A stretch of 35,127 bases of DNA from Desulfosporosinus sp. (lineage in GTDB: Bacteria; Bacillota; Desulfitobacteriia; Desulfitobacteriales; Desulfitobacteriaceae). Within the stretch, counting starts at the first letter, position 1, and the number at the start of each line of letters is the position of its first letter. A program made the translations under genes and the position numbers. Shown piece by piece: positions 1-35,127 of this stretch. Under the pieces are notes generated by a model that had not been told where the DNA came from, did no database searches, and was given only the letters and a program-made list of their open reading frames with translations. The stretch spans positions 1-35,127 of the forward strand of contig JAIMKP010000032.1 of assembly GCA_020692355.1 (NCBI GenBank). Reading direction: 5' to 3'.

Positions 1-2
1 CG

Positions 3-1208
3 TCTCCCCAAAAGGATTTTCGCTACATGGCAAAAGAAGCGTTTGACCAGGCGATGGCGGATGTGCCGAATCTGACCTTGGACATGATCGATGGTTCGGT
101 GGTTTCCTATTTTTCCGACCATTTTACGCGGCAACTGATGGCTGGAATCATGGTTCAGGATTACCTGGGACTGACACCGAAGCCCTCAAGGCGGATTGAA
201 TCGGGGGGCGCAACCGGCGGGATGTGCATCCAGAGCGCTTGGGAAGCCATCGCCAGTGGGCGAATGGATGTGTGTTTGGCCATCGGCTTTGAAACCATGT
301 CCCATGTCAATACGTGGAAAGGGAATGAATTTATCGCCCTTGCTTCCGACACGAATTTTGATTATCCGGTTGGCGGTTTTTACACTGGGTACTATGCCAT
401 GATGGTCAAACGGCACATGTATGAATTCGGCACGACTGAGAGACAACTTGCTGCAGTATCCGTGAAAAACCACGGCAATGCCTTGCATAATCCTTATGCC
501 CAGTTCCCGGCTGAGCTAACGATTGAGGATGTGCTCAATTCCGAAATGATCGCGGATCCCTTAAAGCGCTTGGACATTTGTGTCATGTCGGATGGGGCTG
601 CAGCGGTCATTCTGGCTTCGGAGGAGATGGCTTATAAGCTGACTGATAAACCGGTTCGGATTACCGGAGTAGGCACAGGAACCGATGCCATGCGCTTGTC
701 CGATCGGCCTTCCCGCGATGTGATTCTCCTTCCACATGAAAAGGCTGAAGATTACAAAGATTTAAAATACCCTGGGGTGCACTCTTTCCGGGGCGGCCGG
801 GTAGCGGCCAAGGAAGCTTACAAGATGGCGGGTATCACGAACCCCTTGGAAGAAATTGATTTTGTCGAACTCCATGATGCGTTTACCTCTTCGGAAATTC
901 AAACCTATGAGGATTTGGGTTTGTGTAAATACGGCGATGGCGGTAAATTCGTTGAATCCGGTGCGGCCAGCCTGGGTGGAAAAGTCCCGGTCAACCCATC
1001 GGGAGGACTCCTCGCCTGCGGTCATCCGGTGGGGGCCTCCGGTCTGATGCAGGGAGTATTTGCCCTTTGGCAGCTCCAGGGCACCATTGGTCAGCACTTC
1101 GGCGGGGATGACACCCTGCAAATCCGGAATGCCAAACGCGGGCTGATTCATAGCCATGCCGGCACCGGTACTTACATCACTGTCTCAGTCATGGAGAGGG
1201 GGTTCTAA
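3..1208 (+). CDS. Thiolase family protein (SCP-x type), 5' partial
   Basis: This is a thiolase of the SCP-x/acetyl-CoA acetyltransferase type, expected to condense or cleave a 3-ketoacyl-CoA in the cytoplasm. Counting from the first in-window Met (base 27), the nucleophile-region Cys is residue 67 in GGATGGMC. A later HDAF motif and the C-terminal GGLLACGHPVGASG motif supply the other active-site residues. The reading frame is open without a stop from base 3 up to that Met, and the encoded residues (SPQKDFRY) look like coding sequence. The Met lacks a clear Shine-Dalgarno site and the usual thiolase N-terminus is missing, so I read the gene as starting outside the window. It stops one base before the DUF35 gene begins. 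Stand-alone thiolases of this type commonly work with a DUF35 partner, as found here. Substrate chain length cannot be told. Confidence 0.88.
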   Translation, partial: SPQKDFRYMAKEAFDQAMADVPNLTLDMIDGSVVSYFSDHFTRQLMAGIMVQDYLGLTPKPSRRIESGGATGGMCIQSAWEAIASGRMDVCLAIGFETMSHVNTWKGNEFIALASDTNFDYPVGGFYTGYYAMMVKRHMYEFGTTERQLAAVSVKNHGNALHNPYAQFPAELTIEDVLNSEMIADPLKRLDICVMSDGAAAVILASEEMAYKLTDKPVRITGVGTGTDAMRLSDRPSRDVILLPHEKAEDYKDLKYPGVHSFRGGRVAAKEAYKMAGITNPLEEIDFVELHDAFTSSEIQTYEDLGLCKYGDGGKFVESGAASLGGKVPVNPSGGLLACGHPVGASGLMQGVFALWQLQGTIGQHFGGDDTLQIRNAKRGLIHSHAGTGTYITVSVMERGF

Positions 1209-1209
1209 G

Positions 1210-1710
1210 ATGAATGAAGAAAAGAAAGTCAAATCCATGAAGGTGGAAGAGAAGGAAGTCGGGGCAACCCTGTATAACCTCGACCCCATCATCATGAAGC
1301 ACCACTATGAAATCGATTATATCCACAGCTATGCCCAGGATTCCCCCTTCTTTGCGGGGCTAAGCAAAGGACAGATACTGGGCGGCAAGTGCCCAAAATG
1401 CGGGGCAACCTATGCCACTCCCCGTGGCCACTGCATGGATTGCGGCGGTAAGACCGAATGGATGGAACTCCCCTTGGAAGGAACTGTGCATACCTACACC
1501 ACCTGCTACTTTGGCGGCGAAGAATTCTTGGATGAGACACCTTTTACGTTGATCATGGTAGAGTGGCCGGGAGTCGAGACGCTTTTCCTGTCGCGGCTCG
1601 TGGGGGTTGCTCCCGAGGACGTATCGATTGGGATGAAGGTAAAAGCCAAATTCAAACGCTTAAGCCAGTTTAAGCCCACGGATGTGTATTTTGTGCCGAC
1701 GAGTGAGTAA
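1210..1710 (+). CDS. DUF35 OB-fold zinc-ribbon protein (thiolase partner)
   Basis: This is a 166-residue acyl-CoA-binding OB-fold protein with an N-terminal rubredoxin-like zinc ribbon. The ribbon is visible as CPKCG, followed 15 residues later by CMDCGG (about residues 61-80), and then the beta-rich OB domain. In archaea and many bacteria these proteins form a complex with an SCP-x type thiolase and help channel acyl-CoA; the upstream gene is such a thiolase. The start is set at ATG 1210, one base after the thiolase stop, because GAGAGGGGG lies just before it. A longer frame starting at 1156 would overlap the thiolase and has no such site. The two genes are almost certainly co-transcribed. 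Confidence 0.88.
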   Translation: MNEEKKVKSMKVEEKEVGATLYNLDPIIMKHHYEIDYIHSYAQDSPFFAGLSKGQILGGKCPKCGATYATPRGHCMDCGGKTEWMELPLEGTVHTYTTCYFGGEEFLDETPFTLIMVEWPGVETLFLSRLVGVAPEDVSIGMKVKAKFKRLSQFKPTDVYFVPTSE

Positions 1711-1839
1711 ATATGTCAGGCGATTGTCGCTGCGCTAACAGGGTGAGCAGTGAAGAAAAGTGAATAAAGGCTGATGGGGATGTAGAGAAAAGAGTAGGGG
1801 AGTGGAACTTTCGAGTGAGAGGAGGAGAAGGGGAGAGTT

Positions 1840-2982
1840 ATGTTAGATTTAACACCGGAACAGCAGGCTTTAAGGGAAATGGTGCATTCTTTTGCCCAGG
1901 ATGTCGTGGCTCCAGGAGCAGCGGAGCGGGATAAGACAGGGGAATTTCCGCTCGCTATCATGAAGCAGATGGGCGAATTGGGATTGCTGGGGCTACCTTT
2001 TAGTGAGGATGAAGGCGGCACCGGAGGCGGGTATGTTTCCTATGCCATCGCCGTGGAAGAGATCACACGGGCCTGTGCCTCCACGGGGATTACCTATGCT
2101 GCCAATCTTTCCCTAGGGATTAGCCCGATCTACCTTTTCGGAACCAAAGAACAAAAGGCAAAATATTTGCCGCACCTGTTCCAGGGAGATTATCTGGCTT
2201 CCTTTGGCTTGACGGAGCCGGAAGCAGGTTCGGATGCAGGAGGAACCCGCACCCGAGCGCGCCGCACCGAGGGTGGCTGGATACTCAATGGTTCCAAATG
2301 CTTCATCACCAATGCCAGCTACGCAGGGGTTGTGACGACGACGGCGCTCACGGATCCGGAGAAAAAAACCAAAGGTATTTCTGCTTTTTTAGTCGAGCAG
2401 GGTACACCAGGTTTTTCCGTGAATACCCCATATGATAAGCTTGGTCTTAGTGCCTCGAATACGACGGAACTTGTCTTTGAAGATGCACAGATCCCGGAGG
2501 AGAATCTGCTCGGTACAAAAGAGAATGTCGGCTTTAAACAGTTTTTAGAGGTTTTAGACGGGGGACGGATCAGCATTGGCGCGATGGGCGTTGGCTTGGC
2601 TCAGGCAGCCCTTGATGCGGCCCTAAAATACGCCAAGGAACGCAAGCAATTTGGCAAAACCCTAAGCTCTTTTCAAGCGATCCAATTTAAGCTCGCGGAC
2701 ATGGCGACCCAGGTTCAGCTTTCACGACTTGCGGTCTGGAACGCAGCCCGGTTGAAAGATGCGCATAAGCCCTTCAGTCAGGCGGCGGCCATAGGTAAGC
2801 TTCATGCCTCAGAAACGGCGGTCAAGTGTGCGCTGGAAGCGATTCAAATCCATGGCGGGTATGGATATATGAAAGACTATCCGGTCGAGCGCTACTTGCG
2901 GGATGCCAAGCTGCTTGAGATTGGCGAAGGAACGTCTGAGATTCAGAGGTTGGTGATCGCGCGATCTTTGGGGTGTGCTTAA
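1840..2982 (+). CDS. Acyl-CoA dehydrogenase
   Basis: This is a full-length (380 aa) FAD-dependent acyl-CoA dehydrogenase that introduces the alpha-beta double bond into an acyl-CoA and passes electrons to an electron-transfer flavoprotein. Seen in the sequence: the FAD/substrate motif [14 protein letters not shown], the [16 protein letters not shown] segment, and the C-terminal [11 protein letters not shown]. In the last, Glu363 sits at the position of the catalytic base of short- and medium-chain enzymes. A strong purine-rich ribosome site (GAGGAGGAGAAGGGGAG) precedes ATG 1840. It follows the thiolase/DUF35 pair by 129 bases and precedes acetoacetyl-CoA synthetase, which fits short-chain (butyrate-like) or branched acid metabolism. 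The exact substrate is not deducible. Confidence 0.92.
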
Positions 2983-3187
2983 ACACTTCGCTTCGGAAGG
3001 CGTAAGCGCTGCATGGAATGACAAAAATTACAGAGGTGCGGAGGAAGCGGTGCTCAGGGTGGCGCCGCTTTTCACACTGAAATATCGACCGTTTACGGAG
3101 GTTTGTCGACCATTGGCTAGGTCGTGTCGGAGAAGAACAGCATTGTCCCGTATAATTAAGTCAGAAAATTGCAACGGGGGTAGTGTC

Positions 3188-5146
3188 ATGAATGAAGTGC
3201 TTTGGGAACCATCAAAACAACGGGTTCAAGAGGCCAATCTGACCCGTTTCCGGGAATTTGTCAATCGTAAGTATGGGTTAACCCTTCAAGATTATCCCGA
3301 ACTGTACGCGTGGTCGATTCAGGAAACCGCCGCATTCTGGGCTGCGATCTGGGAATTTGGGGAGATTAAAGCTTCCAAGCCTTATACGGAGGTTCTGACC
3401 GATGGAGAGGATATGCTCAAGGCCCGTTGGTTTGTCGGGGCTGAACTGAATTTTGCTGAAAACCTGCTGCGCTTTCGGGATGAACAGACCGCTCTGATCT
3501 TCAAAGGGGAGAGCACGCCCACTCGACGCATGAGCTATGCCGAACTCTATGATCAAGTGGCGAGGCTCGCTAAGGCCCTGCGTCAATCTGGTGTGACCGT
3601 CGGGGATCGGGTTGCCGGTTTTATGCCCAATATGATGGAGACGGTAGTAGCGATGCTGGCCGTGACCAGCATCGGCGCGGTGTGGTCCTCGTGTTCTCCA
3701 GACTTTGGGATCAAAGGGGTTTTGGATCGTTTCGGGCAAATCCAACCCAAAGTTCTCTTTACGGCGAATGGATATTATTATAATGGCAAAAGTCACGATT
3801 CCCTGGAGAAGGCCAAAGAAATAGTCAGGGAAATACCGAGCATTAAGACCGTGATCGTGGTCCCCTACACAGAGGCCGAACCCGATGTCACTACCCTTCC
3901 CCACGCTGTTCACTATCAAGAATTCCTCGCCCAAGAGGAGGGGTTAAGCCTTGAGTTCACCCAGCTTCCCTTCGATCACCCGGTGTATATCATGTACTCC
4001 TCTGGAACGACAGGGGTACCGAAAGGAATTGTGCATGGTGCTGGAGGAACGCTCATTCAGCACTTGAAGGAACATATGCTGCACACGGACTTGCGCCGGG
4101 AGGACACGATCTTCTACTTCACCACGACCAGTTGGATGATGTGGAATTGGCTTGTAAGCGCCTTGGCGGTGGGGGCCACTGTGCTGCTATTTGATGGTTC
4201 TCCTTTCTATCCGGACGCCAATGCCCTTTGGCAGGTGGCCCAGGATGAGGGCATTACGGTGTTCGGGACGAGTGCGAAATACCTGGCTTCCCTCGAAAAA
4301 GCAGGGGTCAAGCCGGGAAGCAATTATAATTTGAGCAGGCTCAAGGCCATTCTCTCGACAGGTTCTCCGCTTTCAGTCGATAGCTTCCATTATGTATATC
4401 GGGAGATCAAACAAGACCTGTGTCTTTCTTCCATTTCAGGAGGAACGGATATCATCTCTTGCTTTGCCCTCGGAAACCCAACCGGATCAGTTTATGCTGG
4501 CGAACTTCAATGCCGGGGCCTCGGTATGAAGGTGGAAAGCTGGGATGGGGAAGGCCGTGCGGTACTAAATCAGAAAGGGGAATTAGTGTGTACAGCCCCC
4601 TTTCCCTCCCGACCCATTTATTTCTGGAATGACCCGGACGGGGTCAAGTACAGGAAAGCCTATTATAATGTCTATTCGGGTATTTGGCGGCATGGGGACT
4701 ACATTGAAGTGACCGTTCACGGCGGAGTCGTCATTTACGGGCGCTCGGATGCCACCCTGAATCCGGGCGGGGTACGGATCGGGACAGCGGAGATTTACCG
4801 CCAAGTGGAAGCCTTGCCGGAAGTGTTGGATAGTTTAGTGGTGGGTCAGAAGTGGGATAACGATGTCCGGGTGGTTCTCTTCGTCAAGCTGGCTGACGGG
4901 GTCGGACAATTGACCGACACGCTAAAAAACCATATTAAAACCACAATCCGAGAAAATACTACACCTCGGCACGTCCCAGCGAAGATCATTCAGATCACAG
5001 ACGTCCCTTATACCTTAAACGGCAAGAAAGTAGAGTTGGCGGTTTATAATGTTATCCACAATGAGCCGGTCTTGAATCGGGATGCCCTGGGGAATCCGGA
5101 GGCGTTGGAGTATTATCGGGATTTAAAGGAGTTGCAAGAGGCTTGA
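3188..5146 (+). CDS. Acetoacetyl-CoA synthetase
   Basis: This 652-residue adenylate-forming ligase activates acetoacetate to acetoacetyl-CoA with ATP. The N-terminus (LWEPSKQRVQEANLTRF) is the one typical of acetoacetyl-CoA synthetases. The AMP-binding P-loop is SSGTTGVPKG, and the hinge/C-terminal region has GRSDATLNPGGVRIG and the acylation Lys motif LNGKKVE. I chose ATG 3188 because the family signature starts there and a G-rich site (GGGGGTAG) precedes it. The frame is open back to 2975, but that extension overlaps the dehydrogenase gene and resembles nothing. A TATAAT at 3151-3156 may be part of its own promoter. Together with the upstream thiolase this would convert acetoacetate to acetyl-CoA. 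Confidence 0.92.
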   Translation: MNEVLWEPSKQRVQEANLTRFREFVNRKYGLTLQDYPELYAWSIQETAAFWAAIWEFGEIKASKPYTEVLTDGEDMLKARWFVGAELNFAENLLRFRDEQTALIFKGESTPTRRMSYAELYDQVARLAKALRQSGVTVGDRVAGFMPNMMETVVAMLAVTSIGAVWSSCSPDFGIKGVLDRFGQIQPKVLFTANGYYYNGKSHDSLEKAKEIVREIPSIKTVIVVPYTEAEPDVTTLPHAVHYQEFLAQEEGLSLEFTQLPFDHPVYIMYSSGTTGVPKGIVHGAGGTLIQHLKEHMLHTDLRREDTIFYFTTTSWMMWNWLVSALAVGATVLLFDGSPFYPDANALWQVAQDEGITVFGTSAKYLASLEKAGVKPGSNYNLSRLKAILSTGSPLSVDSFHYVYREIKQDLCLSSISGGTDIISCFALGNPTGSVYAGELQCRGLGMKVESWDGEGRAVLNQKGELVCTAPFPSRPIYFWNDPDGVKYRKAYYNVYSGIWRHGDYIEVTVHGGVVIYGRSDATLNPGGVRIGTAEIYRQVEALPEVLDSLVVGQKWDNDVRVVLFVKLADGVGQLTDTLKNHIKTTIRENTTPRHVPAKIIQITDVPYTLNGKKVELAVYNVIHNEPVLNRDALGNPEALEYYRDLKELQEA

Positions 5147-5159
5147 CGTTCAGACGGCC

Positions 5160-5192
5160 AAAAAACCAGGGGAGTTTTCCCCCTGGTTTTTT
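5160..5192 (+). terminator. Intrinsic terminator after the acetoacetyl-CoA synthetase gene
   Basis: A near-perfect hairpin with arms AAAAAACCAGGGG and CCCCTGGTTTTTT closes the first operon. The A-tract/T-tract symmetry could let it work in both directions. Confidence 0.9.
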
Positions 5193-5303
5193 GTAATCTG
5201 CAAGGTAGGTTGGAAATCATTCTGTATACATGAGAAGAACAGGTTGCGGTGGCCTCTTTCTTGCAGTACCCTAAGGAGAGATATGAGTCAGGTGGGGTGA
5301 AAG

Positions 5304-6557
5304 ATGGGGAACTTCCATAGAGGCGCGCAGAGGCTCGGCAAAGGGCAGGATGTGTGGTTGGCTAACCATATTGGCGGTTATCGCTGGGTTATCCTGTTTG
5401 TAACGACATTGACACAAGCAACGATTGCTCTTATTTCGCAGGGGATCGGCACTCTCGCTCCCTTCCTGATAACCGAACTGGGTCTGACCAAGACGCAGGT
5501 TGGATTTGCCGGGGGAGCGGTGAATGTGGGCATGACGCTGACGGCATTGCTGGCCGGACGGGCGGTGGATACTTGGGGAGAGAAGCGGGTTCTGGTCGTA
5601 GGTGGGTTGGCCACCGGGGCGGCCGTATTGCTCGCGTCTCTCTCCAATACTTTTTTGGTGCTGATCGTGCTCTTGATGTTTACTGGGCTTTGGGCGGCCA
5701 CATCGACCCCTGCGGGGAGCAAAGCGATCATGACCTGGTTTCCTTTTTCCCAGCGGGGGCTGGCCTTGGGTATTCGCCAGACGGGGGTACCTTTGGGAGG
5801 GATGGTTGCAGCCCTCCTGATTCCGCCCATTGCCATCAGCTTTGGTTGGAAAATAGCCATGGGCGTGATGGGGTTGGGGCCGATTTTGGGGGCGGCGCTC
5901 TGCCAAGTCGCTTATAAAGATCATCCTATGGAAGTCAAGGTTGGCAAGACGGTGAAGTCTGGGAAATGGACGGAACTGTTGCGTAATAAGGAAATCTGGC
6001 TAGTCAGTCTGACGGCTATAACCTATGTGGCTGCTCAGTTTACCATTGTGACTTATTTGGTACTTTACCTTCACGACAAGACCAGCTTTTCAGTGGCACT
6101 GGCAAGCCTCTTTCTGGCCTTGGTGCAATTCGGCGGGATGGCCGGCCGGATCTTCTGGGGCTATGTCAGTGACACCTTTTTCCAAGGTGCCCGGAAACCG
6201 GTGCTGGCCATTATCGGTATTATGGCCATTGCCATGGCACTTGCGATGCTGGCTCTGACTCCGCAAACCCCGATGTGGATAATCGGCTTGGCGACCTGGT
6301 TGTTTGGGTTTTCTGCGATCGGCTGGAACGGGATCTATATTACGCTCCTCTCTGAGGTGGCCGGAAGAGATCAGGCGGGAACAGCGGTAGGACTCGGGCT
6401 TACCCTCTTGCAACTAGGCGTGCTCATATTCCCGCCTCTTTTTGGTTTTTTTGTGGATTTTAGCGGTTCTTACCAAACGAGCTGGCTCGGATTGAGTATT
6501 CTTGTAGCTGTGGGAGTGGGCATCTTAGGGTTTGTCAAAGAACGGCGCGTGCCTTAA
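5304..6557 (+). CDS. MFS transporter, oxalate/formate antiporter-like
   Basis: This is a 417-residue major facilitator with about twelve hydrophobic segments. After TM2 it has the loop motif GRAVDTWGEKRVL, a variant of the MFS motif A (GxxxDRxGxR). The overall layout, with a short N-terminal tail and a central loop around residues 205-225 (KVGKTVKSGKWTELL), resembles oxalate/formate antiporter-like carriers. It should move a small carboxylate or similar solute across the cytoplasmic membrane. The site GGTGGGGTG lies just before ATG 5304. It stands alone between a terminator and the convergent cbiO gene. The link to the upstream CoA genes is positional only. Confidence 0.8.
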   Translation: MGNFHRGAQRLGKGQDVWLANHIGGYRWVILFVTTLTQATIALISQGIGTLAPFLITELGLTKTQVGFAGGAVNVGMTLTALLAGRAVDTWGEKRVLVVGGLATGAAVLLASLSNTFLVLIVLLMFTGLWAATSTPAGSKAIMTWFPFSQRGLALGIRQTGVPLGGMVAALLIPPIAISFGWKIAMGVMGLGPILGAALCQVAYKDHPMEVKVGKTVKSGKWTELLRNKEIWLVSLTAITYVAAQFTIVTYLVLYLHDKTSFSVALASLFLALVQFGGMAGRIFWGYVSDTFFQGARKPVLAIIGIMAIAMALAMLALTPQTPMWIIGLATWLFGFSAIGWNGIYITLLSEVAGRDQAGTAVGLGLTLLQLGVLIFPPLFGFFVDFSGSYQTSWLGLSILVAVGVGILGFVKERRVP

Positions 6558-6680
6558 TTTAATCCCAGCCCTTTGCGCTTGCCTATGATGTTGGTTGCGA
6601 CTTCGACAGGGTCATCGCCAAGTGCGATTTTCACTCATCAGTGTTTGCATCGATAGGGGTAACTATGCACTTGTCGATGA
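6558..6680. other. Convergent intergenic gap with a possible short coding remnant
   Basis: No terminator is obvious here. On the minus strand, directly after cbiO, a 26-codon frame reads VKIALGDDPVEVATNIIGKR and runs on to GLGLN before a stop near 6558. Its residue pattern is protein-like, and it may be the tail of a decayed gene once following cbiO. I do not recognise it. Confidence 0.3.
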
Positions 6681-7472
6681 CTATCCGTGCTGGCGGCTGG
6701 CTCCGACGTGGAAATGTGAGCGTTCATGAATCAAATTGACATCGAGTAGAAGCTTGCGGTCAGAGAGGATTTGCAGAACCGGCCCATCAGCGGCCAAGGT
6801 GTGGTTTTCGTTCACAACAATGGCTCGCTCAGCGATATCTTCGACAATCGAGAGATCATGGGTTGCGGTAATGATCGTCTTTCCTGCCTGCTTTAGGGCC
6901 ATCAGAAATTCGACTAGCCAAAACTGGGTGCGAGGATCGAGTCCATTGGTTGGCTCATCCAGAAAGAGAACCTCTGGATTCACAGAAAGGACGCAGGCCA
7001 GGGCGACCTTCTTTTTCTCCCCGCCGCTTAAACGATAGGGCGGGCGTTCCAAGAGGTGCTCGATACCGAGAAGCTTGGCTACATCCTCAACCCGATAAGT
7101 TGTTTCCTCCGGAGAGAGCCCGCTCTGCAGCGGGGCGAAGGCGAGTTCGTCCCAAACGGTGGCGGAAAAGAGCTGAGCATCGGAATTTTGGAAGACAAAG
7201 CCGACCTTTTGGCGAAAAGGTTGCAGGAATACGGGATCCTGAAGCGCATTTTCTGTGAGTTCATGCCCGAAGGCCGTAATCTGACCCTGAATCGGAAAGA
7301 TGAGGCCAGAGAGAAGCTTGAGTAAGGTCGATTTACCGCTCCCGTTCGCGCCCAGGATGGCCAGGCTTTCCCCTTGATAGACATCGAGGGTGACACTTTC
7401 GAGAACCAGCTTGTCCGGGAGATAATGATAGGTGAGGTTGTCCACGGCAAAGAGAAGCGGGCGTTTGTTCAT
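6681..7472 (-). CDS. cbiO: Energy-coupling factor ATPase CbiO (cobalt/nickel importer)
   Basis: This is the ATP-binding subunit (263 aa) of an ECF-type metal importer. The Walker A motif GANGSGKST, a Q-loop region near VGFVFQNSDAQLF, the signature LSGGEKKKVALA, the Walker B motif LFLDEPT and a switch His in ATHDLS are all intact. VFQNSDAQLFSATV is characteristic of EcfA/CbiO ATPases rather than ordinary importers. It starts two bases after the cbiQ stop and is therefore translated in the same operon, cooT-cbiQ-cbiO. No S-component (CbiM/CbiN) gene lies in the window, so the substrate, Co2+ or Ni2+, is inferred from the cooT partner. Confidence 0.9.
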   Translation of the reverse strand: MNKRPLLFAVDNLTYHYLPDKLVLESVTLDVYQGESLAILGANGSGKSTLLKLLSGLIFPIQGQITAFGHELTENALQDPVFLQPFRQKVGFVFQNSDAQLFSATVWDELAFAPLQSGLSPEETTYRVEDVAKLLGIEHLLERPPYRLSGGEKKKVALACVLSVNPEVLFLDEPTNGLDPRTQFWLVEFLMALKQAGKTIITATHDLSIVEDIAERAIVVNENHTLAADGPVLQILSDRKLLLDVNLIHERSHFHVGASRQHG

Positions 7473-7474
7473 GA

Positions 7475-8437
7475 TTATTCCCCCAAAACTTTATCGGCGG
7501 CATAGAGGGTCAAAGCGGAAAAGAGAACGATGCCGGAGGCAAAGAGATCGAACAAGCGTAGATGAAAGCGCTCCACTGAGCGGATTTCCCCTGTATAGCC
7601 GCGGGCGAGCATGGAGAAGTAGATTTCTTCACTCATCTGGTGGGATTTGCCGAAAAGCCCAGCCATAGACGAGGCAATGAAGCGGCGCTGTTCCTTTGTG
7701 GTCGAGAATCCGGCATCACGGGCCTTGCGGGCAAGAAACATCTCTTCCACCGCAGTGACCAGGACGAAAAGATAACGGTAAGTCATTTCCAAGGCAGTGA
7801 CAAAGACTTTTGGCAAGAAGAAGCTGCGCAAAGCCCGTAGAAGATCATGCCAACGTGTGGTTAACGTGAGTACCACGGCGAGGCTGACCGAGATGCCAAC
7901 CCGGCTAATGAGGAGAATATCCCCTTTAAGTCCTTGCCAGGTGATCGCTAAGGTGGAGGGAAGGTGAAGCGGTCCGAGATGCAGTGGCTGCCCGATATCC
8001 CACAAGACCCAAAGCGCATCACCGGGACGAACCCAGTTAAATAGCGCGGGTATCGCCATGATTCCGGTAAACAGGGGAACGACTAACCAGACTTTTTTCA
8101 AAATAAAACGAACTGAGAGACCGGAAAAGGAGGCAGCCACCAAGAGGACGAGGTAAAAACCCCAGAGGAGGGTGAGGTGGCGAATCAGATTCAGACTCAA
8201 AAGGAGGGTAAAGAGAGCAGCCACTTTGACCCGAGGGTCGAGGGATTGCAGAAACCCAGGTTGGGCGGCCACCCCTTCCGAGAAGACGGAGTCTTGGAGA
8301 AACTGGATAATATCTTGCAGGGTCTTGTGGATAAAGCCGTGCTTGGATCGGCGTTTGATTTTAAAGGGTCGCCCGCTTGGAATGCCAGTCGCAGGGGAGG
8401 CTGGGCTATTTTCTCGCAGCCAGGTGGGTAGATCCAT
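7475..8437 (-). CDS. cbiQ: ECF transporter transmembrane subunit CbiQ
   Basis: This is the 320-residue T-component of the importer, with five to six hydrophobic segments. The two cytoplasmic coupling motifs are recognisable: ARKARDAGF near residue 240 and the second one, SMLARGYTGE, near residue 280 (A-R-G type motifs that dock on the ATPase). The first 60 residues are a hydrophilic extension (MDLPTWLRENS...), which I have kept because GGAAAGGCAGG lies before the ATG. Some CbiQ proteins begin similarly. It lies 67 bases after cooT and two bases ahead of cbiO. The missing substrate-binding subunit must be elsewhere. Confidence 0.88.
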   Translation of the reverse strand: MDLPTWLRENSPASPATGIPSGRPFKIKRRSKHGFIHKTLQDIIQFLQDSVFSEGVAAQPGFLQSLDPRVKVAALFTLLLSLNLIRHLTLLWGFYLVLLVAASFSGLSVRFILKKVWLVVPLFTGIMAIPALFNWVRPGDALWVLWDIGQPLHLGPLHLPSTLAITWQGLKGDILLISRVGISVSLAVVLTLTTRWHDLLRALRSFFLPKVFVTALEMTYRYLFVLVTAVEEMFLARKARDAGFSTTKEQRRFIASSMAGLFGKSHQMSEEIYFSMLARGYTGEIRSVERFHLRLFDLFASGIVLFSALTLYAADKVLGE

Positions 8438-8504
8438 GTTGATTCCTGCCTTTCCGGAATATGCATTAGGACAGCCCCCTCTGCGGGTGTTCCAGAACTT
8501 CAGT

Positions 8505-8729
8505 TTAGGTCTGGATCTGAGGTTCTGGGGCGGCAGGTTCTACGGTCGGTTCAAGCAGGATCCGATGGCTGAGTAAGGTCATGTCCTTGATGCGTGCTTT
8601 GACAAACTTCTGGCGGCCGAAAATGTCCACGAGTTTAAGGCCGTCTTCGTAGGGCTCGATGATGTCGATGGCTTCCATGAAAAGGGTCTCTTCGTTTCCG
8701 TGTTTGAGATAGGCGTTAGCTTCACACAT
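8505..8729 (-). CDS. cooT: CooT-family nickel-binding protein
   Basis: This 74-residue protein starts MCEANAYLK, the hallmark of CooT, a small nickel-binding protein first described in the carbon monoxide dehydrogenase maturation locus of Rhodospirillum rubrum, where Cys2 contributes to Ni binding. The rest is a beta-rich SPOUT-like core ending in a Pro/Glu-rich tail (VEPAAPEPQIQT). The start is fixed by the ribosome site AAAGGAG (in GAAAGGAGCGC) and by Cys2. The same frame is open up to 8846, but that part is leader RNA, not protein. It heads the cbiQ-cbiO operon, which supports nickel as the imported metal. Whether the host makes CO dehydrogenase is not shown here. Confidence 0.88.
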   Translation of the reverse strand: MCEANAYLKHGNEETLFMEAIDIIEPYEDGLKLVDIFGRQKFVKARIKDMTLLSHRILLEPTVEPAAPEPQIQT

Positions 8730-8757
8730 TTTAATAGCGCTCCTTTCAAGATGAAAA

Positions 8758-8809
8758 ATAAAAAAGGCTAGGAGAATCCCGTGAACGGGTGAGGCCTCCA
8801 TGGCCTTTA
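8758..8809 (-). promoter_or_regulatory. Structured leader RNA with mutually exclusive terminator (leader A)
   Basis: On the minus strand, GGCC (8805-8802), AUGGA (8801-8797) and GGCC (8796-8793) form a small hairpin. It is followed by a second hairpin CCCG-UUCA-CGGG (8789-8778). The 5' arm AAAGGC (8808-8803) can instead pair with GCCUUU (8768-8763), which runs into a U-tract, giving an intrinsic terminator. GGAG/CUCC adds inner pairs to that form. It sits between the promoter and the cooT ribosome site, so it could switch transcription of cooT-cbiQ-cbiO. A similar element lies at 33011-33067. No known riboswitch class comes to mind. Confidence 0.55.
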
Positions 8810-8882
8810 TTTCCATCAGTATTGAATTAAAGAGAATAAACAACACACGCTAAAGCGTTATCCGATATTTGTGTCTACATTT

Positions 8883-8911
8883 ATTATATATTTATTCTAC
8901 GCAAGGTGCAA
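8883..8911 (-). promoter_or_regulatory. Sigma-A promoter of the cooT-cbiQ-cbiO operon
   Basis: TTGCAC (8911-8906), a 17-base spacer and a perfect TATAAT (8888-8883) face cooT. The predicted start near 8876 leaves a leader of about 147 bases. The 5' part of that leader holds a further hairpin, ACGC-TTTA-GCGT, near 8846. Confidence 0.75.
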
Positions 8912-9024
8912 AAATCCTTTTAAGAAAATAAAATAATTTTTGCACGAATAGGTTTACATGATTTTTGTGAAAAAGGGGAATTCTTTGTGGCGAGTATAAT
9001 TTTTATGTTGGGGGTGCAGTAAAG

Positions 9025-9243
9025 ATGCCAACCATTCGTTTTGATGGCCCAGTTCTGACCATTGATCAGAAACGTAGTCTTGTTCATGGAATGACACAGG
9101 CCGCCTCGCAGGCTATTGGCCTGCCGATGGCTGCATTTAATGTTGTCTTAGACGAACATGACCGTAGCAACATGGGGGTGGGCGGAGAACTCTTGCCAGA
9201 GAGCCCCTATTCGCAGCAGTGGAAGGAGAGCTTAGGGGATTAA
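9025..9243 (+). CDS. 4-Oxalocrotonate tautomerase family protein
   Basis: This 72-residue protein begins Met-Pro, so removal of Met would expose the N-terminal Pro that acts as general base in the tautomerase superfamily. The length and the pattern PTIRFDGPVLTIDQKRSLVHGMTQAAS match 4-OT-like enzymes, which work as hexamers of small subunits. GGGGGTG precedes the ATG with good spacing. The C-terminal half (NMGVGGELL) is also family-like. It is a single gene followed by a terminator and transcribed away from cooT. Its true substrate is unknown; these proteins are often annotated only at superfamily level. Confidence 0.82.
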   Translation: MPTIRFDGPVLTIDQKRSLVHGMTQAASQAIGLPMAAFNVVLDEHDRSNMGVGGELLPESPYSQQWKESLGD

Positions 9244-9262
9244 GGCGGTCGTATCAACGAGG

Positions 9263-9290
9263 AGCCGGTCAAGGATTTGACCGGCTTTAT
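9263..9290 (+). terminator. Intrinsic terminator after the tautomerase gene
   Basis: A ten-base-pair perfect stem, AGCCGGTCAA paired with TTGACCGGCT around the loop GGAT, is followed by a short T-rich stretch (TTTAT). Confidence 0.8.
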
Positions 9291-9433
9291 TGGCTCAATT
9301 GGTGACGTCGCTCCCCAAGCATGAGAACGCACCTCTTCGCAAAAAATCCCTTGCCGGCTCACACGAAAGAGTAAATTATGGTACAATAATTCTTGAAGGA
9401 AGAACATTGATTTATTGCGAGAGGTAGGAAACG

Positions 9434-9955
9434 ATGGAGCATACGATCTTTTTTTGGTCAGAGCCTGTTCGGGTGAGGGGAACGGAGTATTCCTTGACGG
9501 TGGCGACGAGCTGGGAAGGGCTTTGCTGGTGCAGTCTCGGCGAAACGGAGCGGGAAGAAGCGGAATTGGCGGAGTGGGTCAAACGCTACTTTTCGGTTGC
9601 CTGTTTGTCCCGCAGCTGGAAGGAAAACGGAGAAGTGTTAAGACAAGTTGGAGAGTACTTCGCTGGAGAACGGACGGATTTTGCTTTGTCGCTGCACCTA
9701 GCCGGGACACCTTTTCAAAGGAGAGTATGGGACGAATTGACCCAAATTCCCTATGGTACGACAGCGAACTACCAGGAAATTGCCGAGAGAGCCGGTTGCC
9801 CGCAAGGTGCGCGCGCTGTTGGCTTAGCAAATAGCAAAAACCCGATTGCCGTTGTGGTTCCCTGCCACCGGGTAATCGGAAAAGACGGAAGCTTAACAGG
9901 GTATGCTGGGGGGCTCAGCCTAAAACAAAAGCTATTAGAGGTAGAAGGATTATAG
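9434..9955 (+). CDS. ogt: Methylated-DNA--[protein]-cysteine S-methyltransferase
   Basis: This 173-residue suicide repair protein transfers the alkyl group from O6-alkylguanine to its own Cys. The acceptor is Cys144 in VVPCHRVIG. The DNA-binding region shows FQRRVWDELTQIPYGTTANYQEIA with the arginine finger in CPQGARAVGLANSKNP, as in the Ogt/MGMT family. The N-terminal 85 residues form the less conserved alpha/beta domain. An extended -10 (TGGTACAAT, with TACAAT at 9382-9387) lies about 45 bases upstream, although no good -35 is present. The gene appears to be on its own promoter and is followed by a VOC protein gene 59 bases on. Confidence 0.92.
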   Translation: MEHTIFFWSEPVRVRGTEYSLTVATSWEGLCWCSLGETEREEAELAEWVKRYFSVACLSRSWKENGEVLRQVGEYFAGERTDFALSLHLAGTPFQRRVWDELTQIPYGTTANYQEIAERAGCPQGARAVGLANSKNPIAVVVPCHRVIGKDGSLTGYAGGLSLKQKLLEVEGL

Positions 9956-10014
9956 TACGTGCGTTGCCGACGCATAGTACAATCGGAGAGACGTTGTTAA
10001 AACAGAGGGGAACA

Positions 10015-10419
10015 ATGACCATGAACATGAATACGAATACGAATATGGCAAATCTTTTTGAGGGCTTAGATCATATCGGAATCAAAACCTTAGAGATGGG
10101 AAAAGCCATCGCGTTCTATACCGAGGTGCTTGGCTTTACCTTGGTGAACCGGATTAAACCAGGGAATGTCGAACTCGTCTTTATGAAATTGGGAGATTGG
10201 GTGGTCGAACTGGTGGAAGTGAATGATGGTAGCTTCTATAGTGACGGAGTGGTGAACCACATCGCGCTCCGCGTGTCGGATATCTTCAAAGCGGTGGAAC
10301 ATATAAAGCGGCATCAGGTGGAATGTATCTCGGTCGAGCCCATGAATATCGGGCCGAAGCGCTATAACTTCTTTTTCCGGGGTCCGTCCGGTGAAAAGAT
10401 CGAACTGTTACAAGGATAG
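10015..10419 (+). CDS. VOC superfamily (glyoxalase-like) protein
   Basis: This 134-residue single-domain member of the vicinal oxygen chelate family has two beta-alpha-beta-beta-beta modules. The first opens with LDHIGIKTLEMGKAIAFYTE, supplying a metal-ligand His. The second opens with VNHIALRV and ends with EKIELLQG, where a Glu ligand is expected. I set the start at ATG 10015 because AGAGGGGAACA precedes it. The frame is open to 9964 but without a site. The N-terminus is an odd low-complexity stretch (MTMNMNTNTNM) encoded by repeated AATACG units, probably an unstructured tail. The substrate is unknown; lactoylglutathione lyase or methylmalonyl-CoA epimerase type activity are both possible. 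Confidence 0.82.
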   Translation: MTMNMNTNTNMANLFEGLDHIGIKTLEMGKAIAFYTEVLGFTLVNRIKPGNVELVFMKLGDWVVELVEVNDGSFYSDGVVNHIALRVSDIFKAVEHIKRHQVECISVEPMNIGPKRYNFFFRGPSGEKIELLQG

Positions 10420-10442
10420 TCTTTACGTGTATTGAACTTTGA

Positions 10443-11084
10443 TTGATGAAAAATGAGGAGAAAAAGATGCAATTCACATTAACTGCAGCTGTCCCTTATC
10501 CCATGGGGTTGGAACGGGAAACAGCCGAAATCGCGAATACACTCAGGACCAAGTACGATGTTTTTTTTCGCTGGGTGCAAGAGGGTGAATTAAGTCCGGT
10601 ACCGGTAAAGGCAACAGAGTCTGGCCTTAATTCCGGACCGAACCGAGAGGAGTTGGGGGGCGCGGTCAATGAGCCTTGGCTTTTAGAAAGCTGGGATATT
10701 GAATATTTTTATGGCTTGTCGCGGCCAGAAGATGTCAGGTGTGCCTGTCCTTATGGTTGGGTTGAGAAAGTCAAACGTATTGTTGACCAACAGTATCCGA
10801 TTTTTGGGGTTGAGCGTTTTCCCGATCTTTTTGCTAAAGGAGCCCACATGGCTTGGCTGCTCCTGAAAAATGAAGTCTTTCCGGAATACAATGGAGGGAT
10901 TGCAGCCCTTTCCATTTTGGTCTTACTTCAACGCAACGGTTATGCCCTTGAACCAAGTGATGAGGATCTCATCCAGTTTATAGCTACCGTGCGCAAGTTC
11001 CTTCATGTGTCGGACGAACGTGACGAGGCAGAGGATTCTGCTATTGGGCAATTGGCTGGGATTATTCAGTCCTGGAAAAAGTAA
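10443..11084 (+). CDS. Hypothetical protein with a degenerate Fic/Doc-like segment
   Basis: This 213-residue protein is not confidently recognised. Residues about 120-185 read FPDLFAKGAHMAWLLLKNEVF, then PEYNGGIAALSILVLLQRNGYALEPSDEDL. The spacing and the helix-loop-helix pattern followed by NGY and a Ser/Asp-rich turn match the core of Doc/Fic proteins. In those proteins the loop would be HPFxDGNKR; here it reads EVFPEYNGG, so the catalytic His and the GNKR anchor are lost. If the resemblance is real, the protein cannot be an ordinary AMP-transferase or kinase. Starts at 10443, 10446 or 10467 (MQFTLT, preceded by GAGGAGAAAAAG) are possible, and the last has the best ribosome site. Its stop overlaps the next start by one base, so it is translationally coupled to the radical SAM gene. 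Confidence 0.6.
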   Translation: MMKNEEKKMQFTLTAAVPYPMGLERETAEIANTLRTKYDVFFRWVQEGELSPVPVKATESGLNSGPNREELGGAVNEPWLLESWDIEYFYGLSRPEDVRCACPYGWVEKVKRIVDQQYPIFGVERFPDLFAKGAHMAWLLLKNEVFPEYNGGIAALSILVLLQRNGYALEPSDEDLIQFIATVRKFLHVSDERDEAEDSAIGQLAGIIQSWKK

Positions 11085-12046
11085 TGAAACGCTATCATAC
11101 CTTTAATGCGCATCTGCGGCAGATGTTCGGAGAAAAGGTTTTTAAAGTACCGCTCGATGCCGGGTTTACCTGCCCGAATCGGGACGGCATTTTGGGGTAT
11201 GGCGGGTGTGTCTATTGCAGTGAGCGGGGTTCCGGCGATTTTGCTGGGGATGCCTTGTTTTCCATTGCGGCTCAGTTTACCCAAGTCAAGGAACGCATGC
11301 TGAAAAAATGGCCTCGGGCCAAGTATTTGGCTTATTTCCAGGCGTATACGAATACCTATGCACCGCTTGAACGTTTGCGGGTGGTTTATGAAGAAGCCCT
11401 GAAGCAGGAAGGGGTTGTTGGTCTTTCGATCGCCACGAGGCCGGATTGCCTAGCGGAAGACGTGCTTGAGTATTTGGACGAACTGAATCAGCGAACCTAT
11501 CTCTGGGTGGAACTGGGACTGCAAACGATTCATGAAAAAACGCTGAATTGGATTCAGCGCGGACATGATTATCCAGCATTTCTGGATGGGCTTGAGCGCT
11601 TGCGGGTGCGGAATATCCGTGTTTGCGCCCACATCATTCTCGGGCTTCCGGGTGAGAGCCGTGATGATATGCTAGCCACCGCTGCAGCCGTGGCCAGTCT
11701 GCCCTTGCAGGGGGTAAAACTGCATCTTCTACATGTGCTCCGAGGCACGCCGCTTGCCCATCAGTATGCGCAGGCCCCATTTCCGCTCTTATCCCAAACG
11801 GAGTATGTGGAGCTGGTCGCGGATATCTTGGAGATCCTCCCGGGGGACATGATTATCCAGCGCTTAACCGGAGACGGGCCGCCCGAAGATCTCGTTGCCC
11901 CGCTCTGGAGCCGGAAAAAGTGGGAAGTACTCAATGCCATCGATCGAGAAATGGAACGCAGGGAGAGCTGGCAGGGCAAGTTAAGGGGTAGTATAGTCAA
12001 CAATTTTTCCTTCCCAAGTGCGCAAAATCGCCCGGTTTCCCTTTAA
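11084..12046 (+). CDS. Radical SAM protein, YhcC/TIGR01212 family
   Basis: This is a 320-residue radical SAM enzyme. The cluster-binding region near residues 26-46 reads GFTCPNRDG followed by GGCVYCSERG. The spacing between the first Cys and the CxxC pair is wider than in the classic CxxxCxxC motif, as is typical of the YhcC/Elp3-like subgroup. The pattern IATRPDCL, ELGLQTIHEKTLNWIQRGH and HIILGLPGE further marks that subgroup. Its reaction is unknown. The gene starts on the last base of the preceding stop codon. Its final 66 bases overlap the end of the oppositely oriented aminomutase gene, so the two genes converge tail to tail. Confidence 0.88.
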   Translation: MKRYHTFNAHLRQMFGEKVFKVPLDAGFTCPNRDGILGYGGCVYCSERGSGDFAGDALFSIAAQFTQVKERMLKKWPRAKYLAYFQAYTNTYAPLERLRVVYEEALKQEGVVGLSIATRPDCLAEDVLEYLDELNQRTYLWVELGLQTIHEKTLNWIQRGHDYPAFLDGLERLRVRNIRVCAHIILGLPGESRDDMLATAAAVASLPLQGVKLHLLHVLRGTPLAHQYAQAPFPLLSQTEYVELVADILEILPGDMIIQRLTGDGPPEDLVAPLWSRKKWEVLNAIDREMERRESWQGKLRGSIVNNFSFPSAQNRPVSL

Positions 12047-13222
12047 ATGCAGGAGATATTGTGGGAGCAACGGAGTTTTTCCTCCGCCTTTGGGGGCATT
12101 CAAAATATAGGTTGGAATGGCGAGTCCTGACGTTTGTCCACGTAATTGATCCATGATGGCGAGCCCATCTTGGATACGGGGCACAAAATGGCGGGTGCCT
12201 TTTACATTTTTAGCGTGAAAAATGTAATAAGGGCGAACCCGAATTTTAAGCAATTCTTGGTTGAGTTTTTTCATCACGTGAGGTTCATTGTTGATCCCTT
12301 TCAGTAAAACAGCTTGGTTACCCATGACGACGCCCGCTGTAATCAGTCGATCGATAGCTTTCTTGCTCGCCAACGTGACCTCTTTCGGATGGTTGTACTG
12401 AGTGTTGATATAAATGGGCGGATAGTTTGCTAAGATGTGAACCAGCTCATCGGTAATTCGCATCGGTAGCGTGACAGGGACGCGGGTGCCAATGCGCTTA
12501 ATTTCTACATGCGGGATGGCATGCAATTCAGCTAAAAGCCAATTCAGGGTTTGATCACTTAAAAGGAGCGCATCACCGCCCGTAATCAAAACATCCCGAA
12601 TTTCAGGGTTATTACGGATATATTCCAAGGCCGATTTAAGCTGGTTTTTCGGTTCGTGCCTATCTGTTTCTCCAATGTTGCGTCGCCGCTGGCAATGGCG
12701 GCAATACATCGCGCACATATTCGTCACATTGATGATCAAACGATCCGGGTAGCGTCGGGTGATACAGGGTGCTGGGGATGTCAACGCTTCACCCATCGGA
12801 TCATCCTCACCGAAGTTATCGTCAAGCTCTGGCAGCGAGGGCAGGGCTTGCAGCCGTATGGGATCGAGCGGGTTGGTACTATCGATTAGGCTTAAATAAT
12901 AAGGTGACACAGCCCAGCGATAGTTCTGGGCGGTTTTGGCGATCACATCGAGTTCTGATGCTTCTAAAGGAAGAAGTTGAGCCAGAGTGTCGACATCGGT
13001 AACCCGATGTTTCATCTGCCAATGCCAGTCTTCCCACTCTGTTTGGGTTGCACTAAAGGAGTGAAGAATGTGGCGGCGTCGTTCCTCATAATCCGCGGAC
13101 AGTTCCATGCCGCTTGGGATCTGCGAGCGCATCGTTAAATACGGTTCGGCTAGGGTTTTTAATTCCTCAGACCGATGGAGTGCGGAGGTGTAATCATCAG
13201 GGTGTTTCAATAGATACGCCAT
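11981..13222 (-). CDS. eam: Glutamate 2,3-aminomutase (lysine 2,3-aminomutase family)
   Basis: This 413-residue radical SAM/PLP enzyme carries the CxxxCxxC cluster motif at Cys170, Cys174 and Cys177 and the PLP lysine at Lys382 (PKGGGK). In clostridial lysine 2,3-aminomutase, two Asp residues (293 and 330) bind the side-chain amino group of lysine. The aligned residues here are Lys338 (HAKNVKG) and Asn375 (ILNAPKGGGK). They are 37 residues apart, as in the lysine enzyme, and they match the Lys/Asn pair described for glutamate 2,3-aminomutase. The product would be beta-glutamate, a known compatible solute. The start is ATG 13222, with GAGGAGG eight bases before it; an in-frame TTG at 13228 lies too close to that site. 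A strong promoter and operator-like palindromes lie upstream. Confidence 0.88.
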   Translation of the reverse strand: MAYLLKHPDDYTSALHRSEELKTLAEPYLTMRSQIPSGMELSADYEERRRHILHSFSATQTEWEDWHWQMKHRVTDVDTLAQLLPLEASELDVIAKTAQNYRWAVSPYYLSLIDSTNPLDPIRLQALPSLPELDDNFGEDDPMGEALTSPAPCITRRYPDRLIINVTNMCAMYCRHCQRRRNIGETDRHEPKNQLKSALEYIRNNPEIRDVLITGGDALLLSDQTLNWLLAELHAIPHVEIKRIGTRVPVTLPMRITDELVHILANYPPIYINTQYNHPKEVTLASKKAIDRLITAGVVMGNQAVLLKGINNEPHVMKKLNQELLKIRVRPYYIFHAKNVKGTRHFVPRIQDGLAIMDQLRGQTSGLAIPTYILNAPKGGGKTPLLPQYLLHLKGNRAILRTWEGKIVDYTTP

Positions 13223-13272
13223 GTGCAAAACCTCCTCTTTGTTTGAGCCAGTGAAAAGGGTATAATAAAAAA

Positions 13273-13321
13273 CGTATACGATACGGTTACCCTAGAGTGG
13301 GGTGAAGCAGTATCGTATTTA
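13273..13321. promoter_or_regulatory. Paired palindromic operator-like sites
   Basis: Site 1 (13273-13285) reads CGTAT-ACG-ATACG, a perfect inverted repeat. Site 2 (13309-13321) reads AGTAT-CGT-ATTTA and shares GTATCGTAT with the complement of site 1. The centres are 36 bases apart. ATACGATAC (13276-13284) and GTATCGTAT (13310-13318) form a perfect nine-base inverted repeat overall. Both sites fall between the predicted start of eam transcription and its start codon, where a bound protein would block transcription. The divergent GntR-type regulator is the obvious candidate. Confidence 0.65.
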
Positions 13322-13332
13322 CCAACAACCTA

Positions 13333-13362
13333 ATAATACATTATGAGTTGTCACTATGTCAA
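13333..13362 (-). promoter_or_regulatory. Strong sigma-A promoter for eam
   Basis: A perfect TTGACA (13362-13357), an 18-base spacer and TATTAT (13338-13333) face eam. The predicted transcript start is near 13326, immediately before the paired palindromes. On the other strand, TTGTCA at 13348-13353 could serve as a -35 for the regulator gene, which would make the two promoters overlap. Confidence 0.75.
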
Positions 13363-13430
13363 GGGGTTAATTTATCCACATTTTGGTTATGCTATGGGGT
13401 GCTGAAGGGACAAGAAAGGGGCGGCAGGTT

Positions 13431-14051
13431 TTGGAACAGGCTCGGTATCAAGAAATTGCTTTAGATTTGGCGCATGCAGTGGTGATGGGTGAATTCCATG
13501 AGGGGGAAAAAATTCATGGGCGCTCAACCCTAGCGGGACGCTTCAATGTTTCACCTGAAACCATTCGCCGTGCGATTGCTATTTTACAAAATGCCGGGGT
13601 CGTAATGGTTAACCAAGGGGTTGGCATTACGGTGACATCCAAAGCCCTGGCGGAAAAGTTTCTGAAGTCGTTTGATCAAAAAGGCGAACTGCACGTCTTT
13701 CAAGATGAGGTAAAACGGCTCATGGAACAGCGGCGTGAGCTGGATGCTAAAATAGAATCGCACTTAGAGAAAGTTTTGACCTATACAGAGCGCTTGATGT
13801 CCCGCTGGTTGGATGTTGGAGAGATCGAGGTTAGTAAACACTCCGCTGCCATCGGAAAGACCTTACGGGAATTGAAAATTCGCGAACATACGGGGACAAC
13901 GATTGTGGCGATCGTCCGGGATGGCGTTGAGCAGTTTTCCCCTTCGCCGAATTTCGTCTTGCAAGAAGGAGATGTTTTGTTGGCCGTCGGCTCGAACGAA
14001 GGGCAGCAAAAACTCGAGGGAATCATTCGAGGGATCCTGAAAAACGTATGA
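13431..14051 (+). CDS. GntR-type regulator with C-terminal RCK_C domain (BusR-like)
   Basis: This protein has an N-terminal winged helix (residues about 1-70, with GRSTLAGRFNVSPETIRRA as the recognition region). A coiled coil follows (about 85-120, VFQDEVKRLMEQRRELDAK), then a C-terminal TrkA_C/RCK_C domain (about 130-200, IGKTLRELKIREHTGTTIVA and LQEGDVLLAVGS). This is the architecture of BusR, the c-di-AMP-binding repressor of the glycine betaine importer in Lactococcus and Streptococcus. The best start is TTG 13431 with AAAGGGGCGG before it, giving 206 residues. In-frame ATG 13389 and TTG 13383 are alternatives lacking such a site. It is transcribed divergently from eam, and paired palindromes lie between them. 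c-di-AMP binding is inferred from the family. Confidence 0.82.
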   Translation: MEQARYQEIALDLAHAVVMGEFHEGEKIHGRSTLAGRFNVSPETIRRAIAILQNAGVVMVNQGVGITVTSKALAEKFLKSFDQKGELHVFQDEVKRLMEQRRELDAKIESHLEKVLTYTERLMSRWLDVGEIEVSKHSAAIGKTLRELKIREHTGTTIVAIVRDGVEQFSPSPNFVLQEGDVLLAVGSNEGQQKLEGIIRGILKNV

Positions 14052-14162
14052 ACGGATGCCTGACATCTGAGTAAATCCTAGGAATCCGTTGAGAATATTC
14101 GGGAAGAAAAGGAACTTGGCTCCCCTTTGTCGAAATACTCTTTAAGACTGTGGAGATGAGGG

Positions 14163-15434
14163 ATGGGCATGCGCTGGCAGATTCTCTTGGCACTCGGCAT
14201 AGAAAGCACCTTGGGTGTGTATTTTTGGCGTCCTGGGCTGTTATTTATCTTTTTGGTAGCCAATACCTTCTTCTTAACTGTGCGCTTTGAGCGCTATCGT
14301 CGTTTACAGGCATTGGAACCAGAACCGCGCAATGAAGATTTGAGCGTGAAAATTGCGCATGAAACTCTTCCTTACTTGCGTCGGGGCCTTAATGAGGGAA
14401 ATGCCGAGGCGATAGCTCAGATCATCCAATCTATCAGCCAGGTTCCGGCCGTGGCCATTACGGATCGGGAAAACGTCTTAGCCTATTTGGGTGCAGGCTG
14501 TGATCAGCACCATCCGGGGGATCGCATTCTGACGGAAGCGACGAGGGAAGTCATTCGCACCGGAAATTATAAAGTGGTGCGCACACAAAAACAGTTGAAC
14601 TGTGCCCGTAAGGATATTTGCAATTGTCCGTTGGCGGCAGCGGTGATCGTCCCACTGAAAAACCAGTGTGAAGTGGTGGGGACGGTTAAACTCTATGAGA
14701 CCAAGGATGGGCAACTCTCTCCGGATGTGATTCGGCTGGCCATGGGCATGGCACAGCTGCTCGGGATGCAGATCGAATTGGCTGAACTGGATCATCAGGC
14801 CAAGCTGACGGCGGAAGCCCAGCTGGATGCGTTGCATGCGCAGATCAACCCGCACTTTTTTTTCAATGTTTTAAATACGATTATTGCGACAAGCCGTTCT
14901 AACCCGAATCGGACGCGGCGGCTCCTGATTCATTTGGCAGAGTTTTTCCGGCGGGCTTTGAAATCGAAAGGCACAGTCATTCCGCTACGGGAAGAGATGG
15001 AATTTGTTAACACCTATCTGATTTTGGAAAAGGCTCGTTTTGGCCGGAAACTGCAGGTCAAGGAGGAGATTCCGGAGGATTTATGGGATATTGCGATTCC
15101 GCGCTTAAGCATTCAGCCATTAGTCGAGAATGCCGTGAAGCATGGAATTTCCCCTAAGATGGGAAATGGAACCGTGCTCATTTCCGTGCAGCAAGAAGGG
15201 GACGAGATTCTCATCTTGGTGAGGGATGATGGTGTCGGAATCCCATTGGATCGAATTCGCTACGTCCTCCTACCTGGGTTCGGTTCAGGTAATGGCGTTG
15301 GGATGGCGAACGTTCACGAACGCCTACGGGGTTTGTATGGTGAACAGTACGGGCTGATAGTAACGAGTGAGTCAGACGTGGGAACAACGGTTTCCATGCG
15401 TTTGCCGTTGACACGGGCGGAAAGCCCTGTATAG
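14163..15434 (+). CDS. LytS-like sensor histidine kinase
   Basis: This is a 423-residue kinase of the HisKA_7TM-less LytS/YehU type. One or two hydrophobic N-terminal segments (residues 5-40) are followed by a GAF-like sensor domain (about 60-210), then the His_kinase block with the phospho-acceptor in DALHAQINPHFFFNVLN, and a C-terminal HATPase with PLVENAVKHG and DDGVGI. The sensor has a Cys/His-rich set (GAGCDQHHPG, LNCARKDICNCPL) also seen in LytS relatives, possibly a metal or redox site. The usual multi-span 5TMR sensor is missing or greatly shortened. No LytTR response regulator lies next to it, so its partner must be elsewhere. GGAGATGAGGG precedes ATG 14163; ATG 14169 is also possible. 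Confidence 0.85.
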   Translation: MGMRWQILLALGIESTLGVYFWRPGLLFIFLVANTFFLTVRFERYRRLQALEPEPRNEDLSVKIAHETLPYLRRGLNEGNAEAIAQIIQSISQVPAVAITDRENVLAYLGAGCDQHHPGDRILTEATREVIRTGNYKVVRTQKQLNCARKDICNCPLAAAVIVPLKNQCEVVGTVKLYETKDGQLSPDVIRLAMGMAQLLGMQIELAELDHQAKLTAEAQLDALHAQINPHFFFNVLNTIIATSRSNPNRTRRLLIHLAEFFRRALKSKGTVIPLREEMEFVNTYLILEKARFGRKLQVKEEIPEDLWDIAIPRLSIQPLVENAVKHGISPKMGNGTVLISVQQEGDEILILVRDDGVGIPLDRIRYVLLPGFGSGNGVGMANVHERLRGLYGEQYGLIVTSESDVGTTVSMRLPLTRAESPV

Positions 15435-15443
15435 GAGTGGCGT

Positions 15444-15800
15444 ATGTACCCAGGGGTGGATATTTTGGAAATCGAACGCTTTGCTTTGGCCTGTGTCCGC
15501 AGGCCTCGTTTGTGTGAGCGTATTTTTTCTGCGCGCGAGCGGGAAGAACTGGCGGGCCGGAGGATAGAGTCTTGGGCCGTACGTTTTGCGGCGAAAGAAG
15601 CGGTGCTTAAGGCCATAGGAACAGGACTTGCCGGCTTTTCTTGGCAGGATATTGAGATTGTGGCCTCCAGAACCGGTGAACCGCTGGTGCACTTAAGCCC
15701 GCGGGTTGAAGCTAAAGTACGGGAGCGGGGTGGAACTAGCGTTCACGTAAGCTTAAGCCACAACCGCACCCAAGTGGTGGCGATGGCCATTTTGAGTTGA
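15444..15800 (+). CDS. acpS: Holo-[acyl-carrier-protein] synthase
   Basis: This 118-residue AcpS transfers 4'-phosphopantetheine from CoA to apo-acyl carrier protein. The two Mg-binding motifs are intact: GVDILEIERF (Asp6 and nearby) and FAAKEAVLKAIGTG (Glu of KEA). The C-terminal VSLSHNRTQVVAMAI is the usual final strand pair. It starts nine bases after the kinase gene and is followed by nnr 21 bases on. The order acpS-nnr-alr is common in Firmicutes, suggesting an operon with cell-envelope and cofactor-repair genes. Confidence 0.95.
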   Translation: MYPGVDILEIERFALACVRRPRLCERIFSAREREELAGRRIESWAVRFAAKEAVLKAIGTGLAGFSWQDIEIVASRTGEPLVHLSPRVEAKVRERGGTSVHVSLSHNRTQVVAMAILS

Positions 15801-15821
15801 GAGAGAAACGGAGTGGGTCAA

Positions 15822-17420
15822 ATGCGAGTCGTTAATGCTGAAGAGATGCGACGCATTGAACAAGAGGCCATGACCGGGTATGGCATCCCCAGTTTGCTTC
15901 TGATGGAGAATGCGGCCTTGGCTGTGGTGCGGGAGATCGAGAGGCATTTGAGCGACAAGACTGCTCAATCCAGTAGGGTGCGGGAACTGGGTGGAGTTCC
16001 ACAATTCAACGGAATGAAAGCAGTTGTTCTGGTCGGTAAAGGGAATAACGGCGGGGATGGGTTAGCCGTGGCCCGGCATCTTTACATACGCGGGATAGAA
16101 GTAAGCGTTTTTCTTTTTGCTCTGCCGGAGAGTTTCCAGGGGGATGCACTCCTGAATCTTCGGCTCTATCAGGGCACGGGAAGTAAGATCTTCATCATCC
16201 AAGGGGACAAGCAGCGTCGTCTTGCCCGCCTTGCCTTGCAGCAGGCGGATGTGGTGGTCGATGCTATTTATGGAACGGGACTTCGGGGAGCGCTTCCGAG
16301 CCTCGTCGAGGAGTACGTTGAAGACCTGAACAACGTGTCTCCTTGGGTCATCGCGGTTGATATTCCGAGCGGGGTCGAGGCAGGAACCGGGAGAGTCTAC
16401 CGCACGGCAGTGCGGGCCCGCAAAACGGTAACCTTTGGGCTCGCCAAACTGGGTCATTTTTTGGGGGTGGGCCCGGAATACGCCGGAGAGCTGGTGGTTG
16501 ATCCGATATCGATTCCAGCTGCGTATCTGGCGGAAGAGGGGATCTCGAATTTTGTCTTAACCGCTTCGCTGATCCGATCTTTCCTACCAGCCCGGCAACG
16601 GCTTGGACACAAGGGAGAGCATGGCCGAGGGGTGTTGGTCGCGGGTTCCCAAGGAATGAGCGGAGCTGCGGTTCTGGCCGGTCAGGCAGCACTGCGGTCA
16701 GGCATTGGACTTTTGCAGATGGTGGCACCGTGGGGGATCCGCTCGATATTACACCTTGGGGTGACAGAAGCCACGGTTTGGGCTAGCGAGGAGGAGGAGC
16801 AGCTGGGAGCCGGGGCTTGGAGCCTTATCGAGGCGCGCAGTCAGGGTGCGCAGGCTTTAGCGATCGGGCCCGGACTTGCGCAGAACCCAGAGCTTCTCCT
16901 GGTGTTGGAATACGTGTTGCGCCACCTTGCCCTTCCGGTACTGCTCGATGCGGACGCTCTTAATCTTTTGGCACTGGAGCCTGGGCTTCTGGGTGTCCGG
17001 CAAGGCCGGGGACCGCTCATCCTTACCCCACACCCGGGAGAAATGGCCAGACTCTGTCAACTGTCGCTCCAGGAGGTTCAAGCTAACCGTCTGGAGCTGG
17101 CCGTCAGTAAAGCGGTGGAATGGGAAGCCATCGTGGTGCTAAAAGGAGCAACGACAATTATTGCGGCCCCGGATGGAAGGGCTTTTCTCAATCCTACGGG
17201 AAATCCCGGTCTCGGTACGGGTGGAACGGGGGATGTGCTCACAGGAAGTATTTTAGGTTGGTTGGCTCAGGGAGTTAAGCCCTTGGAGGCGGCCTGCCTA
17301 AGCGTGTATCTCCACGGTCGGGCGGGGGATCTCCTGGCTTTGGAGTACGGGTGGTCTGGTTTTACCGCATCACAGGTGGCTCAGATGTTGCCGCGAGCTA
17401 GAAAAGAATTGGAAGGCTGA
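15822..17420 (+). CDS. nnr: Bifunctional NAD(P)H-hydrate repair enzyme (epimerase/dehydratase)
   Basis: This 532-residue fusion repairs hydrated NAD(P)H. The N-terminal half is the YjeF_N epimerase, with VLVGKGNNGGDGLAVARHL and DAIYGTGLRG. The C-terminal half is the ribokinase-like ADP-dependent dehydratase, with KGEHGRGVLVAGS, LDADALN, LTPHPGEMARL and the catalytic loop NPGLGTGGTGDVLTG. I chose ATG 15822 because ACGGAG lies eight bases before it; an in-frame GTG at 15813 is an alternative. Between acpS and alr it sits in its usual Firmicutes place. An unusually Arg/Gln-rich stretch (about residues 50-70, TAQSSRVRELGGVPQFNG) is a short insertion ahead of the nucleotide-binding core. Confidence 0.94.
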   Translation: MRVVNAEEMRRIEQEAMTGYGIPSLLLMENAALAVVREIERHLSDKTAQSSRVRELGGVPQFNGMKAVVLVGKGNNGGDGLAVARHLYIRGIEVSVFLFALPESFQGDALLNLRLYQGTGSKIFIIQGDKQRRLARLALQQADVVVDAIYGTGLRGALPSLVEEYVEDLNNVSPWVIAVDIPSGVEAGTGRVYRTAVRARKTVTFGLAKLGHFLGVGPEYAGELVVDPISIPAAYLAEEGISNFVLTASLIRSFLPARQRLGHKGEHGRGVLVAGSQGMSGAAVLAGQAALRSGIGLLQMVAPWGIRSILHLGVTEATVWASEEEEQLGAGAWSLIEARSQGAQALAIGPGLAQNPELLLVLEYVLRHLALPVLLDADALNLLALEPGLLGVRQGRGPLILTPHPGEMARLCQLSLQEVQANRLELAVSKAVEWEAIVVLKGATTIIAAPDGRAFLNPTGNPGLGTGGTGDVLTGSILGWLAQGVKPLEAACLSVYLHGRAGDLLALEYGWSGFTASQVAQMLPRARKELEG

Positions 17421-17432
17421 GGAGGATGGCAT

Positions 17433-18548
17433 ATGGAATGGATGCGCCCAGTTTGGGCTGAGGTGAACCTGGCGGCATTGCGTCGAAACTATGCAAAAAT
17501 AAAAGCCTATACGACAAGTGAACTCATGCCGATCGTCAAGGCGGATGCCTATGGGCATGGCGTGTTGCCCGTTGTCCGCACCCTCAAAGAATTAGGGGCC
17601 AAACGTTTTGGTGTCGCGCTGTTGGAAGAGGCTTTGGAGATTAAGCAGGCTTTTCCTGAACTCACCGTGATGGTGCTGGGCATGGCTCCTATGGAATTTT
17701 CCGATGTGATGGTCAGGGAAGATGTGATCCCTGGCATCAGTCTTCTTGAGCAGGCGGAGGCGCTCGCGGCGGCGGCGAAGAGTCAAGGTCGTACAGCCCG
17801 TGTGCACATTAAAGTGGATACCGGAATGAGCCGGATCGGGTTTCACCCTACCGATTTTAAGCGAATTTTAAAAGTTGCCTCCTTACCAAACCTGTTCGTT
17901 GAAGGGATCTATACCCATTTTGCGACAGCCGATCAACGGGATCTCACCTTTGCCCACGAACAGCTGAGCCAATTTAACCAGGTGGTTGATAAGCTGAAGG
18001 CAGAAGGGTTGGAGATTCCTATTAGGCACACGGCAAACAGTGCGGCGATTTTGCAGCTGCCAGAAGCCCATTTTGAATTGGTTCGCCCGGGGATTATTCT
18101 CTATGGGCTAGCACCTTCGCGCCAAGTGGGACATGCGGTTGGGTTTGAGCAAGTGCTTTCGTGGCGGGCTAAAGTCACCCAAGTGAAAACCATTGGCGCG
18201 GACGAAACCGTGAGCTATGGCCGCACCTTCCGCGCCGCCTACCCGACGCGGGTAGCAACGATTCCAGTCGGATATGCCGATGGGCTAAGACGCGCTTTGT
18301 CGAACCGTGGGGAAGCTTTGGTGCGAGGCGGTCGGGCCACCCTGATCGGACGCATCTGCATGGATCAGACGATGCTAGATGTCACCAAAATCCCCAACGT
18401 TAGTCTGGGGGATACGGTAACCCTGTTGGGACTCGATGGGCAGGATAGGATTGAAACCTCTGAAATGGCTTCCTGGCTGGAAACCATTAATTATGAAATC
18501 GTATGTGGGATTTCTAAACGGGTGCCCCGAGTTTTTGTTGAAAAATAA
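17433..18548 (+). CDS. alr: Alanine racemase
   Basis: This 371-residue PLP enzyme interconverts L- and D-alanine for peptidoglycan. The PLP lysine is Lys36 in IVKADAYGHG. The motifs VDTGMSRIGF, HTANSAA, RPGIILYG and the catalytic Tyr region VSYGRTF follow in order, with GRICMDQTM near the end. ATG 17433 follows GAGGAGG at good spacing, 12 bases after the nnr stop. It closes the acpS-nnr-alr operon; a terminator-like hairpin lies 90 bases downstream. Confidence 0.95.
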   Translation: MEWMRPVWAEVNLAALRRNYAKIKAYTTSELMPIVKADAYGHGVLPVVRTLKELGAKRFGVALLEEALEIKQAFPELTVMVLGMAPMEFSDVMVREDVIPGISLLEQAEALAAAAKSQGRTARVHIKVDTGMSRIGFHPTDFKRILKVASLPNLFVEGIYTHFATADQRDLTFAHEQLSQFNQVVDKLKAEGLEIPIRHTANSAAILQLPEAHFELVRPGIILYGLAPSRQVGHAVGFEQVLSWRAKVTQVKTIGADETVSYGRTFRAAYPTRVATIPVGYADGLRRALSNRGEALVRGGRATLIGRICMDQTMLDVTKIPNVSLGDTVTLLGLDGQDRIETSEMASWLETINYEIVCGISKRVPRVFVEK

Positions 18549-18637
18549 ACCATTGCTTGCGTGGTGATTACCTGATATTATTTTATATAAAGAACTCAGG
18601 TCTATCTCGGCAGCGAGACGTGATGAGTAGTACAAGG

Positions 18638-18677
18638 AAGTACACTTGCCTGTTATCGGTAGGGGTACTTTTTTGTT
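18638..18677 (+). terminator. Intrinsic terminator downstream of alr
   Basis: AAGTAC (18638-18643) pairs with GTACTT (18665-18670). Interior pairs between ACTTGCC and GGTAGGG give about twelve pairs in all, followed by a run of T. A smaller hairpin with arms ACTCA/TGAGT and TCTCG/CGAGA lies just upstream at 18594-18628. Confidence 0.75.
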
Positions 18678-18768
18678 TTTTTGGCTCTGAAATGGATAGA
18701 GGGCACACAAGTCTATGTGCAACTTACAAAATACAAAATAAAAATACATTATACTTTTAAATATGTGG

Positions 18769-18797
18769 TTATCAGCGTCTTGAAGGTATGCTAAAAT
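18769..18797 (+). promoter_or_regulatory. Likely promoter of the glutamate synthase operon
   Basis: An extended -10, TATGCTAAAAT (TAAAAT at 18792-18797, TG at 18789-18790), has a weak -35 TTATCA (18769-18774) at 17 bases. It lies about 60 bases before the start codon. Confidence 0.5.
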
Positions 18798-18858
18798 GAA
18801 ATTCACTTAAGAGTTGCCTTTAAGAAGATGTTTTGATAGATAAGGGGAGGGGAAAAAC

Positions 18859-19953
18859 GTGCTACGAGAAGGGGAAGTCCGGATACCTTCCGGATGTGCC
18901 ATTAGTGGAATTATGAACAAAAAGGGCGAGGTATTTTCCGGGCATGACATTATTCAGTCGATTGCCTTGATGCACGATCGCTCTAACGGCTTGGGCGGGG
19001 GTTTTGCTGCTTATGGAATTTATCCTGATTTTCCGGATCATTATGCGTTTCATCTCTTCTACGAATCGGCAGAAGCCAAGGAAAAGACTGAAACCTACTT
19101 GAACATGTTGTTCCATATCGCTGAGAGTGGAAAGATTCCGACCCGCAGGGTACCTTCTGTCAAGAACGCCCCGTTAGCGTGGCGCTACTTTGCGAAGCCG
19201 AAACCGGATGCACTCTTCGAAGATGAAAGCGAAGATGAGCTGGTCGTGCGGGCGGTGATGTATATTAACGCCCATTTTTCCGGGTCATTTGTTGTCTCCA
19301 GCGGCAAGAACATGGGGGCGTTTAAAGGGGTTGGCTATCCGGAAGAGATGGGTGAATACTTCCGTCTGGAAGAGTATAAAGGGTACATTTGGACGGCGCA
19401 TGGCCGTTTTCCAACCAATACGCCCGGATGGTGGGGAGGGGCACACCCCTTCACCCTGCTGGACTGGTCGATTGTCCATAATGGCGAGATTTCGTCCTAT
19501 GGGGCGAATCGACGCTTTTTGGAGATGTTTGGCTACAAGCTGACCATGCAGACGGATACAGAGGCCATTACCTATGCGTTTGACCTGCTCCTGCGCAAAC
19601 AAAACATTCCTTTAGATATAGCCATTGCTACGTTGGCTGCTCCCTTTTGGCGGGATATCGAACGGATGAGCCTGGAGAAACAAACCCTGTACAAGGCAGT
19701 TCGTACCGTTTACGGCAATCTCTTGCTGAATGGACCGTTTTCGATCATCCTCGGTTCCAACAAAGGCATTGTGGCCTTGAACGACCGCTTGAAATTGCGT
19801 TCATTGGTCGCAGCGACTCAAGCAGATGTTCTCTATATCGCTTCTGAAGAGTCAGCTATTCGGGAAATATGTCCGGAGCCGGAGAAAATATGGGCACCGC
19901 GCGGTGGTGAGCCTGTCATTGGCTTATTCGAAGAAGGGGGGATTCAGAAATGA
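18859..19953 (+). CDS. Glutamate synthase, glutamine amidotransferase (class II) subunit
   Basis: This 364-residue class-II glutamine amidotransferase corresponds to the N-terminal domain of large-subunit glutamate synthase, here as a separate protein. The Ntn nucleophile is most likely Cys13 in SGCAISGIM, so a 12-residue propeptide must be removed. GRFPTNTPGWWGGAHPF and the following NGEISSYGANR are the glutamine-binding motifs, and TDTEAITYAFD is also typical. It would release ammonia from glutamine and pass it to the FMN subunit. Translation starts at GTG 18859 behind GGGGAGGGG. Its stop overlaps the next ATG (ATGA), showing coupling to the synthase subunit. Confidence 0.9.
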   Translation: MLREGEVRIPSGCAISGIMNKKGEVFSGHDIIQSIALMHDRSNGLGGGFAAYGIYPDFPDHYAFHLFYESAEAKEKTETYLNMLFHIAESGKIPTRRVPSVKNAPLAWRYFAKPKPDALFEDESEDELVVRAVMYINAHFSGSFVVSSGKNMGAFKGVGYPEEMGEYFRLEEYKGYIWTAHGRFPTNTPGWWGGAHPFTLLDWSIVHNGEISSYGANRRFLEMFGYKLTMQTDTEAITYAFDLLLRKQNIPLDIAIATLAAPFWRDIERMSLEKQTLYKAVRTVYGNLLLNGPFSIILGSNKGIVALNDRLKLRSLVAATQADVLYIASEESAIREICPEPEKIWAPRGGEPVIGLFEEGGIQK

Positions 19954-21452
19954 CCATCAGCATGAGCACCCCGGACTTCTTGATTGAGCGGGATCGTGAC
20001 CGCTGTATCAAATGTCAAGTGTGTGTCCGCCAGTGTGCGAATGAGGCCCATTTTTGGGATGAAGAAGAACAAAAGGTTAAAGCCAATGATGCCTTATGTG
20101 TCGATTGTCATCGTTGTGTGACCTACTGCCCAACTCATGCGCTTACCATTCGCAAGTACCCGCTGGAGTTCCGGGAAAATGCCAACTGGACGGCCAGTAC
20201 GATCAAAGCGATCTACAGGCAGGCGGAAACCGGTGGGATCTTATTAACCGGGATGGGAAATGATCGCCCTTATCCTATCTTTTGGGATCACCTGCTGCTC
20301 AATGCCAGCCAGGTGACGAATCCCTCGATTGACCCCTTGCGGGAACCGATGGAGTTGAAGACGTTCCTGGGACGCAAACCGGATCAACTGAAGGTGGAAG
20401 ACGGTCGTTTAGTGGAGGAGATTCCGCCTCAGTTGGAGTTGGAAGTTCCGATTATGTTTTCGGCGATGTCATATGGCTCGATCAGTTTAAATGCGATAAA
20501 ATCCCTAGCGGCGGCCGCTGAACGAGTCGGTATCATGTATAATACCGGCGAAGGCGGTTTGCACAAGGATCTCTACAAGTATGGCAAAAACACGATTGTG
20601 CAAGTGGCTTCCGGGCGCTTTGGGGTGCACCCAGAGTACCTGCAAGCCGGGGCTGCCATTGAGATCAAGATCGGGCAAGGGGCAAAACCTGGCATCGGCG
20701 GGCATTTGCCCGGAGAAAAGGTGGGATTGGAAGTTTCCCAGACCCGGATGATTCCGGAAGGAACGGATGCCATTTCCCCTGCACCTCACCATGATATTTA
20801 TTCGATTGAGGATTTGAGTCAGCTCATATATTCGTTAAAAGAAGCAACCCAGTACCAAAAACCCGTCTCTGTAAAAATTGCTGCCGTGCATAACATTGCG
20901 GCCATCGCGTCAGGGATTGCTCGGGCTGGGGCGGATATTATTGCCATCGATGGCTTCCGGGGCGGCACAGGGGCTGCTCCTTTGCGGACGCGGGATAATG
21001 TTGGGATTCCGATCGAACTGGCGTTGGCTGCGGTGGATAGCCGCTTACGGGAAGAGGGGATCCGCAATCAGGTGTCTTTGGTTGTCGGCGGCAGCATCCG
21101 CAATAGTGCGGACGTTGTTAAAGCCATTGCTTTGGGTGCGGATGCCGTGTACATTGCAACTGCTGCGTTGATCTCCTTGGGTTGTCATCTCTGTCAGAAA
21201 TGCAATACCGGAAAATGCAACTGGGGGATTGCGACTCAGAATCCTCAGCTTGTCAAACGGCTGAACCCGGAAATCGGCGCTGAGCGGGCTGCCAACCTGA
21301 TTATGGCTTGGGAGCATGAAATCAAGGAACTCCTAGGCGGGATGGGGATTAACGCGGTGGAAAGTTTGCGTGGGAATCGTTTAATGCTCAGGGGCGTTGG
21401 CCTTTCCGATCGGGAGTTGAACATTCTGGGTGTTCTGCCGGCCGGGGAGTAA
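19950..21452 (+). CDS. Glutamate synthase FMN/iron-sulfur subunit with N-terminal ferredoxin domain
   Basis: This 500-residue protein converts 2-oxoglutarate plus ammonia to glutamate. Residues 15-65 carry two ferredoxin clusters (CIKCQVCVRQC and CVDCHRCVTYC followed by P). The central part is the FMN-binding barrel of GltB, with SAMSYGSISLNA, GEGGLHKDLY, KPGIGGHLPG and the glycine-rich IDGFRGGTGAAP. A cluster-binding Cys set near 408-421, CHLCQKCNTGKC, matches the 3Fe-4S site of glutamate synthases. The added ferredoxin module suggests that electrons arrive from the neighbouring ferredoxin and flavoprotein. Its start overlaps the previous stop by four bases. Confidence 0.92.
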   Translation: MTISMSTPDFLIERDRDRCIKCQVCVRQCANEAHFWDEEEQKVKANDALCVDCHRCVTYCPTHALTIRKYPLEFRENANWTASTIKAIYRQAETGGILLTGMGNDRPYPIFWDHLLLNASQVTNPSIDPLREPMELKTFLGRKPDQLKVEDGRLVEEIPPQLELEVPIMFSAMSYGSISLNAIKSLAAAAERVGIMYNTGEGGLHKDLYKYGKNTIVQVASGRFGVHPEYLQAGAAIEIKIGQGAKPGIGGHLPGEKVGLEVSQTRMIPEGTDAISPAPHHDIYSIEDLSQLIYSLKEATQYQKPVSVKIAAVHNIAAIASGIARAGADIIAIDGFRGGTGAAPLRTRDNVGIPIELALAAVDSRLREEGIRNQVSLVVGGSIRNSADVVKAIALGADAVYIATAALISLGCHLCQKCNTGKCNWGIATQNPQLVKRLNPEIGAERAANLIMAWEHEIKELLGGMGINAVESLRGNRLMLRGVGLSDRELNILGVLPAGE

Positions 21453-21541
21453 GCATATACACAGGAATGGCCTGGGGCTTTGGCTCCGGGCGCCAACCGC
21501 CTAGGTGTGGGAAAAAGCTGACGGAGAGGGGAGCAATAACC

Positions 21542-22000
21542 ATGAAGCGCGTTTACGCTCGGGAAGAAATATGCGGTGGCTGTAAACTCTGCGAGGTGCA
21601 TTGTGCAGTGGCGCATTCCCAATATCCGAATGATATTATAAAAGCCTTTTTAAAGCAGAAAACCAAACCCATTGCTCGAATTCTGGTCGAAGAGGGTCGA
21701 CCGATTTCCTTTGCTTTGCAATGTCGGCATTGTGAAGATGCACCTTGTACAAAGGCCTGTATCACGGGTGCGATGCAGAAGGATCCAGTCACGGGGATTG
21801 TTGCCAATGACGAAACCCGCTGTGTCGGGTGTTGGACCTGTATCTTAGTTTGTCCGTTCGGCGCGATCAAACGGGATGAAAGCGGACATAAAGTTGCTTC
21901 GAAGTGTGACCTTTGCGCTACGGTGGGAGGGACGCCTGTTTGCGTCCAGAACTGTCCCAATGATGCCCTCGTGTTCACCGATGAGCTTTGGAGGAGGTAG
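21542..22000 (+). CDS. 4Fe-4S ferredoxin (HycB/PsrB type electron carrier)
   Basis: This 152-residue polyferredoxin has four Cys clusters in the order of DMSO-reductase or formate-dehydrogenase electron-transfer subunits: CGGCKLCEVHC, CRHCEDAPCTKAC, CVGCWTCILVC and CDLCATVGGTPVCVQNC. It should relay electrons between the flavoprotein encoded next and the glutamate synthase core. ATG 21542 follows GAGAGGGGAGC; a longer frame from 21467 lacks a site. The gene sits 89 bases after the synthase subunit and five bases before the oxidoreductase. Confidence 0.9.
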   Translation: MKRVYAREEICGGCKLCEVHCAVAHSQYPNDIIKAFLKQKTKPIARILVEEGRPISFALQCRHCEDAPCTKACITGAMQKDPVTGIVANDETRCVGCWTCILVCPFGAIKRDESGHKVASKCDLCATVGGTPVCVQNCPNDALVFTDELWRR

Positions 22001-22005
22001 GGAAG

Positions 22006-23286
22006 ATGCACTATGTGATTGTTGGAAATTCGGCTGCGGCGATCGGAGCGGTGGAGGGAATTCGTTCAGTCGATCCGAACGGGCGGATCACGCTTTTCTC
22101 CGATGAACCCTATCATACTTATTCGCGTCCGCTCATCTCCTATTATCTTTTTGGCAAAGTGACAGAAGACAAGATGTACTATCGACCGCTGGATTTTTAT
22201 GAGCGTCAAGGCGTCGAGGCCCGCTTGGGGACGAAAGTAAGTTCTTTGATGTTAGGAGAGAAAATGGTTGTACTGGAATCCGGGGAAAGCGTTTCTTATG
22301 ATCGCCTGATTTTGGCGACAGGCGGGAAGCCCATCCTGCCGCCGATGCCTGGCCGGGAACTGGAGGGTGTGTCGAGCTTCCTCAAATGGGAGGATGTCAG
22401 GGGTTTAGAGAAAACCCTTTTCCCAGGAGCCCGGACGGTGGTGATCGGGGCCGGGTTAATTGGGCTCAAGGCAGCGGAGGCCCTCGTGAAACGAGGAGCC
22501 CAGGTCACAGTGGTTGAGCTGGCTAATCGCGTCTTAAGTGCCATCCTTGATGAAAGTGCGGCTGCAATGGTACAGGAAAGTCTGGAAGAGCATGGGGTGC
22601 GTTTCTTCTTGGAAAACACGGTATCTGAGATCCTCGGCACCGAAGGTAAGGTATCCGGAGTTCGGTTGCAGGACGGAACCGTTCGTGAATGCGACCGGGT
22701 GGTTATCGCGATCGGAGTGAGCCCGAATGCGGATTTGGCCAGGAACACGGAACTCACGCTGAACCGGGGAGTGCTGGTTGACGAGTTCATGCAGACGTCT
22801 GTGGCAGGGATTTACGCGGCCGGGGATGTCGCCGAGGGCTATGACATTCTTTATCGGCAAAAGAGGGTTCTGCCGATTCTTCCGAATGCCTATAAGCAAG
22901 GATTTACGGCGGGAGTGAATGTGGCCGGGGGATCTCAGTCCTACCGGGGCGGCTTTGCCATGAATTCCATTGGCTTTTTTGATTTGCCGATGATCACTGC
23001 AGGGATTGTGAAGCCCGAAGGAGATGAATTTACGGTCATGCTGGCAGCCGATAAGGCCCGTCGGCTGTACAAAAAGATTGTGCTCAGGGAGGGTAAGATT
23101 GTGGGCTTCATCGCCTTGAATCAAATTGATCGAGCGGGGATTTTGACGGGCCTCATGGACAAAGAAGTGGATGTGACTCCGTTCCAAGACGACCTTCTCC
23201 GGGAAGATTTCGGCTACGTCTATTTCCCCAAAGAATATCGGCAGCAACAATTGTTAAAGGGGGTGCTCGAAGGTGAGCGTTCTTGA
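22006..23286 (+). CDS. NAD(P)/FAD-dependent oxidoreductase
   Basis: This 426-residue flavoprotein has an N-terminal FAD Rossmann motif (VIVGNSAAAIGAVEGI), a second dinucleotide motif for NAD(P)H (VVIGAGLIGLKAAEALVKRG), and the FAD-closing motif IYAAGDVAEGYD. It belongs to the nitrite reductase NirB-N / rubredoxin reductase-like group, with no redox-active CxxC pair. In this operon it most likely takes the place of GltD, feeding electrons from NAD(P)H through the ferredoxin. ATG 22006 is preceded by GGAGG at seven bases; the frame extends to 21988 without support. Its end overlaps the next GTG by 14 bases. Confidence 0.88.
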   Translation: MHYVIVGNSAAAIGAVEGIRSVDPNGRITLFSDEPYHTYSRPLISYYLFGKVTEDKMYYRPLDFYERQGVEARLGTKVSSLMLGEKMVVLESGESVSYDRLILATGGKPILPPMPGRELEGVSSFLKWEDVRGLEKTLFPGARTVVIGAGLIGLKAAEALVKRGAQVTVVELANRVLSAILDESAAAMVQESLEEHGVRFFLENTVSEILGTEGKVSGVRLQDGTVRECDRVVIAIGVSPNADLARNTELTLNRGVLVDEFMQTSVAGIYAAGDVAEGYDILYRQKRVLPILPNAYKQGFTAGVNVAGGSQSYRGGFAMNSIGFFDLPMITAGIVKPEGDEFTVMLAADKARRLYKKIVLREGKIVGFIALNQIDRAGILTGLMDKEVDVTPFQDDLLREDFGYVYFPKEYRQQQLLKGVLEGERS

Positions 23287-24013
23287 AGCTAAAGGAGTTT
23301 ACTATAAAGCGTTAAACGAGCAGATCCGCGCACAGTTCGCCTCTGGCATCTCGGAAGTCCGAGTGAAACATGTCAACGGCCAGCGTTATGTTGGGGATGG
23401 GATTCGTGGGCGGCAGCGCCTCATCCTGGAAGGTACGCCGGGGAATGATATGGCTGCCTACATGGATGGCTTAGAGCTGATCGTGGAGGGCAATGCTCAG
23501 GATGCTATGGCTAATACCATGAATGACGGCAAAATCGTAGTGTATGGGCATGCTGGGGATACCGTTGGCTATGCCATGCGCGGCGGGGAGATCTATATTC
23601 GCGATCATGTCGGTTACCGAGTCGGGATTCACATGAAAGAATATATGGATAAAATTCCAGCCATCATTATCGGCGGCAGGGGCGGAGAATTTTTCGGAGA
23701 ATATATGGCCGGGGGAGTTCTCATGCTGCTCGGATTGGGTCTCGAAGAGGGAGAACCGATTGTCGGTTCCTATTGTGGCACAGGGATGCATGGGGGTGTG
23801 ATGTATATCCGGGGTGAGGTGGAAGAATATAAGCTCGGCAAAGAAGTTAAGATTGTTGAGCTGACCCCGGAAGATGAGGAGAAAATTCGCTATTATGTCA
23901 GTGAGTATGTCCGCTACTTTGGCGGGGATGTGAATGAGATTTTCGCGAAGCCGTTTAATAAGCTGATTCCGTACAATAAGCGACCGTATGGGAATCTTTA
24001 TTGCCATTGGTAG
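23273..24013 (+). CDS. Glutamate synthase GXGXG-domain subunit
   Basis: This 246-residue right-handed beta-helix protein is equivalent to the C-terminal GXGXG domain of the glutamate synthase large subunit. Repeated glycine turns are visible: GTPGNDMAAYMDG, GNAQDAMANTMNDGKIVVYGHAGD, then GGRGGEFFGEYMAGG. The domain is structural and holds the amidotransferase and synthase parts together. The C-terminal tail (about 185-246) is charged and not part of the helix. It starts with GTG inside the previous gene's end and is the last gene of the operon. Glutamate synthase split into amidotransferase, synthase and GXGXG proteins is known in archaea and some Clostridia. Confidence 0.88.
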   Translation: MSVLEAKGVYYKALNEQIRAQFASGISEVRVKHVNGQRYVGDGIRGRQRLILEGTPGNDMAAYMDGLELIVEGNAQDAMANTMNDGKIVVYGHAGDTVGYAMRGGEIYIRDHVGYRVGIHMKEYMDKIPAIIIGGRGGEFFGEYMAGGVLMLLGLGLEEGEPIVGSYCGTGMHGGVMYIRGEVEEYKLGKEVKIVELTPEDEEKIRYYVSEYVRYFGGDVNEIFAKPFNKLIPYNKRPYGNLYCHW

Positions 24014-24420
24014 GGAGCAAAATCATAGATGGGGATATCCACGGCACCAGACTCACCCCAGTTCATGCAGGCCAAACTAGCTGCTCCAGGCTCGATTACG
24101 GGACGAGGGGTAAAATCCTCAGCCGTAAAGTAATGCTTTGATGGTGGCGGCTTCGGCGATAGTCTCCACAGGATACTATCGTGCCAAATTCGCCTATCCG
24201 CTGCGAGGATAAGAGTTCTGGCGAAATCGGCTTCGATGTCTTACGTTGTAGAGTGGATTTCGAGAACTCTTTATAGCAGAGTTTGGCAGCTGCATGTGCC
24301 TAAGGGGTTCCCTTGGTGCTCGTAAATATCCTTCGCTTTTGGGTCTTTGCTCAAGATGGTCTTCGTAGCTCCACTTAAAGCATTCGAACCACGAAACTCG
24401 GGCGTCGATAAAGATGATCG
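23998..24420 (-). pseudogene. Decayed minus-strand gene remnant (unrecognised)
   Basis: Protein-like stretches occur in different minus-strand frames: DPKAKDIYEHQGNPLG near 24345-24300, ETIAEAATIKALLYG near 24165-24120, and RPVIEPGAASLACMNWGESG running on to AVDIPIYDFAP near 24105-24015. Stops and frame changes separate them, and no start or ribosome site is seen. I read this as the residue of one gene, but cannot name its family; the reading could be wrong. Confidence 0.35.
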
Positions 24421-24496
24421 GGTGCAAGAACTAAAAGCCTATATCGCGGAGGATAATCCGGAAGCAGCAGCAAAGATGGCAAACACCACTATCTAA
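24356..24496 (+). pseudogene. Fragment resembling a ParE/RelE-type toxin
   Basis: A 46-codon frame ends VQELKAYIAEDNPEAAAKMA followed by NTTI and a stop. The stretch ELKAYIAEDNPEAA is the signature of the first helices of ParE/RelE-type plasmid stabilisation toxins. The usual start (a short beta strand) is replaced by unrelated residues, and the C-terminal beta sheet is absent. It is too short to be a functional toxin, and no antitoxin gene is adjacent. Probably a relic left by a rearrangement. Confidence 0.5.
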
Positions 24497-24517
24497 AAAC
24501 TAAAGCAAATTATTTGG

Positions 24518-24548
24518 AGCCGTCACATTTGTGGCGTTTTTTTATCAT
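24518..24548 (+). terminator. Hairpin with T-tract in the decayed region
   Basis: GCC-GT-CACA-TTT-GTG-GC forms a stem with a small bulge and is followed by seven T. It may have ended the lost ParE-like gene. Confidence 0.5.
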
Positions 24549-24568
24549 CATACCCATACGCCAGACAA

Positions 24569-24600
24569 ATTCGAACTTCGAACATCGAACATCGAATTCG
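24569..24600. repeat. Short tandem heptamer repeat (TCGAACA type)
   Basis: About four imperfect copies of a seven-base unit (TTCGAAC, TTCGAACA, TCGAACA, TCGAATT) lie between the remnants and the next gene. A similar heptamer tract of different sequence occurs at 29464-29500. Confidence 0.7.
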
Positions 24601-24676
24601 GGGATGCGCCCGGAAAGGAAATAGTCTAAATATTGTTTCCTCTACATAGGATGGTTGAGAGAGGGGAGGGAGGATC

Positions 24677-24928
24677 ATGTCCCATTTGGCCACTTGGCTT
24701 ACCTATGGGTTTTTCGTACTCTGTCTCGCTCTCGGCTGGTTTGCTGCAGGAATGCTGGATTATGATGGAATCTTGCGCCGCCCGGCTTCCCGAGGGGGGC
24801 GTTTCCTCCTTCGTTTGGGAGTCGCTTTGGTGTTGGCAGAGGGATTCCGCATTTTTTTGAGCTATGTGATCGGGCCCTTGCTGGATGCACTTGTCAATCA
24901 AAGTGTGAAAGGATTTAAGACCTTTTAA
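24677..24928 (+). CDS. Small membrane protein of unknown function
   Basis: This 83-residue protein has two predicted membrane helices (residues about 7-27 and 43-63) with an Arg-rich loop between them (LRRPASRGGRF). GGGAGGGAGGATC gives a good ribosome site. I do not recognise a family. It stands alone between the decayed region and a terminator, so context gives little. It could be a membrane-anchored modulator, or an uncharacterised conserved protein of Clostridia. Confidence 0.6.
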   Translation: MSHLATWLTYGFFVLCLALGWFAAGMLDYDGILRRPASRGGRFLLRLGVALVLAEGFRIFLSYVIGPLLDALVNQSVKGFKTF

Positions 24929-24944
24929 CTTAAAATCATCAACG

Positions 24945-24981
24945 AAGTCGGGCGGGGAATTCCTCAGCCCGGCTTTGTTTT
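24945..24981 (+). terminator. Intrinsic terminator after the small membrane protein
   Basis: AGTCGGGC (24945-24952) pairs with GCCCGGCT (24966-24973) with one G-T pair, followed by TTGTTTT. Confidence 0.8.
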
Positions 24982-25040
24982 GCTAATCAGGGTAGAAAGT
25001 ATAACTTTAGTATTCACCACCAGTTTTTCTGGGCGCTTGG

Positions 25041-25069
25041 TTGCTAATTGATCCTGGGAACGGTAAAAT
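25041..25069 (+). promoter_or_regulatory. Likely promoter of murT-gatD
   Basis: TTGCTA (25041-25046), a 17-base spacer and TAAAAT (25064-25069) lie 53 bases before the proposed murT start. Confidence 0.55.
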
Positions 25070-25122
25070 TGGATTAGAGCGTGCATTGCAACACGACTCG
25101 TTTAGATAGGAGAAATATAGTT

Positions 25123-26559
25123 TTGAAACGAACATGGCGTTTTTGGCTGGCCCTATGGGCGGGAAAAATCAGCGCAGCAATGTTGAGGGCCTTGGGCAGG
25201 AGGGGTACAACCTTTCCAGGTGTGGTTGCCCAGCGTTTGGATCCGGAGTGTATTGGGCATCTAAGCCTCTCCTTCAGCGAGGGTATCGTCATCGTGACGG
25301 GTACTAATGGTAAGACGACAACCGCCAATTTATTGGCCAATATTCTGCGTGCGGCAGGGCGGGGATTTGCTTTTAATCAGGCTGGAGCCAATTTGGTTAC
25401 CGGAATTACGGGAGCCTTAATGGAATATGTCAACTGGCGGGGGCAGGCGCAAGTCCCTTTGGCCTTATTGGAAGTGGATGAGGCGACCGTGCCTAAACTC
25501 TGCGAGCAAGTCAGCCCGAAATGGGCCATTGTCACCAATTTCTTTCGAGATCAGCTTGATCGCTATGGGGAACTGGATACGACGGTGCGTCTCGTCCAGG
25601 ATGCTCTCCCAGAGGAAACCATGCTTATTCTCAATGCGGATGATCCATTGGTGGCTCAGTTTGGGCAGGGGAGAAGAAATACCCTCTACTATGGAGTGGA
25701 CAGACTTCCGGAGAGCAGAACAGAGAGCCGGGAGACCCGGGAAGCGCGATTCTGTCCCCAGTGTGGTGCAGCGTTGTCATATTCCCTCTTCCACTATGGG
25801 CAGCTTGGGATCTACGCCTGCCCTAATTGTTCTTTTACACGGCCTCAGCCTCAAGTGCTCGCCGTTCAAGCCCGGATGGAAGAAGGAAAACTCAAATTCC
25901 GAGTGGGGGTAAGCGCCTACGAAGTGGGCTTTCAGGGGTACTACAATCTGTACAATGCCCTGGCTGCCCTGGCGGCCGCCATTGAACTCGATGTGCGCGG
26001 TGAGGATTTGGAAAAAGGGTTAAGAGAATTTGTTCCTCAGGCCGGTCGGATGGAATGTTTCCCTCTGTCGGAGGGGCCAGTTACTTTAGCCCTGGTCAAG
26101 AATCCAACGGGGTTTAACCAGGTGCTACGCACGGTGCTTAGTTCAGAGGGAGAGATCAGGCTTCTTATTGCTATTAACGACCTCGCTGCGGACGGACGGG
26201 ATATCTCTTGGCTTTGGGATGTGGATTTTGAGTGTTTGAGTCGAGGACTGCACCGGGACCAGAGCCACGGAGGCAGCGCGGAAATCAAGTTGATTGTCTG
26301 TTCGGGTTTAAGGGCGGAAGACATGGCGCTACGCCTGAAATATGCTGGAATGCCGGAAGAAAAACTGCTTATCGAGCATTCGCTGGAGAAAGCGGTGGCT
26401 GCTTTGCAGGCCGGGCGTCAAGGCAAGGAAAGGGTGTTTGTCTTGCCAACCTATACCATGCTTTTTCCGTTGCGTGACTATTTGGCTTCACTTGATTTGG
26501 ATGAAGGCGGCCAAGAGAAACCGTCTGAAAGGCTCAGAAAGGGTAGGGCAAGCGCATGA
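25123..26559 (+). CDS. murT: Lipid II isoglutaminyl synthase, MurT subunit
   Basis: This 478-residue Mur-ligase-like subunit works with GatD to amidate the D-glutamate of lipid II. The ATP-binding loop is TGTNGKTTTANLLANIL. The Cys4 zinc ribbon inserted in the central domain (CPQCGAALS ... CPNC, about residues 206-235) is the mark of MurT and is absent from MurC-F ligases. The C-terminal DUF1727 domain follows (RMECF ... NPTGFNQVLRT). I chose TTG 25123 (KRTWRFW) over the GTG at 25081, because AGGAG lies ten bases before it and the family begins there. The stop overlaps gatD by four bases. Confidence 0.92.
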   Translation: MKRTWRFWLALWAGKISAAMLRALGRRGTTFPGVVAQRLDPECIGHLSLSFSEGIVIVTGTNGKTTTANLLANILRAAGRGFAFNQAGANLVTGITGALMEYVNWRGQAQVPLALLEVDEATVPKLCEQVSPKWAIVTNFFRDQLDRYGELDTTVRLVQDALPEETMLILNADDPLVAQFGQGRRNTLYYGVDRLPESRTESRETREARFCPQCGAALSYSLFHYGQLGIYACPNCSFTRPQPQVLAVQARMEEGKLKFRVGVSAYEVGFQGYYNLYNALAALAAAIELDVRGEDLEKGLREFVPQAGRMECFPLSEGPVTLALVKNPTGFNQVLRTVLSSEGEIRLLIAINDLAADGRDISWLWDVDFECLSRGLHRDQSHGGSAEIKLIVCSGLRAEDMALRLKYAGMPEEKLLIEHSLEKAVAALQAGRQGKERVFVLPTYTMLFPLRDYLASLDLDEGGQEKPSERLRKGRASA

Positions 26560-27311
26560 GCAAATGGCCAAAATTGACGATCGGTCACCTCTATCCGGAT
26601 TTGCTCGATTTATATGGGGATCGGGGCAATGTGCTCGCGCTCGAAGCCCGCTGCCGTTGGCGCGGGATAGAAACCGAGGTTCAGCGTTTGAGCTTGGGAG
26701 ATGACCTGGATTTAAGCCAAATAGACATTCTATTTCTGGGGGGGGGATCAGACCGGGAACAAAGTATTCTGGTCAAGGATTTAAAGTGTCGGGAAGAGGA
26801 ACTGCGCCGAGCGGTCGATGAGGGGCTGGTTGTCCTGTCGATTTGTGGCGGTTATCAGCTTTTGGGAAAATATTATCAAACGGGAGGCGGGGAGAAAATT
26901 CCTGGCCTCGGTATCCTCAATCTCTGGACGGTGGCCGGTTCAAAACGTTTGATTGGGAATGTTGTCGTCGAACAAAATTCACCAAGTTTATCCGAGGAGA
27001 AGCCGCAAACGTTAGTTGGCTTCGAGAACCATTCAGGCAAGACGTATTTAGGGCCAGACTTGAGTGTGCTGGGGAAGATTCAACACGGCTTTGGGAATAA
27101 TGGGGAAGATGGAGGAGAAGGGGTACGCTATCGTAATGTGTTTGGGACGTATCTCCATGGCCCGCTTCTTCCTAAAAATCCGCATTTAGCCGATCTTCTC
27201 TTGCAGTTGGCCTTGGAGAGAAGAGGGTATGATCATGCTCTCCCCCTGCTTGATGACCAATTGGAGAAGAGAGCGCATCAGGCCATTCTCTCGCGGGTGT
27301 TAGATGCTTAA
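26556..27311 (+). CDS. gatD: Lipid II isoglutaminyl synthase, glutaminase subunit GatD
   Basis: This is the 251-residue class-I (CobB/CobQ-like) glutamine amidotransferase partner of MurT, which supplies ammonia for isoglutamine formation on the lipid-linked precursor. The nucleophile is Cys97 in LSICGGYQLLG and the catalytic His is His201 in TYLHGPLLPKNP. ATGA coupling to murT ensures equal synthesis. The amidated stem peptide is known to matter for cross-linking in many Gram-positive species. Confidence 0.93.
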   Translation: MSKWPKLTIGHLYPDLLDLYGDRGNVLALEARCRWRGIETEVQRLSLGDDLDLSQIDILFLGGGSDREQSILVKDLKCREEELRRAVDEGLVVLSICGGYQLLGKYYQTGGGEKIPGLGILNLWTVAGSKRLIGNVVVEQNSPSLSEEKPQTLVGFENHSGKTYLGPDLSVLGKIQHGFGNNGEDGGEGVRYRNVFGTYLHGPLLPKNPHLADLLLQLALERRGYDHALPLLDDQLEKRAHQAILSRVLDA

Positions 27312-27499
27312 TAACGATGGAATTTTGATGAAGTTGAAGTGTTGATTTGCAGTATAGATCGAATGCAATACTGACATACTATCACAAAAGCAAAATTATT
27401 CGGAGGCTTTATGCTAGCCTGCAATATTATATTCCATTATTTACAAGACGATTAGACCTCAATTCCGCTCCAAATGGCCTGTTTAACCAGTCCTGTTCG

Positions 27500-27529
27500 T
27501 TGACACTCTTGAGTATTACTGTCTATAAT
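27500..27529 (+). promoter_or_regulatory. Consensus sigma-A promoter of mazEF
   Basis: TTGACA (27500-27505) and TATAAT (27524-27529) are both perfect, separated by 18 bases. The start would be near 27536. The 190 bases before it, back to gatD, hold nothing I can identify. Confidence 0.85.
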
Positions 27530-27568
27530 GAAGTATAGCTTTGGCGGATAACATGTGGGGGTGCTGAT

Positions 27569-27847
27569 GTGGCAGAAAGCAAGCGAATTATGATTAGTTT
27601 GCCAGAAAGTTTACTCGCAGAAGTGGATGGAATTGTTACTCTGGAAAAGAGAAACCGCAGCGAGTTTATTCGTGAGGCACTTAACAGTGTTCTTCTGGAA
27701 CGCCGTAAGAAGGGAATTCGCGAGCAGATGCGCAAAGGGTACTTAGAGATGGCCCAGCTTAATTTAGCCATTGCCAAGGAACTCTTTTCAACGGAACAGG
27801 AAGTATTGCAGTATTTTGAGCAAAGCATCGTGGAGTGTCGAAGATGA
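27569..27847 (+). CDS. mazE: Antitoxin of the MazEF (EndoAI/EndoA) type
   Basis: This 92-residue ribbon-helix-helix antitoxin has the DNA-binding strand [19 protein letters not shown] and the helix pair around [19 protein letters not shown]. The C-terminal tail ([20 protein letters not shown]) would wrap the toxin. It resembles Bacillus subtilis EndoAI. Translation starts at GTG 27569 behind GGGGGTG. The stop overlaps the toxin start (ATGA). The pair would repress its own consensus promoter, as is usual for such modules. Confidence 0.9.
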
Positions 27848-28194
27848 TTATTAAACGCGGGGAAATTTATTATGCAGAGTTAAACCCCGTTGTCGGTTCT
27901 GAACAGGGGGGAACCCGGCCTGTTCTGGTGATTCAAAACGATATAGGGAATCAATTCAGCCCGACGACGATTATTGCTGCCATTACTTCACAAATCGCGA
28001 AGGCTAAACTTCCTACCCATGTTGAAGTGCGAGCTAAGCGAAGCGGATTGGAACGGGATTCCGTTATTTTAACCGAACAGATCCGTACGGTTGATAAAAG
28101 TAGGCTCAAAGAGAAAGTCGCCGTTCTAGATGATGAAGTTATGCTGCGGGTTGACCAGGCCATTGAAATTAGCCTGGGCCTGGCGGATATTTAG
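27844..28194 (+). CDS. mazF: MazF-family mRNA interferase (EndoA/NdoA)
   Basis: This 116-residue PemK/MazF toxin cuts single-stranded mRNA at short sequences. The N-terminus [33 protein letters not shown] and the central [13 protein letters not shown] are almost textbook for the B. subtilis EndoA type, including the Arg and Thr residues of the catalytic pocket (GGTRPV; QIRT). ATG 27844 overlaps the mazE stop; a GTG nine bases earlier is less likely. In Firmicutes this pair is often chromosomal and conserved. Confidence 0.93.
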
Positions 28195-28205
28195 TTCTTG
28201 GGGGC

Positions 28206-28240
28206 AGCGTAGGCGTTAGACAGCAGACGCTGTTTTTTTA
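28206..28240 (+). terminator. Intrinsic terminator after mazF
   Basis: CAGCGT and ACGCTG form the stem around a loop of about 16 bases, followed by seven T. Confidence 0.7.
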
Positions 28241-28321
28241 TTTTAGTTATCGGGTTCAGAACTTGATTCACTTGGAACTTTTGGATTAGTATCTACATAG
28301 TGATTGAAGGAGTGAGATGAG

Positions 28322-28741
28322 ATGGAAGAAAAGGCCTATAGGCATTGTTTTGTCTGCGGACAGGAGAACCCAATTGGTTTGCATTTGACGTATGAATTTG
28401 ATGACCGGGAAGCCAGGGCTGTGATTGCTCTTGACGACGATTATGGTGGGTATCCTGGCGTAGTTCATGGCGGGATCGTGACTGCCTTGTTGGACGAAAT
28501 CATGGCGAAAACCGTTGAGAACTTAGGGATGTGGGCTGTCACGGCAAGTATTGAGGTTCATTTTCGCAGGGCCACCCCTGTTCACACCCCACTCATTCTT
28601 ACGGGAAAGTTAGTGAAGGGAAAAACCCGCATGTTCCGCACGGAGGCGAGGCTTACCTTAGAAGATGGCACGATTTTGGCTGAGGCAACGGCTATTTTCG
28701 TGAAAAACCCTGAACTGGAAGAGGTTCGTGTAGAAGTTTAA
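28322..28741 (+). CDS. PaaI-like hotdog-fold thioesterase
   Basis: This 139-residue protein has the hotdog motif YPGVVHGGIVTALLDEIMAK, where the HGG and the Asp/Glu of the helix are the active site of the PaaI/4HBT group. Two Cys in CFVCGQENPIG near residue 9 are a common N-terminal feature of this subfamily. It should hydrolyse an acyl-CoA or related thioester. It lies directly before the amidohydrolase gene, 27 bases away, and probably shares a transcript. Confidence 0.85.
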   Translation: MEEKAYRHCFVCGQENPIGLHLTYEFDDREARAVIALDDDYGGYPGVVHGGIVTALLDEIMAKTVENLGMWAVTASIEVHFRRATPVHTPLILTGKLVKGKTRMFRTEARLTLEDGTILAEATAIFVKNPELEEVRVEV

Positions 28742-28768
28742 ATGTCTTGGGAGAGGGAGGAGAAAAGG

Positions 28769-29485
28769 ATGGGAAAAGCACTCATTGGGGTGACGGTCGC
28801 TCATCATACAGAAGAACTGTCAACCTTTCCGAGGGAATACTATGTCCAGAGTATCCGTTTTGCAGGTGGGTCGGCGATCCTCATTCCGCCTGTGGCAGAT
28901 GGTGAAGAGGCCGCTGCGGTCATGGCGAAGCTCGATGGGCTTGTGTTATCAGGGGGCGGGGATATCTCACCCCTGTATCTAGCTGAGTCTCCACTTCCGG
29001 GTTTGAAGGGATGTTTCCCCCAGCGGGACTTAAGTGAGATTCTCTTGGCGAAACAAGCCCTCAGTCAGGATGTGCCACTTTTAGGAATCTGTCGCGGTAT
29101 TCAAGTTCTGGCCGTCGCTGCCGGTGGTAGTATATACCAAGATATCCCTTCCCAGCACGAGGATGCTTTGTTACATAATCAGACTGCCCCTCGGGAATTT
29201 CCTTGGCATTCAGTGGATCTTAGGGGAAATCTCCAGGCTCTTCTTGGACGGACAAATATCACCGTCAACAGTTTTCACCATCAAGCTGTTCGGGAAGTGC
29301 CTTCAGGATTTCGCATCGGAGCACTGGCAGCAGATGGTATTATCGAAGGCATCGAGGCTATAGATCAGCGCTTCTGCATCGGTGTCCAGTGGCATCCCGA
29401 AGCCATGCCTCAAGATCCCCACGGCCAGGCCCTCTTTACTGCCTTTATCCAAGCAGCCAAATCAGAAGTCAGAAGTCAGAGGTGA
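28769..29485 (+). CDS. Gamma-glutamyl-gamma-aminobutyrate hydrolase family protein (peptidase C26)
   Basis: This 238-residue class-I glutamine amidotransferase-like hydrolase has its nucleophile at Cys108 in LLGICRGIQVLAVAAGG and the His/Glu pair in VQWHPEAM. The closest functional description is PuuD, which releases GABA from gamma-glutamyl-GABA, but related members have other gamma-glutamyl substrates. ATG 28769 follows GGGAGGAGAAAAG; the frame is open to 28742 but with no better site. The last codons (SEVRSQR) are written by the start of a heptamer repeat tract, so the C-terminal tail has probably been altered by repeat growth. Confidence 0.82.
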   Translation: MGKALIGVTVAHHTEELSTFPREYYVQSIRFAGGSAILIPPVADGEEAAAVMAKLDGLVLSGGGDISPLYLAESPLPGLKGCFPQRDLSEILLAKQALSQDVPLLGICRGIQVLAVAAGGSIYQDIPSQHEDALLHNQTAPREFPWHSVDLRGNLQALLGRTNITVNSFHHQAVREVPSGFRIGALAADGIIEGIEAIDQRFCIGVQWHPEAMPQDPHGQALFTAFIQAAKSEVRSQR

Positions 29486-29500
29486 GAGGTCGGAAGTCAG
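29464..29500. repeat. Heptamer repeat tract (GAAGTCA type) across the end of the C26 hydrolase gene
   Basis: About five imperfect copies of a seven-base unit (GAAGTCA, GAAGTCA, GAGGTGA, GAGGTCG, GAAGTCA) run through the stop codon into the intergenic DNA. Confidence 0.75.
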
Positions 29501-29508
29501 ATCGTTGA

Positions 29509-29571
29509 GGAAAACGGGGTCAGACTTTACCTCCTAGGCAGCGTTTCGGTTCTAAGGTCTACCCCGTTTCC
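29509..29571. repeat. Long imperfect palindrome, REP/MITE-like
   Basis: GGAAAACGGGGT (29509-29520) pairs with ACCCCGTTTCC (29561-29571), and AGAC pairs with GTCT inside. The whole can fold into one 63-base hairpin with no T-tract. The phrase GGGGTCAGACTTTAC resembles the ends that flank REP-associated Y1 transposase elements in other genomes; that link is from memory. Confidence 0.5.
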
Positions 29572-29580
29572 TTTCTTCTC

Positions 29581-29608
29581 TTTGTATGCATTTTGCATAC
29601 AAAATGCA
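29581..29608. promoter_or_regulatory. Two overlapping inverted repeats upstream of the amino acid transporter
   Basis: TTTGTATGC (29581-29589) and GCATACAAA (29595-29603) are a perfect nine-base inverted repeat around ATTTT. TGCATTTTG and CAAAATGCA (29588-29609) form a second perfect one around CATA, in the same DNA. They lie about 130 bases before the transporter ATPase gene and look like an operator; the protein is unknown. Confidence 0.4.
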
Positions 29609-29736
29609 ATGTTTTTGAATTTTAAATTTTTTTCTTACGGCTAAAGAATTACGGGAGGAAACTTCTAAATTACGACGAAATATATAACAGCTATATGAGA
29701 GCGAAATAATCTAACGTCAGTAGGGGGACAAGTGAA

Positions 29737-30462
29737 GTGATTCAATTAGATGGGGTCCACAAGCATTTTGGGGCGTTGCATGTCCTTAAAGGGATAGATG
29801 TAACGGTCAAAAGTGGAGAGAAAGTTGTCGTTATCGGGCCGAGCGGCTCTGGCAAGAGTACGCTCATCCGTTGCATGAACCTTTTGGAAAAGCCGAGCGC
29901 GGGGAAAGTCATGGTTGATGGGGTGGAGATCACCGCCCACAAGGCTCCGGTGGCGAAAGTCCGCCAGTCGGTCGCCATGGTTTTCCAACAGTTTAATCTT
30001 TATCCGCACAAGACGGTGTTGGAAAATTTAACTTTGGCTCCTGTGCTCATTAAAGGGGTTCCCAAGGCAGAAGCAGAACAGTCCGGTTTGGCGATTTTGG
30101 ATCGGGTTGGGCTCAAGGTGAAGGCCAATGCCTATCCTTCTCAGCTTTCGGGGGGTCAGCAGCAGCGGGTTGCGATTGCACGGGCGCTCGCCATGCGCCC
30201 GAAAATCATGCTGTTCGATGAGCCAACCTCGGCTCTGGATCCGGAAATGATTCAAGAGGTTCTCGATGTGATGGTGGATCTCGCTCATGAAGGGATTACG
30301 ATGGTAGTCGTGACTCATGAGATGGGGTTTGCCCGCCAGGTTGCGGATCGGGTAGTCTTTATGGATGAAGGGGAGATTCTGGAACAGGGTACACCGGAGC
30401 ATTTCTTTTCAAATCCTACGCATGAACGAACCAAGCTTTTCTTGAGCCGAATTTTGCGCTAG
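29737..30462 (+). CDS. glnQ: Amino acid ABC transporter ATP-binding protein (GlnQ type)
   Basis: This 241-residue polar amino acid transporter ATPase has Walker [11 protein letters not shown]-loop [11 protein letters not shown], signature [12 protein letters not shown], Walker [12 protein letters not shown] and switch His VTHEM. The FNLYPH and [11 protein letters not shown] signatures are those of the glutamine/polar amino acid family. GTG 29737 is preceded by GGGGGACAAG. It is followed by the binding protein (60 bases on) and two permeases in one operon. Substrate, probably glutamine or glutamate, is inferred. Confidence 0.92.
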
Positions 30463-30522
30463 CCTAAGCGTCAAGCGGGTTGCGCAATAGATAAAAAGAA
30501 TTAAAGACAAGGGGGAAATGTC

Positions 30523-31350
30523 ATGAAGAAATTGGGAATGATTATGGCCAGTGTTCTCTTAGCGGGAAGCTTACTGGCAGGTTGCGGCTCGACAGCTCCA
30601 GCTCCGGCGCCTTCGGGCGGGAACAGTGCGACTTCTGGCGTATCGGCTGATGTCAAAGCCATCAAGGATCGCGGTGTACTTAAAGTCGGCGTCAAGGTGG
30701 ATGTACCTAAGTTTGGTTACAAAGATCCGAAGACCAGTAAGATTGACGGCTTTGAGATTGATCTGGCTAAAGCGATGGCTAAAAAGATTGTGGGAGATCC
30801 CACTAAAATCGAATTGACTGCAGTCACTGCCAAAACACGGGGTCCGCTTTTGGACAGCGGCGATGTGGATATGGATGTTTCCACGTTTACGATTACGGAA
30901 GAGCGTAAAAAGAGTTATAATTTCTCAGATCCTTATTACACAGACGGTGTGGGTCTGTTGGTTAAGAAGGCAGCCGGATATAAGAGCCTGAAGGACTTAA
31001 ACGGCAAAAAAGTTGGGGTTGCCCAAAGTTCAACCAGCAAGAAGGCAGTCGAAGAAGAAGCCAGTAAAGTTGGAGCTAAAGTGACGTTTCAGGAATTTGC
31101 AACTTATCCTGAAATCAAAGCGGCTTTGGATTCGGGCCGGGTCGATGCATTTTCTGTTGATCGCTCCATTCTCTATGGCTATTTAGATGATTCCACGGTT
31201 GTCTTACCCGACAAGTTTAGTCCTCAGGATTATGGAATCGCGACGAAGAAAAGCAATGAAGGATTGGCTAAGCTCGTTAACGATACGGTCAATGAACTTA
31301 AGAAATCCGGTGAGATCGATAAACTCATTCAGAAGTGGGGTCTTAAATAG
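30523..31350 (+). CDS. glnH: Amino acid ABC transporter substrate-binding lipoprotein
   Basis: This 275-residue lipoprotein has a signal peptide ending in LLAGC (lipid-modified Cys21) and then a Pro/Ala-rich linker (APAPAPSGG). The family-3 binding fold follows, with GVLKVGVKVDVPKFGYKD, FEIDLAKAMAKKI and DVDMDVSTFTITEERKKSYNFSDPYY. This pattern fits glutamine/glutamate/aspartate binders. The protein would be tethered to the outer face of the membrane. Its stop overlaps the GTG of the next gene by one base. Confidence 0.92.
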   Translation: MKKLGMIMASVLLAGSLLAGCGSTAPAPAPSGGNSATSGVSADVKAIKDRGVLKVGVKVDVPKFGYKDPKTSKIDGFEIDLAKAMAKKIVGDPTKIELTAVTAKTRGPLLDSGDVDMDVSTFTITEERKKSYNFSDPYYTDGVGLLVKKAAGYKSLKDLNGKKVGVAQSSTSKKAVEEEASKVGAKVTFQEFATYPEIKAALDSGRVDAFSVDRSILYGYLDDSTVVLPDKFSPQDYGIATKKSNEGLAKLVNDTVNELKKSGEIDKLIQKWGLK

Positions 31351-32021
31351 TGAACGGACCTTTTGCTTGGTTTAAGTGGCAGGCTCTCTTTCACGATTGG
31401 CGCATCTTTGCTGAGGGTTTTGGCAATACCCTTCTGGTGGCAGTCCTTGGACTCTTGTTGGCGCTCGCGCTAGGGGTGTTTTTCGGAGTGTTGGGGACAA
31501 CGCATCAAAAAAGTTTCAGGGGTCTCAATCGTGTCTATGTCGAATTTATTCAGAACACCCCGTTGGTCATCCAGGTTTTCTTCTTGTATAATGGGTTTCC
31601 ACATCTGGGTATCATGTTGCCGGTGTTAAGTGTTGGCATCTTAGGTGTGGGAATCTACCACGGGGCATATATCGCAGAAGTTGTCAGAGCCGGTATCCAG
31701 TCTATCCACCGCGGGCAGATGGAAGCAGCGCTTTCCCAGGGATTTTCCTTTTGGGCGGCTATGCGTTATGTGATTCTGCCCCAGGCAGGCCGGGTCGTCT
31801 TGCCACCGCTAACAAACCAAGCCGTCAGCCTGATCAAGAATACATCGGTTTTAGCCATGATTGCGGGCGGGGATTTGATGTACCATGCCGATTCTTGGTC
31901 GGCCGACAACATTTACTATGGGCCAGCCTATGTGACGGTGGGGCTTCTGTATTTAGCTCTATGTTTTCCTTTGGCGCAGTTGGCCCGTCACTTGGAGCGT
32001 AAGTCGGAGGTGTCAGTCTGA
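31350..32021 (+). CDS. glnP: Amino acid ABC transporter permease (GlnP type), first
   Basis: This 223-residue HisM-type permease has about five membrane spans. The coupling motif [29 protein letters not shown] contains the EAA loop that docks on the ATPase. The N-terminal [20 protein letters not shown] is the first span. It is translated from GTG 31350 overlapping the glnH stop, and its own stop overlaps the next ATG. The pair of permeases forms the heterodimeric channel. Confidence 0.92.
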
Positions 32022-32668
32022 TGCAGGAGATTTTTCAGCCGTACGTCTTTCGCTTCTTGGGGCAGGGGTTGTTAACGACGCTCTACATTGCGGTCATGAC
32101 GATTATTTTTAGTTTCGGCATGGGTACGGTGTTGGGAATTGCCCGTTATTCCAAGCAACCCGCTCTTTCGTGGCTGGCCGCTTTCTATGTGGAGACCGTT
32201 CGCAACATTCCTATGCTCCTTTTTATTTTGGTCGCCCGCTTTATGACGACCATGAAACCCGTGAATTCCGGGATTTTGGCGATGACGATTTTTACTTCGG
32301 CGATTATTGCCGAGATCGTCCGTGGCGGGTTAAACTCCATTGACAAGGGTCAGTGGGAAGCTGCGAAATCCCAAGGGCTTAACTATATTCAAATCCTTAC
32401 GCATATTGTTCTTCCTCAGGCACTGCGCAAGATGATTCCACCGCTGGTGTCCCAGTTTATTACGGTTATCAAAGACACCTCCTTTGTTTGGGCGGTGGGG
32501 GTTGAGGAGTTGACCGGAAAAGGCTTGATTATCATGGGGCAATTTGGTTCCACACCGCAGGTGTTCACGATCTTTGGTATGATTGCGCTTACCTATTTTG
32601 TGATGAACTATGCTCTGTCTGTCTTAGCCAGAAATCAGCAGCGTAAAACCGTTCATCAAAGCTATTAA
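32021..32668 (+). CDS. glnM: Amino acid ABC transporter permease (GlnP type), second
   Basis: This is the 215-residue partner permease. The EAA loop reads [29 protein letters not shown], and [20 protein letters not shown] is the family's second-span motif. It overlaps the previous stop by one base and is the last gene of the operon; a strong terminator follows 40 bases later. Two related but different permeases are usual in glutamine-type importers. Confidence 0.92.
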
Positions 32669-32706
32669 AACGCTTGGCGCGTCTTGAAAATCCATAGATT
32701 TAATGA

Positions 32707-32746
32707 GAAAACCCCTCGGCACCTCATCGGGTGTAGAGGGGTTTTA
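32707..32746 (+). terminator. Intrinsic terminator of the amino acid transporter operon
   Basis: AAAACCCCTC and GAGGGGTTTT pair perfectly, with GGCACC/GGGTGT partly paired inside. Confidence 0.9.
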
Positions 32747-32870
32747 ACTGGTATGAGGGGTACCTGAATAGTTGCAAATATTTTTTTATTAAGAAGGTAT
32801 TTGGTACTGATGTGTCGAATAAACTCTTAGTAATAGAGGGAGCCTGAAGGTTTCCGACTTAAGTGAACTC

Positions 32871-32972
32871 GTTCAGCTCAAGCTGAACATCGAGACTTCG
32901 GTGGGGGAGTCTACCCCCACCGAAGCAGAGTACGGGGGACCCACTCCCACTTGTAGAAGTGGGAGTCTTACG
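32871..32972. repeat. Cluster of three perfect hairpins, possible IS200/IS605 end
   Basis: Hairpin 1 is GTTCAGC/GCTGAAC (32871-32888). Hairpin 2 has a perfect twelve-base stem CTTCGGTGGGGG/CCCCCACCGAAG with loop AGTCTA (32896-32925). Hairpin 3 has a perfect ten-base stem ACTCCCACTT/AAGTGGGAGT with loop GTAG (32943-32966), followed by CTTACG. Several stacked hairpins ending in GTGGGAGTCTTACG recall the right ends (omega-RNA region) of TnpB-bearing IS200/IS605 elements. No transposase gene is present. Confidence 0.45.
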
Positions 32973-33010
32973 ATTGGATAAAGTTGCTATGAAAATTGAA
33001 GATTAGAAAA

Positions 33011-33067
33011 ACAAGACCATGGAGGTCGACTGGGCTGAAGCCTAGGCGATTTTTTGTGGTCTTTTTT
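33011..33067 (+). promoter_or_regulatory. Structured leader RNA with mutually exclusive terminator (leader B)
   Basis: GACC (33015-33018), AUGGA and GGUC (33024-33027) form a small hairpin, followed by CUGGGC-UGAA-GCCUAG (33030-33045). The 5' arm AAGACCA (33013-33019) can instead pair with UGGUCUU (33057-33063), which ends in six U. Compared with the leader at 8758-8809, the AUGGA loop is the same while the stem bases change together (GGCC/GGCC to GACC/GGUC, and the terminator arms likewise). It precedes a cooT-like micro-ORF and a NiCoT gene. Confidence 0.55.
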
Positions 33068-33085
33068 GCTGAGAAAGTGAAAATT

Positions 33086-33136
33086 ATGTGTGAAGCCAAT
33101 GCGTATATCAAAAATGAGGAACAGCAAGAAAAGTAG
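33086..33136 (+). pseudogene. Sixteen-codon cooT-like micro-ORF
   Basis: The frame reads MCEANAYIKNEEQQEK and stops. Its first nine residues equal the CooT start encoded at 8729 (MCEANAYLK) except Ile for Leu, including the nickel-binding Cys2. The rest of CooT is missing. It lies 33 bases before the NiCoT start, after a leader similar to that of cooT. It may be the stump of a lost cooT gene or a retained short peptide. Its ribosome site (GAGAAAGTG) is weak. Confidence 0.55.
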
Positions 33137-33169
33137 CCAAAAAATCATTATAGAAAGGTGAGGTAACTT

Positions 33170-34192
33170 GTGAGTCGCATAATCGGAAGAAAAACCGTTA
33201 CAAGTCGCCCAAAGTGGCTCCGCTACGGAGTAGCGGTTACAGGAATACACATTATAGGACTGTTAATATTGTTCCTTAATGCTAGGCAATATCCACAACT
33301 TTTAGGTTTTAGTTTTCTGGCATATACCTTTGGACTACGTCACGCTTTTGACGCTGACCATATCGCGGCTATTGATAATACAGTGCGTAAAATGGTACAA
33401 CAGAAAGAAAATCCTTTAGGGGTAGGATTTTTCTTCTCACTCGGACACTCGACAGTTGTTTTCATTATGGCGTTATTAACTGCTTTATCAATGGGATGGG
33501 TTGAAAAGAATGTACCGCAGTTAAAAGAAATTGGGAGCGTAATCGGAACAAGCATATCGGGAGGTTTTCTTGTTCTTATAGGATTGTTTAACTTTTATAT
33601 TTGGCTTGAGGTTTATCAAGTGTTCTCAAAGTTAAGACGAGGTGAATATAACCCGGAAAATTTAGATAAATTCCTAGTCAATGGAGGTTTTCTATTTCGT
33701 TTTTTCGGTCCGCTTTATCGCATTATTAATAAAAGTTGGCATGTTTACCCGCTTGGTTTTCTGTTTGGTCTAGGCTTTGATACCGCTTCGGAGGTGGCTC
33801 TATTAGCAATCTCTGCAAATGCCGTAACACAGTCAATGCCTTTTATGTTGATTTTGTGTTTGCCCATTTTATTTACAGCGGGTATGAGTTTAATGGATAC
33901 AGCCGATGGAGTTTTTATGACCACAGCGTACAATTGGGCTTTCTCCACACCTTTACGCAAAATCTACTACAACCTGTCCGTCACGGGTTTGTCGATAGTG
34001 GCAGCATTGTTCATCGGTCTGATTGAATTGGCTCAAATACTTACGCCCAAACTTGGTCTAAAGGGTGGGATCTGGGAATGGATACAGAACCTTGACTTTA
34101 GCGGAATCGGTTATTTGCTTGTAGGGCTGTTTGTTTTGGCATGGTTTTTCTCTTATTTACTATGGAAGGTCTTACGGCTTGAGAATGCCTGA
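33170..34192 (+). CDS. NiCoT-family nickel/cobalt permease, first copy
   Basis: This 340-residue secondary transporter has about eight membrane spans. The signature HX4DH is at His58-Asp63-His64 (RHAFDADHIAAIDN), followed by FFFSLGHSTVVF and the later GLGFDTASE and AGMSLMDTADGVFM motifs that define the family (HoxN/NixA). It should bring Ni2+ or Co2+ into the cell with high affinity. It starts at GTG 33170 behind AAAGGTGAGG. A related second copy begins at 34713. A local change to AT-richer DNA and codon use compared with the glutamine operon is visible, so transfer into this place is possible. Confidence 0.93.
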   Translation: MSRIIGRKTVTSRPKWLRYGVAVTGIHIIGLLILFLNARQYPQLLGFSFLAYTFGLRHAFDADHIAAIDNTVRKMVQQKENPLGVGFFFSLGHSTVVFIMALLTALSMGWVEKNVPQLKEIGSVIGTSISGGFLVLIGLFNFYIWLEVYQVFSKLRRGEYNPENLDKFLVNGGFLFRFFGPLYRIINKSWHVYPLGFLFGLGFDTASEVALLAISANAVTQSMPFMLILCLPILFTAGMSLMDTADGVFMTTAYNWAFSTPLRKIYYNLSVTGLSIVAALFIGLIELAQILTPKLGLKGGIWEWIQNLDFSGIGYLLVGLFVLAWFFSYLLWKVLRLENA

Positions 34193-34217
34193 TGGCAACT
34201 AATTGTTTTGCTATTTT

Positions 34218-34242
34218 GTAAAAAGAGCGGCTTTTTCTTTAT
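34218..34242 (+). terminator. Terminator-like hairpin after the first NiCoT gene
   Basis: AAAAAG and CTTTTT pair around AGCGG, followed by CTTTAT. It is short and A/T rich but well placed. Confidence 0.5.
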
Positions 34243-34338
34243 AAGAGAAGGAGTCCTTAGCTATCTTAAGTTGTTGCTTTGGTACTGTACAAACTTAATT
34301 GATTCATGATATTATAAGATACAATTAAATATCTGGGG

Positions 34339-34498
34339 ATGAGTGATTCTTTTCCGAGGGAAAGAATTGAAAAGGAAAGTCAGTTGAAGCTGACGCGGTG
34401 CCCGCCACTGTAAAAGGGAGTCAACTCGTTTAATGTCACTGGACTATATCCGGGAAGACGTGAGTTGATGATGATCCTGAGCCAGGAGACCTGCTCAT
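34339..34498 (+). promoter_or_regulatory. Cobalamin (B12) riboswitch aptamer
   Basis: The conserved core GACGCGGTGCCCGCCACTGT (34392-34411) and the B12 box AGCCAGGAGACCTGC (34481-34495) are both intact. ATGAG (34339-34343) and CTCAT (34494-34498) close the P1 stem. Adenosylcobalamin binding should turn off the downstream NiCoT gene. This is a known arrangement for cobalt importers. Confidence 0.93.
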
Positions 34499-34591
34499 AC
34501 CAAACGCTGCGGCGACTACCTACGGGATGTTAGGGAGGTGAATGCCTGTGTTTTTGGTACTTTTACCTGATACTGGTTAGAACTTTCATTT

Positions 34592-34620
34592 ACCCTTCCG
34601 TTTATCGAAGGGTTTTTTTA
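34592..34620 (+). terminator. Expression-platform terminator of the B12 riboswitch
   Basis: ACCCTTC and GAAGGGT form a stem with an eight-base loop and are followed by seven T. It lies between the aptamer and the start of the second NiCoT gene and is the likely off switch. Confidence 0.8.
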
Positions 34621-34712
34621 TTTCCTCAATCATTGGGTATATGGTTTGGTGTTATGATCATTAAATGCAGCAAACGTGCCTTTCGAGTAGGGTAGTACAA
34701 GGAGGAGAAATT

Positions 34713-35127
34713 TTGAAAGATATACCTGTAAGAATAAAAAATCGTCCTAAGTGGTTTCGTTATGGAGTGGGAGTAGCAGGGATACACCTTTTGGGCATAA
34801 CTTTGTTGTTCCTGAATTTGAAGCAATATCCACAATTACTAGGGCTTGGTTTTCTGGCTTACACACTAGGATTACGTCACGCATTCGATGCCGATCACAT
34901 TGCTGCTATCGATAACACAGTTCGTAAAATGGTGCAGCAAAAACAGGAACCAATGGGGGTCGGATTTTTCTTCTCGCTTGGTCATTCTTCGGTTGTCTGC
35001 ATTATGGCAATCATTACAGCGTTTTCAATGCATTGGGCTCAACAAAACATACCACAATTAAAAGCTGTTGCTGGTCTGATTGGAACAGCGGTTGCTGGAA
35101 GTTTTCTTCTCCTCATCGGGCTATTTA
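34713..35127 (+). CDS. NiCoT-family nickel/cobalt permease, second copy, 3' partial
   Basis: The first 138 codons of a second NiCoT permease run to the window end. Translation starts at TTG 34713, since AAGGAGG lies seven bases before it and the protein then begins (M)KDIPVRIKNRPKWFRYGV, aligned with the first copy's SRPKWLRYGV. HX4DH (RHAFDADH), IAAIDNTVRKMVQQK and FFFSLGHSSVV are present. The paralogues are similar along the visible length, suggesting tandem duplication. Because of the B12 riboswitch, cobalt is its likely physiological substrate. Confidence 0.9.
   Translation, partial: MKDIPVRIKNRPKWFRYGVGVAGIHLLGITLLFLNLKQYPQLLGLGFLAYTLGLRHAFDADHIAAIDNTVRKMVQQKQEPMGVGFFFSLGHSSVVCIMAIITAFSMHWAQQNIPQLKAVAGLIGTAVAGSFLLLIGLF

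Follow-up and report, generated by a model that had tools for sequence, protein, structure and literature searches.

In the RAT antiterminators of BglG/LicT, a protein holds a hairpin that overlaps the 5' arm of a terminator. ANTAR sites consist of a tandem pair of hexaloop stem-loops, the second of which overlaps the terminator; CsrA sites have an ANGGA core; and the NiCo (czcD) riboswitch is a large four-way junction RNA that is found mainly before efflux genes. The mechanism of the EutV-type ANTAR leaders has been described (PMC3369931). For nickel uptake, NikR-independent control of nik operons was inferred from the patchy distribution of NikR (Zhang et al. 2009, PMC2667541). CooT is a dimer that has a nickel affinity of 9 nM, through Cys2, and Rhodospirillum rubrum cooT mutants need nickel added to grow on CO (PMC6006190).

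Here, we analysed a window of 35,127 nt from Desulfosporosinus sp. (the whole stretch of DNA, contig JAIMKP010000032.1) and found two copies of a leader for which the evidence is strong that it is a transcription attenuator, with a conserved small hairpin and an intrinsic terminator that exclude each other. We found no earlier description of this element in the literature (open papers), and Naville and Gautheret (2010) mention no nickel or cobalt leader. The two copies and the genes next to them are as follows.

8756..8811, minus strand: attenuator copy 1, whole element with hairpin, inner hairpin, terminator arm and U run (sequence; folds)
8793..8805, minus strand: small hairpin GGCC-AUGGA-GGCC, proposed antiterminator and putative protein site (exact pattern match; phylum-wide AYGRA loop)
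8763..8768, minus strand: copy 1 terminator 3' arm GCCUUU, pairing with the 5' arm of the hairpin (minimum-energy fold)
8760..8765, minus strand: copy 1 terminator U run (sequence)
8883..8912, minus strand: promoter-like site TTTGCA-18-TATAAT (consensus match only, 10 of 12)
8505..8729, minus strand: cooT, nickel-binding protein (PF10133) of 74 aa, proposed reader of the hairpin (Pfam E 5.6e-25)
7475..8437, minus strand: cbiQ, transporter subunit (Pfam PF02361)
6681..7472, minus strand: cbiO-like ABC ATPase (Pfam PF00005; CbiO name from position)
33009..33071, plus strand: attenuator copy 2, whole element (sequence; folds)
33015..33027, plus strand: copy 2 small hairpin GACC-AUGGA-GGUC (exact pattern match)
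33056..33067, plus strand: copy 2 terminator 3' arm GUGGUC and U run (sequence; fold)
33086..33136, plus strand: truncated cooT remnant of 16 codons, MCEANAYIKNEEQQEK* (translation; compared with locus L101 of genome G008)
33170..34192, plus strand: NicO-family high-affinity nickel transporter (Pfam E 6.3e-105)

Copy 1 reads, on the minus strand from 8811 to 8756, AAUAAA GGCC AUGGA GGCC UCA CCCGUUCACGGG AUUCUCCUA GCC UUUUUU; the small hairpin is followed by an inner hairpin that is variable, by an arm able to pair with the 5' half of the small hairpin, and by the U run. The core of the element is a 13-nt hairpin, GRCC-AUGGA-GGYC, whose 5' arm is also the 5' arm of the intrinsic terminator. By itself, the GGCC-AUGGA-GGCC hairpin folds at -8.1 kcal/mol. 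The full leader of copy 1 reaches -17.5 kcal/mol as the terminator vs -13.7 kcal/mol with the small hairpin enforced, and the leader of copy 2 reaches -26.3 vs -15.3 kcal/mol. A first-pass annotation of this DNA had proposed two mutually exclusive folds with a common 5' arm, and both the fold energies and the covariation of the two helices bear this out. It had also noted that the partner copy keeps the loop with a compensating stem change, which is correct, as a G-C pair of copy 1 becomes A-U in copy 2 (GACC-AUGGA-GGUC). The promoter that it described as mapped-looking is only a consensus match and not a mapped start, with 3 sites found for the pattern vs 1.1 expected by chance. The genes on either side of copy 1 are divergent (tautomerase at 9025, plus strand); hence, copy 1 cannot serve to end an operon that lies upstream.

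Copy 1 stands before cooT-cbiQ-cbiO; Pfam agrees with the earlier gene calls of CooT, CbiQ and an ABC ATPase, and the window CooT matches the PF10133 profile at 87.9 bits, which places it in the CooT family. Copy 2 precedes a cooT remnant and the NicO gene, not a cooT-cbiQ-cbiO operon; G008 has the intact order element-cooT-nicO, with cooT where the window has the remnant. At gathering scores, the sole Rfam match in the whole window was a cobalamin riboswitch (34324-34512, plus strand, 101.6 bits) downstream of the NicO gene and separate from the element, with none on the element itself. Two relaxed Rfam searches of the motif-bearing loci, with the NiCo and cobalamin riboswitches included, also gave no match on the element, in line with the earlier statement that it fits no known class.

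We found seven exact matches to GRCCATGGAGGYC in the organism's own genome and none to the reversed pattern. Six of the seven lie ahead of operons for metal uptake, namely both window copies and four copies arranged as tandem pairs, of which one pair leads to cobN, chelatase-like genes and a FecCD transporter, and the other leads to CbiM and a short ORF (FmdE-like by eye, no Pfam match). The seventh match (C60:28151), which is antisense inside hypE and without a terminator, was set aside as probably chance. At one of the tandem loci (L008:2796-14199, contig C45), chelatase-like ATPase/VWA proteins, cobN and the FecCD transporter all lie under the tandem elements, and the CobN-type chelatase there may handle nickel.

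The own family of the organism holds about 95 copies (control 0), and the pattern with a terminator matched in 37 of 46 own-family genomes, with a reversed control of 0 in all of them. Some Desulfosporosinus genomes have many copies, which precede nikABC-like operons, cbiM/cbiQ, Peripla_BP_2-FecCD-ABC systems, fmdE with a methyltransferase, trmO with His-rich tails, and cooT. A covariance model was built from 51 own-family copies and run on 398 genomes sampled evenly across the phylum; the window copies match it at 1.0e-7 (copy 1) and 8.7e-6 (copy 2), both being in its training set. The model found matches far outside the own family, mostly before nickel genes again. Further covarying copies exist, which leaves the idea of the leader unrefuted on this point; the motif occurs before cooT, cbiM and nik genes, kinds that had been named among the places to look. 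A looser pattern matched at about 133 places in 63 of the 398 genomes vs 5 reversed-control places; the searched genomes are related to one another and some are incomplete.

In a scan of 85,000 genomes, the matches listed include Bacillota, many Deltaproteobacteria/Desulfobacterota, and a few others, such as Nitrospirae and Anaerolineae MAGs; among the matches listed are Carboxydocella thermautotrophica, Thermincola ferriacetica, Syntrophaceticus schinkii, Paradesulfitobacterium ferrireducens and Desulfosarcina cetonica. The element recurs in anaerobes of at least two phyla, Bacillota and Desulfobacterota. The element of G346 is weak, and the sites in G046 and G344 (before ECF S-component-like genes), as well as those in G190 and G284, seem to be chance matches or to have some other use. 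At three loci (L072:8006/8189, L105:13100/13150 and L079:4625/4860), two elements stand back to back and point in opposite directions, one for each of a pair of divergent operons. In Desulfosporosinus sp. BG, an element-like site lies at most 1 kb before an anaerobic ribonucleotide reductase-like gene, identified by eye (L077:6909 and L254:4407).

Using a six-frame profile search, we found core nickel/metal genes within 2.5 kb downstream of 72 of 84 own-family elements vs upstream of 22 of 66, and the genome-wide pattern set gave 48/87 downstream vs 14/75 upstream. The stricter core-gene count is quoted because the TonB and DUF4198 profiles were made from the same loci. This enrichment confirms the link to nickel uptake that the annotation had drawn. 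The downstream genes are cooT, cbiMQO, nikABC, nicO, TonB/FecCD systems and fmdE, and DUF3842 is a frequent member of the element-led operons; in Desulfobacterota, TonB receptors with FecCD systems, DUF4198 proteins and CbiM lie behind the element. At L203:2260-3087, L204, L205 and L206, CooT is fused to a DUF4198-like domain with a histidine run, in the order DUF3842-fmdE-cooT, and cbiM is close to the fusion in L203 and L204. TrmO homologues with long His-rich tails are in the same regulon as cooT at L096, L097, L098 and L089. A search for NikR gave no match in 19 motif-bearing genomes, and the control genomes gave matches.

The loop is AYGRA in 95 of the 101 elements read. The search patterns fixed A, G and A of the loop and much of the stem, and in loops outside the own family the two pattern-free positions were Y in 89/90 and R in 85/90. 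Loop position 2 stands against the terminator 3' arm as C-G in 49 elements, U-A in 39, U-G in 8 and a mismatch in 5. Since the loop bases covary with the terminator 3' arm, the two folds exclude each other. Across 67 elements, the terminator helix was 93% paired vs at most 51% when slid, and 68 cells changed on both sides vs 22 in shuffles (0/500 as high); the small hairpin was 98.5% paired, with 17 double changes vs 7.3 in shuffles.

Bases that form the loop in one fold belong to the stem in the other and are still limited to Y and R, which is more than the terminator alone would demand. The 5' arm and the loop are kept beyond the needs of the terminator and the 3' arm drifts by G-U pairs, and the rest of the element varies freely in length and sequence (alignment A1). 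The terminator was the better fold in 101/101 elements; hence, the hairpin must be held by something for the genes to be read through. On these comparisons, the element is best described as a new family of RNAs within a known kind of control, putative protein-dependent attenuation.

We propose that the 5' segment of the leader forms either the small AYGRA hairpin, which would act as the antiterminator, or pairs with the downstream arm to give the intrinsic terminator, and that the terminator would win over the small hairpin without a helper. When nickel is scarce, a trans-acting protein on the AYGRA hairpin would keep the antiterminator in place and the uptake genes would be read. With ample nickel, the protein would be loaded with the metal and release the hairpin, the terminator would form and transcription would stop. 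The metal-free protein is assigned the holding, and nickel the release, because the hairpin forms first and the genes import nickel. We infer that a protein binds, that this protein is CooT, and in which direction the system responds to nickel. That this is a nickel-uptake attenuator whose AYGRA hairpin is bound by a trans-acting protein, most likely CooT, has in our judgement an even chance of being right.

By genomic association, CooT is the best candidate and the most likely reader of the hairpin. In the phylum sample of 398 genomes, CooT was present in 53 of 63 motif-bearing genomes vs 66 of 335 others (p 1e-22), and when collapsed by family in 22 of 28 vs 20 of 112. Among 108 genomes drawn separately from the phylum that includes Desulfosarcina cetonica (Desulfobacterota), CooT was present in 24/24 motif-bearing vs 41/84 others, and it was present in 36 of 40 genomes picked from the wide scan. 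The cooT gene is often next to the element: in 28 of 68 cases the two are within 600 nt of each other, with the element on either side of the gene, and the reversed control gave 0. Cys2 of CooT is invariant in 28 aligned sequences, and its AlphaFold model matches CooT 6fan from Carboxydothermus hydrogenoformans (Z 11.7); a fold search with CooT gave besides CooT only weak rows, RimM-type among them at Z of at most 4.0.

The co-occurrence of CooT and the element may reflect a common nickel-enzyme lifestyle in genomes that are related, and no element was found in 66 of 119 CooT-bearing genomes. The known role of CooT is that of a CO-dehydrogenase accessory protein, and it has no RNA-bound structure. 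PF10133 gave no match in G047 (99% complete) or in G403 (92% complete), though the element precedes nickel genes in both, and CooT as the sole universal reader is not fully supported in view of these two genomes. The wider proposal, that CooT is a nickel-sensing RNA-binding antiterminator with an AYGRA-hairpin nickel regulon in Bacillota, Desulfobacterota and others, replacing NikR, is tentative and its chance slightly short of even.

The same attenuator could be read by an FmdE-type protein, the runner-up to CooT, in which the metal-binding core would sense nickel and the C-terminal zinc finger would bind RNA. FmdE is present in 53 of 63 motif-bearing genomes vs 95 of 335 others, fmdE is often within the regulon (also in G047, which is without CooT), and an FmdE-family member in the motif-bearing loci has a dksA/traR-type zinc finger. 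In addition, the paper on the FmdE structures put forward a role in RNA binding, through the zinc finger that some members have, or in metal sensing; most PF02663 genes lie next to metal transporter genes, and a Desulfitobacterium FmdE-family member bound Zn/Ni (PMC2954224). However, FmdE is the weaker predictor once CooT is given (odds ratio 3.9, p 0.02), whereas the association of CooT with the element persists within FmdE-positive genomes (odds ratio 11). FmdE is also missing from G383 and G422, both with strong elements before cbiM, and from 7 of the 40 wide-scan genomes, and the ORF behind the own-genome tandem elements has no Pfam score. FmdE is a good but weaker candidate, and we consider it an unlikely reader. 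Another protein, such as DUF3842 or one encoded elsewhere, is unlikely too; it would make CooT and FmdE merely regulon members. Neither of these two is in every motif-bearing genome (G403 is without both) and DUF3842 recurs in element-led operons, but there is no positive pointer to any specific third protein.

The leader position, the attenuator layout and the metal-transport genes would also suit a true riboswitch, with Ni2+, Co2+ or a nickel complex bound directly by the RNA. However, known metal riboswitches are far larger than the conserved part of this element, a 4-bp stem with a 5-nt loop beside a variable remainder, and no Rfam family matches it. A protein-bound antiterminator is likelier, because a typical aptamer would need more than a 5-nt loop, and a riboswitch seems highly improbable. 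The first-pass annotation was right in seeing a new attenuator-type leader, whereas its term "riboswitch-like" is doubtful, given so small a core, which resembles a protein site more than a ligand-binding aptamer, and a presence that tracks CooT over two phyla. The own-family loop AUGGA agrees with the ANGGA core typical of CsrA sites, but 71 of 101 phylum elements have no GGA in the loop (AYGAA and others); since most loops are without GGA, CsrA was ruled out as the reader, with next to no probability left to it. Plain intrinsic terminators with no regulation, for which the terminator being the strongest fold would speak, have an equally minimal chance; this reading was rejected, because conservation of the 5' arm and loop exceeds what a terminator needs while the 3' arm drifts, copy 1 sits between divergent genes, and the genes marked by the elements form a single functional group.

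The proposed attenuator would explain how nickel uptake can be controlled without NikR in many strict anaerobes that depend on nickel enzymes, and it gives a testable role to CooT and possibly also to FmdE and DUF3842, all of them conserved small proteins. The pattern and the model flag likely nickel transporters, which are hard to tell by sequence from cobalt or peptide transporters. A metal-sensing protein that works through RNA antitermination would be unusual, and we know of no established bacterial example.

Compared with known systems, NikR likewise governs nickel uptake operons; however, it is a DNA-binding protein, unlike this RNA element, and is absent from the 19 motif-bearing genomes. 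The NiCo riboswitch is, like the element, a leader related to nickel and cobalt, but the element has no Rfam match. The own-family element shares with CsrA/RsmE sites an ANGGA-like loop on a short stem; unlike those sites, most elements elsewhere have no GGA, and the element would act by competing with a terminator and not by blocking the ribosome. In ANTAR leaders of the EutV type, an RNA-binding protein competes with an intrinsic terminator, as we propose here, but an ANTAR target was ruled out on the definition given above, as the element has one pentaloop hairpin per terminator (alignment A1). The RAT antiterminators of BglG/LicT likewise have a short hairpin that overlaps the 5' arm of the terminator and is held by a protein, as proposed for the element; unlike them, the element has a 4-bp stem with an AYGRA pentaloop, precedes nickel and not sugar genes, and implicates no BglG-type protein.
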